Part shown: positions 1 through 64,000 of the stretch, in pieces
How positions within the stretch are numbered: position 1 is the first letter of the stretch
Layout: every line of letters begins with the position of its first letter
Source: Terriglobia bacterium
GTDB lineage: Bacteria; Acidobacteriota; Terriglobia; UBA7540
Direction of reading: 5' to 3'
Assembly (NCBI GenBank): GCA_030038235.1
Contig: JASHPE010000122.1
Location: forward strand, 20,925 to 84,924
Length of the DNA stretch: 64,000 bases
Notes under the pieces: generated by a model
Databases searched by the model: none
What the model was told of the DNA's origin: nothing
What the model saw: the letters and a program-made list of their open reading frames with translations, nothing else
Position numbers and translations under genes: made by a program

Positions 1-372
1 GCGTCGAGTCCGCCAGTTGCATCGAACTCAGCCCGAGGTCCGCCACCACGCCGTGGGCGGGCGGAAACGCGGCCTCAGCCTGCAGCCGGTCGATCTCCGC
101 AAAGTTGCCGTGCATCAGCTTCACCTTGTCGCCAAACCGCGCCAGGCGTTCGTGCGCCGTGGCCAGCGCCAGCGGATCGCGATCGACGGCGAGCAGCCGT
201 CCGGCAGTGAGCCGCTCGGCAATCGCCTCGGAATGCCCCCCGCCGCCCGCGGTCGCGTCAATGTAAAATCCTTCCGGACGCACATTCAAAAACTCGATGA
301 CTTCCCGCAGCAGGACCGGCCGATGGACCGGCTTGATACGGTCATCTTGGCCTGTACTTGCCACTTGTCACT
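1..372 (-). CDS. rsmH: 16S rRNA (cytosine1402-N4)-methyltransferase RsmH, N-terminal part (runs off window edge)
   Basis: Minus-strand translation gives HRPVLLREVIEFLNVRPEGFYIDATAGGGGHSEAIAERLTAGRLLAVDRDPLAL; directly downstream of mraZ. Start codon uncertain. Confidence 0.9.
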
Positions 373-377
373 TGCCG

Positions 378-818
378 TCAGATCCCAATCTCGCTCCACG
401 CCTGCCGGTCCGCGTCGGTGACCGGCTGCTTGGCGAGGTGCTCCTCAAACCGCTCCGGCTTCCAAACGTCTAGCCGATCTGGGTAGCCCATAACCACGAC
501 CTCGCTGGTCACCTCGGCCGACTCGCGCAATTGCGACGGAATCAGGATCCGCCCCTGGGCGTCCATCTCCGCCATCTGTCCCCAGTAGTTGGTCCGGTCC
601 AGGAACTTGTTGCGCGCCGGATGCATGCTGGGCAGCTCGGCCAGGCGTTTTTCAATGCGCTCCCACTGACTGAAGGGGTATACTGACGCCTTGTCGCCTT
701 GCAGGCTGGTGACATAAAAGCGCGGTCCATAGTCCCGGTCGATCACTTCCTTGTACTCAGCCGGGATCTTGAGCCGTCCTTTCGGATCCACCGTCGCGTT
801 GTGCCGGCCTCGGAACAT
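378..818 (-). CDS. mraZ: Transcriptional regulator MraZ
   Basis: MFRGRHNATVDPKGRLKIPAEYK... and AEMDAQGRILIPSQLRE (two MraZ/AbrB-like repeats); start placed at MFRG. Confidence 0.93.
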   Translation of the reverse strand: MFRGRHNATVDPKGRLKIPAEYKEVIDRDYGPRFYVTSLQGDKASVYPFSQWERIEKRLAELPSMHPARNKFLDRTNYWGQMAEMDAQGRILIPSQLRESAEVTSEVVVMGYPDRLDVWKPERFEEHLAKQPVTDADRQAWSEIGI

Positions 819-960
819 GCTTCGCCGGGGCCGCCTGGACCACTTTAGTCCAGAAACTGACAACCCCGCTCCACTTTGTACCACAGCCATCAGGTGGCGT
901 GTCAAGCCTTTTTTTCGAGAAATTTCTTGATTCAGAAGAATTTATCAGCGAGGCGGCGCC

Positions 961-999
961 GCGCCCACCTGTTGCGTGTTAGCCACAATTACCCACAAC
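961..999 (-). promoter_or_regulatory. Putative MraZ-binding boxes upstream of mraZ
   Basis: Minus strand TGTGGGTAATTGTGGCTAACACGCAACAGGTGGG: GTGGG and GTGGC 10 bp apart plus a third GTGGG 18 bp further on. Confidence 0.5.
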
Positions 1000-1047
1000 A
1001 GGTAGGGGCAGGGCTGCAGACCAGCCCGCCGACGGGCTTGCCGGTTC

Positions 1048-1352
1048 TTACAGGCGTTCGCTCAGAATTCCGGCTACATCCCGGCTGTCATGCAAAATGG
1101 CGACCACTTGTAGCGGCTTCGTCTCGGGCCAGTAGACGATCAGGTAGGAGTAAAGGGAGAGGAACCGGACCTCAGCAGAAGTTAAGTCAGGCCGCCAGTG
1201 ACCCGCGGAGGGATGATTGGCCAGATGAACGAACTTGCTGCGTATGACGGATTCAACGCGGTCGGGTGTTTCCTTGCTGCTTTCGTTTTTCAGGTAGCGC
1301 CAGATTCCAGGTCCCGGGCGGCCTCGGGAGCAAGAACGAATCTCCGCTTCAT
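1048..1352 (-). pseudogene. ParE/RelE-family toxin, frameshifted
   Basis: MKRRFVLAPEAARDLE continues as IWRYLKNESSKETPDRVESVIRSKFVHLANHPSAGHWRPDLTSAEVRFLSLYSYLIVYWPETKPLQVVAILHDSRDVAGILSERL only after a frame change. Confidence 0.75.
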
Positions 1353-1631
1353 TCCGGCTGAGCTTTCAGTTGTTCAAGGTATTCGTCAAGCTGGTCCTCG
1401 GGGATGCCTTCCCCACGGTTGAGTTCTTCGATGCCCCGGCGGATCTTCGCATCCACCGCCGGCCGGTTGGCCGTTAGCCATTCGGCTCGCTCGTGTAATA
1501 CTTCCAGCGCCCGGGTCGATGACGTCGTCCGGACTTTGATACGCGCCGGAGCGCAAGGCCTCTGCAATGCGGTGCTCCTGCTCGGGCCTTAGCGGAATCG
1601 TCACGGCCCTTCTCCTGTCAGAATTCGGCAA
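1349..1631 (-). pseudogene. ParD-type antitoxin, frameshifted
   Basis: VTIPLRPEQEHRIAEALRSGAYQSPDDVI then, in another frame, RALEVLHERAEWLTANRPAVDAKIRRGIEELNRGEGIPEDQLDEYLEQLKAQPE; stop overlaps the ParE start (GAATGA). Confidence 0.75.
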
Positions 1632-1718
1632 TCAAATCTTCGCTATCTTCTCACGGCGGTTGTAGCATAACAGGATGGAGGTGGCGGACAGTCATCCAGG
1701 GCGCGGGTGGCCCGGAAG

Positions 1719-2135
1719 TCAGGCAGCAGCCAACTCAGCCCGGCGACCCGCGAGGAGCAGGCCGATCCAGCAGCTCACCGGCCAACTGAGCAGCCAGGAC
1801 AGAAAGTACCAGTGCGGCCAGCCCGTGCTCCAACTGGGAACTATTGTGGCGAGACCAATCGCTTCCCCGACAACAAAGAACCACAGCACGTGCCGGGTTG
1901 CCGGGCTGGGAGCAAAGCGTGCGCAGAGCCACGCACAAAAGATCGAGATCACCACGAAGAACGCAGTGCTCGCTATGAGGGGGACGTCGGAGGGGATGCG
2001 GCCGTGAACGAAATCGCCCGGGAACAGCCGCGAGAGCAACGGGTCTGTTAGCATCACAAGAATCAGCGAGAGCACATAGCTGCCGGCCACCACGCCAATG
2101 GACTTGAGCATCGATTTCACCTCAATGCGGAGCAT
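1719..2135 (-). CDS. Hypothetical integral membrane protein
   Basis: 138-aa ORF with several hydrophobic segments. Confidence 0.55.
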   Translation of the reverse strand: MLRIEVKSMLKSIGVVAGSYVLSLILVMLTDPLLSRLFPGDFVHGRIPSDVPLIASTAFFVVISIFCAWLCARFAPSPATRHVLWFFVVGEAIGLATIVPSWSTGWPHWYFLSWLLSWPVSCWIGLLLAGRRAELAAA

Positions 2136-2186
2136 GATATCAGGATTTCCATTTCAGACGTAGGGGCCGGAGCTCTGCGGACGAGT

Positions 2187-2430
2187 TGTTGGTGGAGCGA
2201 ATCGAAGTCATGCTCCTGGTCCTGAAAGACGCGGCCTGGCTCCTTGCATTTGGCCTGACCGCCGGCCTTGCCTGCGCGTGGTGGCGACGTGGGCAATCAA
2301 GTCTTATCTCTTTGGCGTGACCGATCACGATCCTTTTACGATCCTGGCGGTGTGCGGGCTGATCGCGGCGCTGGTTCCTGCGCGGCGCGCGGCGTCCATC
2401 GATCCCATGCAGGCGCAGCGGACGGAGTAG
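2187..2430 (+). pseudogene. C-terminal remnant of a MacB/FtsX-type (ADOP) ABC permease
   Basis: VLKDAAWLLAFGLTAGLACA, frameshift, VATWAIKSYLFGVTDHDPFTILAVCGLIAALVPARRAASIDPMQAQRTE*; no 5' part present. Confidence 0.7.
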
Positions 2431-2682
2431 GCCGGATGCCAGATTACGATCCGATAAATTCATTGACAATTACCTCGCGAGCTGCTAGCGTTTGCAAGTG
2501 GGGGGGCAATTTACCGGCAGGCGCTTGCAACACGCCTCACAATCCGGAGGTTGCCCTGTGTCCCTTCGTCGATTTGCTTGCCGCCCGCCGGCTTGGCAGC
2601 TTCAGCCGCGCACAGCAACAAGGTGTGTTCCCGTTCTTCCGGCGCCGCTGAAGAGTTTGTGCGAAAGCCTCTACAGCCGGTG

Positions 2683-2820
2683 CGCGGCTTTGCCGCCTGT
2701 CTTGCGGAAAGCCTCCGGCTTTCCGGCCCGGCGGCAAAGCCCTTTTCTTTATAGGATCATTTTTGTGCTTCTCCCGGAAAGCCCGAGGCTTTCCGCTAGG
2801 CAGGCGGCAAAGCCGCGAGT
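2683..2820. repeat. Two copies of a hairpin module (GGAAAGCC-N3-GGCTTTCC followed by GGCGGCAAAGCC)
   Basis: ggaaagcctccggctttcc...ggcggcaaagcc and ggaaagcccgaggctttcc...ggcggcaaagcc; the first also pairs with upstream ggctttgccgcc. Confidence 0.7.
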
Positions 2821-3180
2821 TCTCAAACAGACGCTGAAGCCGTGCCCTGATGCGTCGCATTTACGAATATGCGCAACGACTCAGGTCTGCCTAACTAGCC
2901 TCCACCGATCAACCTACATCGCGAAGATACCGGGAACAATGCAATGGGGCGCGCCCCTCCAAACCCGGAATGTCGCGCCGAACCAGAGGCATAGCGCCAT
3001 TTTTGAGAAAACGCCGTTAAGGGGCGCGGCCAATGTTCGCAAAGACTGAATTTTTGCAATGTTGCAACTCGCTGGCTCTCCGGCGTTTGAGCCTGTTTCT
3101 AGCCGACACGCCTCAACCTACAAGCCGAAAAACACGAAAAAACGCCCCCGCACTAACATCCACGAATCAAAATGCATTTC

Positions 3181-3400
3181 TGTTTAGAATCAGCAACATT
3201 CCCGGAATTGGTCGGCTAGGCACTAAAGGGAATGTCGTTTAGAATCAGCAAAACGGGGCTACATGGCGAACAATGTTTACAAAAAGAGCCAAACGGGAAC
3301 GTGGTTTGGAATCAGCGAGATGAGCTTATTTCGAGAAAACTCGAAATGTCAAAAAAGCGCCCCGTGCGGAACGGGAATATCGTGTAGAATCAACAAGATG
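3181..3400 (+). repeat. Four degenerate direct repeats, consensus GGGAAYGTCGTTTAGAATCAGCAA
   Basis: Cores at 3182, 3237, 3304 and 3382 (gtttagaatcagcaa, gtttagaatcagcaa, gtttggaatcagcga, gtgtagaatcaacaa). Confidence 0.7.
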
Positions 3401-3592
3401 ACGATTCGGGTTCAGCGATCGAAATGGCGGTTTTACTCATCAATAACGTGCGCCGCGAACGCGCGTGAAAGCGATGTGCGGTGCCGATTTTGCAGCGAAA
3501 ATCCCACTCGTCATGGCGCTGGATGGCGCACGATCCTAACTTACGGAACCCAGGGTCCTGCTCCAAAATCGTATTGCTCAGACATCGCCCGG

Positions 3593-4186
3593 CTAATCCT
3601 CGTCCGCGGCGGATTGGAGTGTCTTCATCATCGACTTCAGCTTGTCGTAGTTCTTCTCCACAAACATGACGTTCTCCGGCAAGAGCGTGGTGGGGTAGGT
3701 TTTGATCTGTCCCTGTTTTTTCATGTCGACAGCCATGATCGAGCCGGTCAGCGTGCCCGAAATCACCACGTAGTCGCGCGTGGTCAAGCCTGCGCTCTCG
3801 ATGGCAGCCGTCACTTCGGGATATTTCTCCGTGGTCTTCACGGCTCCGTCGATGGTGGGAACGTCGCGCTGCGATTCAAGCTGCTTCTTCAGCGTGGGAT
3901 TGTCGTTCATCAACTTGAGGATGCCCTTGGTGGCCGTCACATACTTGGTCACATTGTCCATGCTCAGGCGATAGTTCTTGTACTCGTTGGCGTCCGCTTC
4001 GGACGGACCGCTCGACTGGCTACCCGATGCGCTCGACGCTTGCGACTCGGGCGACTGGGCCTCGGCCGCCTGCGATTGCTGTGCCGCAACGGGCGCCGGC
4101 GCCCTGAGAATCGCGATCGATGCCGCGGCGCACAACCCAACAATAGAAGCCCTGGCCCACGACGCCACACTGATCCTCTGCTTCAT
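3593..4186 (-). CDS. Hypothetical secreted protein
   Basis: Signal-peptide-like N-terminus MKQRISVASWARASIVGLCAAASIAILRAPAPVAAQQ; coherent ORF. Confidence 0.7.
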   Translation of the reverse strand: MKQRISVASWARASIVGLCAAASIAILRAPAPVAAQQSQAAEAQSPESQASSASGSQSSGPSEADANEYKNYRLSMDNVTKYVTATKGILKLMNDNPTLKKQLESQRDVPTIDGAVKTTEKYPEVTAAIESAGLTTRDYVVISGTLTGSIMAVDMKKQGQIKTYPTTLLPENVMFVEKNYDKLKSMMKTLQSAADED

Positions 4187-4281
4187 ACGAACTCTCCCGT
4201 TTCGAGATTGATTCCGTTGGATTCGCGGCCCGGCTCTGGTGTTGCTCCGGGATCGATCTTGCCGATCGCGCGCTGCGGGCA

Positions 4282-4363
4282 TAGGGGCGGCCCTTGTGGC
4301 CGCCCGATTACAGCGCAGCCCTTTCGCGTGCCGTCAGTTGGGCGGCCACAAGGGCCGCCCCTA
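4282..4363. repeat. REPIN/MITE-like element, copy A (82 bp, 24-bp perfect terminal inverted arms)
   Basis: taggggcggcccttgtggccgccc ... gggcggccacaagggccgccccta with internal cctttcgcgtgccgtcagttg, shared with copy B at 32279. Confidence 0.85.
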
Positions 4364-4372
4364 CGCCTGCCA

Positions 4373-5491
4373 TCACCCTGCGCTTTTTCCCGCTGCGTCC
4401 GCGGCGCCGGCGATTTCATCGGGCGGAGGCGGCAGGACGGCCTCGACGGAAGGACATCGCGAGGCGATAAAACGAATGCCGAAGTCCTGGATCAACACCT
4501 GAGCCGGCATCCCGACCACGCTCAGCAACACCAGCATCAGGCTGATCAAAATCGCCAGAGCGGCGGACGTGACGGAGATCGAAACCGAATTCCAGGTCCA
4601 GGCGAAACCCAGAAAGTGAAGGCCGAGCACGGCAAGGGCTCCGGTGATGATGGCGCCCGAAAACAGGCCCAGGAGCAAGGGGAAGAGCAGGAACAACGTG
4701 ACCACGCTGGTCGCGATGGCCACGCAGAACCGCAGGAAAACGTAAACAGCGAATGCTCCGGGCTCGGCGCGCAGCCGGGGCTGCAGCGTGCGCCAGGCTG
4801 CGAGCAGAGGCACGCCTTCGGCATACATGATGGGAACCACAAAATCGTCGGTGAGCACAATGACCAGCGCCACAGCCAGCCCAATCAGGACGTCTATGGC
4901 CAGGACGGCTATCAGCATAGCCCAGAAGGCGGGCGACCGCACTCCCGCCGCCACTGCCGATCGCAGAGAAGGATAGGCCAGCGCGCCGCCCCCAACCAGC
5001 GCAATCGTGATCGCGACCACGGCGCCCAGCAACCAACGGAAGTAGGAGCGGCCTACGCGGCGCGTATCGCGCAAGCTCGGACGGAAGCGCACCTCGCGCT
5101 TCAGGATGGCGTCCACGAGCACGAAACGGAACACCGACCGCAGATAAAGCAGGCCCAACAGCAATCCCAGCGCTGCCAGGCTCACCACGGCAATCAACCA
5201 GACGTGTTCGGCCACGGTGGCCCGGGCCCGTACCATGACGCCGTGGAAACCGATGTCGCCGGGCAGCGAGCCCAGGCTCCAGTTGAACGCGGCGGAGGGC
5301 GTGCCGCCGCCGAGAAAAAGACACACGACGCTGAGCTTCAACCATCGACCGGCGTCGAGGGGGTTCACGAGCAGATCGACCGTATCGTGGAAAGCCGCGG
5401 CCAGGGCCCGCGTGGCTGCCAGCGGCGCCGCCGCCGATCGCTGGAATCGCAGAAAGGGAATCCGCCGGACGCGTTGGGGAATGTCGCTCAT
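4373..5491 (-). CDS. Polytopic membrane protein, unknown function
   Basis: 372 aa, multiple hydrophobic helices; overlaps the upstream kinase stop. Confidence 0.75.
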   Translation of the reverse strand: MSDIPQRVRRIPFLRFQRSAAAPLAATRALAAAFHDTVDLLVNPLDAGRWLKLSVVCLFLGGGTPSAAFNWSLGSLPGDIGFHGVMVRARATVAEHVWLIAVVSLAALGLLLGLLYLRSVFRFVLVDAILKREVRFRPSLRDTRRVGRSYFRWLLGAVVAITIALVGGGALAYPSLRSAVAAGVRSPAFWAMLIAVLAIDVLIGLAVALVIVLTDDFVVPIMYAEGVPLLAAWRTLQPRLRAEPGAFAVYVFLRFCVAIATSVVTLFLLFPLLLGLFSGAIITGALAVLGLHFLGFAWTWNSVSISVTSAALAILISLMLVLLSVVGMPAQVLIQDFGIRFIASRCPSVEAVLPPPPDEIAGAADAAGKSAG

Positions 5492-7392
5492 CCAAGCGCC
5501 CGCGTGGCGGCAGCGTCGCGGCGCCGGTCCGCACGATTGCCGGTTCCGAAATGGGATTTGCCGCTGGGCAGGGTGAGCCGGAAAGTGGTGCCGCGGCTGA
5601 GTTCGCTCGAAAAATCGATCGAACCGTCGTGAAGCTGAACGATCCGGTATGACATCGCCAGGCCCACGCCCGTGCCCGCGGGCTTGGTGGTGTAGTAGAG
5701 CGAGAAGATCCTCGATCGCGCTTCCGGTGGAATGCCGATGCCGTTGTCCGCAATCTTGATCTCCACCTGCTGCGAGAGCGCGCGTGACGAAACCCGCAGC
5801 TCGCCGCCGTGTGGCATGGCCTGGCAGCCATTCAACACCAGATTGAGAAGCACTTGTTTCATCAGGTCGCGGTCGACGCGCACCGTCAGGGCGCCGTTCC
5901 GCTCGTGCACCAGCGAGACGTGGTACTTGCTGGCCTCGGGCTGGGCCGCGCGAAACACTTCTTCGATCAACTCTTCGACGCCGGTCTCGACGGGATGCAG
6001 CTCCACCGGCCTTGCGAAGTCCAGGAACGTCCTGACCACGCGATCCAGGCGCCGCAACTCGTTCCCGAGCAGCTCCAGGTTCGGTTGCACCTGCTCGGCG
6101 CGGTCTCCGAGCTTCGCCTTCAGCACCTCGATTTGCAGGACCATCGCGTTCAGCGGATTCCGCACCTCGTGCGCGACTCCGGCCGTGAGCCTGCCGATGG
6201 CGGCGAGCTTCGCGGCGGTGTCAATCTGGCTCTCGAGCTGCGCACGCGATTCGGCGTCCCGCAACGTGAGGAGGCTGGCAACCGGACTTCCCTGCTCTTC
6301 AACAAATGCCAGGCTCGCCGAAAGCCGTCCCGCCTCCGAACCCGCCGGGGCCTCCACGGCCTGGCCGCTCAGAGGCTGGCGCCGGGCGAACGCTTCACGA
6401 AGAAGCCGGCTGAGGTCATCGTCGCTTGAGAAAACCTCGGCCGGTTTCTTGTGAAGGATCTCGGCCGTCGGCCTGCCGATGAATCGCGCCACCGCAGGTG
6501 TCGCCAGAATCAAGCGCTCCTGCTGATCGAAGAGCATCAGGCCGTCGGCCAGATTCGCCAGGAGATGGTCCAGGTTGTCTTTCAAAGCCAGAAACGCAGC
6601 TTTCTCGCCGCGGATGCGTTCACCGAGGAGATTCAATTTGGACGACAGCACGCCCCATTCATCGCTACGGTCGACCGGAACCGGACCGGGAAGCTCGCCG
6701 CGCGCCAGTCGATCGACATTCAGCGAAATCGATTGCAGTGGCCGAAGGACCAGGAAAGAAAGGAGGCCGGCAGTAATCGTGGAAAGCAGTATGGCGACGA
6801 TTGAGACCGCGAGGGCGTTCTTGAGCTGCGGCTTTAGTGTCCGGCCCAGGAAGACGGTGCTGATGCCCACGCGCACGTCGAGCGGCAGTGCACCTAACTT
6901 CAGAGGGAAATCGACCTCATAGATGTGCGGCGCCGCGCGGTAGAACGCCCTGAGCTGACGATACAACCCGGCCTTCTGCAGAACTTCGAATGGCGTGCCG
7001 GCCGGGAGTTGCTTTCCCACCTGGGTGGGATCACTGTGCAGGACCACGTTCCCGGCATCGTCCGTGATGCCGACATATTCGAAGCTCTGCGAGTACGTGT
7101 TCGCCGACTGTACCGACGAGACCAGCTCCCGGTCGCTGTTCAATGCGTCCTGCGCGAACTTTCGCAATTGCGACGGGTCGTTCGGATCCATGCCGACCGG
7201 CATGTGCGCTTGCGCAAGGGACTCGCGGCTCTGGTCGTAGACCTGGCGCGTAAGGTCCTGGGCGTGGCTCGCGACATCGTCCAACGTGTGCTCGACCAAA
7301 CCCAGGCAGTAGAGACCGGAGGTCACCACCACCACGACCAGCACCAGGGCGGAAATCAGCGCAGTCAGTTTAGCTTTGAGGCTGACTCTCAT
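5488..7392 (-). CDS. Sensor histidine kinase (sensor domain, HAMP, PAS, HisKA, HATPase)
   Basis: GRLTAGVAHEVRNPLNAMVLQIEVLK (H-box), DNGIGIPPEARSRIFSLYYTTKPAGTGVGLAMSYRIVQ (N/G boxes). Confidence 0.92.
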   Translation of the reverse strand: MRVSLKAKLTALISALVLVVVVVTSGLYCLGLVEHTLDDVASHAQDLTRQVYDQSRESLAQAHMPVGMDPNDPSQLRKFAQDALNSDRELVSSVQSANTYSQSFEYVGITDDAGNVVLHSDPTQVGKQLPAGTPFEVLQKAGLYRQLRAFYRAAPHIYEVDFPLKLGALPLDVRVGISTVFLGRTLKPQLKNALAVSIVAILLSTITAGLLSFLVLRPLQSISLNVDRLARGELPGPVPVDRSDEWGVLSSKLNLLGERIRGEKAAFLALKDNLDHLLANLADGLMLFDQQERLILATPAVARFIGRPTAEILHKKPAEVFSSDDDLSRLLREAFARRQPLSGQAVEAPAGSEAGRLSASLAFVEEQGSPVASLLTLRDAESRAQLESQIDTAAKLAAIGRLTAGVAHEVRNPLNAMVLQIEVLKAKLGDRAEQVQPNLELLGNELRRLDRVVRTFLDFARPVELHPVETGVEELIEEVFRAAQPEASKYHVSLVHERNGALTVRVDRDLMKQVLLNLVLNGCQAMPHGGELRVSSRALSQQVEIKIADNGIGIPPEARSRIFSLYYTTKPAGTGVGLAMSYRIVQLHDGSIDFSSELSRGTTFRLTLPSGKSHFGTGNRADRRRDAAATRALG

Positions 7393-8743
7393 ACTGCTTG
7401 AGCTTGTTGTGCAAGGTCTTCAAACTGATGCCCAGCATCTGGGCCGCCCGGGTCTTGTTATTGCCGGCGAAGGCCAGGGTTTCCACAATGAGACGGCGCT
7501 CGGCCTCTTCGACGGTAAGCCCGGGCCGGAGCCGGAGGCCGTCGTCCGCCGCCAACATCGTGCGGCCAAACTCGGCTGAGATATCTTTTCGCCGCAGCAC
7601 GTCCTCGCTGCAAACTACCACGCCGCGCTCCAGAGTGTTCCGGAGTTCGCGCGCGTTGCCCGGCCAAGAATAGTGGCGAAACGTCTCCAACACCTCGGGG
7701 TCGATGCCTTTTATGTCTCGCCCGTGCTTGCGGTTCAGATCCGCGAGGATCGCAGCCACCATCTCCTCCAGGTCCTCGAGATGATCGCGCAGCGGTGGCA
7801 TTTCGATCTGAACCACGTTCAGCCGGAAATAAAGATCATTGCGGAGTTGCCCCTTGGCAACAGCTTCGGCAGGGACCTTGTTGGTGGCCGCAAGCACGCG
7901 GACATCGACCGAAATCTCGTGTTTGCTGCCAAGACGCCGGACCCGCGAGTCTTCGAGCACGCGGAGGAGCTTGGCCTGTGTGGGCAGCGGCATCTCGCCG
8001 ATTTCATCGAGCAGTAACGTGCCGGTATCGGCAAGCTCGAAGCATCCCAGCCGGCGCTCGTTGGCGCCGGTAAAGGCGCCCTTTTCGTGTCCGAAGATTT
8101 CGCTTTCCATCAGGCTCTCGGGAATCGCAGCGCAGTTCACCGCCACGAAGGCCCGCGAAGCGCGCGGACTCAGGTCGTGGATGGTGCGCGCGGCCAGCTC
8201 TTTGCCCGTCCCGCTCTCTCCCGTGATCAGCACCGATGCCGATGAGGGCGCCACCTGCTCGATCAGCCGCATCACGTCCTGCATGGGTTTCGAGCTGCCC
8301 ACCAGGCGGCCCAGCAGTCCGGCATCGCGCAGACGCCGGTTGGCGATTTCAAGCTGCCGGGCGCTATCGTGCCTCTCGATGGAGTTGCGCAGTTCCACCT
8401 GCAAACGCGCCGGATCGATGGGCTTCTCGACGAAATTCAGCGCGCCCAACTTCGTAGCCTCCACCGCTTCCTCGATGGTGGCCTGGCCGGTCAGGATCAT
8501 GAGAGCCGTCGCCGGCCATTCCTCACGCACGCGCTTCAGCAGTTCCATACCCGTCATCCGCGGCATCCGCAGATCCGATATGACGATCTGGGGCTCGAAT
8601 GACGGCAGCTTGGCAACGGCTTCTTCGCCGTCGGCCGCCGTATCGGTGTCGTATCCCCAGGCCCCGAGAAGATCGGCCAGACCTCGGCGCTCGCTGAGAT
8701 CGTCCTCCACGATCAGGACCCGTGCTTTTTTGCCGTTTGCCAT
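7370..8743 (-). CDS. NtrC-family sigma-54-dependent response regulator
   Basis: Receiver RVLIVEDDLSERRGL, Walker A GESGTGKELAARTIH, GAFTGA, Fis-type HTH at C-terminus. Confidence 0.95.
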   Translation of the reverse strand: MANGKKARVLIVEDDLSERRGLADLLGAWGYDTDTAADGEEAVAKLPSFEPQIVISDLRMPRMTGMELLKRVREEWPATALMILTGQATIEEAVEATKLGALNFVEKPIDPARLQVELRNSIERHDSARQLEIANRRLRDAGLLGRLVGSSKPMQDVMRLIEQVAPSSASVLITGESGTGKELAARTIHDLSPRASRAFVAVNCAAIPESLMESEIFGHEKGAFTGANERRLGCFELADTGTLLLDEIGEMPLPTQAKLLRVLEDSRVRRLGSKHEISVDVRVLAATNKVPAEAVAKGQLRNDLYFRLNVVQIEMPPLRDHLEDLEEMVAAILADLNRKHGRDIKGIDPEVLETFRHYSWPGNARELRNTLERGVVVCSEDVLRRKDISAEFGRTMLAADDGLRLRPGLTVEEAERRLIVETLAFAGNNKTRAAQMLGISLKTLHNKLKQYESQPQS

Positions 8744-8882
8744 GAGTTCCCCGATGCCTGTCTTAGTATATCGTCTCCGGGCAGATGCCGCGCGGCAGAC
8801 CCGGCGACGATCGAGCCTCCACTATCACGGTTGCGCCCCCGGCCATCAGGGCAAAGAGGCGGCGAAGCGCTCGTGGAACATT

Positions 8883-9070
8883 TGATTGATTCCAAAGAAC
8901 CTTCCAGCTTCATTTCGACCACATTTTCAGATCCTAGCACCTGACGCGCTCGGGTAGCCGGGGCAGGCTGCCAGGATGGACGATCGGCCTTGCTGAGGCG
9001 TCCGCCGGCTGAAAGCACATCCGGATCTGTGACTGATTCCAAGCGATATTCCAGCTTTGTTCGTAGGCCA
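8883..9070 (-). repeat. Two degenerate copies of the 3.2-kb repeat family in opposite orientation
   Basis: tgattgattccaaagaaccttccagctt and tgactgattccaagcgatattccagctttgttcg; the latter about 18/24 identical to the reverse complement of the 3237 copy. Confidence 0.5.
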
Positions 9071-9400
9071 TGTTTCACTCGAAGCGGCGACGGTGGGCAT
9101 TCGGGCACGAAAACCGCTTGTGGCAGGGTTAAGCGGGTGTGACGGGCGCACGTGTAGGAACATGGCCGCCCCGGCTCCTTAGGAAATAGGTTAGCACTAT
9201 CCGGCAGCGTTGTCAAGGGGTTTTTCGAGGCCCTTGTTCTAGGCTAGTCGGAACAGCGACAGTCAGCGAGTAGTTAATCGCTCCCGGTTGGAAGCCGCGG
9301 ACCACCACGAAGGGCTTGGGCGAGCTTGGCGAAGAACATCACACTCCAGCCACATCCGCTTGAAAGTTACTTGCTGCTTGCGTAATTCTGGAGGCGACCC

Positions 9401-11875
9401 TTGATCGAGGACTGCGTGAGCCTTCTGCGGAATATCTCATACAGCGCGCGGGTGTTAAGCAGGAATCCCGGCTTTACAACCGTCGCGATACTCTCGCTGG
9501 CGCTGGGCATCGGCGCCAACACGGGGATATTCACGCTCGTCGATGCCCTGCTCCTGCGGGAACTCCCCGTCCTGCAACCGGAAGGACTGGTCGAAATCTC
9601 AGCGATCCGCAACGGTCGCGCGATTCCGTTCTCGTATCCGATGTTCCAGGAACTGGACCGCGGACAGCGGGTCTTCTCTGAACTTATCGGCTGGAGCCAC
9701 GGTGAGATTTCCGACGTGGAGATCGACGGCCGCCTTTCGCAGGCCAGCGTGGACTCCGTCACTGGCAATTACTATGCTGCGCTCGGCACCTTTCCTCTCC
9801 TGGGCCGGCTGATCGCGCCCGGCGATGCGCCTACGGGCAACGGTATACCTTCCCCGGTCGCGGTGCTTGGCTACGACTATTGGCAACGTCGCTTCGGTGG
9901 CGATCCAAAGGTGATCGGAAGGCAGATTGCCGTCAGGGGGCAGGCATTCGCCGTCATCGGCGTGACTCGCAAATGGTTCACGGGGATGACGACGGGCGAG
10001 CCGCCCGACATCACGACACCGATGAAGGGCACCGACACCCGCGCACTGCTTTGGGTGCAGGTCACCGGCCGGTTGAAGGATGGCGTGCGGCTGTCGGAGG
10101 CTCGCGCGCAGCTCCAATCGTTCTGGCAGGCGCTGCTGCTCGCCAGTGTTTCGACCGAGACTCCCGGATTACGACGGCAGGCGTTTCTCTCCATGGGTCT
10201 GGATGTCTCACCTGTGGCAACCGGAGTAGCTCGCGACCTTCGCGCTCGCTTTACAAGGCCCCTCTACGTGCTTCTCGGCATTGTGGGACTCATCCTCCTG
10301 GTGGCGTGCGTGAATCTGGCGAATCTGATGCTGGCGCGAGCGGCGGTCCGCAATCAAGAGATCAGCGTGCGCCTTGCCCTCGGAGCCGGCCGGTGGTCAC
10401 TTGCCCGCCAGGTGCTCGCGGAAAGCCTGACACTCTCGATAGCCGGGGCCTTGCTGGGAATCGCCTTCGCTTACTGGGGCAGCGGACTGCTGGTGCGGCT
10501 TATGACGCAAGGATATCTGACCCCGGTTGCGCTGGACCTCAGCCCCGACTGGCACGTGCTCTCCCTCACCGGGGCAGCGACCACCGTGACAGCCCTACTT
10601 TTTGGCATTGTCCCCGCCTGGCGATCTTCGCGTCAGGATCCGGCTTCTGTTCTACAGCAAAGCGGGCGGCGTTTTGCCGGAACAACTGCGGGGCTGAGCA
10701 AGGTTCTGATGGTCGCGCAGGTTTCTCTCTCTCTTGTGTTGCTGTTGGGCGCCGGACTCTTGCTGCGGAGCTTCGAGCGGCTCTCTGCCGTGAATCCCGG
10801 GTTCGATGAGAGTGTGCTCCAGATAAGCCTGCATCGACGTCCAGGCAGCCCGCCGCTGACCGATGTAACCGGGTATCAAAGGCAGCTCATCGAGCGGATC
10901 TCCGGCAATCCGCAGATTGTCGCAGCCGGGCTATCGAACCTTACGGGACTCGTCCAGGGAGCATGGGAGGAAACGGTGTCGGCGCCGGGCGTTTCCGTGA
11001 ATCCTCGCAACGCCTTCGTGGCGACGTCGCTCATGGTGTCGCCGGGCTTTCTTCGAACGCTCGGAATCAACGTGGTTCGCGGCCGCGATTTTACATGGGC
11101 TGACGACGATCATCACCCGCGGGTCGCCGTTATCAGCAGCAGCCTGGCCATGAAGCTTTTCGCGCCAGGTGATGCCATCGGCCAACGTGTTCGTTTTGGC
11201 GTGATGCCCGAACTTCAGGACCTTCAGATCGTGGGTGTGGCGACTGATGCCCGCCTTTTCGATATTCGCGACGCAAGCTCCCCGCTGATCTATCTCGCAA
11301 ATGCTCAATATGCCGGATCTGCTCTATTTGGCCCCACGGACCTTGACGGATTGTTCGTGCGCAGCCGGGAATCGCCTGAAGCAGTGACCAGAACTGTGGA
11401 ACATGACGTCGAGTCGCTCGGACACGATTACCCGGTCGGCGTCAGGACGCTCGCGCAGGAGGTCAGCAGCGAGCTTGTGTCGGATCGAGTGGTAGCCGTG
11501 CTTTCCGGATTCTTCGCAGCTCTGGCCCTTTTGCTGGCTTCGGTCGGCCTCTACGGATTGACATCCTACGCCGTCACTCGCCGCACGCGCGAGGTTGGGA
11601 TTCGAGCGGCGCTGGGCGCGGGCCCGGCAACGCTTCTCCGCGCCGTCCTGCGAGACACTCTTAGGCTGGTTCTGGCCGGAATAGCTCTTGGAATCCCGTT
11701 CGCGCTGGCCGTCAGCCGTCTCATTGCGCGCATGCTATTCGGGGTTTCGCCCTCCGATTTGCCAACGATCGCCTTCGTCTCGCTGGTCTTACTTGTGGTC
11801 GCGGTGCTCGCTGCTTACCTGCCGGCGCGCCGGGCATCGCGAATCGATCCCATGGTCGCGCTCCGAACCGAGTGA
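9401..11875 (+). CDS. MacB/FtsX-like ABC transporter permease (ADOP type)
   Basis: [39 protein letters not shown]-terminal [17 protein letters not shown]. Confidence 0.92.
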
Positions 11876-11942
11876 CCGCGCGATTCACTTTATAGCGGCG
11901 AACTGTGGCGGCGCTCTGTGGGCGCCGGCAATAGGAGACACG

Positions 11943-12713
11943 ATGAACGGAGTCCCGCGATTTGATCTAAGAGGCCAGGTAGCGCTTGTGACAGGATCCG
12001 CCCGCGGTCTTGGACGCGCCATCGCGTTGGCGTTGGCGCATGCCGGAGCGGACGTCGCCCTCGGGTTGCGCGACGTGAATACCGGCGGCGATTTGGCGGC
12101 TGAAATTGAAAGCCTGGGCCACCGGGCGCTGCCACTGCAGATGGACATGACGCGTATGGACCAGATCTTCCGCGCGGTCGATGATGCCGCCGCCCATTTC
12201 GGACGGCTCGACATCCTGGTGAATAATGCCGGCGTGGCTCCGGAGAATCCAGCAGAGAAGGTACGCGAGGAGGACTTCGATCTGACACTGGCCGTGAACC
12301 TGAAAGGAACATTCTTCGCGAGCCAGGCGGCCGGACGCGCGATGATCCGCCAGAATGGCGGGCGCATTATCAACATGAGTTCGCAGGCGGGATTCGCGGC
12401 GCTGCCGACGGAGTCCGTCTACTGCATGACGAAGGCCGGCATCGCTCACCTCACGAAATGCCTGGCCGTCGAGTGGGGACGGTACAACATCGCCGTGAAC
12501 GCGGTCGCGCCGACGTTCATCCACACGCCGGGCACCCAAGCGGCGCTCGCGGATCCTGCGTTTCGAGCCGACGTGGTGGAGCGCATCGCGGCCCTGCATC
12601 GCATCGGCGAACCCATGGAAGTGGCGGGCGTAGTCGTATTCCTCGCTTCACCGGCCGCGTCGCTGATTACGGGCCACACGATTCTGATCGACGGCGGCTG
12701 GACAGCGAGATGA
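11943..12713 (+). CDS. SDR-family oxidoreductase (3-oxoacyl-ACP reductase-like)
   Basis: LVTGSARGLGRAIALALAHAGADV; NNAG; SSQAG...YCMTKAGIAHLTK. Confidence 0.92.
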   Translation: MNGVPRFDLRGQVALVTGSARGLGRAIALALAHAGADVALGLRDVNTGGDLAAEIESLGHRALPLQMDMTRMDQIFRAVDDAAAHFGRLDILVNNAGVAPENPAEKVREEDFDLTLAVNLKGTFFASQAAGRAMIRQNGGRIINMSSQAGFAALPTESVYCMTKAGIAHLTKCLAVEWGRYNIAVNAVAPTFIHTPGTQAALADPAFRADVVERIAALHRIGEPMEVAGVVVFLASPAASLITGHTILIDGGWTAR

Positions 12714-12796
12714 CGAAGGTGTGACTCGGGCGAATACTCGAAGACCCGCGGCGGTGAGAAATTAGGATCTTTGTTCTCTGTGCCCAAAGATCTTTC

Positions 12797-12925
12797 AACA
12801 CAGAGGCCACTGAGCCTCCGTGAACCTTGTGTCTAGAGGCTTCCCAGCACGAAGGTCACGGAGAATTGGGTTTGGTTGCGGCCAAGGCAGGTTGAGAACT
12901 TCGATCACAGAGGCCACCGAGAAAG
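12797..12925. repeat. CACAGAG/CACGGAG dispersed repeat
   Basis: cacagaggccactgag...cacggagaa...cacagaggccaccgagaaagg; related blocks at 26.8, 37.7 and 52.9 kb. Confidence 0.6.
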
Positions 12926-12928
12926 GAT

Positions 12929-13648
12929 TCATCTCTCCGTGGCGACAGCGCGTTTGGTTCCGGCGGCCTGCACTTCCAGTTCATCCATGTCAAGCACAAT
13001 CACGCGGCGACGTTCCATCTTGATGATCCCCCGGTCCACAAATCGTCTCAGGTTGCGGGACACAAGGTCGCGCACCGTGCCGATTTCAGCGCCGATCTCC
13101 TGATTGCTTTCATCGAGCGGAAACTCCACGCCCCGGCGCGTCCGGACACCGGAAGCAAGAGCGCGGGCGCGGAGGAAGCGAGCCAGGCGATGGCTCACCT
13201 CCTTGAGTGACAGCTCCTCCACGAGGCTGGTGAGATAGCGGAAGCGGGAGGCGAGAGTGCGGATCACTGCAAAGGCCACGCCCGAATTGCCGCGACAGAG
13301 GTCCAAGAACTCACGTTTGGGAAGGAACAGCAGCGTGGAATCGTCGAGCGCCACCGCCGAGGTCGGAAACGCGCCGCCGTCGAACAAAGGCAGTTCGGCC
13401 ACGGTGGAACCGGCGCGCTCCACGGCCAGAATCTGCTCGCGGCCACTGTCCGCCATCTTGAAGAGCTTCACAGCGCCGGATTGGACGATGAAGAGGCCGT
13501 CGCAAGCGTCGCCCTCCGCAAACAGCATTTCGTCGCGGACCAACTGCCGCACCACGCAGTGACGCGCCAGCGTACGCAGCTCCTCAACCGGGAGTACGGC
13601 GAAAAAAGGCACGCGGCGCAGCGCTTCAAGGGGATCAAGAGCGGCCAT
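12929..13648 (-). CDS. Crp/Fnr-family transcriptional regulator
   Basis: Cyclic-nucleotide-binding-like domain (MLFAEGDACDGLFIVQSGAVKLFK) plus C-terminal HTH (EIGAEIGTVRDLVSRNLRRFVDRGII). Confidence 0.9.
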   Translation of the reverse strand: MAALDPLEALRRVPFFAVLPVEELRTLARHCVVRQLVRDEMLFAEGDACDGLFIVQSGAVKLFKMADSGREQILAVERAGSTVAELPLFDGGAFPTSAVALDDSTLLFLPKREFLDLCRGNSGVAFAVIRTLASRFRYLTSLVEELSLKEVSHRLARFLRARALASGVRTRRGVEFPLDESNQEIGAEIGTVRDLVSRNLRRFVDRGIIKMERRRVIVLDMDELEVQAAGTKRAVATER

Positions 13649-13694
13649 GAAGGCATCTTAAGCTGCGCGGGCCGAAACTTAAAGCGCTCGCCTG

Positions 13695-13760
13695 CTCGTA
13701 GCCGCGAGTTTAGCTCGCCACGTGCGGCGTAACGCCGCCTCCGCGCTAAATTAACGCGCT
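13695..13760. repeat. GTAG-headed inverted repeat (REP/REPIN-like)
   Basis: gtagccgcgagtttagctcgcc ... gcggcgtaacgccgc ... ccgcgctaaattaacgcgctac. Confidence 0.6.
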
Positions 13761-13855
13761 ACCGCCATTTTTCGCCTGTCGCCCACGGCAGAGGTTTATA
13801 ATTTACGGTCCCACGCCGGGAATCCGGCGAACGCAATGATCGCGAGGAGAATTCC

Positions 13856-14815
13856 ATGAGAGTAGGCGTTTTCACAGCGCTTTTTTCCAAGCTCAGCCTG
13901 GACGAAGTGATCGGCAAGATCAAGCCCCTCGGCATTCGAACGGTGGAACTCGGCACCGGCAACTACCCGGGCGATCCGCATATCAAACTCGATTGGTTGA
14001 AGAATGCGGGGAAGCTGAAAGAGTTCAAACAGAAGCTCGACGACGAAGGCATCTCGATCAGCGCGCTGAGCTGCCACGGCAACCCGCTTCATCCCAACAG
14101 GAAAGTGGGCAGCGCAAACGTTGAGGTCAGCCGCAAGACGATTCAACTTGCGGAGAAGCTCGGCGTCAAGACCGTGATCGACTTCTCAGGCTGCCCCGGC
14201 GATTCCGACAGCGCAAAGTTCCCGAGTTGGTCACCTACTCCCTGGCCGCCGGACTACCTCGATCTGCTCAAATGGCAGTGGGAGAAGAAGGCGATTCCGT
14301 ATTGGACGAAGCACGCGAAGTTCGCGGAGGACCACGGCGTGCGCGTCGCTATCGAGATGCACCCCGGCTTCCTGGTTTACAACCCGGAGACCATGCTCCG
14401 CCTGCGCGCCGAGGCCGGCAAGGCGGTGGGATGCAACTTCGACCCCAGCCACATGTTCTGGCAAGGCATCGACCCGTGCGTGGCGATCCGCGCCCTCGGT
14501 GAGGCGGTGTTTCACTGCCACGCCAAAGACACGAAGATTTACGAGGTCAACTCGAAGGTGAACGGCGTGCTCGATACGAAGCCCTACAGCGACGAGATTC
14601 ATCGCTCGTTCCTGTTCCGCACCGTCGGCTACGGCCATGGCCGCGAGTTCTGGACGGACATGATCTCGACGTTGCAAATGGTGGGCTACGACGAGGTGCT
14701 CTCTATCGAGCACGAAGACAGCTTGATGTCGATCGACGAGGGACTCGCGAAGGCCGCCGCTTTTCTGAACCAGATCGTCATTCGAGAGAAGTTGAAGGAG
14801 ATGTGGTGGGCGTGA
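13856..14815 (+). CDS. Sugar phosphate isomerase/epimerase (TIM-barrel)
   Basis: MRVGVFTALFSKLSLDEVIGKIKPLGIRTVELGTGNYPG...; FDPSHMFWQGIDP; HCHAKDTK. Confidence 0.9.
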   Translation: MRVGVFTALFSKLSLDEVIGKIKPLGIRTVELGTGNYPGDPHIKLDWLKNAGKLKEFKQKLDDEGISISALSCHGNPLHPNRKVGSANVEVSRKTIQLAEKLGVKTVIDFSGCPGDSDSAKFPSWSPTPWPPDYLDLLKWQWEKKAIPYWTKHAKFAEDHGVRVAIEMHPGFLVYNPETMLRLRAEAGKAVGCNFDPSHMFWQGIDPCVAIRALGEAVFHCHAKDTKIYEVNSKVNGVLDTKPYSDEIHRSFLFRTVGYGHGREFWTDMISTLQMVGYDEVLSIEHEDSLMSIDEGLAKAAAFLNQIVIREKLKEMWWA

Positions 14816-14937
14816 GGAAAGCAGTGACAAGTGGCAAGTTACAAGTGCCAAGCAGTTCGCCATTTGTGACTGACGATTGACTCCGGCGGGGGCTACTTGC
14901 CCCTTGTCACTTCTTGATAAACGTGGAGGATTCGGTA

Positions 14938-16088
14938 TGGCAGAAATCAACGTAGCGATCATCGGTCATAAGTTTATGGGGAAGGCCCATTCCAACGCCT
15001 GGAGGCAGGTTAAGCATTTCTTTCCCGGCAATCTCGAGCCTCGCATGAAGGTGCTGTGCGGCAAGGCTTGCACGGAAGAACTGGAGGCGACGGCTCATCT
15101 GCTGGGATGGGAAGAGAGTGACTGCGACTGGCAAAGAGTCGTAGAGCGGGACGACATCGACGTGGTGGACATTGCAACTCCAGGATATCTGCATCACGAC
15201 ATGGCGATCGCTGCCGCGCAAGCCGGAAAACACGTCATTTGCGAAAAGCCCCTCGCCAATACTCTGGCGGATACGAAAGAAATGCTGAAGGCCGTGCAGA
15301 AGGCGGGCGTGAAGCACATGCTGATGCACAACTATCGCAAGATTCCCGCCGTGGCGCTGGTCCGCAAGCTGATCGACGAGGGACGCCTCGGCGACATTTA
15401 TCACTACCACGGCGCTTATCTCCAGGATTGGATCATCGATCCGGAGTTTCCGCTCGTCTGGCGCTTGCAGAAAAAGTATGCAGGCTCCGGAGCGCTCGGC
15501 GATATCGGCGCGCACGCCATCGACCTTGCGCGCTACCTCAACGCCGAATTCAACACCGTGGTCGGCCAGATGACGACATTCATTAAGGAGCGACCGCTGG
15601 TCGCCGAGGACAAAGGCCTGCGCCAAGTCAAGGCCGGCAGCGGGACGGGCAAGGTTACCGTCGACGACGACACCAACTTCCTGGCGCGTTTCTCCAACGG
15701 CAGCGTGGGGGTGTTCGAGTCGTCGCGGTTCGGCGGTGGGCGCAAGAACTGGAACACGTTTCAGATTTACGGGAGCAAAGGGAGCGTGGCTTTCAATCTG
15801 GAACGTATGAACGAGCTTGAGTTCTACGATCGCGAGGAGCCGCAGCAGGAGCAGGGCTTCAAGACCATCAACGTCACCGAGAGCGTACATCCTTACGTCG
15901 GCGCGTGGTGGCCGGCCGGACACATCATCGGGTACGAGCACACGTTCGTCCACGCCATGCACGACTTCCTGACGGCGCTGGAGAATGACACCCTGCCTTC
16001 GCCGAATTTCACCGACGGCGTGAAGAATCAAGCGGTGCTCGAGGCGATCGAGCGGTCGGCCAAGTCGGGGAAGTGGGAGAGGCCGTAA
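14938..16088 (+). CDS. Gfo/Idh/MocA-family oxidoreductase
   Basis: NVAIIGHKFMGKAHSNAWR; GKHVICEKPLANT. Confidence 0.93.
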
Positions 16089-16187
16089 TAAGAAGCCAGA
16101 AGTCAGAATATGAAAGTCTCGGTCTTCTGTGCGAAGGGCACGACGCCGGAATTCTGACTTCTGAATTCTGACTTCCAGATTCTTTTT

Positions 16188-17723
16188 ATGTCGCACCTCA
16201 TGGGCATCGACGTCGGCACCACCGGGACGCGCGCGGTGATCGTGCGTCCTGACGGGCACGTGATGGCCGCGGCCACTGCCCCGCATCAGCCCATGAGGAT
16301 GGAACGTCCGGGCTGGGCCGAGCAGGACCCCGAAGACTGGTGGCAGGCCACGGTGCTGGCCGTACGTCAGGTCCTCGATCAGTCAGGGATCAAGGGCAGC
16401 GAGATCGCGGCCGTTGGCCTGTCCGGGCAGATGCACGGAGTGGTCCTGCTCGACGGCGCGCGTGCGGTGCTCCGGCCGGCCCTGATTTGGTGCGATCAGC
16501 GCAGCCAGGAGCAATGCAAGTGGATCACGTCCAGGGTAGGCGCCGACAAGCTGATCCGGCTGGCGCTGAATCCGGCACTGACAGGCTTCAGCGCTCCCAA
16601 GCTCCTCTGGGTGCGTGAGCACGAACCTGCCACTTACGAACGCGTTCGCCACTGCCTGCTGCCGAAGGACTATGTCCGACTGCGGCTCACGGGAGAGTTC
16701 GCCACCGATGTTTCCGACGCCTCCGGTACCTTACTCTTCGATGTCGCGCGGCGCACGTGGTCCAAGCAGATTCTATCCGCTCTCGAGATCGAGCCGGAGT
16801 GGCTAGCGCGCGTGTACGAATCGCCGGAAGTGACCGGCCAGATCACCGCCGAGATCGCGATCATTACCGGCCTGCGCGCCGGGACCCCGGTGGCAGCGGG
16901 CGCAGGGGATCAGGCCGCGAGCGCTGTGGGCAATGGCGTGGTCCTGCCCGGAATCACGTCGGCTACGCTGGGCACGTCTGGGGTGATCTTCGCTTATACC
17001 GGGCAGCCCAAGCTTGATCCGCACGGGCGGATTCACACCTTCTGCCATGCCGTGCCGGGCAAATGGCACGTGATGGGCGTGACCCAGGGAGCCGGACTCT
17101 CGCTGCGCTGGTTCCGCGACGAACTGGGCGCGGCCGAGGCCTGGTATGCTTCGCGCGTCGGTGCTGATCCATATGAGTTGATCCTGCGCGAAGCCGAGTC
17201 GGCGCCGCCCGGTTCTGCCGGCCTGCTCTTCATGCCCTACCTGATGGGCGAACGCACGCCGCACCTGGATCCTCTTGCGCGCGGAGGGTGGTTTGGGCTC
17301 ACAGCCGGGCATTCCCGCGCGCACCTGATTCGCGCTGTGCTGGAGGGCGTGGCGTTCAGCCTCCGCGACTCGCTCGAGATTTTCGGCGAACTCAAGATTC
17401 CGGTGCGCGAGATTCGCGTATCCGGTGGAGGCTCGCGCAGCTTCCTGTGGCGCCAGATTCAGGCCGATGTCTATGGCCGCGAGGTGGTCTCGTTGCGCGA
17501 AGCCGAGGGTTCTGCATTCGGCGCTGCGCTGCTCGCCGGCGTTGCGGCGAAGACGTACGACTCCGTGCCGGAGGCCGCTGGGCAAGCGATTCAGGTCCGC
17601 GAACATCTGCTGCCTCAGGTCGGCAACGTGAAGATCTACAATCGGCAATACGAGGTTTACCGGCAATTCTACCCGGCAGTCCGGAAGCTCGCGCACGAGC
17701 TCGCGGCAGTGACCGAATCCTGA
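16188..17723 (+). CDS. xylB: Xylulokinase
   Basis: FGGY kinase: MGIDVGTTGTRAVIV...GLSGQMHGVVLLD...GAGDQAASAVGNGV. Confidence 0.92.
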   Translation: MSHLMGIDVGTTGTRAVIVRPDGHVMAAATAPHQPMRMERPGWAEQDPEDWWQATVLAVRQVLDQSGIKGSEIAAVGLSGQMHGVVLLDGARAVLRPALIWCDQRSQEQCKWITSRVGADKLIRLALNPALTGFSAPKLLWVREHEPATYERVRHCLLPKDYVRLRLTGEFATDVSDASGTLLFDVARRTWSKQILSALEIEPEWLARVYESPEVTGQITAEIAIITGLRAGTPVAAGAGDQAASAVGNGVVLPGITSATLGTSGVIFAYTGQPKLDPHGRIHTFCHAVPGKWHVMGVTQGAGLSLRWFRDELGAAEAWYASRVGADPYELILREAESAPPGSAGLLFMPYLMGERTPHLDPLARGGWFGLTAGHSRAHLIRAVLEGVAFSLRDSLEIFGELKIPVREIRVSGGGSRSFLWRQIQADVYGREVVSLREAEGSAFGAALLAGVAAKTYDSVPEAAGQAIQVREHLLPQVGNVKIYNRQYEVYRQFYPAVRKLAHELAAVTES

Positions 17724-17752
17724 CGACTCAGAAAGCAGCAGAAAGGCAATCC

Positions 17753-19156
17753 ATGAAGCCGACTTCAACCTGGCAGGCCAGGTCTGCCGCGCTTGCCCTG
17801 GCGTTGCTTTGCGCGATTTGCGCTGGAGTCCGCCGGAGCGCGGCGCAAGGGCAAAAATCGACGCTCCCGAACGCGGCTCGGATCGAGAAGACGCAGTACA
17901 GAGGCTGGGACGTCTACCGTCTCACGAATGGGATCATCAGCCTCGACATCGCTCCCGAGATCGGCGGACGCGCCATTCAACTTCGCCTGGGCGAGAAAGA
18001 ATTCTTCTTCGTGAACCCCGATCTTGCCGGTCAAGTGCTGCCTGAGAGCCGGAATAATCCTTCGGCAAGCTGGGCCAATTACGGCGGAGACAAGGTCTGG
18101 CCGGCGCCCGAAGGCTGGCAGAACGACGAGGAATGGCCGAGCATTCCGTATTACGTCCTCGACGGCAGTAAGTTCGATTTCGCCACCGTGACCGAGACTC
18201 CGGCCGAGGTCGCGGTGCGGGTGACAAGTCCCAAAGATCCTCGCACCGGCGTGCAGTTCGAGCGCACCTTCCACGTCTATGCGGGCACCACGCGCGTCAA
18301 GGTGGAGCAAGTGATGCGCAACATCAGCCGGCGTCAGATTCGCTGGGGTATTTGGCACCTGATCCAGAACGACGCCGCTGACGCCGAGGACGCGTCAAAG
18401 CCGAATCCCGATCTTTACATGTACGTGCCCGTCAATCCCAAGAGCATCTATCCGGACGGCTACACGCACATCTACGGCGACGCCAAACATCCGAGCGACG
18501 AGGTAATCGACGGCGGGCGGTTGCTGCGCATTCACTATCTGTACCGCGTGGGCAAGGTCGGGCTCGATGCGAGCGCGGGCTGGATGGCTGTCGTCAATGG
18601 CCAAAAGAATATCGGGTTCGTGGAGAACTTCGATTACTCTCCGGAGCGCGAGTACCCCGACCGCGCTTCGGTGGAAGAATGGAACGACGGACCCGGCATC
18701 ATCTCGCGCATGAGCTACGATCAAACACTGGTCGACGATCCCAGACGCACGCCGTACTTCCTCGAGTCCGAAGTGCTGAGCCCGTTCGCGAAGCTCGATC
18801 CCGGCGAGCAGTACGAGTTCACCGTCTACTGGTCGCCGACCAGCGTTCCCAATCCCGTGCACGACGCCGTCTGGGCGGGCGCAGTCAGCGAACCTCTAAC
18901 TGCCGCCGTCGAAGGGAATCAGGTCACGCTGCGCGGCGTCTTCGGCGTCTTCGTGCCCGGCACGCTTGAAGCGCAGTTCTACAACGCCATCGGACAGATC
19001 ATCGAGCGCCAGACGCTTCAGGCCGTGGATCCGCGGGAAATCGTGCGCCTTGACAAAACCGTTCCGCTCTCCGCGGACACATACCGCATCAGCATCCTGG
19101 TACGCGATGCCGACGGCGAAAATCGCGGCTTCCTCGGCAACGTCATCCTGAGATAG
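17753..19156 (+). CDS. DUF4380-like secreted protein
   Basis: Signal peptide, then YRLTNGIISLDIAPEIGGRAIQLRLGEKEFFFVNP...GGDKVWPAPEGW. Confidence 0.75.
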   Translation: MKPTSTWQARSAALALALLCAICAGVRRSAAQGQKSTLPNAARIEKTQYRGWDVYRLTNGIISLDIAPEIGGRAIQLRLGEKEFFFVNPDLAGQVLPESRNNPSASWANYGGDKVWPAPEGWQNDEEWPSIPYYVLDGSKFDFATVTETPAEVAVRVTSPKDPRTGVQFERTFHVYAGTTRVKVEQVMRNISRRQIRWGIWHLIQNDAADAEDASKPNPDLYMYVPVNPKSIYPDGYTHIYGDAKHPSDEVIDGGRLLRIHYLYRVGKVGLDASAGWMAVVNGQKNIGFVENFDYSPEREYPDRASVEEWNDGPGIISRMSYDQTLVDDPRRTPYFLESEVLSPFAKLDPGEQYEFTVYWSPTSVPNPVHDAVWAGAVSEPLTAAVEGNQVTLRGVFGVFVPGTLEAQFYNAIGQIIERQTLQAVDPREIVRLDKTVPLSADTYRISILVRDADGENRGFLGNVILR

Positions 19157-19159
19157 AAG

Positions 19160-19627
19160 CTACGGGGCACCCGGTGCGGGGCGTCCCGCGGGCCGTATCG
19201 TATAGTTTGAGACCCGCCACTTCCCGTCTCTCTCACGCACCGGCACCACCGTCTCGATGGCCGATCTCAGGTTCGCGAACGAGCTTTGATATACGATGAG
19301 GATGTAGTCGCCCGGCGGCGCATGGGGCGGATTCCTCGTCTCTGTGGCCCGGCTCATTCTGCGCGAGATTAGCTTGCCGGCCTGGGCGCGCGCTGCGCTC
19401 GCCTTCGCAGCCCATTCCGCCCGGCCCACAGCAACCTTGAAAGACTGCGAAGCCTGATCGTAGCTCTCGTCGTATCTGCCCTGGTCCACGAGGGCCAGCC
19501 AATTGTCGGCTGCCTGCTGTGCCTCAAAAGTCGATTGGTCGCCCTGCGCGTATACGGGCGCCGCGCCTCCGCTCAGCATTCCCACAATCAGGGCGCTCCC
19601 GATCGCCAATCCAATCCATCGAGTCAT
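19160..19627 (-). CDS. DUF4019-like secreted protein
   Basis: ADNWLALVDQGRYDESYDQASQSFK...YQSSFANLRSAIETVVPVRERDGKWRVSNY. Confidence 0.75.
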   Translation of the reverse strand: MTRWIGLAIGSALIVGMLSGGAAPVYAQGDQSTFEAQQAADNWLALVDQGRYDESYDQASQSFKVAVGRAEWAAKASAARAQAGKLISRRMSRATETRNPPHAPPGDYILIVYQSSFANLRSAIETVVPVRERDGKWRVSNYTIRPAGRPAPGAP

Positions 19628-19743
19628 ATCACTCCTTTTCTGTTCCAACTGTTGCTCCTCACGCCGCCCCATTTGCCTTATGATGATTCCACCCGCGGTC
19701 GCGTCTACCTCGCGCTGGCGCGTGGTTCTTTGCGGAGGCTCCT

Positions 19744-20148
19744 ATGCCGAAGACGAAGCAACTCACGGTTTGGTTGCAGAGCGCGCCCGGCCAGATCGGG
19801 CGCATCGCCCAAGCATTGGGCAACGCCAACGTGAACATCACGGCGTTCGGTTGTTCCACACGCACGGGTGACAGCCCGCTCCGGCTCCAGACGAGCGACT
19901 ACGAGCGCGCCCGCGAGATTCTGCAGGGCCTTGGCGTGCGCGTTACCGAGGAGGAGGTGCTGCGCGTGACCGTGAGCGATAAACCGGGAGCCGCCGCCCG
20001 CATCGGGCAGGCGCTGGGCGCGGCGGGCATCAACATCGAATATGCTTACGGCGCGGTAGCGCCCGGGGCCCGCAAAGCGGAGCTCGTGTTCGGCGTTTCC
20101 GACCTGGAGGGCGCCCTGCAGGCCCTCGAACCCCTCAAGATAAACTAG
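19744..20148 (+). CDS. ACT-domain protein
   Basis: Two ACT repeats: LQSAPGQIGRIAQALGNANVNITAF and VSDKPGAAARIGQALGAAGINIEYAY. Confidence 0.88.
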   Translation: MPKTKQLTVWLQSAPGQIGRIAQALGNANVNITAFGCSTRTGDSPLRLQTSDYERAREILQGLGVRVTEEEVLRVTVSDKPGAAARIGQALGAAGINIEYAYGAVAPGARKAELVFGVSDLEGALQALEPLKIN

Positions 20149-20153
20149 GCTCG

Positions 20154-21965
20154 TCATCGAGGCTCGATCAGGGGATAACGTCCCAGGGCGATGGCCCGGT
20201 CCGCCGCCTGGCGCTTCAGCTCGATGGTGTCGGGCGGATTGCGCCGCAGGAAACGCCGCACCACCGCAAGTTCGGCGCGCAGGTTGTCGCCCTCGCTGAT
20301 GCGTCCGAGCGCCCGCCGCGCTTCACTCTCCATGCGGTCGGCGGCCTCGTAGATGAAGGCGCGCGTGGCTGCGATCTCCGTGGCGCAGGCGTCCTCGGAT
20401 GTGCGGTGCACTTTTTTCAGCGTGCGCAGGAGCGCGCTCTCCATGCCGTAAACATCCATGCAAAGATTGCTCAGTACCGCCACGATTTCCTGCTCTTCGC
20501 CCAGGGCCTGCAGATAGCGCTGCACGGCGCTGCCGGCTACCAGCAGCACGACTTTTTTCGCTCCGGCCACGAGGCGCGCTTCGTCGGCAAGCAACCCGTC
20601 GTCGCTCGATTCTTCGAAGGCGGGCGCGCCCAGAATCTCATCGCGCAGGCGCTGGGCCGCCGAAATCAATCCCAGCTCGCCTTTCATGGAACGCTTCATC
20701 AGCATGTCCGTGATGAGCAGCCGGTTGATTTCGTTCGTACCCTCGAAGATGCGGTTCACGCGCTGGTCGCGGTAGACGCGCTCGATAGGGTAATCGCTCG
20801 AAAAGCCGTAGCCGCCGTAAATCTGCACGGTCTCGTCGCTCACGAAATCGAGCACTTCGGTGCCTACGACCTTGAGGATCGAGCACTCCACGGCGTACTG
20901 CTCGAGCGCTTTCAAAATCTGGCGGCCCGAATCGGGCGCGCTCTGATCGACTCCGTGCAGCATCTCGTCGATCATGCCAGCAGTGCGGTAGCACATGCTC
21001 TCGGCGGCGTAAATCCGCACCACCATCTCGCCGAGCTTCTCCTTGATGAGACCAAAGTCGGCGATGGGATGCCCGAACGCCTCGCGTTCTTTAGCCCACT
21101 TCACGGCTTCGGCGAACAGATGCTTGGCCCCGCCGATGCATCCCGCGCCCAGCTTCAGCCGGCCCATGTTGAGGATGTTGAAAGCGATCAGGTGGCCTTT
21201 GCCGATCTCACCGAGGACGTTCTCGTCGGGAACTTCGGCATTCTCCAGGTTCACCGGCGTGGTCGAGGAGCCGCGGATGCCCATCTTGTGCTCCTCAGCG
21301 CCCGGCGACACGCCGGGAAACGCCCGCTCCACGATGAAGGCCGTGAATTTCTCGCCGTCCACCTTCGCGAAGACGACGTACACATCCGCGATGCCGCCAT
21401 TGGTGATCCAGTGCTTGGTACCGTTCAGGATGTAGTGGCTGCCATCGGCGCTCAGCACGGCTTTCGTCTTAGCGTTCATGGCATCAGAAGCGGACGTAGC
21501 TTCGCTCAGGCAGTAGGCGCCCACCCACTCGGCGCGCGCAAGCTTGGGTACGTATTTCTGCTTCTGAGCTTCGGTACCAAAAAACGCGATGGGGAGGATG
21601 CCAATTCCCTGCTGCGCACCCACCGTCGCCGCCCAGGCGCCGTCGCGGGCCATTTCCTCGGAGATGATGATGGATGAAATCTTGTCGAGCTCGAGCCCGC
21701 CGTACTTCTGCGGCACGTCGCTGCTACAGAGCCCGAGTTCAGCCGCTTTCTGCAATAGCTCGCGCAGCAGGCCAGGTTTCTTGGCCTCCATCTCCTCGAT
21801 GTGCGGCAGTACTTCCTGCTCCACAAACTCGCGTCCGGTCTGGCCGATCAGGCGGTGCTGGTCGGTGAGGTCATCAGGAGTGAAGATTTCGTCGGGCGCG
21901 CGGTCTTCGATTAGAAAACTGCCGCCTTTGATCATCGTTCGTGGGGTTGCAGTTGCTGTCGCCAT
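20154..21965 (-). CDS. Acyl-CoA dehydrogenase
   Basis: YCLSEATSASDA, RVNRIFEGTNEINRLLI; 603 aa with C-terminal extension. Confidence 0.95.
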   Translation of the reverse strand: MATATATPRTMIKGGSFLIEDRAPDEIFTPDDLTDQHRLIGQTGREFVEQEVLPHIEEMEAKKPGLLRELLQKAAELGLCSSDVPQKYGGLELDKISSIIISEEMARDGAWAATVGAQQGIGILPIAFFGTEAQKQKYVPKLARAEWVGAYCLSEATSASDAMNAKTKAVLSADGSHYILNGTKHWITNGGIADVYVVFAKVDGEKFTAFIVERAFPGVSPGAEEHKMGIRGSSTTPVNLENAEVPDENVLGEIGKGHLIAFNILNMGRLKLGAGCIGGAKHLFAEAVKWAKEREAFGHPIADFGLIKEKLGEMVVRIYAAESMCYRTAGMIDEMLHGVDQSAPDSGRQILKALEQYAVECSILKVVGTEVLDFVSDETVQIYGGYGFSSDYPIERVYRDQRVNRIFEGTNEINRLLITDMLMKRSMKGELGLISAAQRLRDEILGAPAFEESSDDGLLADEARLVAGAKKVVLLVAGSAVQRYLQALGEEQEIVAVLSNLCMDVYGMESALLRTLKKVHRTSEDACATEIAATRAFIYEAADRMESEARRALGRISEGDNLRAELAVVRRFLRRNPPDTIELKRQAADRAIALGRYPLIEPR

Positions 21966-22004
21966 GGGCCCTCCGGCCTCGGGAATTGGGAACCGCCAAT
22001 GACC

Positions 22005-22454
22005 TCACTTCCCAACCAGCGTCTGCCCTCGTCTCGTGCAAACATCATTGAAGTCACCTTCGTTGAACGTAATAAAAACGTCAACTTTGACTTCAGAAAG
22101 AATGTGACGGAGTACGCGATCCGCCAAACTGAGGGAGCGGTAGCGGGCCAGCATAGGTCGGTGCTCACTCAAGCACTCTTCCATGGCCCTCTTTCGGAAG
22201 TCACTGTCATCCAGTAAGACCAACCTTCTCCGAGCCTCAAGCCTCTTCCAATCCCTGTTCAGTAGAGCAAGTTGGTCCTGGCGCCTGCACATTCGGGTGG
22301 ACACCGACTCGTAAAGAATCGGCCACGGTATGAGCAACTGACTGAGGTCGCTCTCAAGGTACGTCGCGAAATGCTCTACAGCACGGTCGTGGTACTGATC
22401 GGACTTTTCGTACAGGCCGATGAGGAACCCGGAATCCACACAAACGCGAATCAC
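22005..22454 (-). CDS. PIN-domain protein (VapC-like putative toxin)
   Basis: IRVCVDSGFLIGLYEKSDQYHDRA...; conserved acidic positions; GTG start overlaps upstream stop (GTGA). Confidence 0.8.
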   Translation of the reverse strand: MIRVCVDSGFLIGLYEKSDQYHDRAVEHFATYLESDLSQLLIPWPILYESVSTRMCRRQDQLALLNRDWKRLEARRRLVLLDDSDFRKRAMEECLSEHRPMLARYRSLSLADRVLRHILSEVKVDVFITFNEGDFNDVCTRRGQTLVGK

Positions 22455-22753
22455 TTCTCTTCCTCAGCCTCAACGGGTTCCGGAGAATACCCGGCCCAAG
22501 GCGCTGCCTTGCGCTTCCCGACGATGAACTTGCCGCCTTGTTTCAAGTTGATGAGATAGAGTCTCGTCTTCCTTTCGGGGCCCAGTAAGGAGGCCAGTTC
22601 GCGGGCAAGCTCCTCGCGAGTCCTATCGGAACGAAAAGTGGCCACAGTCTCGCCGCACTCCTTGGCATCGAGGCCGTCGAGCCACTCATAGAGCTCGTCA
22701 TAATTTCCACGCAAACCTAGATCGAATGAGAGCCAGTATCGTGTCTGTCCCAT
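22451..22753 (-). CDS. Small Cas2/VapD-like (ferredoxin-fold) protein, putative partner of the PIN protein
   Basis: MGQTRYWLSFDLGLRGNYDELYEWLDGLDAKECGETVATFRSDRTREELARELASLLGPERKTRLYLI...; 4-nt overlap with PIN gene. Fold is inference. Confidence 0.55.
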   Translation of the reverse strand: MGQTRYWLSFDLGLRGNYDELYEWLDGLDAKECGETVATFRSDRTREELARELASLLGPERKTRLYLINLKQGGKFIVGKRKAAPWAGYSPEPVEAEEEK

Positions 22754-22790
22754 GATCCCTCCAACGTCCTCGCCGGGACACATTCCTCGT

Positions 22791-23975
22791 CTATGACAGC
22801 AGATTCTCAAAGATCCCGGCCGCACCCATCCCGCCGCCGACACACATCGTCACCATGCCATACTTCGCGTGGCGACGCTTCATCTCGTTCAGCAACGTCG
22901 CGGTGAGCTTGGCGCCGGTGCATCCCAGCGGATGCCCAAGCGCCACGGCGCCGCCGTTCACGTTCACGCGCTCGAGATCGAGACCCGCCTGCTTGATGAC
23001 CGCCAGCGCCTGGGCGGCGAAAGCCTCGTTCAGCTCGATTACGTCGATGTCCTCAAGCTTCAGCCCTGCCAGTTTCAGGGCCTTGGGGATCGCGTAGACC
23101 GGTCCCACGCCCATCTCCTCGGGGAGCGTCCCGGCGGCAGCGAAGGCGATGAAACGCGCAAGCGGTTTGGCGCCGATCGACTTGGCCTTGTCAGCCGACA
23201 TCACCACGGCGGCGGCCGCACCGTCGCTGGTCTGCGAGGCGTTGCCGGCGGTCACGGTGCCGTGCGCGTGGAAGGCCGGCTTGAGCTTGGCCAGCGCTTC
23301 GAGCGACGTGTCCTTGCGCGGACCCTCGTCCACGGCGAAGGTCACGGTGCGCTTCTGGGGCTTATTCTTGCCGTTCAAAGTCACTTCGATCACTTCGAGC
23401 GGCACGATCTCGTCCTTGAATTTACCTTCCGCGATGGCGGCCAGCGCCCGCTGATGGCTGCGCAGCGAGAACTCATCCGCCTGCTGGCGCGTGATGCCGT
23501 ACTTCTGCGCCACGTTCTCGGCCGTCAGACCCATGCTAAGGTAGGAATCGGGGTAAGTCTCCATCAGAGAGGGATTGGGCGAGAAGTGATACCCGCCCAT
23601 CGGAACCAGGCTCATGCTCTCGGCGCCGCCGGCGATGATGCAGTCGGCGAATCCCGCCATGATGCGCTCCGACGCCAGCGCGATCGATTGCAAACCCGAG
23701 GAACAAAACCGGTTGATGGTCATCGCCGAGACGTCGATGGGCAATCCGGCACGCAACGAGACCGTACGGGCCATATTGTTGCCCTGGACGGCTTCGGGCA
23801 TGGCGCAACCGAGGATCACGTCCTCGACTTCCTTGGGATCGAGGCCCGGCACGCGCTTCAAGATCTCCTGGAAGACCACGGCGGCCATGTCATCCGGACG
23901 GGTCGCGCGCAGGGTGCCCTTCGGGGCCTTGCCCACCGCCGTGCGGGCGATCGAAACTACCACTGCTTCTCTCAT
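22791..23975 (-). CDS. Acetyl-CoA acetyltransferase (thiolase)
   Basis: [50 protein letters not shown]. Confidence 0.95.
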
Positions 23976-24054
23976 GACGTTCTCCTCAGACCTATGACTG
24001 TGCGGCTCCCTTGAGAGGCAAAGCGCATTCGGAGCGATGTTTTCGTAAGTCTAA

Positions 24055-24180
24055 CCCAATCAATAACATTCCGGCTTCCTTCGTAAAACCTCACCGGCTC
24101 GATCCGCGCACGGAGCACCGGCTGGGAATCAGAGACCCCCGATTGCCCGTTGAATCTAAAGGACATTTTTGCTTTGTCCG
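24055..24180 (-). repeat. Degenerate copies of the GATTCYAAA-CATTCC repeat family
   Basis: aatcaataacattccggcttccttcgt and ttgaatctaaaggacatttttgctttgtccg, resembling ...attccagctttgttcg at 9.05 kb. Confidence 0.35.
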
Positions 24181-24188
24181 AGCGACCC

Positions 24189-24860
24189 TCAAAAGTACTT
24201 TTCCGTCTTGTCCGTCCAATCGAAGTTCCCTTCGTTTGAGTTCACACCCTTGAACGTGAACTTGTTGCCGTACTGATCGTGATACGTCAGCTCCTGCGCC
24301 TTCGCCTTGACCCCGTGCTGGATGTTCCAGGCGGGGTTGTTCTCAAGGATGATGGGCGTCTTGCCGTCCAAACCGATGAGGTAGTTGGCCTTGAAGCCGC
24401 CGTGGCCCTCGATTTCGACCTCATGCCGCGTGTCGCCGACCATCTGCGTGATCGTGGCGGTGTCCCAATGCTCGGGCTTTTTGGAATCGCGATCGAGGTC
24501 CCGCGTAATCACGTGCAATCCGGCAGCCTGCTCTGCCGTGGCGCGGCTGTCGATATACCAGACATTCCCCTTCTTGCCGTGCGCTCCCACCAAGTGCAAT
24601 CCATCGAGCGAAACCGACCCGTAATGACCGTGCTTGATGTCGAGGGAAAACAGCGAATAGCAGTAGTGGTGCGGCGATGGGCCCGCATCAAAGTTACAAG
24701 TGCAAGGAACGGCGCACGAGCACGCCTCGCTCAATTCTCCCATCATCTCCCAGTGCTCGCCATGGGGTTTGGGAATATCGGCGCCGCGGGCCAGCATCAC
24801 GCCCAGGAAAACCATGGAGAAGGCTACCACCCCTATCGCCCGGAATCCCTTCATGTGCAC
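24189..24860 (-). CDS. DUF1326-domain protein
   Basis: GELSEACSCAVPCTCNFDAGPSPHHYCYSLFSLDIKHGHYG; signal peptide. Confidence 0.85.
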   Translation of the reverse strand: MHMKGFRAIGVVAFSMVFLGVMLARGADIPKPHGEHWEMMGELSEACSCAVPCTCNFDAGPSPHHYCYSLFSLDIKHGHYGSVSLDGLHLVGAHGKKGNVWYIDSRATAEQAAGLHVITRDLDRDSKKPEHWDTATITQMVGDTRHEVEIEGHGGFKANYLIGLDGKTPIILENNPAWNIQHGVKAKAQELTYHDQYGNKFTFKGVNSNEGNFDWTDKTEKYF

Positions 24861-25071
24861 ACTCCCTGCTCTCCCATCAGATGCCGCCGCTACGGCGACG
24901 CTGCAAGCCCTGATGGTGCAACCGTCTGCTGTCAGTTCGTTCCTGACTGCTCTGATTATAGCGGAAGACGCGACAGCGGGTTGCGGTGTGCGGCTTTGCC
25001 ACGTGCCTCGCCCCTTGCCACTCTGCGAATGCGGTTGTTACAGTTAACCGTTCGACCTTGGAAACCGGCGA

Positions 25072-25953
25072 ATGGCGAATCCAGCAAATCCTGACGATCG
25101 TTTAGGCCGGGCGCTCGCACAGCTCGTGGAGTTGACTGCGAAGCTGCGAAGCCCGGGCGGCTGCCCGTGGGACCGCGCGCAGGACTACGACTCCTTGAAG
25201 GCGCTGCTGCTGGAGGAAGCGTACGAGGTGGTCGACGCGGTCAACCTGCGCGATTTCGACGGGCTCGAGGACGAGCTGGGCGACCTGCTGTTTCAGGTGG
25301 TTTTCTACTCGCGGCTGGCCGAGGAGGAAGGCCGATTCGCCCTGGCCGGCGTGATGGAGCGGCTGCACCGGAAGCTGGTGCGTCGACATCCCCACGTGTT
25401 CGGGGAGGCGAAGGCGCGCACGGCGGAAGAAGCGCTGCGAAGCTGGAACAGCGTCAAGGAGCAGGAGCGGGAGGCGAGCCCGGCGCCGGCGGAATCGATC
25501 CTCGAAGGCACCGCTGGCAAGCTGCCCGCGACGCTCGAGGCTCATGAGTTGGGCGTGCGCGTGGCAGAAGCCGGATTCGACTGGCCTGACGCCCGTGCCG
25601 TGCTCGACAAGGTCCAGGAAGAGGTCGACGAGTTGCGCCGCGAACTGCACACCACGGGCGATGCGCCCGGCGAGTACGACCGGGCTCGCCGCGAGGAAGA
25701 ACTCGGCCATCTGCTTTTTTCGCTGAGCCAGCTCGCGCGCCACCTCGGTACCGATCCCGAGAGCTGCCTCCGTCGAGGCAATCACAAATTCCGGCGGCGC
25801 TTTCAGGCGTTGGAGCGGAAAATCGCGCGCCAAGGCCGCAAGCTCACCGATTGCAGCCTGGCGGAGCTCGAGAGTATCTGGAGCATGGTGAAGGCCGCGG
25901 AAAACTTTTCGTCGGCCGAGGCTTCCGCGGATACCGCTGCGGACGCCGGGTGA
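25072..25953 (+). CDS. mazG: Nucleoside triphosphate pyrophosphohydrolase MazG
   Basis: LVELTAKLRSPGGCPWDRAQDYDSLKALLLEEAYEVVDAV...DELGDLLFQVVFYSRLAEE. Confidence 0.95.
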   Translation: MANPANPDDRLGRALAQLVELTAKLRSPGGCPWDRAQDYDSLKALLLEEAYEVVDAVNLRDFDGLEDELGDLLFQVVFYSRLAEEEGRFALAGVMERLHRKLVRRHPHVFGEAKARTAEEALRSWNSVKEQEREASPAPAESILEGTAGKLPATLEAHELGVRVAEAGFDWPDARAVLDKVQEEVDELRRELHTTGDAPGEYDRARREEELGHLLFSLSQLARHLGTDPESCLRRGNHKFRRRFQALERKIARQGRKLTDCSLAELESIWSMVKAAENFSSAEASADTAADAG

Positions 25954-25958
25954 CATCG

Positions 25959-26840
25959 ATGCCGCAGACTGCACGGCAATTTACGCAATTCGAGATGCCG
26001 TCCGCGCCGGACGGCTACGTCATCCGGCCATGCCGAGGTATGGCAGAGCTGGAAGCCTGCGTCCGGTTGCAACAGCAGGTCTGGGGCTACGAGCCGGCCG
26101 AGGTCTACCCGGTGCGGCTCTTCGTCAACCTGACGCACATCGGTGGACACGTCCTCGGAGCATTCAAGCATAGGTCCGGTGCGGGCAGAGCAGCGAGGAA
26201 GGCAGCAGGACAAGACGACGAACTGGTGGGATTCGTCATGGCAATGCCGGCGTGGCGCGACGGACAGCGCTATCTGCACTCGCTCTCGCTCGCGGTCGCA
26301 CCCGGCCACGAAAATCACGGACTCGGACGGCTGCTGAAGCTCGGCCAACGCGAGATCGCGATCAAGCAAGGCATCGCGCGCATCGAATGGACTTTCGATC
26401 CGCTGCGCGCCAAGAACGCGTTCTTCAATATCGAGCGCCTCGGCGCCAGCACGCGACGCTATCAGCCGGACTACTACGGCAGCGTGCACAGCCGATTGCA
26501 GCAGGGCCTGCCAAGCGATCGTCTGGTATGCGAGTGGTGGCTGCGCTCAGCGCGGGTGCGGCGGGCGCTGACGCAGCGATCGGCTGAACACAGGGTGCGG
26601 CCCACAAGCGCGCGCTCGAAGACGGCGGAGATCGAAATTCCGGCAGACTTCGGATCGCTTGCGCAGCGCGATCCTGCGCAAGCGCTCGCCATTCAGCGAT
26701 CCGTACGCCGGAAGTTCGAACGCTGCTTCAAGCGCGGCCTCGCGGTAACCGGCTTCGAGCGCGGCGAGGAGGTTGGACACTACATCTTGGAAAGCACATC
26801 AAAACACAGAGCCGCAGAGGCACAGAGGAGAGATAAGTAA
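25959..26840 (+). CDS. GNAT-family N-acetyltransferase
   Basis: MPQTARQFTQF...YVIRPCRGMAELEACVRLQQQVWGYEPAEVYPVRLFVNLTHIGGHVLGAF...VAPGHENHGLGRLLKLGQRE. Confidence 0.75.
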   Translation: MPQTARQFTQFEMPSAPDGYVIRPCRGMAELEACVRLQQQVWGYEPAEVYPVRLFVNLTHIGGHVLGAFKHRSGAGRAARKAAGQDDELVGFVMAMPAWRDGQRYLHSLSLAVAPGHENHGLGRLLKLGQREIAIKQGIARIEWTFDPLRAKNAFFNIERLGASTRRYQPDYYGSVHSRLQQGLPSDRLVCEWWLRSARVRRALTQRSAEHRVRPTSARSKTAEIEIPADFGSLAQRDPAQALAIQRSVRRKFERCFKRGLAVTGFERGEEVGHYILESTSKHRAAEAQRRDK

Positions 26841-26975
26841 CACTCGGACGGAAATATCACCGCGTGTTTCGAGTGGCCAGAGAGTTCAGAAAGTTCACCG
26901 TGACTGTGAACTTCGTCGTTTTCTCAAGTTTCTTCCTTAACTCCGCGCCGCTCTGTCTCTGGGTTTGGTTTTCTG

Positions 26976-28082
26976 ATGAGAATTGACCGTATCGAGCTTC
27001 GCCAGATTCAGCTTCCGCTGGTTCACTTCTTCGAGACCAGCTTCGGACGCACGACCGTGCGTCGCATTCTGCTGCTGCGTGCTGAGTGCGCGGGCGTGAC
27101 CGGCTGGGGCGAGGCCACCTGCGGCGAGTCGCCGCTTTACAACTACGAGACGCCGGAGACCGCCTGGCACATCCTGAGCGATTTCCTGATTCCTGGCACG
27201 CTCGGGCGCGACCTCGCCGGTCCGGGCGAAATCGCGTCGCGATTCAAGCCCATCCGCGGCCACAACATGGCCAAGGCGGCGCTCGAAAACGCGCTCTGGG
27301 ACATCGAAGCGCAGCAGAAAGGCGTGGCGCTTTCGAGGCTAATCGGCGGTACGCTGAAAGAGATTCCGTGCGGCGTCTCCATCGGCATTCAGAACTCCGT
27401 GGAGGAGCTGCTCGACAAGATCCAGGTCGAATTGAGCGCCGGATATCAGCGCATCAAGATCAAGATCAAGCCCGGCTGGGACGTGGACGTGCTCGAACGC
27501 GTGCGCGAGCGCTTCCCGCGGATCGTTCTGTCAGTGGACGCGAATTCGGCGTATTCGCTCGCCGATCTCGACCACCTGAAGAGCTTCGATCGCTTCAACT
27601 TGCTCATGATCGAGCAGCCTTTGCATTGGAATGACATCATCGACCACGCCGCGCTGCAGCGCGAGCTGAAGACCGCGATCTGCCTGGATGAGTCGATCCA
27701 CGACGCGGACGACGCGCGCAAAGCGATCGAGGCCGGCGCCTGCAAGATCATCAACATCAAGCTGGGACGCGTGGGCGGCTTCACGAGCGCGAAGCAGGTG
27801 CATGACGTCTGCCGGGCACGCCACGTTCCCGTCTGGTGCGGCGGAATGCTGGAGAGCGGCGTCGGGCGCGCGCACAACATCGCCATGTCGACGCTTTCCG
27901 GCTTCACGCTGCCCGGCGATGTCTCCGCCAGCCGGCGCTACTGGCGCGAGGATATCATCGACCCGGAAGTCACGGTAAGCCCGAACGGAACCATCCGCGT
28001 GCCGCAAGCGCCGGGCCTTGGCTACACTCCGAGCCTCGAACGAATCGAGCGCGCCGCCGTGCGGAAGGAGTCGTTTGCCTAG
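26976..28082 (+). CDS. Enolase-superfamily protein, o-succinylbenzoate synthase / N-acylamino acid racemase-like
   Basis: GWGEATCGESPLYNYET; IKIKIKPGWDVDVLERVRERFPRIVLSVDANSAY; LDESIHDADDARKAIEAGACKIINIKLGRVGG. Confidence 0.9.
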   Translation: MRIDRIELRQIQLPLVHFFETSFGRTTVRRILLLRAECAGVTGWGEATCGESPLYNYETPETAWHILSDFLIPGTLGRDLAGPGEIASRFKPIRGHNMAKAALENALWDIEAQQKGVALSRLIGGTLKEIPCGVSIGIQNSVEELLDKIQVELSAGYQRIKIKIKPGWDVDVLERVRERFPRIVLSVDANSAYSLADLDHLKSFDRFNLLMIEQPLHWNDIIDHAALQRELKTAICLDESIHDADDARKAIEAGACKIINIKLGRVGGFTSAKQVHDVCRARHVPVWCGGMLESGVGRAHNIAMSTLSGFTLPGDVSASRRYWREDIIDPEVTVSPNGTIRVPQAPGLGYTPSLERIERAAVRKESFA

Positions 28083-28188
28083 AACGGCGCCAGCCCCGAC
28101 ATCGTCCCCACACGCCTCCAGCGCAGCGGGGAGTGGGGTGGCGGAAACCGCTGCAGCGCGGCGTCATCCTCATCATCGGCACGGCCTG

Positions 28189-29067
28189 ATGCACCTGCTG
28201 ATGTTGATCGGCACCTTCTTCTGGGCCAGCAACATTATTGCAGGCAAGGTGGTGCTGCGCAGCATGCCGCCGATGGCTCTAGCTCAGGCGCGCGTGACGG
28301 GCGCAGCCCTGGTTTTCCTCACTCTGTTCGCGCTATGGCGCGGGCGGCCGCCGCTCAGAATGTCGATCCGCGACCTTGGCTATCTGGCCCTGACCGCCCT
28401 GTTCGGCATCACGCTGAATCAGATCTTCTTCATCGGCGGAATCGGCCGGACCTCGGCCGCGCACGCCGGACTGATCGTGGCGCTAGGACCGGTGATGGTG
28501 CTGATTCTCTCATCGGCGATGCGCCTGGAAGCGCTTACGCTGCTCAAGTCCGCAGGCGCCGCCATTTCGCTCGGCGGCGTGGCCGTGCTGAGCACGGGCA
28601 AACCGTCGCCGGGCAGCGATGCAACGATTTCCGGCGACGTGATCATGCTGCTCGGCACGGCGGTCTTCGCCTATTACACAATCCTGCTCAAGAAGGTGGC
28701 GAATCGCTACGATGCCGTGACCCTGAACGCGATCATTTTTGTGCTCGGCGCCACCATGATGCTGCCCGTCAGCGCACGCACACTGTTCGCCGTGAACTGG
28801 ACCGCACTGCCGGCGGACGCGTGGTGGTGCATCGCATTCATCGTCACTTGCGGGTCGGTGCTCGCGTACCTGATCTATGCGTTCGCCCTGACCGAATTAA
28901 CCGCCTCACGCGTGGCGGCATTCAATTATCTGCAGCCGGTGATCGCCGCCGGGCTCGGCTTGTGGTTGCTGGCCGAAGGCATAACGGGACGAGCGCTCGC
29001 CGGCGGGGCGCTGATCCTGCTCGGCGTCTACCTGGCGGAACGCGAAGGAAAGGTCCAAGAGGCATGA
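28189..29067 (+). CDS. EamA/DMT-family transporter
   Basis: Ten hydrophobic segments, duplicated EamA pattern; start may lie upstream. Confidence 0.85.
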   Translation: MHLLMLIGTFFWASNIIAGKVVLRSMPPMALAQARVTGAALVFLTLFALWRGRPPLRMSIRDLGYLALTALFGITLNQIFFIGGIGRTSAAHAGLIVALGPVMVLILSSAMRLEALTLLKSAGAAISLGGVAVLSTGKPSPGSDATISGDVIMLLGTAVFAYYTILLKKVANRYDAVTLNAIIFVLGATMMLPVSARTLFAVNWTALPADAWWCIAFIVTCGSVLAYLIYAFALTELTASRVAAFNYLQPVIAAGLGLWLLAEGITGRALAGGALILLGVYLAEREGKVQEA

Positions 29068-30122
29068 GCGAGAAAACCCGGCGAATCGCTTTCATCCCCG
29101 GCGACGGCATCGGCATCGAGGTGACCGCCGAAGCCATCAAGGCCCTGGAGGCACTGATCAAAAGCCATGGTCTTGCCGTCGACTATCGGGTGTTCGACTG
29201 GGGCGCGGAGAAGTACCTGCGCGAAGGCGTCAGCCTGCCCGAGGGTGCGTTCGACATCTTCCGGCGGGATTACGCCGCCATCTTCATTGGAGCGCTGGGC
29301 GATCCGCGCGTGCCCTCCAACCAGCACGCCGCCGACATCCTGCTCGGCACGCGATTCAACCTCGACCTCTACGTGAATCAGCGCCCCGTCAAACTGCTCG
29401 ATGCGCGTCTGTGCCCACTAAAGAATCGCTCCGAGCAGGACGTGGACTTCGTCATCTTCCGCGAAAACACCGAAGGGCTGTACGTGGGCATGGGCGGCGT
29501 GTTCAAGAAGAATACGCCGGACGAAATCGCGGTGCAGGAGGACATGAACACCCGCAAAGGTGTGGAACGAATCCTGGTGTACGCTTTCGAATATGCAGGC
29601 GCCCATGGATTGAAAAAGCTCTGCATGAGCGACAAGGCCAACGCGCTGCCTTTCGGCCACGGCCTGTGGCAGCGAGCCTTCGCCGAGGTGCGCAAGCGCT
29701 ATCCCGGCATCGAATCGCGGCATCTGTACGTGGACACGCTGAACATGGAACTGGTCCGCGACCCCAGCCAGTTCGAGGTGATCGTCACCTGCAACATGTT
29801 CGGCGACATCCTGAGCGATCTCGGCGCGGCCCTGCAAGGTGGACTCGGGCTCGCGCCTTCCGCCAACATCCATCCCGGGCAGGTGTCGATGTTCGAGACG
29901 GTACATGGGTCCGCACCAAATATCGCGGGCAAGAACGTCGCGAATCCGATGGCGGCAGTGCTCACGGTCGGCATGATGCTTGATCATCTCGGCCACGCCC
30001 AGGCCGCGGCGCGCGCGGAAGAAGCGGTACGTGAGGCGATTCGCGAAAACGTCACCACCCCCGACCTGGGCGGTAGCTTCGGCACGCGCGAAACCGGCGA
30101 TTGGATCGCGGCCCGGCTGTAA
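29064..30122 (+). CDS. Isocitrate/isopropylmalate dehydrogenase family protein
   Basis: RIAFIPGDGIGIEVTAEAI; CNMFGDILSDLGAALQGGLGLAPSANI; FETVHGSAPNIAGKNVANP. Confidence 0.92.
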   Translation: MSEKTRRIAFIPGDGIGIEVTAEAIKALEALIKSHGLAVDYRVFDWGAEKYLREGVSLPEGAFDIFRRDYAAIFIGALGDPRVPSNQHAADILLGTRFNLDLYVNQRPVKLLDARLCPLKNRSEQDVDFVIFRENTEGLYVGMGGVFKKNTPDEIAVQEDMNTRKGVERILVYAFEYAGAHGLKKLCMSDKANALPFGHGLWQRAFAEVRKRYPGIESRHLYVDTLNMELVRDPSQFEVIVTCNMFGDILSDLGAALQGGLGLAPSANIHPGQVSMFETVHGSAPNIAGKNVANPMAAVLTVGMMLDHLGHAQAAARAEEAVREAIRENVTTPDLGGSFGTRETGDWIAARL

Positions 30123-30125
30123 GAA

Positions 30126-30836
30126 TCAGTAACCAGACGACACGGGCGCGGCGCGCCTGCGCTGGCCGAACATCAGCCCCACAAGCATGCCCGTGACGAA
30201 TCCCCCGACGTGATCCCACCAGGCAATCCCTCCGGCCTGTGTAGCCGTCTCCACAGAGAGCATGTGGTAGCCGGAAATGAACTGGATCAGAAACCAGTAG
30301 CCGAGCACGAACACCGCCGGAAGCTGGAAGGTCCAGAAAATCAGGGGGAAAATGGTCAGCTTGATGCGCGCGGCGGGAGTGGCCACAAAATACGCGCCGA
30401 GCACGCCGGCAATCGCTCCGCTTGCACCGATGCTCGGCAGGTTCGACCCGGCGTTCAGGTAGATATGGAGCAGCGCGCCGAGAAATCCGCTGGCGAAGTA
30501 AAGGATGAGGAATTTGAAATGCCCGAATCGATCCTCAACCGTGCGTCCAAAAACGTACAGGAACAGCATATTGCCCAGGATATGCAGCCAGCCCGCGTGG
30601 ATGAACATGGAGGCGAAGATGGGCACGACGAATCCGGCAGGCGTCATCATCGCCAAACCGCGCACCGTTGTGTAGCGTGCGGGGACGATTCCGTAGAGGA
30701 AAATCAGCCGGTTCACCTCGTTGCCGCGTAGGGACAGCTCCATCCAGAACACATAGAAGTTGGCCAGGATGATCGCCAGCGTGCAGAACCAGAACGTGGT
30801 ACGGCGGACGTTATCGTCGAGGGGAAGCGGCACCAT
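30126..30836 (-). CDS. Rhomboid-family intramembrane serine protease
   Basis: FASMFIHAGWLHILGNMLFLYVFGRTVEDRFGH; IGASGAIAGVLGAY. Confidence 0.93.
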   Translation of the reverse strand: MVPLPLDDNVRRTTFWFCTLAIILANFYVFWMELSLRGNEVNRLIFLYGIVPARYTTVRGLAMMTPAGFVVPIFASMFIHAGWLHILGNMLFLYVFGRTVEDRFGHFKFLILYFASGFLGALLHIYLNAGSNLPSIGASGAIAGVLGAYFVATPAARIKLTIFPLIFWTFQLPAVFVLGYWFLIQFISGYHMLSVETATQAGGIAWWDHVGGFVTGMLVGLMFGQRRRAAPVSSGY

Positions 30837-30912
30837 CCGTGGAGCATTTTAGCGTGCCGCGAAGCTAACCTGCGAGGAGAAAAGTCCGAAGGGAGAGGAC
30901 GCGACGATTTTC

Positions 30913-31136
30913 GAGGTGGAGGAGTTCCTTGGTCCGCCTGGCCGGAGGAGCGCAGGCCGACCAAGGCTCCTCCCCCAACCTCAGGCAGGCAGTCTTGATT
31001 GCCTGCCGAACCGCATTGTCAAAGAGTCTTTGAAAGCGAGAGGTAGGGGAGTGCCCTCGCCCGCTTGGCCGGAGGAGTAACAAGCGGACCTGGGCTTTCC
31101 CCTACCTCCTGGCAGGCGAATCTTGCCGCCTGCCAA
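30913..31136. ncRNA. Two tandem copies of a two-hairpin structured element
   Basis: Hairpin A with invariant loop GGCCGGAGGAG but different paired stems, then hairpin B GGCAGGCR..TCTTG..GCCTGCC, in both copies (30913-31007 and 31042-31136). Orientation and transcription unknown. Confidence 0.5.
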
Positions 31137-31271
31137 ACTTTGAGGGCGTTACCGGCCCAATGGAGAACGGGAAAGCTGCGCGATTCCAACCGCGTTTCCC
31201 GGCCTCCATTACGCCGATTCGGCCCTCACGACCGAACACCCAACAGTTACTCAAGTACTCAGGCGGGAAAA

Positions 31272-31634
31272 TCAGGACGCGTCGCCAAATACAAGCGCCT
31301 GCTGCATACCCGCGAAGCGAATCTCAAGGATCTTCGGCGCACCGTTTCCGTCGTTGGAATAGATAACGGCGTCGGTGTCATATTTGATGCCGCGATCCAC
31401 CCACTTTGCCTGCGCCGAAGCCACAGTCTCTTTGCCCTTCATGAAACTGACCGTAGGATCGCCGCCCGGCGCCGACCAGGTTACGTTGTAGCTGCCCGCC
31501 GCGAGCGTCGCGCCGTTGACATCGACAGCCTTGTTGATGGTTACGTGCTTGCCATTCTTGGCGAATGCGCATCCGGCAACCAGCACGATCAGCAGAATCG
31601 CCGGTGCCACGAGCTTTTGAAGCCGAAGGTTCAT
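31272..31634 (-). CDS. Small secreted hypothetical protein
   Basis: MNLRLQKLVAPAILLIVLVAGCAFAKNGKHVTINKAVDVNGATLAAGSYNVTW. Confidence 0.75.
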   Translation of the reverse strand: MNLRLQKLVAPAILLIVLVAGCAFAKNGKHVTINKAVDVNGATLAAGSYNVTWSAPGGDPTVSFMKGKETVASAQAKWVDRGIKYDTDAVIYSNDGNGAPKILEIRFAGMQQALVFGDAS

Positions 31635-32271
31635 GTCTTGCCTCTCTTTTTAGGATTTGTGCGAGCCAGGCTCGCGACTAGTCCCTCCGGCAAGACCAGA
31701 GTGGGTGAACTGCAAGGAAATGCAAATCTTAAATGACCACTTGCATTTCCAACCCTCCGCGCTTTACAATCTGCGCGGGGTCAAACGCAAAGAGGCGCGC
31801 CTCTCAGGGTCGAGCCTGCTGCGTTGCCCGGATCGCCGTTGCTCTCAGGCCGCCAAACCGTTGGCAGCGGCGATCCGACCGACCCCTTTTAACACGCCAA
31901 AAAAATTAGACGCAGCCGGACGCATCCGGGTTATCAGCCGCGCCCATAAAAACGACAAAAAAATTTTCGACCTGTCTTTCCCCGGCTCAGGCCGTCAACA
32001 GCAATACGGCCGTCGCCACGGAAAAGTTCCCGAACCGCCATGATTTTTCGATTCGATATCCCGCCGCCCATATCCCTTGCACACCCGCGTCGTCTTGCCG
32101 CAAGCGCCGTGCCATTCTTTTGAATCATCGAAGTGCTTGCGCCCAATGAAAATACTCGTCTGGGGCAGCGTTGCCGGCCTCTGGCGGCCTGTCCGCCCAT
32201 GGCGCGTCATGTCCACAAGCGGACAGAGGGCTTTCGAAGGTTAACAATCGAAACTTGTACCTGGCCTCATG

Positions 32272-32367
32272 TCAGACGTACGGGCGGCCCTTCTGGCCGC
32301 CCAATTGCGCCGCATTCCTTGCGCGTGCCATCAGTTGTGCGGCCGCCAGGGCCGCCCGTACGTCTGA
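32272..32367. repeat. REPIN/MITE-like element, copy B
   Basis: tcagacgtacgggcggccc (19 bp) ... gggccgcccgtacgtctga; internal ccttgcgcgtgccatcagttg matches copy A; the 82-bp core aligns without gaps. Confidence 0.85.
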
Positions 32368-32401
32368 ATAAGGAGACACCGGATTTGACGCAACGTTCCC
32401 C

Positions 32402-32440
32402 TTGACACTCTACAAAAGTGTGCTACACTCTTGTCGACTG
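32402..32440 (+). promoter_or_regulatory. Sigma70-like promoter with overlapping inverted repeats (candidate PadR operator)
   Basis: TTGACA-N16-TACACT; ACACTctacaaaAGTGTgctACACT dyads. Confidence 0.6.
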
Positions 32441-32450
32441 TCTAGGAGGA

Positions 32451-32783
32451 GTGGTGGACCACAAGACTGATCTTTTGCAGGGCACGCTCGATCTGCTTAT
32501 TCTTCGGACCATTGCACTTGCGCCCATGCATGGCTGGGCGATCGGCCAGCGCATCCAGCAAATCTCGAAAGAGGTCCTTCAGGTGCAGCAGGGATCGCTT
32601 TATCCGGCGTTGCACCGGCTTGAGCACCGGGGCCTGGTGAAGGCCGACTGGGGGCCGTCGGAGAATAATCGCCGAGCCAAGTTCTACAGCCTGACAAAGG
32701 CGGGCCGGAAACAACTGGAAGCGGAGCGCGCGAGCTGGGAACGATTGGCCGCCGCCGTCGCACAGGTTCTGGAAACAGCGTGA
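32451..32783 (+). CDS. PadR-family transcriptional regulator
   Basis: [57 protein letters not shown]. Confidence 0.92.
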
Positions 32784-32811
32784 CTCGATTCTGCCGGAGG
32801 CAGGAGGCTCT

Positions 32812-35544
32812 ATGGGGTGGCTGAACGCGGTTGTGAACTCAGCGCGCTCGCTTTTTCGACGGCGTCGCGAAGAGCAGGCGCTCGATGCGGAGCTGCAATT
32901 CCACGTCGAACGGCAGATTGAGCAGAACATCGGAGCCGGCATGTCGCCGGAGGAGGCTCGTTATGCAGCCGCGCGCGCATTTGGCAATGCCGCCGTGGTG
33001 CGGGAACAGACACGCGAGAGCTGGGGTCTCGGCACATTCGACGTCTGGCGGCAGGATCTGAAATACGGCATGCGGATGCTCGCGAAGAATCCCGGGTTCG
33101 CGGTCATCGCGATTCTGACTCTGGCCCTCGGCATCGGCGCCAACACGGCGCTGTTCTCCGTAGTCAACGCCGTGCTGTTGAATCCGCTGCCGTTCCCGCA
33201 GCCGGACCAGCTCCTCACGCTGCACGAAAGCAAGCCTAACTTTGAGCAGGGCGCCATCCCTTACTTGAACTTCCTGGATTGGCAGAATCAGAATCGCACT
33301 TTCTCCTCGATCGCGATCAGCCGCGGGTTTGCTTTCAGTCTCACCGGAATCGGCGAGCCTGAGCGGCTACAGGGTGAATGGGTCTCGGCAAGCCTCTTCG
33401 GTACGCTGGGCGTGAAGCCACAGCTCGGCCGCGACTTTACCTCCGAAGACGACCAGTCTGGCGCCGGCCCCGTCGCTATGATCAGCGCCAGCCTGTGGAA
33501 GCGCAAATTCGGCGGGACACCGGACGTGCTGGGCAAGGCCATCAGGTTGGACGGCAGGGACTACACCATCGTCGGCGTGATTCCCGCTAGCTTCAATCTC
33601 CGCGTGGGGAATTTTCAGGCTGGCGACGTCTACGCACCGATCCGCTTGTGGGGCCACCCCGGTCTCCAAAACCGCATGGCGGCTCTGGGACTGCATGGCA
33701 TTGGCCGCATGAAGCCCGGCGTCACGCTGGAGCAGGCGGGAGCCGATCTGCGGCGGATCGCGGCGAACCTCGCGTCCGCTTATCCCGACGCCAACCGGGG
33801 TACAAGCGCGAATGTGATGCCTTTGAAGCAGAGCGTCGTGGGAAGCGTACGGCCGCTTCTGCTGGTGCTCTTGGGCGCGGTCGGCCTGGTCCTTCTGATC
33901 GCCTGCGTGAACGTGGCCAACCTGCTGCTGGCGCGATCCACCGGCCGGACGCGCGAATTCGCGATTCGCGCTGCGCTCGGCGCCGGACGCGCCCGCGTGA
34001 TCCGCCAGCTTCTTACCGAAAGCGTCCTGCTCGCCGTGGCCGGCGGCGCGCTGGGATTGCTGCTGGCGTGGTGGGGCACGCGCGTCGGTCTGGCCGCTCT
34101 TCCCACCGCGCTCCCGCGTGCCGAAGAGGTCGGGCTTGATGGCAGAGTGCTTGTTTTTGCCATCGCGATTTCAGTGCTGTCGGGAATTCTCTTTGGTCTG
34201 GCGCCGGCGCTCAAGATCTCAAATGCAGAGCTGCACGACGTGCTCAAAGAGGGCGGACGCGGTTCGAGCAGTGCGCATCATCGCGTGCACAATGCCCTGG
34301 TGGTGACTGAAGTGGCGCTCGCGCTGGTGCTTTTGGCAGGCGCCGGACTCATGCTCCGCACCCTGGCACGCTTGTGGAGCGTCGATCCGGGCTTCGATGC
34401 CCGGAATGTGTTGACTTTCGACTTGAGCTTTCCTCCCTCGCTGATGAAGGCAGGATCGGCCGCGATTCGCGGTTACTTACGCAATGTCGACGACAGAATT
34501 GAGTCGAGTCCGGGTGTGCAGGCCGCGTCGCTCCTGTTCGGCGCCTTTCCCATGTCATCGGAGGACGACTGGACGTTCTGGCTGGAGGGTCAGCCCAAGC
34601 CTCAGAGCGCGAGCGAGATGAATTGGGCGCTCCACTACGTTGTCGAGCCCGGCTACCTGAAGACCATGCATATCCCGCTCGAGCGCGGCCGCTTCTTCAG
34701 CGATCAGGACGACGAACGTTCGCCGCTCGTGGTGGTCATTGACAGCGTGCTGGCGTCAAAATTCTTTCCCAATCAGAATCCCGTCGGCCGGCGCATCATG
34801 TTCAACGGTTATGATCGCCCGGCCGAGATCATCGGCGTGGTCGGACATGTGAAGCAATGGGGGCTTGACTCCGACGATCAGAACACGCTGCGAGCGCAAG
34901 TCTACGAGTCCTTGCGGCAACAAGACGATGGGGTGATGCCGCTTATGATCTCGCTGGGTCTAGGTGTCGCCGTGCGCACCTCAAGCTCTGTAGCGCCGGT
35001 GTCCGCACCGGCGGTAGCGATAATGTCACCACCGGCGGGAGGCATGGCCGAGCCCATCAGCCGCAGTCTTCACGGCCTGAACGGCGAGATGGTGGTCTAC
35101 GACTTCGAGTCGATGAACGGTATCATTTCCGACTCACTCGCCGACCGCCGGTTCTCTATGATTCTGCTGGGCGCCTTCGCCGCGCTGGCGCTGGTGCTCG
35201 CGAGCGTGGGCATCTACGGCGTGACGTCCTATCTCATCGGGCAGCGTACCCAGGAAATCGGCATCCGCGTGGCTCTGGGCGCGCAGCGGCGCGACGTCCT
35301 CCGGCTCGTTCTGGGCGACGGATCTCGCATGGCCCTGATCGGCGTCGCCGCCGGGCTCGTCGCCGCCGTCGGTCTGACGCGCTTCCTGACCAAGTACTCG
35401 CTACTCTTCGGCGTCACCGCCACGGACCCGCTCACGTTGGCGGGTGTGGCGTTTCTGCTGACGCTCGTGGCGCTTGCGGCCTGCTATATCCCCGCGCGGC
35501 GCGCCTTGCGCGTCGATCCGGTGGTGGCGTTGCGATACGAATGA
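32812..35544 (+). CDS. MacB/FtsX-like ABC permease (ADOP type) with N-terminal PadR-associated domain
   Basis: LQFHVERQIEQNIGAGMSPEEARYAAARAFGNAAVVREQTRE...; [34 protein letters not shown]. Confidence 0.93.
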   Translation: MGWLNAVVNSARSLFRRRREEQALDAELQFHVERQIEQNIGAGMSPEEARYAAARAFGNAAVVREQTRESWGLGTFDVWRQDLKYGMRMLAKNPGFAVIAILTLALGIGANTALFSVVNAVLLNPLPFPQPDQLLTLHESKPNFEQGAIPYLNFLDWQNQNRTFSSIAISRGFAFSLTGIGEPERLQGEWVSASLFGTLGVKPQLGRDFTSEDDQSGAGPVAMISASLWKRKFGGTPDVLGKAIRLDGRDYTIVGVIPASFNLRVGNFQAGDVYAPIRLWGHPGLQNRMAALGLHGIGRMKPGVTLEQAGADLRRIAANLASAYPDANRGTSANVMPLKQSVVGSVRPLLLVLLGAVGLVLLIACVNVANLLLARSTGRTREFAIRAALGAGRARVIRQLLTESVLLAVAGGALGLLLAWWGTRVGLAALPTALPRAEEVGLDGRVLVFAIAISVLSGILFGLAPALKISNAELHDVLKEGGRGSSSAHHRVHNALVVTEVALALVLLAGAGLMLRTLARLWSVDPGFDARNVLTFDLSFPPSLMKAGSAAIRGYLRNVDDRIESSPGVQAASLLFGAFPMSSEDDWTFWLEGQPKPQSASEMNWALHYVVEPGYLKTMHIPLERGRFFSDQDDERSPLVVVIDSVLASKFFPNQNPVGRRIMFNGYDRPAEIIGVVGHVKQWGLDSDDQNTLRAQVYESLRQQDDGVMPLMISLGLGVAVRTSSSVAPVSAPAVAIMSPPAGGMAEPISRSLHGLNGEMVVYDFESMNGIISDSLADRRFSMILLGAFAALALVLASVGIYGVTSYLIGQRTQEIGIRVALGAQRRDVLRLVLGDGSRMALIGVAAGLVAAVGLTRFLTKYSLLFGVTATDPLTLAGVAFLLTLVALAACYIPARRALRVDPVVALRYE
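34994..35025. repeat. GTAG-headed palindrome inside the ADOP permease CDS
   Basis: gtagcgccggtgtccgcaccggcggtagcg; in-frame peptide SVAPVSAPAVAI interrupts an otherwise typical domain. Confidence 0.65.
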
Positions 35545-35569
35545 GGCCTACTCGGTTGTCCCCGTGGGC

Positions 35570-35674
35570 GGTAGCACAGCCACTCCTGGCTGTGCTTGGC
35601 CACTTTGTTTCCAAACCTCGATTCTTTCGCCCGCTCGACTGCGCCGGTAGCACAGCCACTCCTGGCTGTGCTTG
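35570..35674. repeat. Two copies of a GTAG-headed hairpin, GGTAGCACAGCCACTCCTGGCTGTGCTTG
   Basis: Identical 29-mers at 35570-35598 and 35646-35674; arms AGCACAGCCA/TGGCTGTGCT. Confidence 0.85.
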
Positions 35675-35694
35675 CCGCTGTTTCAGCTAACCCG

Positions 35695-36159
35695 TCAATA
35701 GCTACGGCGCTGGAACAGCCGCTCGTCCCAGACGACGTCACGCGGCTCGCTCACCGTGATGCGGCGGAAATCGTGATGCTCCGGATTGATCAGCACGTTG
35801 CGCTCGTGTCCCCGGGCGACGAGGCTCGGTACCAGTAGAACGGCCGAGCGATTGGAGGCAAGCCTCTCGTCACCAAACGCCCGGCTCGCCAACAGGTCCG
35901 CGGCGTCCCACCCACGTATCATTTCCATCTGTACTGATTCTATGGCCAGGTTGTCGGGGATCGTGACTTCGACTACAGCGTGAGTTCGCGGGACGCGGCC
36001 CAGGTTGGCATGCACCAGCGCTTCGAGCAGTGCGCCGGCGAAGGTTTCCGCACAATAGATCGGGGCGTGCCCCGGCGAGTTCCAGCGTCCCCCGGCGGCG
36101 CGCGCTCCGCTTGCATCAAAGATGGAATGCCGGCGGTCGGCGATGCGGAAGGCGCGCAT
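35695..36159 (-). CDS. RES-domain toxin
   Basis: MRAFRIADRRHSIFDASGARAAGGRWNSPGHAPIYCAETFAGALLEALVH. Confidence 0.9.
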   Translation of the reverse strand: MRAFRIADRRHSIFDASGARAAGGRWNSPGHAPIYCAETFAGALLEALVHANLGRVPRTHAVVEVTIPDNLAIESVQMEMIRGWDAADLLASRAFGDERLASNRSAVLLVPSLVARGHERNVLINPEHHDFRRITVSEPRDVVWDERLFQRRSY

Positions 36160-36590
36160 CAGGCTGGAATGCCGTAGATCAAACGATCGAGGAGTTCTTC
36201 CACCTGGCGGGCGCCAAGCTCGGTCATGGCGGCCTCGAGCGGCGTGCGCCGGCCCAATTCCGGGTGGCGCCTCGTCAACCAGTCGCGGGCATCCGCTTGA
36301 TCGTTCCAGGCGTATTCGGCGGCGGCAATCACGCGCGCCACCCTCTCCGTGCGCTCGCCCTCGGCCGGAGAAAGACGTGTCCGGCGCTTGAACGTAGCCT
36401 CCGGGACTACGCGAAACATCGTCCGGCGCACTTCGGCCTTGATGGTGAGCACGCGCTCCACAGTGGTTCGCAACGCACGCTTCGGCAGCCCGCGCGCAAT
36501 GGTCCGCTCCAGCTCGCGAATCGAGTGCACGCTCTGCTTGAGAATCGCTTTACCACCCATCACCTCGGCAATTCGGTCGGCTCGAATCAC
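36159..36590 (-). CDS. Xre/MbcA/ParS-type antitoxin (DUF2384) of the RES-Xre pair
   Basis: C-terminal EYAWNDQADARDWLTRRHPELGRRTPLEAAMTELGARQVEELLDRLIYG; TGATG overlap with RES gene. Confidence 0.88.
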   Translation of the reverse strand: MIRADRIAEVMGGKAILKQSVHSIRELERTIARGLPKRALRTTVERVLTIKAEVRRTMFRVVPEATFKRRTRLSPAEGERTERVARVIAAAEYAWNDQADARDWLTRRHPELGRRTPLEAAMTELGARQVEELLDRLIYGIPA

Positions 36591-37029
36591 AAAGTCACTC
36601 CCAGATCATTGTAGCTCATTCGGCGGGTCAAATGATACTGGGATGTGTCGGTGCGTCGCGGCTACAGTGAGGCAGACCGTCGGGGCTGGCTCAAACCCTT
36701 TGGCGCGCCGGAATCGGGATGCCCGCGCTATGAAACCTGTCTGGACCGCCAATTCGAACGTCTCGTGAACCAATTCGACGAATGGCGCCGGGTCAAGTCC
36801 CAAATATGGCTGGTCATATTGAACACAGTAGTTAATACTCAACGATGCTATGAAAAAATTACGAAAATTACGAAACGAAACCGTCAGGTTATGGAAAACA
36901 AAGGACTTAATTTTTGGCCGGGGTGCGCCAGCCTATCCGACAGCGGTCTGGTTTACCCTTACGCCGCGCCTTGTGACCTTCCGCTTGCCTATGCTAACGT
37001 GAATCTTCCTCCGGTTCTTATTCCCGAGG

Positions 37030-37572
37030 TTGAGTCTCCGAAACATGATCCTGCCTTATCAAGGACGAACTCCTCGTATCGCGTCTTCGGCGTTCATCGC
37101 GGAGAGCGCGGACGTGATCGGCGACGTCGAGATCGCCGAGAATGCGAGCGTCTGGTATCAGAGCGTGCTGCGAGGCGACATCGAACCGATTCGCATCGGC
37201 GAGAACAGCAACATTCAGGACGGCAGCATCGTTCACACGCTGGCGGGCTCGCCGGTGATCGTTGGCCGCTGGGTGACCGTCGGACATCGCGCCATACTTC
37301 ACGGCTGCGTGGTCGAGGACCATTGCCTGGTCGGTATGGGCGCGGTGCTGCTGAACAACGTCCGCGTCGGCGAGGGATCGATCATCGCGGCCGGAGCGTT
37401 GATTCCAGAGAATACAACGGTCCCGCCGCGCAGCCTGTACATGGGCGTGCCAGCGCAGTTCCGGCGGCAGCTTGGCGATCCGGAGCGGCGCTTCATTGAC
37501 GCGCATGCGACGCATTACCTCGGCTATAAGGAAACCTATTTGAGCGAGCGCAACGGGAAGACGAAATCCTGA
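37030..37572 (+). CDS. Gamma carbonic anhydrase family protein (left-handed beta-helix)
   Basis: ENASVWYQSVLRGDIEPIRIGENSNIQDGSIVHT...VTVGHRAILHGCVVEDHCLVGMGAV; start may be 37045. Confidence 0.92.
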   Translation: MSLRNMILPYQGRTPRIASSAFIAESADVIGDVEIAENASVWYQSVLRGDIEPIRIGENSNIQDGSIVHTLAGSPVIVGRWVTVGHRAILHGCVVEDHCLVGMGAVLLNNVRVGEGSIIAAGALIPENTTVPPRSLYMGVPAQFRRQLGDPERRFIDAHATHYLGYKETYLSERNGKTKS

Positions 37573-37668
37573 AGGCGGCCGCGCGCCCGCCGTCCATCGC
37601 GTATTCGGCGCAGCCGCCATCAGACGCGATTAAGCGGACGCTCTCCGTGGTCTCCGTGCCAAGAACCC

Positions 37669-37711
37669 TTCAACACAGAGTTCACGGAGACTCTGTGGCC
37701 TCTGTGTTGAA
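37669..37711. repeat. CACAGAG-type hairpin repeat upstream of hisS
   Basis: ttcaacacagag...ctctgtgttgaa, 12-bp perfect arms. Confidence 0.75.
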
Positions 37712-37746
37712 AGCTTCTCAGGGAACAGAGGACACTGAGGCAAACT

Positions 37747-39027
37747 TTGGACGCATCCACTTCCAAATCCATCCAGCCCATTCGCGCCGTCAAAGGGACG
37801 CGCGACTTGCTGCCGCGCGACGTCACGCTCTGGCAGAAGATCGAGGATGAAGTCCGCCGCACGTTCGGTGCCTACCACTTCGGCGAGGTTCGTACGCCGA
37901 TCATCGAGCCTACGGCGCTGTTCGCCCGCAGCGTAGGCGAGGACACGGACATCGTCAGCAAGGAGATGTACACGTTCCTCGACCGCTCCGACGAATCCCT
38001 TACGCTACGTCCCGAGGCCACGGCGTCCGTGGTGCGCGCCTATATCGAGCACTCGCTCTTCAACGAAGGTGGCGTGCGGAAGCTGTATTACATCGGACCG
38101 ATGTTCCGCCGCGATCGTCCGCAGAAAGGCCGCTATCGGCAGTTCTACCAGATCGGCGCCGAGGTGCTCGGCTCAAGTCATCCCGCCGTGGATGTGGAAG
38201 TCCTCGAGATGCTCACGCTCTTCCTGCGCCGCGTGGGCCTGCGGGATTTCACGCTCCTGATCAACTCCGTGGGCGACAAGAACTGCCGTCCGCAGTACCT
38301 CAACGCGCTGCGCGAAGCCCTGAGCGGCGTGAAAGCGCAGATGTGCGGCGACTGCCAGCGCCGCGCCGATACCAATCCGCTACGCGTGCTCGATTGCAAG
38401 GTGCCTGCCGATCAGCCGATCATCGAGGCTCTGCCGCATTTTATCGATTATCTCGACCCCGAATGCCGGGCGCATTTCGAAAGCGTTCTGACTGGGCTTT
38501 GTGCGCGCGAAATCCCGTATGAGATCAAGCCGCGGCTGGTGCGAGGCCTCGACTATTACACGCGGACCACGTTCGAGATCGCCAGCGGGGTGCTAGGCGC
38601 ACAGAACTCGATTCTCGGCGGTGGACGCTACGACGGGCTGTCGGAAATGCTCGGCGGCCCACCCGCGCCGGGGATCGGCTTCGCAATCGGTGAGGACCGC
38701 CTGGTGCTGGCGGTCGAAGCTGCAGGCGCGCTCAAGCCCGGGCATCCTTTGACCGCGTACGTGGCCTGGCTCGGCGAAGCCGCTGGCGCGGCGGCCGCCA
38801 AACTCACGCGGGAGTTGCGTGCGCAAGGCATCACGGTCGAAACCGGATATGAGGACGCCAAGCTGAAGAAGTCGCTCGGCAACGCGAGCCGCCTCGGCGC
38901 GGGTTTCGCGATCATCATCGGCGAGGGAGAACTTGCGAGTGGTCTGTACCAGGTCAAAGACCTGACGACGGGCCGGCAGGAGGCCGTCGAGCCTGCACGC
39001 CTGGCAGAGTATCTGACGCGCGCGTAG
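37747..39027 (+). CDS. hisS: Histidyl-tRNA synthetase
   Basis: IRAVKGTRDLLPRD; YYIGPMFRRDRPQKGRYRQFYQIGAEVLG; GLDYYTRTTFEI; GGGRYDGL. Confidence 0.96.
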   Translation: MDASTSKSIQPIRAVKGTRDLLPRDVTLWQKIEDEVRRTFGAYHFGEVRTPIIEPTALFARSVGEDTDIVSKEMYTFLDRSDESLTLRPEATASVVRAYIEHSLFNEGGVRKLYYIGPMFRRDRPQKGRYRQFYQIGAEVLGSSHPAVDVEVLEMLTLFLRRVGLRDFTLLINSVGDKNCRPQYLNALREALSGVKAQMCGDCQRRADTNPLRVLDCKVPADQPIIEALPHFIDYLDPECRAHFESVLTGLCAREIPYEIKPRLVRGLDYYTRTTFEIASGVLGAQNSILGGGRYDGLSEMLGGPPAPGIGFAIGEDRLVLAVEAAGALKPGHPLTAYVAWLGEAAGAAAAKLTRELRAQGITVETGYEDAKLKKSLGNASRLGAGFAIIIGEGELASGLYQVKDLTTGRQEAVEPARLAEYLTRA

Positions 39028-39745
39028 CCCGAAGCTTGCCGGCGCCCCCGTCAGGCAGGAGTCTTTCGAGCGTGCGAGCGACCTCTTCGGTGTGGAACCC
39101 GAACGGCCCTGGCTTCGACTTGTAGGCGATGCGCCCATCGCGATCGATCACGTAGAGTCGATCGGGCCAGGCGGTGTAAGCGCGTTCGGTGCTGTTCGCG
39201 ACGTCATCCACGATAGCCGGGTACTCGATTCCCAGCTTCACGAGGCATGTTCCGGCCACGTCGCAGCGCTCCTTCTGTGTGCGAGTGCTATGCAGAAAGA
39301 TCTTCGCCTTGATATTGTCGTCGTCCTGCCAGGCGTCGATCGGATGTGCTTCCTCGATGTAGACCACGTAGAAAGCGGCGCGGTCCCGGTACTTCTCATA
39401 GACCTTGTTGAGCGCGGGAACCTCCCGGCGGAAGGGCGGTCAAGTGTAGCTGCCGAAGATGAGCACCACGGGCTGCGATCCGCGGAACGACGCGAGCTGG
39501 ACCGAGGCCTTGTTGTCCTGAGTCGGCAGGCTGAAGTCCGGAGCGGTGTCGCCGACATGCAGCGTTCCAGCTCGCGCCCAGAACCACAGCGGCTTGAACG
39601 GGAGCACAATGAAGGCGGCGTCCGGGACGTGCTCCATGATCCGGCCAAAGCGGTCCGGGGTCTGTCGCATGGCGTCGTAAATGGCGGCGCAGAGCGCGCC
39701 ATACACAATGATGATCGCAAGCACGATTTTGTGCCATCTACGCAT
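38954..39745 (-). CDS. Deiodinase-like thioredoxin-fold selenoprotein; TGA at 39442-39440 read as selenocysteine
   Basis: Two in-frame ORFs separated only by TGA: VVLIFGSYT-U-PPFRREVPALNKVYEKYRDRAAFYVVYIEEAHPIDAWQDDDN...VDDVANSTERAYTAWPDRLYVIDRDGRIAYKSKPGPFGF; hairpin CGGGA-GGT-TCCCG 12 nt after the TGA. Confidence 0.85.
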
Positions 39746-39790
39746 GGGAAGAGCACCGATTATAGCACCCGAAAGGGAGTCCGCTTGTGC

Positions 39791-40084
39791 TCAGCGCGTC
39801 TGACGACCGTTGCGCCGGCGGCTCGCGACGAGCACTCCCAGGTTCGAGACGCAGAACGGCACCAGAAAGGTGACCGCCCCTTTGATCCACACGGCGCGCG
39901 TCGCCCTGCCCTGAATGACTTCGTCGAGATGATTGATGACGAATAGCACCGCGCCAACAGCGAGGGCAATCTGGACGGTCTTTTTCAGGAATGGCGGATA
40001 GACAATCACACGAAAAGTCTCGTGCCATCTGGCCCAGGTCGGTGGCTGCGCCGTCGCCGGCGCTTCGATTGGTTTCAAGACCGT
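39791..40084 (-). CDS. NrtS-like small membrane protein
   Basis: FLKKTVQIALAVGAVLFVINHLDEVIQGRATRAVWIKGAVTFLVPFCVSNLGVLVASRR; start uncertain. Confidence 0.7.
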   Translation of the reverse strand, partial: TVLKPIEAPATAQPPTWARWHETFRVIVYPPFLKKTVQIALAVGAVLFVINHLDEVIQGRATRAVWIKGAVTFLVPFCVSNLGVLVASRRRNGRQTR

Positions 40085-40674
40085 TCTCCGTGGGTGCGGG
40101 CCGCGGCGCGGCCGACCTGGCGATAGCGGAAGCATCCCGTGACGTGGTCATTGACCATGCCGACCGCTTGCATGAACGCGTAGCAAATCGTCGGCCCGGC
40201 AAACCGAAATCCTCGTCGCAGCAACTCCTTGCTCATTGCCTCCGATTCTGGGCTGGTCGCGGGAACCTGCCGCATTTCGCGCCAAGTGTTCTTCTTGGCC
40301 TTTCCGCCAACAAAGCGCCACACGAAAGCGTCGAAGCTCCCGAATTCATCCCGGACCTTGAGGAAGGCTCGCGCGTTATCGATGGCGGCGGAGATCTTCA
40401 GCGCGTTGCGCACAATGCCGGGATCATCCAGCAGGACCTGCACGCGGCGTGCGTCGAAACGAGCCACACGGACAGGATCGAATCCGGCGAAGGCGGCACG
40501 ATATGCCAGACGCTTGCGCAGAATCGTCTCCCAGCTCAAGCCGGCCTGCGCGCCTTCGAGGATGAGGAACTCGAAGAGGGCGCGATCGTCATGAAGGGGC
40601 ACGCCCCATTCCTCGTCGTGATAGGCAATTCCGAGTTCCGTAGTCGCCCAGGCGCAGCGAGTGAGGTCATTCAT
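40075..40674 (-). CDS. tag: DNA-3-methyladenine glycosylase I
   Basis: RCAWATTELGIAYHDEEWGVPLHDDRALFEFLILEGAQAGLSWETIL. Confidence 0.94.
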   Translation of the reverse strand: MNDLTRCAWATTELGIAYHDEEWGVPLHDDRALFEFLILEGAQAGLSWETILRKRLAYRAAFAGFDPVRVARFDARRVQVLLDDPGIVRNALKISAAIDNARAFLKVRDEFGSFDAFVWRFVGGKAKKNTWREMRQVPATSPESEAMSKELLRRGFRFAGPTICYAFMQAVGMVNDHVTGCFRYRQVGRAAARTHGERS

Positions 40675-40739
40675 AAGCTTGCAATCGGGCCGCGTTTCCC
40701 GATTCTGGCTCCGGCGCGGCTCTGGTACAATGTGGGCCG

Positions 40740-41204
40740 ATGGCGATCGAGACACCACATTGGACGTCCACCTCGTTCCACGTGCGCTACGCCGAAACCG
40801 ATCAGATGGGCGTAGTATACTACGCCAACTTTTTGGTCTGGTTCGAAATCGGGCGCACGGATTATTGCAAGCAGCACGGCTTCGCTTATCGCGAGATGGA
40901 GGATCAGGACGGATTGTTCATCATGGTGGCGGAGGCCCGCTGCCGCTATAAAGCTCCGGCGCGCTATGACGATCTGGTCGAAGTGCGCACTTGCCTGCGC
41001 GCCACTCGCAAACGCGTGCTTGTGTTTGGGTATGAGGTCTACAAGATGCCGGAAGAGGAGATGCTGGCCGAGGGCGAGACCGTGCATGTGATCACGGATC
41101 GCGAAGGACATCCGCGTGCGCTGCCCGAGAGGTACGCAGAGCTTTTCCGCGCCGGAGCCCGGAGATTGGGAGGCTATCAGCAGTCGGCCGTCGGCAGTCA
41201 ATAA
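40740..41204 (+). CDS. Acyl-CoA thioesterase (4HBT, YbgC-like)
   Basis: FHVRYAETDQMGVVYYANFLVWFEIGRTDYCK. Confidence 0.93.
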   Translation: MAIETPHWTSTSFHVRYAETDQMGVVYYANFLVWFEIGRTDYCKQHGFAYREMEDQDGLFIMVAEARCRYKAPARYDDLVEVRTCLRATRKRVLVFGYEVYKMPEEEMLAEGETVHVITDREGHPRALPERYAELFRAGARRLGGYQQSAVGSQ

Positions 41205-41258
41205 TCTTGGCCGAAATTCGCGACCGGGAATCGGCAATCGTCAATTCCGTCAATTCTT

Positions 41259-42818
41259 ATGTCCCGCACTCTACTCCTGACCGGCCGCGATCTGACTCGC
41301 CAGGACTTCGCCGGTGTTGTCCTCGGCGGACGGCGTGTCGGTCTGCACCCTGACGCGCGCCGTGCGATGATCGCGTCGCGCCGGGTGGTGGAGCGAATGA
41401 TTCGCGAAAAACGCGTGGTCTACGCCGTCACCACCGGTGTGGGCAGCCTTTCCACCGAACACATCGATCCGGCGCAGGCCAGGCAGTTGCAATTGAACGT
41501 GGTCCGCAGCCACTGTTGCGGCGTGGGCGACCCTCTGAACGTGCCCGAGACCCGCGGACTGCTTCTGCTGCGCGCGAACACGCTCGCCGCCGGACTCTCG
41601 GGCATCCGTCCTCGGGTGGCCGAGCTTCTCGGCGCGATGCTGAATCATCGCCTGCATCCCGTCGTGCCTTCCCGCGGATCGGTCGGTGCGAGCGGAGATC
41701 TGGCGCCGCTCGCGCACGTGGCTCGCACGCTCATCGGGGAGGGCGAAGTCACCGTCGATCCTGGCCTCAGCCTGCGTTCGCGTCCTCAGTCCGCCGCTAC
41801 TGCTCTGAAACAGGCGGGTCTGAAACCGCTGGCGCTGGAAGCGAAAGAGGGTATTTCGCTGGTGAACGGAACTCAGGCCATGCTCTCGGTGGGACTGCTT
41901 GCGCTCGCCCGGGCGGAGATCCTGGCCGACACGGCCGACGTGGCAGGGTCGCTCTCGCTCGACGCTCTGCGCGGCTCGCCCGTGGCGTTCGACGAACGTC
42001 TGCAGCGCGCCCGTCCTCATCCCGGGCAGATCGAGAGCGCCCGCAACATCGAGCGGCTGAACCGCGGCAGCACCATTCGCGAATCTCATCGCGGCTGCGG
42101 ACGGGTTCAGGACGCTTACAGCTTACGCTGCATGCCGCAGGTTCACGGTGCCGTCCGCGATGCACTGGCGTTCGCGCGCCGCACGTTCGAAATCGAGATG
42201 AACAGCGCCACGGACAATCCGCTGGTCTTTACAAAGGAAGGCGAGGTCCTCTCGGGCGGAAATTTTCACGGGCAGCCGGTGGCCACAGCGCTCGACGTGA
42301 TTGCGATAGCTCTCACGCAGCTCGGCGGCATCTCCGAGCGGCGCACGGATCGCATGGTAAATCCGCTGACCTCGGACTTGCCGCCATTTCTGGCCAGCGT
42401 GCCCGGCATCGAGTCCGGCCTGATGATGACCCAGGTGACGGCGGCAGCGCTCGCCTCCGAGAATAAGGTGCTGGCCCACCCGGCGTCGGTGGACTCCATC
42501 CCGACTTCGGGAAACAAAGAAGATTACGTCAGCATGGGAATGGCGGCCGCGCTCAAGCTGAAGCAAGTTGTCGCGAACACCGCGTCGATTCTCGCCATCG
42601 AGCTGCTGGCCGCAACGCACGCGCTCGACCGGCTGGCGCCGCTCAAGACCGGCATCCTGGCCGAAAAAGCGCGGCTCATCGCGCGCCGCGTGGCTCGGCC
42701 GCTGAAAGAAGACCGGCCTCACGCCCCCGATATCGCCGGCGTGACTGAGCAGGTGCTACGCGGGGAATACGCCGGAGTCCTGGAATTGACGGGCGCGAAG
42801 ATCGCAATCGACAATTGA
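41259..42818 (+). CDS. hutH: Histidine ammonia-lyase
   Basis: GSVGASGDLAPLAHVA (MIO motif ASG), YAVTTGVGSL; 519 aa. Confidence 0.94.
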   Translation: MSRTLLLTGRDLTRQDFAGVVLGGRRVGLHPDARRAMIASRRVVERMIREKRVVYAVTTGVGSLSTEHIDPAQARQLQLNVVRSHCCGVGDPLNVPETRGLLLLRANTLAAGLSGIRPRVAELLGAMLNHRLHPVVPSRGSVGASGDLAPLAHVARTLIGEGEVTVDPGLSLRSRPQSAATALKQAGLKPLALEAKEGISLVNGTQAMLSVGLLALARAEILADTADVAGSLSLDALRGSPVAFDERLQRARPHPGQIESARNIERLNRGSTIRESHRGCGRVQDAYSLRCMPQVHGAVRDALAFARRTFEIEMNSATDNPLVFTKEGEVLSGGNFHGQPVATALDVIAIALTQLGGISERRTDRMVNPLTSDLPPFLASVPGIESGLMMTQVTAAALASENKVLAHPASVDSIPTSGNKEDYVSMGMAAALKLKQVVANTASILAIELLAATHALDRLAPLKTGILAEKARLIARRVARPLKEDRPHAPDIAGVTEQVLRGEYAGVLELTGAKIAIDN

Positions 42819-42821
42819 ACT

Positions 42822-43571
42822 GTGCCGCCACTCTCCGCGACCATCGTTACTCACAATGAGGCGCGCAATATCGCGCGCGCGATTCGATCGCTGGCCTGCG
42901 CGGACGAAGTGATCGTGATCGACAGCGGCTCGACGGACGAGACAGCGACCATCGCCGAGTCGCTGGGCGCGCAAGTCATCGTTCACGCCTTTGAGGGCTT
43001 TGCTGCACAAAAGAACTTCGCGAGCAGGCAGGCTCGTCACGACTGGATCCTGAGTCTGGATGCCGATGAGGAGCTTGACCCACGCGCGCAGCAGGCGATC
43101 GTCGACTGGAAGGCTTCTTCTCCCCAGGCTGCGGGTTATCGCTGGGCGCGTTGCGCGCGGTATCTCGGCCGCTGGATTCGCCACTCCGGCTGGTATCCAG
43201 ATTACAAGCTTCGCCTCTTCGATCGGCGCCGCGGACGATGGGAAGGCGCCTACGTTCACGAGTCGGTTGTGGTCGATGGCGCCGTTGGAACCCTGCCCGG
43301 CGAGATTTTGCACTACACATGCGATTCGCTCCAGGAGCATCGGGAGCGCATCGAGTTCTATACTGATCTCGCCGCGCGTGAGATCTTCGACCGCGGCCAG
43401 CGCGTGCCGCTCGTAACACAATGGTTCGTGCCGTCCTGGGTCTTCCTGCAGACTTACCTTCTTCGCGCAGGCTTGCTCGACGGCCGGCAGGGTTTCCTGA
43501 TCGCGCGCATGGCGGCTCGTTACGTGAGCAGGAAGTTCGAGAAGCTCGAAAGTTTGCGCAAGGGCAAATGA
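42822..43571 (+). CDS. Glycosyltransferase family 2
   Basis: LSATIVTHNEARNIARAIRSLACADEVIVIDSGSTDET; GTG start. Confidence 0.9.
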   Translation: MPPLSATIVTHNEARNIARAIRSLACADEVIVIDSGSTDETATIAESLGAQVIVHAFEGFAAQKNFASRQARHDWILSLDADEELDPRAQQAIVDWKASSPQAAGYRWARCARYLGRWIRHSGWYPDYKLRLFDRRRGRWEGAYVHESVVVDGAVGTLPGEILHYTCDSLQEHRERIEFYTDLAAREIFDRGQRVPLVTQWFVPSWVFLQTYLLRAGLLDGRQGFLIARMAARYVSRKFEKLESLRKGK

Positions 43572-43596
43572 GGCCCGCCGAGGTTCGTTCAGATCA

Positions 43597-44709
43597 TTGC
43601 TGAGCATCCTCCACCTCGACACCGGACGTGAGCTGCGGGGAGGACAGCGTCAACTCCTGCTCCTGGCTCGCGGTCTGCGGGAACGCGGGCACAGTCAGCT
43701 CATAGCCTGCCCGGATGACGCCCCGCTCGCCGAGCGCGCGCGGCAGGAAGGATTCCGCGCGGTGACATTCAACCGCGGCGCCGGCCCGCTGCCCGCGCTC
43801 CGAGAGTTGCGCGGGCAGGTATCGCGCGCGGGTTTCGAGATCGTACACGCGCACGACGGGCGCAGCCAGACCCTGAGCGCGCTGGCCTCGCTTGGTCTCG
43901 GCACAAAACGCGTCGCCACGCGGCGGGTGATGTTTATGCCCGGCAGTCTCGGCTTGACGATAGGCCTTCACCGGCTTCAGTATGGTCCCGCGTGTGACGC
44001 GATCGTCGCCGTGTCGGACTTCATCCGCGACCTGCTAGTGCGCTCGGGGATCGCGCCCGCCAAGATTACGGTGATTCGCGACGGCATCGAGATCCCCGCG
44101 CGATTGCCGGACGCCGCCAGCCGTGCTGACGCCCGCCGTCGGTGGGGTTTTGATCCCGAAGCCTTCGTCATCGGCCATGTTGGAGCTTTCACGCCCGAAA
44201 AGGGTCAGGACGTCTTGCTCGAAGCGCTCCTCCGTTCCAATGCCCCGCTTCTCGGCAGTGCACAACTGCTGCTCGGCGGCGACGGGCCCGAGCGCGGCTC
44301 GCCACGCATGGCAGGGCTGCTGGGCAAGGCCGGAGACCGCGTGCGGATGACGGGCTGGATCGAGGACCTTACGGCGTTCTTCGCGGCGCTTGATCTTTAC
44401 GTCATGCCTTCGCGCGCCGAGGGTTTGGGATCCTCGGCGCTCCTCGCCATGGCGCATGGGTTGCCCGTAGCGGCCAGCCGCGTGGGTGGTCTGCCGGAAG
44501 TCGTGGAGGACGGCCGCACCGGGTGGCTCGTGCATCCAGACTCGCCGGCGGATTTGGCGGCAGCCCTGGCCGCTGCCGCTTTCGATCGCGAACGGCTGCG
44601 GCACTTCGGCGAGCATGCCCGCGAGCGCGCCGCAGCATTTTCCAGCGATATAATGGTTCGCCAGACCGAATCGCTCTATCTTGGTCTCACGCGAGCTGAG
44701 TCCGAGTAG
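43597..44709 (+). CDS. Glycosyltransferase family 4
   Basis: LHLDTGRELRGGQRQLLLLARGL; PSRAEGLGSSALLAMAHGLPVAASRVGGLPEVV; TTG start. Confidence 0.88.
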   Translation: MLSILHLDTGRELRGGQRQLLLLARGLRERGHSQLIACPDDAPLAERARQEGFRAVTFNRGAGPLPALRELRGQVSRAGFEIVHAHDGRSQTLSALASLGLGTKRVATRRVMFMPGSLGLTIGLHRLQYGPACDAIVAVSDFIRDLLVRSGIAPAKITVIRDGIEIPARLPDAASRADARRRWGFDPEAFVIGHVGAFTPEKGQDVLLEALLRSNAPLLGSAQLLLGGDGPERGSPRMAGLLGKAGDRVRMTGWIEDLTAFFAALDLYVMPSRAEGLGSSALLAMAHGLPVAASRVGGLPEVVEDGRTGWLVHPDSPADLAAALAAAAFDRERLRHFGEHARERAAAFSSDIMVRQTESLYLGLTRAESE

Positions 44710-44790
44710 GGGCACGGCGTCGAAGCATGGCCGGTCATCAGACCTTGCACCCACGGAGCACGTGAAGCGGCGAGAGCCAGTGCCGGCAGG

Positions 44791-45645
44791 ATGCCGACAC
44801 CACAAGCCATGTCTTATCTTTTTGTCGTCCTCTTCGGGCTCGCTTTCGGAAGCTTTCTCAACGTCTGCATTGCGAGGCTGCCACTCGGACTCTCAGTCGT
44901 GCGCCCACGCTCCGAGTGCCCGCGATGTCATCACCCGATCCGCTGGTATGACAATATCCCCGTGCTGAGCTACGTATTGCTGCGCGGACGCTGCCGCGAC
45001 TGTGGTGAGCCGATCTCGCTCATGTATCCCGTGGTCGAGCTCGGCACCGCCGGGTTGCTGCTCGCCGCTTTCCGCATCGACGGCCCGGGACTGCCGTTCG
45101 TGCGCGACGCGTTCCTGATCATGGTCCTCATCGTGCTCGTGTTTACCGATCTCACCGAGCGCCGCATCCCGCATCGCGTAACCGTGCCCGCCATCCTGAT
45201 CGGCCTCGGCTCCAGTTGGTTTGTGCCCGTCGATAGCCGGCCGCTGGTTCAGTTGTTGATGCACTGGGGCGTGCCGCTGCCGCCCGCGCTCACTTCCTTC
45301 GCCGGCGCAGTTACCGGAGCGATCGTCGGAGGAGGATTGTTCTACGGGGTCGGCGAGGCCTTCTATTATTTCGGCGGGCGCCGAAAGCAATACCTTGGCT
45401 TCGGCGACGTCATGCTGATGCTGCTCGTCGGCGTCTACTTCGGCGTGCCACTGACGCTGATGACGATTCTGCTCGGCTCGGTGCTCGGAAGCGTGGTTGC
45501 CTTGCCGCTCGAGTTTCTGAATCCACGATTCCGGCGCTTTGCGTGGCCGTACGGAAGCTTCCTCGGCGCGGCCGCAATCTATGTTTGTCTGCGGGGCAAT
45601 GTTCTGCTTGAGGCCTACTTGCGCTGGTCGGGCTTCGCCACCTGA
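44791..45645 (+). CDS. Prepilin peptidase (A24 family)
   Basis: GSFLNVCIARLPLGLSVVRPRSECPRCHHPIRWYDNIPVLSYVLLRGRCRDCGEPIS; FTDLTERRIPHRVT. Start may be 44809. Confidence 0.93.
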   Translation: MPTPQAMSYLFVVLFGLAFGSFLNVCIARLPLGLSVVRPRSECPRCHHPIRWYDNIPVLSYVLLRGRCRDCGEPISLMYPVVELGTAGLLLAAFRIDGPGLPFVRDAFLIMVLIVLVFTDLTERRIPHRVTVPAILIGLGSSWFVPVDSRPLVQLLMHWGVPLPPALTSFAGAVTGAIVGGGLFYGVGEAFYYFGGRRKQYLGFGDVMLMLLVGVYFGVPLTLMTILLGSVLGSVVALPLEFLNPRFRRFAWPYGSFLGAAAIYVCLRGNVLLEAYLRWSGFAT

Positions 45646-45676
45646 GGCCGATGCCGCCAGCGGTCTCGCGCTGCTG

Positions 45677-46417
45677 TCACGCGTGGTCAAGCCATCGAAC
45701 GAGATTTCGGAAGATCTCAAATCCATCCTGCGACTCGTGAACACTCATCGACGCACGCTCCGGATGCGGCATCAGGCCGAGCACCAAACCGCTGCTGTCG
45801 GAGACGCCCGCCACACCACCCGGGGCGCCGCTCGGATTATGCGGATACTCCGCCGTAGGTCCGCCGCCCGCGTCGACATAACGAAAGGTCACACGACCGC
45901 CACAGCCCGGTGCTGCCGCGCCCACCAGCGGTCGGCCTTCGCCGTGCGCCGACGGCATCTGCAGCACGCGTCCGCTCAGTCCCGCGGTCCACGGCGAGCG
46001 CTCGTCGCTGACGAGCAGGCGCACCATGCGATCCTCAAAATGCGCTGACTCATTATCGAGCAAGGCCATTCCGTGGCCGCCCGGCGCGCGACCCGGCAGG
46101 ATGCCGGCCTCGCTCAAGACCTGAAATCCGTTGCAGACGCCGAGCAGGGGCTTGCCGGCGTCGAGGAATTCTGTGAGCTGATCGCGAAGCTGCGCCACCA
46201 GCACCGTGGCGAACACGCGGCCGGCGCCCAGGTGATCGCCGTAGGAGAAGCCGCCGGGAATGATGGCCGCCTGATAACGGCTCAGCACTGACGCGCCGCT
46301 GAGCAGATCGCGCAGCAGCACCAGTTCGCTCTGTCCGCCCGCGCGCTCCAGCGCCGCCGCCGTCTCCTCGTGGCAATTCGTGCCCGGCGCGTAGAGAAGG
46401 GCCGTGACCGCTTCGCT
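45677..46417 (-). CDS. purQ: Phosphoribosylformylglycinamidine synthase subunit PurQ
   Basis: LYAPGTNCHEETAAALERAGG; GGFSYGDHLGAGRVFA; LLGVCNGFQVLSEAGILPG. Confidence 0.94.
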   Translation of the reverse strand, partial: SEAVTALLYAPGTNCHEETAAALERAGGQSELVLLRDLLSGASVLSRYQAAIIPGGFSYGDHLGAGRVFATVLVAQLRDQLTEFLDAGKPLLGVCNGFQVLSEAGILPGRAPGGHGMALLDNESAHFEDRMVRLLVSDERSPWTAGLSGRVLQMPSAHGEGRPLVGAAAPGCGGRVTFRYVDAGGGPTAEYPHNPSGAPGGVAGVSDSSGLVLGLMPHPERASMSVHESQDGFEIFRNLVRWLDHA

Positions 46418-49239
46418 CATCCGACCACCTCGCGAAATGTATTCGTCCAACTCGATTCGAGATTTGTCACCGGCTCGCGGAAGATCTCTTTTGCGCCCAC
46501 TTTGACTTCGATCTCCGGCTGCGCCACGACTTCTCCGATTTCACGGTACGAGACGGCGAGATCGTCAAGGACGCAACCTGACTCGATTTCAACCGTTGCC
46601 GATCCGATGAACTCGCCGAAGAGCAGTTCGGCACCGTCACACGAATCCGCTGTGCTTTCCTGCGCTTTCCCGAGAACACTGATATCGACGCGAGCCCCCA
46701 ATCCGGAACCGACACAGGCTTCGAACAGCCGCAGCAACACGCCGCCCTCGGCGATCGCCGAGCCTGAGACGTAATGGCCGGCGCGATGGCACGCGAGCAG
46801 CGCGTCCCATAGCTCGCGCGCCGCGGACGCGTCGACGCCATCGAACAGGCAATCGCCACGCTGCCCGTGTAGATCGGCATAGACGCTGCCGCCGAGCGCG
46901 TCGCCTTCTGAGCGCCCAATGATCACCAGCCGGTTCCCTGCTCGTTTGAATTCCTTGGTGACCACGCGCTTCACGTCCGGAACGCGTCCCATCACTGCAA
47001 CGGCCAGCGTCGGGGGCACGTCGATGCGGCGTCCTGCTGACTCGAATGTGCCCGAGCTCGAGTCCTTGCCCGAAATAAACGGAACGCCGATTTGAACCGA
47101 GAGCTCGGCGATGGCTGTCACCATGGCTTTCAGGTCCCAGGCGACGTCGGGTCGCAGCCGCGGCGTGTAGAAATTGTCGCACAGCACCATCTCGCGGTAA
47201 TCGACGCCCGCCACCACCGCCTTGGTGATGGCCTCGATGACCATCAGACGCGCCATGGCGGCGGGATCGATGTCGCCGTAGAAGGGATTGAACGCGACTG
47301 TAGTCACCACGCCGTATGGCTTGCCGCGCAGCGGGGCCGACACCGCGATATTCGTGGGCATGCGGTGATTCCGTCCGCCGTACGGACCGATGACCGTCCG
47401 GCCTTGCACCGTGCTGTCGAAGCGAACCCCCGCCGGACTCTGGTCGCAGCAATGGTAGTGGCCGAGCACGCCGTGAATCGCGCGCGACCAGTCTTCGGAC
47501 GTCTCGAGCGGCGGCAGATTGAGAGGCTCGAGACGGCGCGCCGGCTTAGCTACATCTGTCGGCTCGATCGGGCAGGCACCCCAGAGGAAATCCATCTCCA
47601 GATCCGTTACAGTCTGGCCATGCCACCTTGCTTCGAAGCGCTTGCGGTCCGAGAAACGCCCGATGACAGTGTGAGCCACCTCGAAACGGTCCAGAACCGC
47701 CTCCGCTTTGGACAGATTTTCGGGCGCGATTGCCAGGAGCATTCTCTCCTGGGACTCGGATAGCATGATTTCCCAGGCGGTGAGGCTGTGATCTTTCAGC
47801 GGGATTGTATCAAGATCAAGTTCGACTCCGGTTTCCGCGCCCATTTCGCCCGCCGCGCTCGAGATGCCGCCGGCACCAAGGTCCGTGATGGAGCGAATCA
47901 GGCCGGCGTCGCGCAGCACCGGGATAGCGGTGGCGAACTTGCGCTCAGTAATCGGATGTCCGATCTGCACGGCGGCTGATTCCTTGGCCAGCGTCTCGCC
48001 TGACATGCTTGCCGAACTCGCGGTGGCGCCATGGATGCCGTCGCGCCCCGTTTCGCCGCCGATCAGGAGCGCGAAGTCGGCTGGCTGCGACGTTTCCTTG
48101 AGCGCGTACTCACGCGGAATCAATCCGATCGAATGACCTAGTGCCAAGCACTTCGCATAACCCGGATGAATGCGATAGACCGGGTGCAGCATGGGAATCC
48201 CCATCGGATTCACGTAATAAGCCGTGCCGCGAATCGATTCCGACACGATCAGCCGCGGATGCAGCGCGCCCGCCGGCACGGCCTCGTCCGCGAGACGCGG
48301 GTCCTGCGTGCCCATGATCGTGGTGCCGCCGATGGGATGCGCGCCCTTGCCGAAGCCGAGCGTGTCGCGAATCACGCCGCCATGCTTCGTCGAAATTCCG
48401 CCGAAGGGCGCGATCGCTGTCGGGAAATTATGGGTCTCGCCTTTGATCGTCACCACCCAGCCGTCGTAGAACTCCATGCCGCCGGCGTTGTCCTTGAATG
48501 CCGAAACCACCAGCGGATGATGGATCGCGGCGGTGGCCTGCGAGAGCTGCTTTAGCAGGCCCAGGCTCTTCCAGGTGGTGTGATAGCAGTGATCGCTCCA
48601 GCTCTGCACCAGGATTTCGATCTCGGCGTCGGTGTGCGATCGCCCGCGCGTGGCCTCGTGCGCCTGAATCACCTTCATTTGCGCGAGCGGCGCGTACCAG
48701 GAGCGTTCGCGGGAGAGCGCGCTCAACGCCTGATCGTCGAGACCGGCAAGCGTGACGGAGCGGACAGGATCGGGCTGGCCGCTCGGACGCAAGGTGCTCC
48801 AGGCTTCACTGGGCTCGCGGATCCGCTGGACGACTGGATTGTAGAGGAATCGCGCCGCCGCCTCGTTGGCCTGCGATTCGGTAAGGCCGTCGAACCGGTA
48901 TCGGCGGCTCAGCCTCGCGAACTCGAGAGCTGACTGCCCCAGCGCCCGCGCGCCAGTCAAAATCGACGGAGTCTCGGGGTCGGTGACGGCAGGCCGGTAA
49001 GCGATCTCGACGATCGGGCCGCGCGCCGGGTCGAGCATGGAGCGCTCAGCGGCGGTTTGATACAGCGGATTCGCCAGCAGCGGCAGCAACGCCCTCACGT
49101 CCAGATCGCCTTCGAGCCAGAAAACTCGTTCGATCGCCAAGTCCGTAAGCGCGGGGTAACCATGCCGCCGCAGGAAGCCAAGCCAATTGCGGGCTTCGGC
49201 GTCGTCGCGCGAAACAGTGTAGATGCCATGAATGGGCAT
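46417..49239 (-). CDS. purL: Phosphoribosylformylglycinamidine synthase subunit PurL, N-terminally extended (PurS-like region)
   Basis: SWSDHCYHTTWKS; GETHNFPTAIAPFGG; 940 aa; TGATG junction with purQ. Confidence 0.93.
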   Translation of the reverse strand: MPIHGIYTVSRDDAEARNWLGFLRRHGYPALTDLAIERVFWLEGDLDVRALLPLLANPLYQTAAERSMLDPARGPIVEIAYRPAVTDPETPSILTGARALGQSALEFARLSRRYRFDGLTESQANEAAARFLYNPVVQRIREPSEAWSTLRPSGQPDPVRSVTLAGLDDQALSALSRERSWYAPLAQMKVIQAHEATRGRSHTDAEIEILVQSWSDHCYHTTWKSLGLLKQLSQATAAIHHPLVVSAFKDNAGGMEFYDGWVVTIKGETHNFPTAIAPFGGISTKHGGVIRDTLGFGKGAHPIGGTTIMGTQDPRLADEAVPAGALHPRLIVSESIRGTAYYVNPMGIPMLHPVYRIHPGYAKCLALGHSIGLIPREYALKETSQPADFALLIGGETGRDGIHGATASSASMSGETLAKESAAVQIGHPITERKFATAIPVLRDAGLIRSITDLGAGGISSAAGEMGAETGVELDLDTIPLKDHSLTAWEIMLSESQERMLLAIAPENLSKAEAVLDRFEVAHTVIGRFSDRKRFEARWHGQTVTDLEMDFLWGACPIEPTDVAKPARRLEPLNLPPLETSEDWSRAIHGVLGHYHCCDQSPAGVRFDSTVQGRTVIGPYGGRNHRMPTNIAVSAPLRGKPYGVVTTVAFNPFYGDIDPAAMARLMVIEAITKAVVAGVDYREMVLCDNFYTPRLRPDVAWDLKAMVTAIAELSVQIGVPFISGKDSSSGTFESAGRRIDVPPTLAVAVMGRVPDVKRVVTKEFKRAGNRLVIIGRSEGDALGGSVYADLHGQRGDCLFDGVDASAARELWDALLACHRAGHYVSGSAIAEGGVLLRLFEACVGSGLGARVDISVLGKAQESTADSCDGAELLFGEFIGSATVEIESGCVLDDLAVSYREIGEVVAQPEIEVKVGAKEIFREPVTNLESSWTNTFREVVG

Positions 49240-49568
49240 GGGAATTGGCGGCTAGCGACCAGAGTCTAGAAGCCAGCTTAGTGGTAGTCGGCCGCAGCGT
49301 CAACCGTCCGCTCATCAAACGAAGCCTGCTGCGGTTGACACAGGTGGTTTGCGGGCCCGCTGCGAAACCGGTGCGAGTCCCGCCGCTGACGCGATTCTCC
49401 TTCGCGGCAGGCAAGCGGGAGGAAATCGCGAAAACCCCGCTCCTCGCACCGGGTCGTACGATTATACGGGTAACGGAGCCGCACACAAATCCCAAGTTGG
49501 CCGCAGGACACTGAAAAGGGACCAGGCAGGACGTCGCAAGTCGTGGGCACGAACCTGTCACGTTCTGT

Positions 49569-50567
49569 CTAATTCCTGAGCGACGTTCCGGCAAGCTTCT
49601 CGAGGACCTGCCGCGGAGATTTCTCGGGCAGCATCAGGTCGGCCTCCGAGATGATGTAGGTGTGTTCGAGCGCGAGCCGGCCGGAGAGGACAGCATGGGG
49701 CACAGAGTCGGTGAATACGATCCAGGTCGAGTTGGGTGGGAACTCGCATCGCGACTTCGCGGGCGAATCCTGGAAGGCGCCGTTGGCCTTGAGGTAGTCG
49801 TGAAAGCCGAGCATAAAGGAGTCGTACGGCGACCGATCGGGCACCGGCAATCCCAGCGCACTGCCCAGCCGTCCCGGCAGACGGCTGAGCGGACGCAACG
49901 ATGAGCGCGCCTTCGCAGCGCAGGCCAGGAGCCCGGCGTCCGGCGCCAGGCGCGGCGCGATCACATCGAACGGCTCGCCCGTGAGCCAGACGCGCGGCTC
50001 GCTGGGATTCAGATTGGTGAACACGCGCAGGATGCGATTGCCGTTGGTGGGCCGCGTCGGGAACGCGTCGGTGTGCAGCAGATCGTTGCGCTGCTTCAGC
50101 GGCAGATCGCGTCCGCGCTCCTCGAGCGATCGGAAGCTCGCGAAATCGAGCTTCCAGCCGCGCGCATAAGGCCGCAAAAAGTCCGCAGCGAACGCGGTCA
50201 CGTGGCGGGAGTACGCGCCCATGATAGCGCGCAGGCGGTCAGCGTCGGCGCTGGCGCGATCGAGGCCGTGGATGCGACCCTCGCGCGGCCGGTAGGAGAC
50301 GTTCTTGTGATAAGCGACGGATGTTTGGCGGACGCCGATCAGGCAGTCGCGGTCATCCGCTGGCAGCTTGTAGGGCGTACCGGCGAAGAACAGGATCTGA
50401 CCCTCTTCGAGCCGGGCGCAATACCAGCGCGAACGATCCTCGGGATTCGCGGGCGGCTTCCAGCCGGCGACGGTGTAGTCTGTGACCTCGATCAAGGTGC
50501 TTTCTCCCGGGCGCGGTTGCAAAGAACTCGCCGGCCGTTCATTGAATTGAAATGCGGTAGACGACAT
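49569..50567 (-). CDS. Kdo hydroxylase family protein
   Basis: RNDLLHTDAFPTRPTNGNRILRVFTNLNPSEPRVW. Confidence 0.8.
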   Translation of the reverse strand: MSSTAFQFNERPASSLQPRPGESTLIEVTDYTVAGWKPPANPEDRSRWYCARLEEGQILFFAGTPYKLPADDRDCLIGVRQTSVAYHKNVSYRPREGRIHGLDRASADADRLRAIMGAYSRHVTAFAADFLRPYARGWKLDFASFRSLEERGRDLPLKQRNDLLHTDAFPTRPTNGNRILRVFTNLNPSEPRVWLTGEPFDVIAPRLAPDAGLLACAAKARSSLRPLSRLPGRLGSALGLPVPDRSPYDSFMLGFHDYLKANGAFQDSPAKSRCEFPPNSTWIVFTDSVPHAVLSGRLALEHTYIISEADLMLPEKSPRQVLEKLAGTSLRN

Positions 50568-51504
50568 TTGCACTGGTCCCATACCACCCGCCGATGCTGA
50601 GGTAGAAGATTCCGTCCGTGGGCGCAGTCCACTGCACAGTCTTCAGCTCACTGCGTGAGTCCCACATCCTGCCGGACTCTTTCACGGCGCCGTCCGCGTC
50701 ATAGATTGCGGCGCCTGCGTCGCCGGTGTCATCAGGAGTTCTGAAATCGATGCGGAGCGTTTGCCCAGCCTTGAGACGCGCCTTGAAATACTGGAAAGTG
50801 TTACCCTCAAGGCGATGCGTCGTGACGTACAAGCCAGGTGATATCGTCACGGCTGCTTCAAACGACTTACCTCCCTCGGGGAAAGGCTTCTTGTCTCCCA
50901 CCATGCCCTTTGGGGCAGTTGCAGCGCTGCCCTGGGCGGACAATTGTTCGAGTCGTACCTGCGCCAGGCTATCTCCGCGCTGGTCGGCTAATGACTGCGC
51001 CGCCGCCGCATACTTGTTTGCATTCACCTGATCGCCTTGCCTCTGATAGAGATAGGCCAGGGTAGTTTGGGCCGACAGTGTGGGTATGGCATCAACAGAT
51101 TTTTGGAGGGCCTGAATGGCCTGGAGCAAATCATGCTGCTGAATATACGCCAGCCCATCCGCGTACTGCTTCAGAGCCTCCTGCTTTTGACCCTCAGAAG
51201 CGCCGGTGCTTTTCAACTCATCCCGCAAATCATCCAGGCTGAGGGGCCGGGCTTGGGTTTTGATTGCCAGGACCTGACCGAGCACCGCCGCGCCAATTAA
51301 CAATACGAAGCCAGCGAACGCGAATAGCATAAAGCGATGCAGGAGCTGTGCGAACCGCTCCTTGGTCAGCTTCTCCTTGGCGAGGCCGAAGAAAAGTTCC
51401 GGCACTCGCTTGGTGCGGAAAGCCATCAAGAGGACCAGGCCGACGAAAGCAAACAAGCTGACAGGAGTCTTAACCTGCACGAGCGCGCGAATAAGGTCGG
51501 CCAT
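50539..51504 (-). CDS. Membrane-anchored TPR protein with C-terminal PPC-like domain
   Basis: Two N-terminal TM segments, TPR-like middle region, FRTPDDTGDAGAAIYDADG...FYLSIGGWYGT. Confidence 0.6.
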   Translation of the reverse strand: MADLIRALVQVKTPVSLFAFVGLVLLMAFRTKRVPELFFGLAKEKLTKERFAQLLHRFMLFAFAGFVLLIGAAVLGQVLAIKTQARPLSLDDLRDELKSTGASEGQKQEALKQYADGLAYIQQHDLLQAIQALQKSVDAIPTLSAQTTLAYLYQRQGDQVNANKYAAAAQSLADQRGDSLAQVRLEQLSAQGSAATAPKGMVGDKKPFPEGGKSFEAAVTISPGLYVTTHRLEGNTFQYFKARLKAGQTLRIDFRTPDDTGDAGAAIYDADGAVKESGRMWDSRSELKTVQWTAPTDGIFYLSIGGWYGTSANVVYRISIQ

Positions 51505-51627
51505 CTGAACCTCGGATCGTTCCTCGACCTGTAGTGGAGCCCTGATTCTAGCACCAGTCCAGTGGAATCGATAACGACCCTACCCGTCCCGGCGTTATAA
51601 TCGAGTTGAGTCCCAAGGGGTTTTCGT

Positions 51628-52302
51628 ATGTCATTGCTTCGCGAAGATGACGCCATCGAAGTCCGGGAACGCCTGAAGGCCATGACGTCGCCGGTACGCC
51701 TGGTGCACTTCACGCAGGAGTTGAACCTCGAATATGGCCACGAGACGAAGCAACTTCTGGAAGAACTCTCTGCCCTCTCTGACCAGCTTTCGCTCGAGAT
51801 CCACAATTTCCTTCTCGAGAAAGACTACGCCGCCGAATACGGCGTCGACATGGTTCCGGCCACCGTGGTATGTAACGGCGACGCCAGGGGTATCCGCTTC
51901 TACGGCCTGCCGGCGGGATACGAGTTCGCGAGCCTCCTCGACGCGATTCTGATGGTGTCGCAAGGCGACTCCGGCCTGAGTGCGGAGAGCCGCGAGAAAG
52001 TGGCCGCCATCGCGCAGCCCCTGCACTTGCAGGTGTTCGTCACCCCCACCTGACCGCATTGCCCGCGGGCCGTGCGCCTGGCTCAGTCTTTGGCGCTGGA
52101 GAACGCGCTGGTCCAGGCCGACTGCATCGAAGCCACTGAATTCCCCGACCTCTCCAGCCGATTCCGAGTCTATGCCGTGCCGAAAACGGTCATCAACGGC
52201 TCGGGTTCAATTGAAGGCTCGCTGCCGGAGCAGTTCTTCCTCGAAGAGATTCTCAAGACTCTGCCTACGCCCGAACCGTGCGAACCTCCCCAGGCAACGT
52301 AG
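51628..52302 (+). CDS. Glutaredoxin/PDO-like thioredoxin-fold selenoprotein; TGA at 52051-52053 read as selenocysteine (U-P-H-C)
   Basis: Two in-frame ORFs separated only by TGA: LHLQVFVTPT-U-PHCPRAVRLAQSLALENALVQADCIEATEFPDLSSRFRVYAVPKTVING; TGA sits exactly at the redox Cys of a CPxC motif. Confidence 0.85.
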
Positions 52303-52351
52303 CAAGACACTCCGGTTCGGCGCTCACAGACGCCCTTAAGCCGGATCGTCT

Positions 52352-52867
52352 TCAGTACGTGAGCACCGAGTGAAGGTCGTACTTCGACAGCTTTTTCCTG
52401 CCCTTGAGGAATCCCAGTTCGATCAGAAATCCGAGACCCGCAACGTGCCCGCCGAGCGACTCCACAAGCTGCGCGACGGCCGCGGCCGTCCCGCCCGTGG
52501 CCAGCAGGTCGTCGACGATGAGAACCTCCTGACCCGCGCTGACCGCGTCGCGGTGGATTTCGAGCGCATCCTTCCCGTATTCCAGGCTGTAGCTGGCGCT
52601 GGCCACGGCCACCGGCAGCTTGCCCGGCTTGCGCACGGGGATGAAGCCCGCGTTCAGGCGATAAGCCACCATGGGCGCGAAGATAAAGCCGCGCGCTTCG
52701 ATTCCCACCACCCGATCGACCTTGCGGCCGACGTAGTGGTCCGCCAAAGCGTCGACGGCGCGGCGCAGACCGACGGGGTCTTTGAGCAATGTCGTGATGT
52801 CGTAGAACAGAATGCCGGGCTTCGGATAATCCGGCACCTCGCGAATCAGCTTCTTGAGATCGTTCAC
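52352..52867 (-). CDS. apt: Adenine phosphoribosyltransferase
   Basis: [56 protein letters not shown] start preferred because the upstream in-frame ATG lies in a CACAGAG repeat. Confidence 0.94.
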
Positions 52868-52909
52868 TGCCTCAGTACCTCCGAGTTCTTCGCGGCTCGC
52901 GAAGAGGAC

Positions 52910-52975
52910 CTCACCACAGAGGGCACAGAGCATCGCCGAGGAAGACTCTGTGGCCGCCGTGATCTCCGTGGTGAA
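52910..52975. repeat. CACAGAG-type inverted repeat
   Basis: ccacagagggcacagag ... ctctgtggccgccgtgatctccgtggtg. Confidence 0.6.
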
Positions 52976-52994
52976 TTCACTTTTGATTGCGGGC

Positions 52995-53291
52995 TTACCA
53001 ACCCCCTTCGATCATGAAATTTCCGTAATGCTCGTTGACCGCCTCCTCGGACTCATCCACCGACATCACTTGTGCGCTGCGAGGGCCTTCCATTAGTTGG
53101 ACCTTGAATACCTCAAGCCTCGAGGCCTCGCCGACGGCGTAGACCTCCACTGTGCCGTCGGAGCAGTTCCGGACATATCCGCCCAGGCCGAGCCGCCCCG
53201 CAGCGCGTTCGGCGAAGTACCGGAAGCCGACGCCTTGCACGCGGCCTGAGATCCGGTACTTTTTCGCGATGCGCTGCTTGGCTGATCTCAT
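52995..53291 (-). CDS. acyP: Acylphosphatase
   Basis: [43 protein letters not shown]. Confidence 0.94.
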
Positions 53292-53376
53292 GCGCGGGTG
53301 GGCACGATTCCTGACCTCGGCGTGCGGACTGGTCTTCACGGCAATTCTACATCGCGCGCGCGGCGCTGCGCCACAC

Positions 53377-54408
53377 TTAGCCGCGTCCCATGACTACGGT
53401 GTGCGGACTCATCGCTATCGGGTGAGCGGTGACGCCTCCGAAGCCCGCCGCCTGATACATGGCCGTGAGTTCGCTCAGCGTGTAGGCGTCGCCCGCGACC
53501 GTGGAAGCGAGCATGGTCATGCTGAAGCCCGCAGGCATGGGTGGCGAGACACGGTCTTCATTGGGCACGAACTCGAGCGTGGCGGCGCGCCCGCCCGGGC
53601 GCAGCGCGGCGTGGACCTTTTTCAGCAAACCCACGCAGGTGGATTGGTCGAAGTGATGCAGAAAGTTGGTCAGCAACACGGCGTCGTATGGCTCACCGAA
53701 GTCGACCTCGAAGGCGCTGCCGGGCAGCATGTCATATCGATCCTGGACGCCGGCCCGGCGCGCATTGTCGAGAGCCACGCGCAGCACCGGGGCCCAATCG
53801 AGACCGGTGACGTGGGCCTGCAGATTCTGCTTCGCGATTTCGATGCCGAACAATCCGTGGCCAGCGGCGATATCCAGCACGCGCATCGGGCCGGTGTGAC
53901 CTTCCAGCACCACCGCGCCCAGCGGACCCACCATAGGCGCCATCATCGGCGCCATCGTCTCCGCGAACTGCACCCAGATCGGATTCTCCGGCTCCACGCT
54001 CCCGGCGCCGGGCAAACTCGTTCGTCCGGCGCGCACGACATCCGCCAGCTTGTCGTAAGGCTCGCGCATGGCCGGATTGCCGAGGAACTGTGCGATGGAG
54101 GCCAGGCACGCAGGCGAACGCGGATCAAGGAATGCAGCGCTCGTGCGGCTGTGCTCGTAATGTCCGTCCTTCTTCACCAGCACGCCGTGAATGGTGAGGA
54201 AGTCGCACAGAATGCGGATGCCGCGCTCGGACGCCGAGCAGTGGCGGGCAATCGAGGCCACGTCTCCGGGCCCGTTGCCAATTGCCCGGAAAAGATCGAG
54301 GTCGATGGCCGCTTTCAGGGCCGCCGTGCGCTGATGCGCCTGAAGCATGTCAAAAACCAGGGCGGGAGTTAACGGGGCCTCGGCGGCATTGCCAGTGTGC
54401 ATGAGCAA
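53377..54408 (-). CDS. SAM-dependent methyltransferase (O-methyltransferase-like)
   Basis: N-terminal winged helix-like region; RVLDIAAGHGLFGIEIAKQN; YDAVLLTNFLHHFD. Confidence 0.88.
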   Translation of the reverse strand: MLMHTGNAAEAPLTPALVFDMLQAHQRTAALKAAIDLDLFRAIGNGPGDVASIARHCSASERGIRILCDFLTIHGVLVKKDGHYEHSRTSAAFLDPRSPACLASIAQFLGNPAMREPYDKLADVVRAGRTSLPGAGSVEPENPIWVQFAETMAPMMAPMVGPLGAVVLEGHTGPMRVLDIAAGHGLFGIEIAKQNLQAHVTGLDWAPVLRVALDNARRAGVQDRYDMLPGSAFEVDFGEPYDAVLLTNFLHHFDQSTCVGLLKKVHAALRPGGRAATLEFVPNEDRVSPPMPAGFSMTMLASTVAGDAYTLSELTAMYQAAGFGGVTAHPIAMSPHTVVMGRG

Positions 54409-54498
54409 GTCTCCTATTCGATGAGTGCGTTTCGTCCCGGCGCATGCCGGGGTGCATCAGTCTATATCCAACGGTGTAATTTGCTATGGGAAATCTCT

Positions 54499-54541
54499 CT
54501 TCGAAGCACCGGCATTCCCGCGGGAATGACGTGCTTCGAAG
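54499..54541. repeat. Strong stem-loop between minus-strand genes
   Basis: cttcgaagcac-cgg-cattcccgcgggaatg-ac-gtgcttcgaag. Confidence 0.75.
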
Positions 54542-54556
54542 GGCGATCCCGCCTTA

Positions 54557-55387
54557 TCAAAGCGATCTTCCCTCGCCCGCGAGACGCCGCAGGGCTGCGG
54601 GCCGATTGGTGATCACCGCGTCGACGCCGATCCCGAGCAGGCGCCGCCATGCGCGAGGCGTCTCCACGCCCCAGGGCGCGACTTGCAGGGCTTGGGCGTG
54701 GGCGCGCTCGACAAACTTGCGCGTCACCAGCGCGCCCAGAGGAAGCACCACGCGGGCCCCGGCCGCTTGCGCGCGGCGGATGGCCGGCAGCGTACGCGTG
54801 CAATCGAGACCGAGCGCGATACCATCATGCAGCTCCCGCATGCGTTCCAGAGCCTCGGGACGAAACGAGATTACCACCACGTTGTCCGCTACGCCGGCTT
54901 CGTGAATCGCCTTCAGCACTTTCTCCTCGAGCCCGTCATTCGAATTGCGCTCGCGCTTCAGTTCCAGGTAAGCGCGGCACCCTCGCTCCTTCACCCGGGC
55001 GAGCGCTTCGGCGAGCAGCGGAATCTTCAGGCCGCGGAACCTGGCCTTGGCGAGCGCCGGACGCCTTTCGTTGAACCACGAGCCCGCGTCCAGACGGCGA
55101 AGCGCCTCCACGCTCAGCGCGTCCACACGACCCGTGCCGCTGGTGGTCCGTTCCAGCCGCGCATCGTGGATCACCATGGGAACGCCGTCCGCGGAGAGCC
55201 TCACGTCCAGCTCGATGCCGTCGGCGCCTTGCCGCAGTGCCAGATCGAAAGCCGCGAGCGTGTTCTCGGGAGCCTCGGCGGAAGCTCCCCGGTGCGCGAG
55301 AATCAAGGTGCGTTTGCGGATCGGGTCCTGCGCCCGCCTTGCGGAGCGGCTCGCGAGCAGGGTCGCGCGATGGATGAGGGGGCTCAT
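54557..55387 (-). CDS. Glycerophosphodiester phosphodiesterase
   Basis: LILAHRGASAEAPENTLAAFDLALRQGADGIELDVRLSADGVPMVIHD. Confidence 0.94.
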   Translation of the reverse strand: MSPLIHRATLLASRSARRAQDPIRKRTLILAHRGASAEAPENTLAAFDLALRQGADGIELDVRLSADGVPMVIHDARLERTTSGTGRVDALSVEALRRLDAGSWFNERRPALAKARFRGLKIPLLAEALARVKERGCRAYLELKRERNSNDGLEEKVLKAIHEAGVADNVVVISFRPEALERMRELHDGIALGLDCTRTLPAIRRAQAAGARVVLPLGALVTRKFVERAHAQALQVAPWGVETPRAWRRLLGIGVDAVITNRPAALRRLAGEGRSL

Positions 55388-56991
55388 GATCCCACTCGCA
55401 CAGGGGCGGCATCCGTGGATGCTGCGCCGGGACACTCAAGGACGCGCTTCACCGCTTCCGAGGCGCCCTGCAGCAGCGTACCTGTCCAGTTCAAACCCGA
55501 CCGGCGCAGCAGAAAGTCATCCGTCTTCACGGCCATCTCCTCATGGGCTGCGAATCTGGCTTCGGCGGCGAGCAGAGGACCTTCTTCATGGCCGTTGATC
55601 GAGGCGCTGCTCCCCGGAATCGGCTCGGTCAGCTCGGGCCGACCGAGCACCGGATCGAGCACCGCGCGCCAGCGGCTGCCGTACGTGCGCACGATGCGTT
55701 CGGCCACTCCGGTTGCGATGTGGAACTCGCGCTCGGCCTCTTCGACGGACCGCCGCACGAAAGGCTCGAAGGGTCCGGTGCGGCCGCCGGGAAACGGAGC
55801 GCGCCGGCTGGAGCCTTCGAGCCTCATACCGAGATGCGAGGCTACCTGACGAGCCACGTCCTCGCCGAGCGCTCGCGCCGTGGTCAGTTTGCCGCCGCAG
55901 ATCGAGATCATATTCCGCGCCCACGGATCCTGGTGCAGGCGGCTCTCGCGGGTCACGGCCGATGGACTCTTGTTAACGCCGTCCAGCACCAGCGCGCGCA
56001 GCCCCGCCCATGGGCAGCGCACCTCCGCGTTGGTGAGCGGCTCGGCGAAGACGCTGTTGGCGGCGCGCAGCAGGTAATCGACGTCAGCCTGACCGGGGGC
56101 GACGCCGGCGGGATCGCCTTCGAAGTCGGTGTCGGTGGTGCCGAGCATGGCGCCGCCGTGCCACGGCCACATCACGAAGATGCGATCCTCTCCGGGGACC
56201 GCGGCCAGCAGCGCGAGCTTCCCGGTGACCGGAGGCACCACCACGTGCGTGCCTTTGGTCAGGCGCACTGTCCGCGAGCCATCAAAGCCCTTGACCAGGG
56301 CGCGTACGCGATCCACCCACGGGCCGGCGGCGTTTACGAAGAAGCGCGCGGCCACTTCGAAGCGCCTCCCGCTCAGGGCGTCCTCAACTTCCACGGCCGT
56401 GACGCGTCCGGCGCTCGAAGCGATCGCGCGTACCTCGGCGTAGTTCGCCACCGCCGCGCCGTGATCGGCGGCATCGACAACGGTTTCGATTGTCAGCCGC
56501 GCGTCGTCCGTGCCGGAGTCGTGATACATCGCGGCCGCGCGCAGGCCGTCGGGGCGCAAGGTGGGCATCATCTCCGAAGCCTGGGACGCGCTGATCATCC
56601 GGTGGCGATCCTCGGCGCCGAGATTGCCCAACAAGTCGTAGACGCTGAGCCCAAGCCTGATCTTCGCCGGAGAGAAGGGATTGCCGCGGTAGATCGGCAA
56701 CAAGAAAGCGACCGGCCGCGCCAGATGGGGAGCCAAACGCTGCAACCTTCGCCGTTCCTGGCGCGCTTCGCGCACCAGCTTGAAATCGAATTGCTCCAGG
56801 TAGCGCAGCCCGCCGTGAATGAGCTTGCTGGAGCGGCTGGACGTGCCGCTGGAGAAATCGCGCGCCTCCACCAGCGCAACCTTCAGCCCGCCCAGCGCGG
56901 CGTCGCGCGCCGTTGCGGCGCCGTTGATGCCGCCGCCGATCACGAGCAGATCGAGTTTTTGCCGGGCCAGGGCTTCGAGATCGCGCTTCAT
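55384..56991 (-). CDS. glpD: Glycerol-3-phosphate dehydrogenase (FAD)
   Basis: LLVIGGGINGAATARDAALGGLKVALVEARDFSSGTSSRSSKLIHGGLRYLEQ. Confidence 0.95.
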   Translation of the reverse strand: MKRDLEALARQKLDLLVIGGGINGAATARDAALGGLKVALVEARDFSSGTSSRSSKLIHGGLRYLEQFDFKLVREARQERRRLQRLAPHLARPVAFLLPIYRGNPFSPAKIRLGLSVYDLLGNLGAEDRHRMISASQASEMMPTLRPDGLRAAAMYHDSGTDDARLTIETVVDAADHGAAVANYAEVRAIASSAGRVTAVEVEDALSGRRFEVAARFFVNAAGPWVDRVRALVKGFDGSRTVRLTKGTHVVVPPVTGKLALLAAVPGEDRIFVMWPWHGGAMLGTTDTDFEGDPAGVAPGQADVDYLLRAANSVFAEPLTNAEVRCPWAGLRALVLDGVNKSPSAVTRESRLHQDPWARNMISICGGKLTTARALGEDVARQVASHLGMRLEGSSRRAPFPGGRTGPFEPFVRRSVEEAEREFHIATGVAERIVRTYGSRWRAVLDPVLGRPELTEPIPGSSASINGHEEGPLLAAEARFAAHEEMAVKTDDFLLRRSGLNWTGTLLQGASEAVKRVLECPGAASTDAAPVRVGS

Positions 56992-57025
56992 ATCGGAGAA
57001 GAGCCAAATTGCCAGATTAGCACGG

Positions 57026-57838
57026 TCACAGTGCACTCACCCGATTCACGATCGCGTCGTATTTGGCGAGATACTTGAAGCCCGGTGGCGGCCCGAATTC
57101 AGGCGGGCGATCGAGATCGTGCCCGATCTCGTCAACATGATCCGCCGGCCACGCGGGCCAGCTCGCGCCCCAGCGCTCCGCCGACGACACCGTAACCAAA
57201 CCGTCGTTTTCTTCGCCCGTCACGCGCTTGACGTAATCGTGCAAGCCTAGCAGAAGCCGCGACGCCGGCGTTGGTCCTGCGCGCCCCTGGCCTGCCACGG
57301 AAAAGTAATGAACAGCGGGATTATCGGGGTAGTCTTTGTTGAATTGCTCCATGCTCGCGGTTCCCAAGTCGAGGAGCGCATCGGGGTCGATGCGGAGCGC
57401 CTTCAGCAAATCGGCGACACCGTCCCGCGTCAGGCTTCCCAGCACGCCATCGAGATCGTCGCCCGCGAGCAGGTCGGCGACGCGCGAGCCTTGATGCGGC
57501 GAGCCAATGGTGCTGAGCGACGTGATTCGGCTGGAGAGATCGTTGCCCGCGTTCGTGTTCGGGTTTCCGGGCGACAGCACGAAGCGCGAGTCCAGCCCGC
57601 CCTGGCTGTGCCCGATGATGTGAGTCCTGGCATCGGGATCGAGACCGCCATCGCCGAATGCAACCCAAATCAGCCCACGAAGCTGTTCGCCGCGCTCAAG
57701 GATGGTGCCGGTCGCGTTGAGTTGGGGCGCCAGGACCTTGTGGCCGAGATCCTCCAACCGCTCTGCCACGCCGTTGAAGTACTCAATGCCTAACTCCTCG
57801 CGAAATCCCAGAATCCCGTGGACAAGAACGATGTTCAT
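57026..57838 (-). CDS. Alpha/beta hydrolase (triacylglycerol lipase-like)
   Basis: VLVHGILGFREELGIEYFNGV; HIIGHSQGGLDSRFVLSP. Confidence 0.85.
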   Translation of the reverse strand: MNIVLVHGILGFREELGIEYFNGVAERLEDLGHKVLAPQLNATGTILERGEQLRGLIWVAFGDGGLDPDARTHIIGHSQGGLDSRFVLSPGNPNTNAGNDLSSRITSLSTIGSPHQGSRVADLLAGDDLDGVLGSLTRDGVADLLKALRIDPDALLDLGTASMEQFNKDYPDNPAVHYFSVAGQGRAGPTPASRLLLGLHDYVKRVTGEENDGLVTVSSAERWGASWPAWPADHVDEIGHDLDRPPEFGPPPGFKYLAKYDAIVNRVSAL

Positions 57839-57955
57839 GGCGTGCCCCGTGAAGATTGACGTTCCGCCGCGCGGGCGGCGCTGGCCACATCATGGCACAA
57901 ATCCGTGTTTTGGTCTGCGGCCTTCGACCGCCGCAGATCTTTCGGTCGTGCGCCA

Positions 57956-58002
57956 ATCCCAGACGTACGGGCGGCACTTGTGGCCGCCCGTACATCTGGG
58001 AT
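57956..58002. repeat. REP-like single palindrome, copy C of the REPIN family
   Basis: atcccagacgtacgggcggcacttgtggccgcccgtacatctgggat; one mismatch between arms. Confidence 0.75.
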
Positions 58003-58098
58003 CAGGACGACACACAGATTCTTCTGGACACTTTGCCGCAGCAGAGGGATACTGCCGCCGGCAACACCCTGGATCTCAAGTCGACGGAGGGGGCTTTG

Positions 58099-59316
58099 AT
58101 GAGACAGCGGCTGGTTGTGTATACCTTTCTGTGCCTGGCCCTGGCCATCGCCTGGCCGGGATCTTCGCTTCTGATCGCGGACGACGCCGAGGACCACTAC
58201 ACCGCGGGCATGGGACTTCAGGCGCGCGGCGACCTGGCGGCGGCAATCGCCGAGTACCGCAAGGCGGTGGAACTGCGGCCGGACTACGCGGACGCTCATC
58301 TGAAGCTCGCCATGGGACTGCATCTCAAAGGCGACCTTGACTCGGCGATCGCGGAGTATCGTCAGGCGCTGCGCCTGAAGAGTACGGATGACGCGACGGC
58401 CCACACCGATCTCGGAATCGCGCTTGCGGCCCGAGGCGATCTTGAGGGCGCGGTGGCGGAGCAGCGGGAATCGACTCGCCTCGCGCCCAATCGTCCCGAA
58501 TCGCACAACGATCTGGGCATCACGCTGCGAGGCCAGGGCGATCTGGACGGCGCCATCGCGGAGTATCAGGAGGCGCTGCGCATCGAGCCCGAATACGCCG
58601 AGGCGCTCAACAATCTGGGGAACGCACTTACCGCCAGGGACGACTGGAGCGGCGCCGTGGAGCGCTATCGCGACGCCTTGCGCCTGAAGCCCGACTATTC
58701 CGACGCGCACAACAACCTCGGCATTGCCCTGACCCATCAGGGCGATCTTAAGGGCGCGGAAGCCGAGTACCACGCCGCGCTCGGGATCACGCCGGCCTCG
58801 GTCGAGGCCCATTACAACCTGGCCCGGACGCTCAAGGCCGAGGGCGACCTCGAGGGCGCGGCGGCGGAGTATTGCCACGCGATCGATCTCGATCCGCGCT
58901 ATGCCGACGCTCACAACAACCTCGGCGGCGTGCTCGAGCGGCAGTCGCGGTATGAAGCGGCGGCCGCGGAATTCCGCGCGGCCATCGCGATCGCACCGGG
59001 CGACGCCGCGTTCCACGGCAATCTCGGCAACGTGCTCGTGGAAGCGGCGCGCTGGGACGATGCCATAGCCGCCTTCGAGGAATCGCTGCGCATCAAGCCG
59101 GGCGACGCCGCCACGCTCGGCAATCTCGGGCTCGCGCTCGCGGGCAAGGGGCAGTACGAGGCCGCGATCGCGAGGTACCGCCAGGCGCTCGTCATCGATC
59201 CCGCAAACGCAACCGTCCGCGCGCGACTGGCCGAGGCGCAGGCCAGGCTGAAGCTTCGCGTCCCATTGCAGATTGGGGAAAGCAGTCGACAGTCGGCAGT
59301 TGACAGTCGACAGTAA
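58099..59316 (+). CDS. Tetratricopeptide repeat protein (signal peptide)
   Basis: Repeated GDLDGAIAEYQEALRIEPEYAEALNNLG-type units. Confidence 0.92.
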   Translation: MRQRLVVYTFLCLALAIAWPGSSLLIADDAEDHYTAGMGLQARGDLAAAIAEYRKAVELRPDYADAHLKLAMGLHLKGDLDSAIAEYRQALRLKSTDDATAHTDLGIALAARGDLEGAVAEQRESTRLAPNRPESHNDLGITLRGQGDLDGAIAEYQEALRIEPEYAEALNNLGNALTARDDWSGAVERYRDALRLKPDYSDAHNNLGIALTHQGDLKGAEAEYHAALGITPASVEAHYNLARTLKAEGDLEGAAAEYCHAIDLDPRYADAHNNLGGVLERQSRYEAAAAEFRAAIAIAPGDAAFHGNLGNVLVEAARWDDAIAAFEESLRIKPGDAATLGNLGLALAGKGQYEAAIARYRQALVIDPANATVRARLAEAQARLKLRVPLQIGESSRQSAVDSRQ

Positions 59317-59547
59317 GCAGCCGGCAATCGGCAGTTGACAGTCGAGAGTCTGACGGTCGAGAGGCTTTTGCCTCTCGACTTTTGATTTTTGATTTTTGAC
59401 TTTCAACTTTCGACTCTCACAATTCTTCGCTCGACTCCCGATTCGCCAATTCCCTATTCTCGATACGCCGCCCTCCAATCTGAGTTGGACGCGAAGGCTC
59501 GATATCGTCAACTTTTGACTGTCAACTGTCGACTGTCGACTTTTCCC
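59283..59547. repeat. Inverted pair of heptamer arrays
   Basis: cagtcga/cagtcgg/cagttga/cagtcga/... (59283-59355) and tcaactt/ttgactg/tcaactg/tcgactg/tcgactt (about 59508-59547). Confidence 0.75.
59356..59388 (+). terminator. Intrinsic terminator-like hairpin after the TPR gene
   Basis: gtcgagaggc-tttt-gcctctcgac followed by T-rich ttttgattttt. Confidence 0.65.
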
Positions 59548-61121
59548 AACACCGCCACCGCCGCCCGGCACCGCTGCCATCGCCCGTACATCCCACGCCC
59601 GAGCCTGACGCGGAGCTCATAATAGAAGTCCGCCAGGTGCCGGGCGCGGCCGGCGGCCGGCCTTCCCGGCTTGCCCGTGAGCTGCCCGGCCAGGGCGTGT
59701 GCGGAACTTATCATGGCGTCGAGCGACTCGGGAAACGCCGCGCACCAGAGCCTAGACGAGTAGTTGCCCAGACGGCGGTCAAGCAGCGCCAGCAGATCGT
59801 TGGCATGACGTCCGAGGCCGCGCAGGCAGTTCCACAAGGCGCGTGCGAACAGGCGCACCCGGCGCGCCCAGCGGCTTGCGGCTTCCGAATTGCCTCCCGA
59901 TTCAGCGCCGGAGTTCGCTCCGGGATGGTCTCCGCCGTCGCCGGAAAACGCCGGAGCGGGCGGGATGCCGGCGCTATCAGCCGGCGGGACGCCGGCGCTG
60001 CCTCCGAGGGCCGCCTGCACCCTCCGGAGAAACTCGTCGAACTCGCCGGGCAGATTCAATCCCAGGCGCCGCGCCTCCTGCAGCCGATCGAGGTCGGAGG
60101 GCTGGAGTTTGCGAAGATAGGCACGTTCTTCAGCGGTTAAGGTGTCCCGTAAGGGAGAGTGGGCTGCCGGGTGTGCCGTTGGGAGTTGGGAGTCGGGAGT
60201 CGGGAGTCGGGTACCGGCGGCAGCGAAAACTTCCGGTCCGTCCCCGGCAAGTGGTGGCTGAGGACTGACAACTGAAGACTGAGAACTGACGACCGGCTGA
60301 TTCCTCCACTGTTCCACCGGCGGGACCGGCGCCGGGTCGGGGCAGAGGACCGCCTGGTTGCGACGGCAAGAATTGAACGGGTCGCCGAGCTCGTACGACG
60401 AATGCATCTGGTGCTCGATCGCCACCACGTGCCGGCGGCCGCAGCAGCCAACGTCCTTGGGGTCGATCAGCGGCTCGCCGCGCCAGCGCAGCAGTTCCTG
60501 CCACAAGCGGAGCATGCGGTCGCCGATCTTTTCCAGGGGATCGGTGAATCTGTAGCCTTGGATGGCGTCGCCGATCGACTCCTCCAGCCACGTCAACTGC
60601 GCCTCGGTGACCGGATATGGCTCTGTACCCGGCCCGCCCGGACGGCGGACTGCCGCCAGATCGTCGAGCAGCCGGTAGACCTTCAGCGTTTCGAGGTCGC
60701 ATTCGAGGCGCACGCCCGCGATCCAGCGCCAGCTTAGCATGCCGATGGCGTGCGCCAGTTTCTCCTCGGTCGCGTCCTGCGGAGCGATTTCGCGGCGCCA
60801 GGCTTCGAGGTGGCGATGATACGCCTCGGGCGTCGCGCCCACCAGCGCCAGCGCGCGCTCCGGGTCGGCCACGTACCATCCGTGGCGGAAGCAGGTGGCG
60901 TAACGCGCGGAGCGGTCGCGCTTCTTGGCGATGAGCGCCAGCGTCAGATTATGATGGCAGGCGTGGCGGCGCTTTTCCGTCGAACGAAAGCGGATTTCGC
61001 GCGGCACGGCGTTGGCGCGCTCGAGGTTGGCGCGGCAAGCCGCCAGCACGCGGTCGGTGACGGTGTATTTGCGCTTCGGGCGCGGTGCGAAGTCGGTGGG
61101 GTTGGGTTCGAGGTCGATCAT
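59508..61121 (-). CDS. Hypothetical protein with repeat-derived low-complexity segments
   Basis: 537-aa ORF; conserved-looking N-terminus (RKYTVTDRVLAACRANLERANAVPREIRFRSTEKRRHACHHNLTLAL); internal SAGVPPADSAGIPPAP, SSQSSVVSPQ and TRLPTPDSQLPT. Confidence 0.65.
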   Translation of the reverse strand: MIDLEPNPTDFAPRPKRKYTVTDRVLAACRANLERANAVPREIRFRSTEKRRHACHHNLTLALIAKKRDRSARYATCFRHGWYVADPERALALVGATPEAYHRHLEAWRREIAPQDATEEKLAHAIGMLSWRWIAGVRLECDLETLKVYRLLDDLAAVRRPGGPGTEPYPVTEAQLTWLEESIGDAIQGYRFTDPLEKIGDRMLRLWQELLRWRGEPLIDPKDVGCCGRRHVVAIEHQMHSSYELGDPFNSCRRNQAVLCPDPAPVPPVEQWRNQPVVSSQSSVVSPQPPLAGDGPEVFAAAGTRLPTPDSQLPTAHPAAHSPLRDTLTAEERAYLRKLQPSDLDRLQEARRLGLNLPGEFDEFLRRVQAALGGSAGVPPADSAGIPPAPAFSGDGGDHPGANSGAESGGNSEAASRWARRVRLFARALWNCLRGLGRHANDLLALLDRRLGNYSSRLWCAAFPESLDAMISSAHALAGQLTGKPGRPAAGRARHLADFYYELRVRLGRGMYGRWQRCRAAVAVLGKVDSRQLTVKS

Positions 61122-61128
61122 AGGTCCT

Positions 61129-61206
61129 CCAGTTTTTCAGTTTCTCAGTGCGTCAGTTGTTCAGCCTGGTCGCTACTGATCAACTGACCCACTGACTTAC
61201 TGCCTA
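61129..61206. repeat. Inverted pair of octamer (CAGTNNNT) arrays
   Basis: cagttttt cagtttct cagtgcgt cagttgtt cag and actgatca actgaccc actgactt actg. Confidence 0.75.
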
Positions 61207-61605
61207 GCACGTCCGGATGGGACAGTGGGTAAAAGCAAGAATGGTGAGATAATTTCTTTCGCGCCGTGTTATCAGTGGCTTAACCTGTGGAAAATTCTTG
61301 TGGTTTGGGATTGTGGGCCTCTGCGCCCCGACTTGGGACGACGCCGGAGAGCCTCAAGATGTTTGTTTTGTTTGGAATGGCAACGAAACAGGCGCGATTT
61401 TGCGATTTGACGATCGGGGAAGCGCCAAAACGAGGACCTGCGAGAGTAGGCGCAAGGGTTAGGGAGGCCATAAGCAACGCGTTCGGTGGCGCGATTGCTG
61501 TTCGACCTAACCTCCGGTTGCGTTTGGGCCGGTCAAGTGCTAGGTTGTCAGTCGGGCCTGAACTGGCTGCGAGGGGTAGCCGCGAATCCGCACAGGAAGA
61601 AGCAA

Positions 61606-62328
61606 ATGAAAGTGCGTACAAAGCTTGTGCTTATCCTCGCCTTGATTCTCGCCTGTGGCGTCGTAGCGGCCGCAAGTGAACAATACCAGAAATGCAGCAG
61701 CGCCATCGCTTCGAATTTCAACGGAACGGCGATTCCGGCCGGCTCCTACGTCTGGTTCACTGGGGTTCTCACCGTGAGCGGCCTGCCAGCCGCCCCGGCC
61801 GAGCTCTACGTCACTCACTCGACCATCACCTTCACGGCGAACGGTAAGACGTACGACGTCGTGGTGCCCGATTCCACCATCTGGTTTTCGCCTTCAACGA
61901 CTCTCGCGACGACAGACTACACCTTTCTAGGGAGCTACTTTCTGGGATTCGGCTGGGACACCTACCTGCCTTCCTCCGGGCTGGCCGGCAACTATCTGCT
62001 GACCGCCGTCACCTTCCCGGTGCCCTCGGCCGGCCTGCCCGGCGGAATCAAGAACGTCACCTGGAGCGCGACCTTCAGCAGCTATACCAGCGGTCTTACC
62101 GTGCAATGGCAATGGGCTGCCGCGGCTTACAGCGACTTCGGCACTTACGACAACCTGGGAGTAAAGCCGGTGGACGACAACAAGGCCAGCCAATATCAGA
62201 ACTCCGACCACGCCGGCACGCCGGAAAACTTCAAGCCGTATGTGATCGGCGGCGCCACCGGAGGCGGCGGGTCGAACTACACGGGTTCCCTGAGTGGCAC
62301 GGATAGTTGCCCGCTGCTGCCTTCGTAA
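61606..62328 (+). CDS. Secreted hypothetical protein
   Basis: MKVRTKLVLILALILACGVVAAASEQYQKCSSAIASNFNGTAIPAGSYVWFTG. Confidence 0.75.
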   Translation: MKVRTKLVLILALILACGVVAAASEQYQKCSSAIASNFNGTAIPAGSYVWFTGVLTVSGLPAAPAELYVTHSTITFTANGKTYDVVVPDSTIWFSPSTTLATTDYTFLGSYFLGFGWDTYLPSSGLAGNYLLTAVTFPVPSAGLPGGIKNVTWSATFSSYTSGLTVQWQWAAAAYSDFGTYDNLGVKPVDDNKASQYQNSDHAGTPENFKPYVIGGATGGGGSNYTGSLSGTDSCPLLPS

Positions 62329-62614
62329 GACTTCGTGCTCAGGAATCGCCCGGTGTCGGACCAGGTTCATATCGACGATGAATAGTTGTTAGAGCGGCGT
62401 GACTCTGGAGGTTCACGATAGTACGCGGCGAGAGGGCGAGCGTCCAATTCCGTCGAAGGGGCTCGTATCCTCTCGCCGCATTAACAGCGCCACGCTGCCA
62501 GAGAAACACAGGCCCCCGGGGTCCCTCCGGAGCAAAGGGAGACCATCACCGTCGTCAAAGCCCTGTAACGGGATGGGAGAGGATCGCCAGGAAATCCTCA
62601 GACTCGGGGAGCCC

Positions 62615-63433
62615 TCAAGCGCGGCCGGAAGTACCGGTACTTCCGGCTGGCTCCTCGCGCCGCCAAAGCGAAATGCCCTCGGCTCCACGAGCGAGCAGGC
62701 CCAGCGTCGCGACGGCGCGACCGCCGGAATCTGGCCGCAGAGCTCCGGAACCATACGCGTTCCCGACCTCCGTCCCCGGGGTGCGATCAGCCGATTGACC
62801 GCTAGTCTGACCTGCGATGATGGGCCGGTTCGCGACTGTTTCGTACGCGTAGCCGGTGAGCGTGGCGCGGACTTCCTCCGTATTCTTGTTCGCCAGGACG
62901 TTCAGGCGCACCCAGCCGTAGTGGACTTCACCGTTGATCAGGAACTTCACGCCCAGAAAGCGGTTGTAGGCGTTCTTCCATGGGCCGCCGCTGACGTAGT
63001 TGATGGCGGTCAAGCTGGCGAACGCCATATTGGCATTGCGGTTCAGAAAGGGCACGCCCGGGCCGACCCGAACCCCGGCGGGCAAGGCGGCTGCAAAGTA
63101 AGAGTAAGGCTTCGAAGGGGCTCGCACGAATCCGTTGGCGGCGTAGGCTGGCTTAATCGACAGATCATCCCCGAAAGGCGTTGTGGAGAGGTGCAGATCA
63201 TTGATCAGTCTGAAGTCGATCACACCGTCGTTGTTGAGATCGAGATCCAGCCTGGCGTTGTTCCCGATCTGTTGGTCGGCGGGCGTAAAGACAATCTCCG
63301 CCGCGGCGGACGGATGGATGGCCAATAGCGCCACTCCGGCAGCGGCGGCGTTGAGTGCGTAATCGTTCAAGTTCTTATGAAGTTTGGCGGTGAACTGGTG
63401 GGGTGTGCGGACGGATCGTGAGGCGTGGTTCAT
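62615..63433 (-). CDS. Secreted hypothetical protein with a CTERM-like C-terminal sorting signal
   Basis: C-terminal TLGLLARGAEGISLWRREE followed by a tail from a perfect palindrome. Confidence 0.7.
   Translation of the reverse strand: MNHASRSVRTPHQFTAKLHKNLNDYALNAAAAGVALLAIHPSAAAEIVFTPADQQIGNNARLDLDLNNDGVIDFRLINDLHLSTTPFGDDLSIKPAYAANGFVRAPSKPYSYFAAALPAGVRVGPGVPFLNRNANMAFASLTAINYVSGGPWKNAYNRFLGVKFLINGEVHYGWVRLNVLANKNTEEVRATLTGYAYETVANRPIIAGQTSGQSADRTPGTEVGNAYGSGALRPDSGGRAVATLGLLARGAEGISLWRREEPAGSTGTSGRA
62624..62647. repeat. Perfect 24-bp palindrome GCCGGAAGTACCGGTACTTCCGGC
   Basis: Read directly; in-frame peptide AGSTGTSG. Confidence 0.9.
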
Positions 63434-63715
63434 CGGACTCTCCTTTCGGGGCCTACAACCGGCTTCCCGTCGTGATCCCCCGCCGGGCGCCAACATATCA
63501 CTCGCGGCAGCCGAATGCAAGTCGTCGGGCTAGCGGGACTTGGAATATCGGTCAGGAAGAATTGAATTCGTCTTGGTCAGGCGCGGAGCCCAAGTGTACC
63601 GGCCGAGTGGTTGTCTGCCAAGCGGACTCGCATTAGACGCGTCTCAAAAACCGTTGATTTGCATTTTCCTTCCGAAGTTCAGCCCACGCCCGTTTTCACT
63701 TAAGTGCGCATGCTC

Positions 63716-64000
63716 TCAGGCAACAACGGGCCGCAGCTTCGCAGCCGCGCACGTGATCCTCACAGACCCCGGCTCGAGCCCGGGCGACGACGCTTCCACC
63801 ACCAGTTCGCCGGGCTCCTTCGACGCCTGCACGATGGCCATGGCGAGGCCGTTGAAGGCACTGCGCGTGGTGCCGTGGTCCGATTCATGACAGCTCGGGT
63901 CGCCGTTGCCGAGTCCGATCAGGCGACCGTTACCGGTGACGCGAAATGTGACCTCATTACCTGCGGCGGGCACCACGCGACCCTGGTCGTCCTGCACTTC
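63716..64000 (-). CDS. C-terminal part of a GH2/beta-galactosidase-like protein (truncated by window end)
   Basis: QDDQGRVVPAAGNEVTFRVTGNGRLIGLGNGDPSCHESDHGTTRSAFNGLAMAIVQAS, typical of the C-terminal domain of GH2 enzymes. Confidence 0.75.
   Translation of the reverse strand, partial: EVQDDQGRVVPAAGNEVTFRVTGNGRLIGLGNGDPSCHESDHGTTRSAFNGLAMAIVQASKEPGELVVEASSPGLEPGSVRITCAAAKLRPVVA

Follow-up and report, generated by a model that had tools for sequence, protein, structure and literature searches.

The soil-type acidobacterium examined here carries a complete gene for a predicted membrane-anchored relative of the iodothyronine deiodinases (DIO), interrupted by one in-frame TGA at the catalytic position. 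The gene very probably encodes a selenocysteine (Sec)-decoding, deiodinase-like selenoprotein with the architecture given in Table 1. Decoding of its UGA as Sec through a SelB-type hairpin is strongly supported, as are the deiodinase-type fold and active site. The gene lies in a 64,000-nucleotide stretch of DNA (hereafter the window) from the draft genome of a Terriglobia bacterium (Acidobacteriota; 6.67 Mb, 481 contigs, 92% complete, 3.7% contamination).

An earlier, sequence-only reading of the window had proposed that two minus-strand ORFs, 39440-39745 and 38954-39367, belong to one frame and are separated by a single TGA and 24 sense codons. Re-reading the sequence bore out all of these points. 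The frame 39745..38954 contains only one internal TGA, at 39442..39440, followed after 24 sense codons by the GTG that starts the second ORF, and it closes with a TGA at 38956..38954. The gene and hisS (37747-39027, plus strand) run towards each other and overlap tail to tail with their 3' ends at 38954-39027, and the last ~25 residues of the protein have no match in relatives. Elsewhere in the window (35695-36590, minus strand), a RES-domain protein (PF08808) lies beside an Xre/MbcA/ParS-type antitoxin (PF09722, PF20432), forming a type II toxin-antitoxin pair. When the ORFs flanking 79 related loci were clustered, no neighbor recurred at a fixed place, and the commonest cluster was scattered over 18 loci. 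Since no neighbor is conserved, the surrounding genes give no clue to function.

Table 1. Features of the predicted selenoprotein gene, with coordinates in the window.
Feature	Coordinates	Strand	Basis and remarks
Complete deiodinase-like (PF00837) selenoprotein gene, predicted	38954..39745	-	263 codons plus stop; one TGA predicted to be read as Sec
In-frame TGA, predicted Sec102, catalytic position (FGSYT-U-PPF)	39440..39442	-	TGA in 79/79 close relatives; aligned with the Sec of DIO2/DIO3
N-terminal transmembrane anchor, ~residues 7-25, after MRRWHK	39671..39727	-	Kyte-Doolittle maximum 2.29; AlphaFold helix 2-26
Thioredoxin-fold deiodinase domain, ~residues 62-229	39059..39562	-	Pfam, PDB sequence and Foldseek matches
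SECIS hairpin, nt 14-31 from the U of UGA	39412..39429	-	Covariation, frozen silent sites, same-position hairpins in other subfamilies
Loop-D motif Y129-I-E-E132-A-H134-P-I-D-A-W139	39329..39361	-	Counterpart of DIO2 Tyr157, Glu160, His162, Trp167
Cys167, candidate resolving residue	39245..39247	-	39/40 close relatives; not at the DIO distal-Cys position
C-terminal GPFGF motif (DIO: GPDGY / GPFSY)	39095..39109	-	G213, P214, G216, F217 in 40/40; alignment

The sequence-only reading had also called the protein deiodinase-like, with similarity on both sides of the TGA, and had proposed a search against deiodinase and thioredoxin-fold families. That search agreed with it as far as sequence and fold are concerned, which is all that the label covers. 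The read-through protein matched the Pfam family T4_deiodinase (PF00837) over residues 63-230 with 122.7 bits against a cut-off of 27 (2e-35). Weaker matches were found to AhpC-TSA (59.2 bits, cut-off 26) and Redoxin. Among PDB sequences, mouse DIO3 (4tr3, 6e-24) and DIO2 (9h48, 2e-22) ranked ahead of ResA-like proteins. The NCBIfam model for 'deiodinase family protein' (NF038285) was matched by all 14 representatives (best 4.3e-63); the window protein scored 195.8 bits (E about 1.3-1.4e-57), below the cut-off of 250, and covered only model positions 177-340 of 347. An AlphaFold model for which 40 sequences from the window and the loci were used (mean pLDDT 86.4, pTM 0.81) consisted of the N-terminal helix and a thioredoxin-type domain. 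Foldseek searches of the PDB with this model ranked DIO2 first (9h48, 1.2e-13) and DIO3 second (4tr3, 4.3e-12), followed by DsbE/ResA-like proteins and the 1-Cys peroxiredoxin AhpE. In the whole-genome search, the only PF00837 match was the selenoprotein gene itself (116.4 bits, one TGA inside).

We then determined how widespread such genes are and which codon they carry at the Sec position. In a phylum sample of 396 genomes, 38 had a PF00837 match, 30 of which passed the cut-off, and the best 16 matches each contained exactly one TGA. A wider search, in which the Sec column was masked so as not to favor any codon, covered 84,980 species genomes and yielded at least 585 related loci. The best 80 of these all come from Acidobacteria or Acidobacteria subgroups by record title, and every one that spans the codon (79/79) has TGA. 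No Cys form occurs among these 79 close relatives. Among the matches listed, Cys was found at this position in eight sequences, all of them more distant (about 31-40% identity). A tree of 43 rows placed the window's clade apart from the Sec and Cys lineages that are more distant. In this tree, the branch of the animal deiodinases had a length of 3 and attached with support of 35/22, and because this branch is so long and weakly supported we make no claim about their ancestry. A viral origin was rejected, as pattern and tblastn searches of IMG/VR returned no relative.

At one locus (L053, G338:C233), the Sec/Cys codon is ACA for Thr (FGSSTTTNF); this family member is possibly a non-catalytic paralog beside another copy. 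Four more distant thioredoxin-fold genes of the phylum (L045, L046, L049 and L052) carry an in-frame TGA in the contexts YTUPPFRRR, ITUPPYR and FTUPYC, with GG-loop hairpins of 6-8 bp at the same spot after it; these apparently represent separate selenoprotein subfamilies. Some genomes (G218, G234, G314) hold several family matches.

Directly downstream of the TGA, the sequence-only reading had noted CGGGA-GGT-TCCCG, starting 12 nt after the stop codon, and had described it as a minihelix whose GGU loop sits about where that of the E. coli fdhF SECIS does. The letters are as described, and the hairpin is conserved across relatives, on evolutionary rather than energetic evidence. It has a 5-bp core (CGGGA/UCCCG), one bulged C and two outer pairs, with the GGU loop at nt 21-23 (39422..39420, minus strand). 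Among 84 close sequences, the silent sites of codons +5 to +8 hardly vary: Arg+5 is CGG in 83/83, Glu+6 GAG in 80/80, Val+7 GTT in 74/81 and Pro+8 CCC in 71/84. Elsewhere in this block, Val is encoded by a mixture of codons, unlike at Val+7. The silent wobble bases of Arg+4 and Ala+9 covary (C-G in 39, G-C in 31 and G-U in 9 of the 84), and the loop-closing pair changes jointly from A-U to C-G in four sequences. Over the seven pairs, 98.3% of cells were paired compared to 90.4% in shuffles, 44 cells were doubly changed compared to 20.1, and none of 500 shuffles reached the observed pairing score. Sliding the partner by 1-3 nt reduced pairing to 30-70%. Taken as comparative evidence, these patterns indicate that the hairpin is conserved as RNA.

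In most Sec sequences at greater distance, the stem is unrelated and carries a GG-containing loop that starts at nt 20-25. Examples from other Sec subfamilies are CGGTC[GGTC]GACCG, GAAGATC[GGT]GATCTTC, CGGCGGCG[GGC]CGCCGCTG and GGATGGC[GGC]GCCATCC. Under a strict definition of this hairpin, three Sec sequences (L025, L029, L038) have none. Among the eight Cys homologs, a comparable hairpin is absent from six and weak in the other two. By minimum-free-energy folding, the 58-nt SECIS alone was no more stable than its shuffles (z = 0.75); since this fold is ordinary, stability was not used as evidence for the hairpin. Searched against Rfam, positions 38900-39800 gave no hit above chance.

These results bear on whether the TGA is a stop at all. 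A single in-frame stop in a draft genome could be a sequencing error or a true premature stop in a decaying gene whose downstream homology is a relic, and one relative with the TUPPF form (L051, G285:C62) does look frame-disrupted after 107 aa, its frame breaking soon after EAHA, which may reflect an assembly error or decay. We give this explanation next to no weight and consider pseudogene and sequencing error ruled out, because all 79 close relatives that span the codon, which come from independent assemblies, have TGA in this place, silent sites are constrained and covary right after it, and conserved residues continue downstream. The sequence-only reading had likewise held that the stop was not due to chance, and had named another codon in close relatives, with homology ending there, as the pattern that would speak against it; the relatives show the opposite on both counts.

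The inserted residue cannot be told from an in-frame TGA by itself, so the UGA could in principle be read as another amino acid, for example as Trp by near-cognate suppression. We therefore considered the Sec machinery, whose four components the sequence-only reading had proposed to look for. All four were found by family search of the source genome: selA (569 bits), selB (351 bits, C-terminal part included), selD (389 bits) and tRNA-Sec (72.5 bits; tRNA-SeC with anticodon TCA by ARAGORN). With this gene set, the source is by prediction a Sec-decoding organism. Reading as Trp was rejected on the 79/79 TGA codons and the hairpin covariation, and a non-Sec reading in general is very improbable given the complete machinery, the SECIS-type hairpin, and the presence of Cys here in distant homologs and of Sec in animal deiodinases. 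Across the phylum sample, selA was found in 16/17 sampled genomes with the TUPPF form compared to 250/396 overall; the exception (G341) may reflect a gap in a draft genome.

The selD gene (L021, G000:C189) is likewise interrupted by an in-frame TGA, located where the SelD active site normally lies (KAAG-U-AAKL); the predicted selenoproteins of this genome thus number at least two. CCAAG-TAT-CTTGG can form after this TGA and was judged by eye to be a candidate SECIS. Second, partial selB and selD pieces below the cut-off were also present in the draft genome (G000:C160, C293 and C47; L011, L016, L023), and may be contamination, strain variants or divergent paralogs.

Turning to the active site, the iodothyronine deiodinase core, Ser-x-Thr-Sec-Pro-Pro-Phe plus the Tyr/Glu/His/Trp of loop-D, is present. 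S99, T101, U102, P103, P104 and F105 occur in 40/40 aligned proteins, as do Y129, E132 and H134, and W139 occurs in 39/40. The network of DIO2 consists of Ser127, Thr129, Sec130, Tyr157, Glu160, His162 and Trp167 (PMC11592359), and maps to S99, T101, U102, Y129, E132, H134 and W139, each kept in 39-40 of 40. Two further positions are proposed to handle thyroid hormone, the relay His (DIO2 His182) and the substrate clamp (DIO2 Lys241/DIO3 Arg275) (PMC11592359). In the alignment, the first is P/A/T/E in 40/40 and the relay His is thus absent; the second is P/A in 40/40, without Lys or Arg. Since the counterparts of His182 and Lys241 are not kept, the name thyroid hormone deiodinase is unsuitable for the predicted protein. 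DIO1 is reset by its proximal Cys, Cys124 (PMC9141512). At this position of DIO1/DIO3 the bacterial proteins have Tyr or His, with the exception of three relatives with FGSCTUPPF (L030, L034, L037).

A membrane anchor is strongly supported: all 40 aligned proteins have a strong N-terminal hydrophobic segment (Kyte-Doolittle above 1.6), preceded in 40/40 by at least one basic residue. Because of this combination, an anchor in the inner membrane with the domain outside the cytoplasm is likely under the positive-inside rule, from which alone the orientation is deduced.

Our best guess is that the protein is anchored in the membrane, probably works outside the cytoplasm and would reduce peroxides or halogenated organics as a 1-Sec enzyme. 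With modest confidence we lean towards peroxide-type or general thiol redox chemistry, in which case the protein would be a selenium peroxidase, or a thiol-disulfide reductase, of the peroxiredoxin/ResA type and would only resemble deiodinases. The AhpC/TSA and Redoxin matches are consistent with this, as is the rank of ResA and AhpE directly after DIO2/DIO3 in the fold search. The active site also lacks a CxxC-type partner (UPPF), as expected of a 1-Sec peroxidase. Against it speaks the conservation of two deiodinase-type motifs, EAHPxDxW of loop-D and GPFGF, which generic peroxiredoxins are not known to have.

The alternative is a true deiodinase function, in which iodinated or brominated aromatics, or other small halogenated, non-thyronine compounds, would be reductively deiodinated or dehalogenated. 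This is possible and the less probable of the two. It would fit DIO2 and DIO3 as the closest solved structures by both sequence and fold, and the conserved Ser/Thr/Sec/Tyr/Glu/His/Trp site. It fits poorly with the replaced relay, clamp and proximal Cys positions, and with the expectation that bacteria lack thyroid hormones (PMC1088965). We favor peroxide or general redox chemistry over dehalogenation because the thyronine-handling residues are missing, because of this expectation about thyroid hormones, and because the remaining site also suits a 1-Sec peroxidase. Other roles take up the remaining probability. A more specific proposal, which we consider doubtful, is that the large, Sec-exclusive, anchored Acidobacteriota clade comprises selenium-dependent reductive dehalogenases acting on environmental iodinated or brominated aromatics and stands near the bacterial stock of the animal deiodinases.

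Mechanistically, SelB with Sec-tRNA(Sec) would bind the GGU-loop hairpin just downstream of UGA102, and Sec would be inserted there instead of termination. The product would be a protein of 263 residues with an N-terminal anchor and a thioredoxin-fold domain that probably faces the periplasm, and its Sec would sit in the deiodinase-type site of S99-x-T101-U102-P-P-F with Y129/E132/H134/W139. In a 1-Sec cycle resembling that of peroxiredoxins, the selenolate may then remove oxygen or halogen from an organic substrate and be reset by a thiol, perhaps that of the near-invariant Cys167.

The 79 close TGA-bearing relatives and at least 585 related loci provide a genome-linked set of bacterial deiodinase-type selenoproteins. 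In them the animal active site is almost fully kept without the two residues that handle thyroid hormone, which opens the original chemistry of the deiodinase fold to experimental test. The set also yields an alignment of bacterial SECIS elements that is well supported and contains compensatory changes at silent sites. Since the TGA lies about 40% into the protein, such genes are at risk of being annotated as split or truncated.

The SECIS follows the bacterial pattern. Like the one used for expression in E. coli (core ggttgcaggtctgcacc, PMC3834832), it is a short hairpin after the UGA. The AGGU top of the E. coli-type element ggttgcAGGTctgcacc (PMC3834832) recurs in the window's CGGG-AGGUU-CCCG, while the stem sequence and the bulged C on the 3' arm differ. 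The window protein resembles vertebrate DIO1-3 in its FGSxTUPPF, loop-D (YI-E-A-H-P-x-D-x-W) and GP-x-x-Y/F motifs and its thioredoxin fold, and differs in lacking the counterparts of DIO2 His182 and Lys241 and the proximal Cys. The window gene has its SECIS in the coding region just after the UGA, whereas animal deiodinases have theirs in the 3' UTR. Membrane anchoring, known for the DIOs (PMC9141512), is common to both.

Bacterial deiodinase-like selenoproteins as a kind have been known since 2005, when four Sec and six Cys sequences with a bacterial SECIS were described from the Sargasso Sea, none of them then in completed genomes (PMC1088965). The GOS survey of 2008 added 22 (PMC2398784). 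Reviews list the family without a function, and two give the motif UxxC. The window protein and all TUPPF relatives have UPPF instead, and because no motif is listed for the family in the GOS table of 2008 (PMC2398784), UxxC is not agreed to be a defining feature. A search of the open-access literature found no paper on a deiodinase selenoprotein of Acidobacteria, and a broader one brought up nothing relevant either. The window gene shares with the Sargasso and GOS families the PF00837 domain, a TGA at the catalytic position and a bacterial-type SECIS directly downstream. Those sequences are marine and have Cys forms among their homologs, whereas the window's clade is terrestrial and has no Cys in 79 close relatives. 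The extent and uniformity of this terrestrial Acidobacteriota clade, its freedom from Cys forms among close relatives, its membrane anchor and its quantified SECIS covariation appear to be new.
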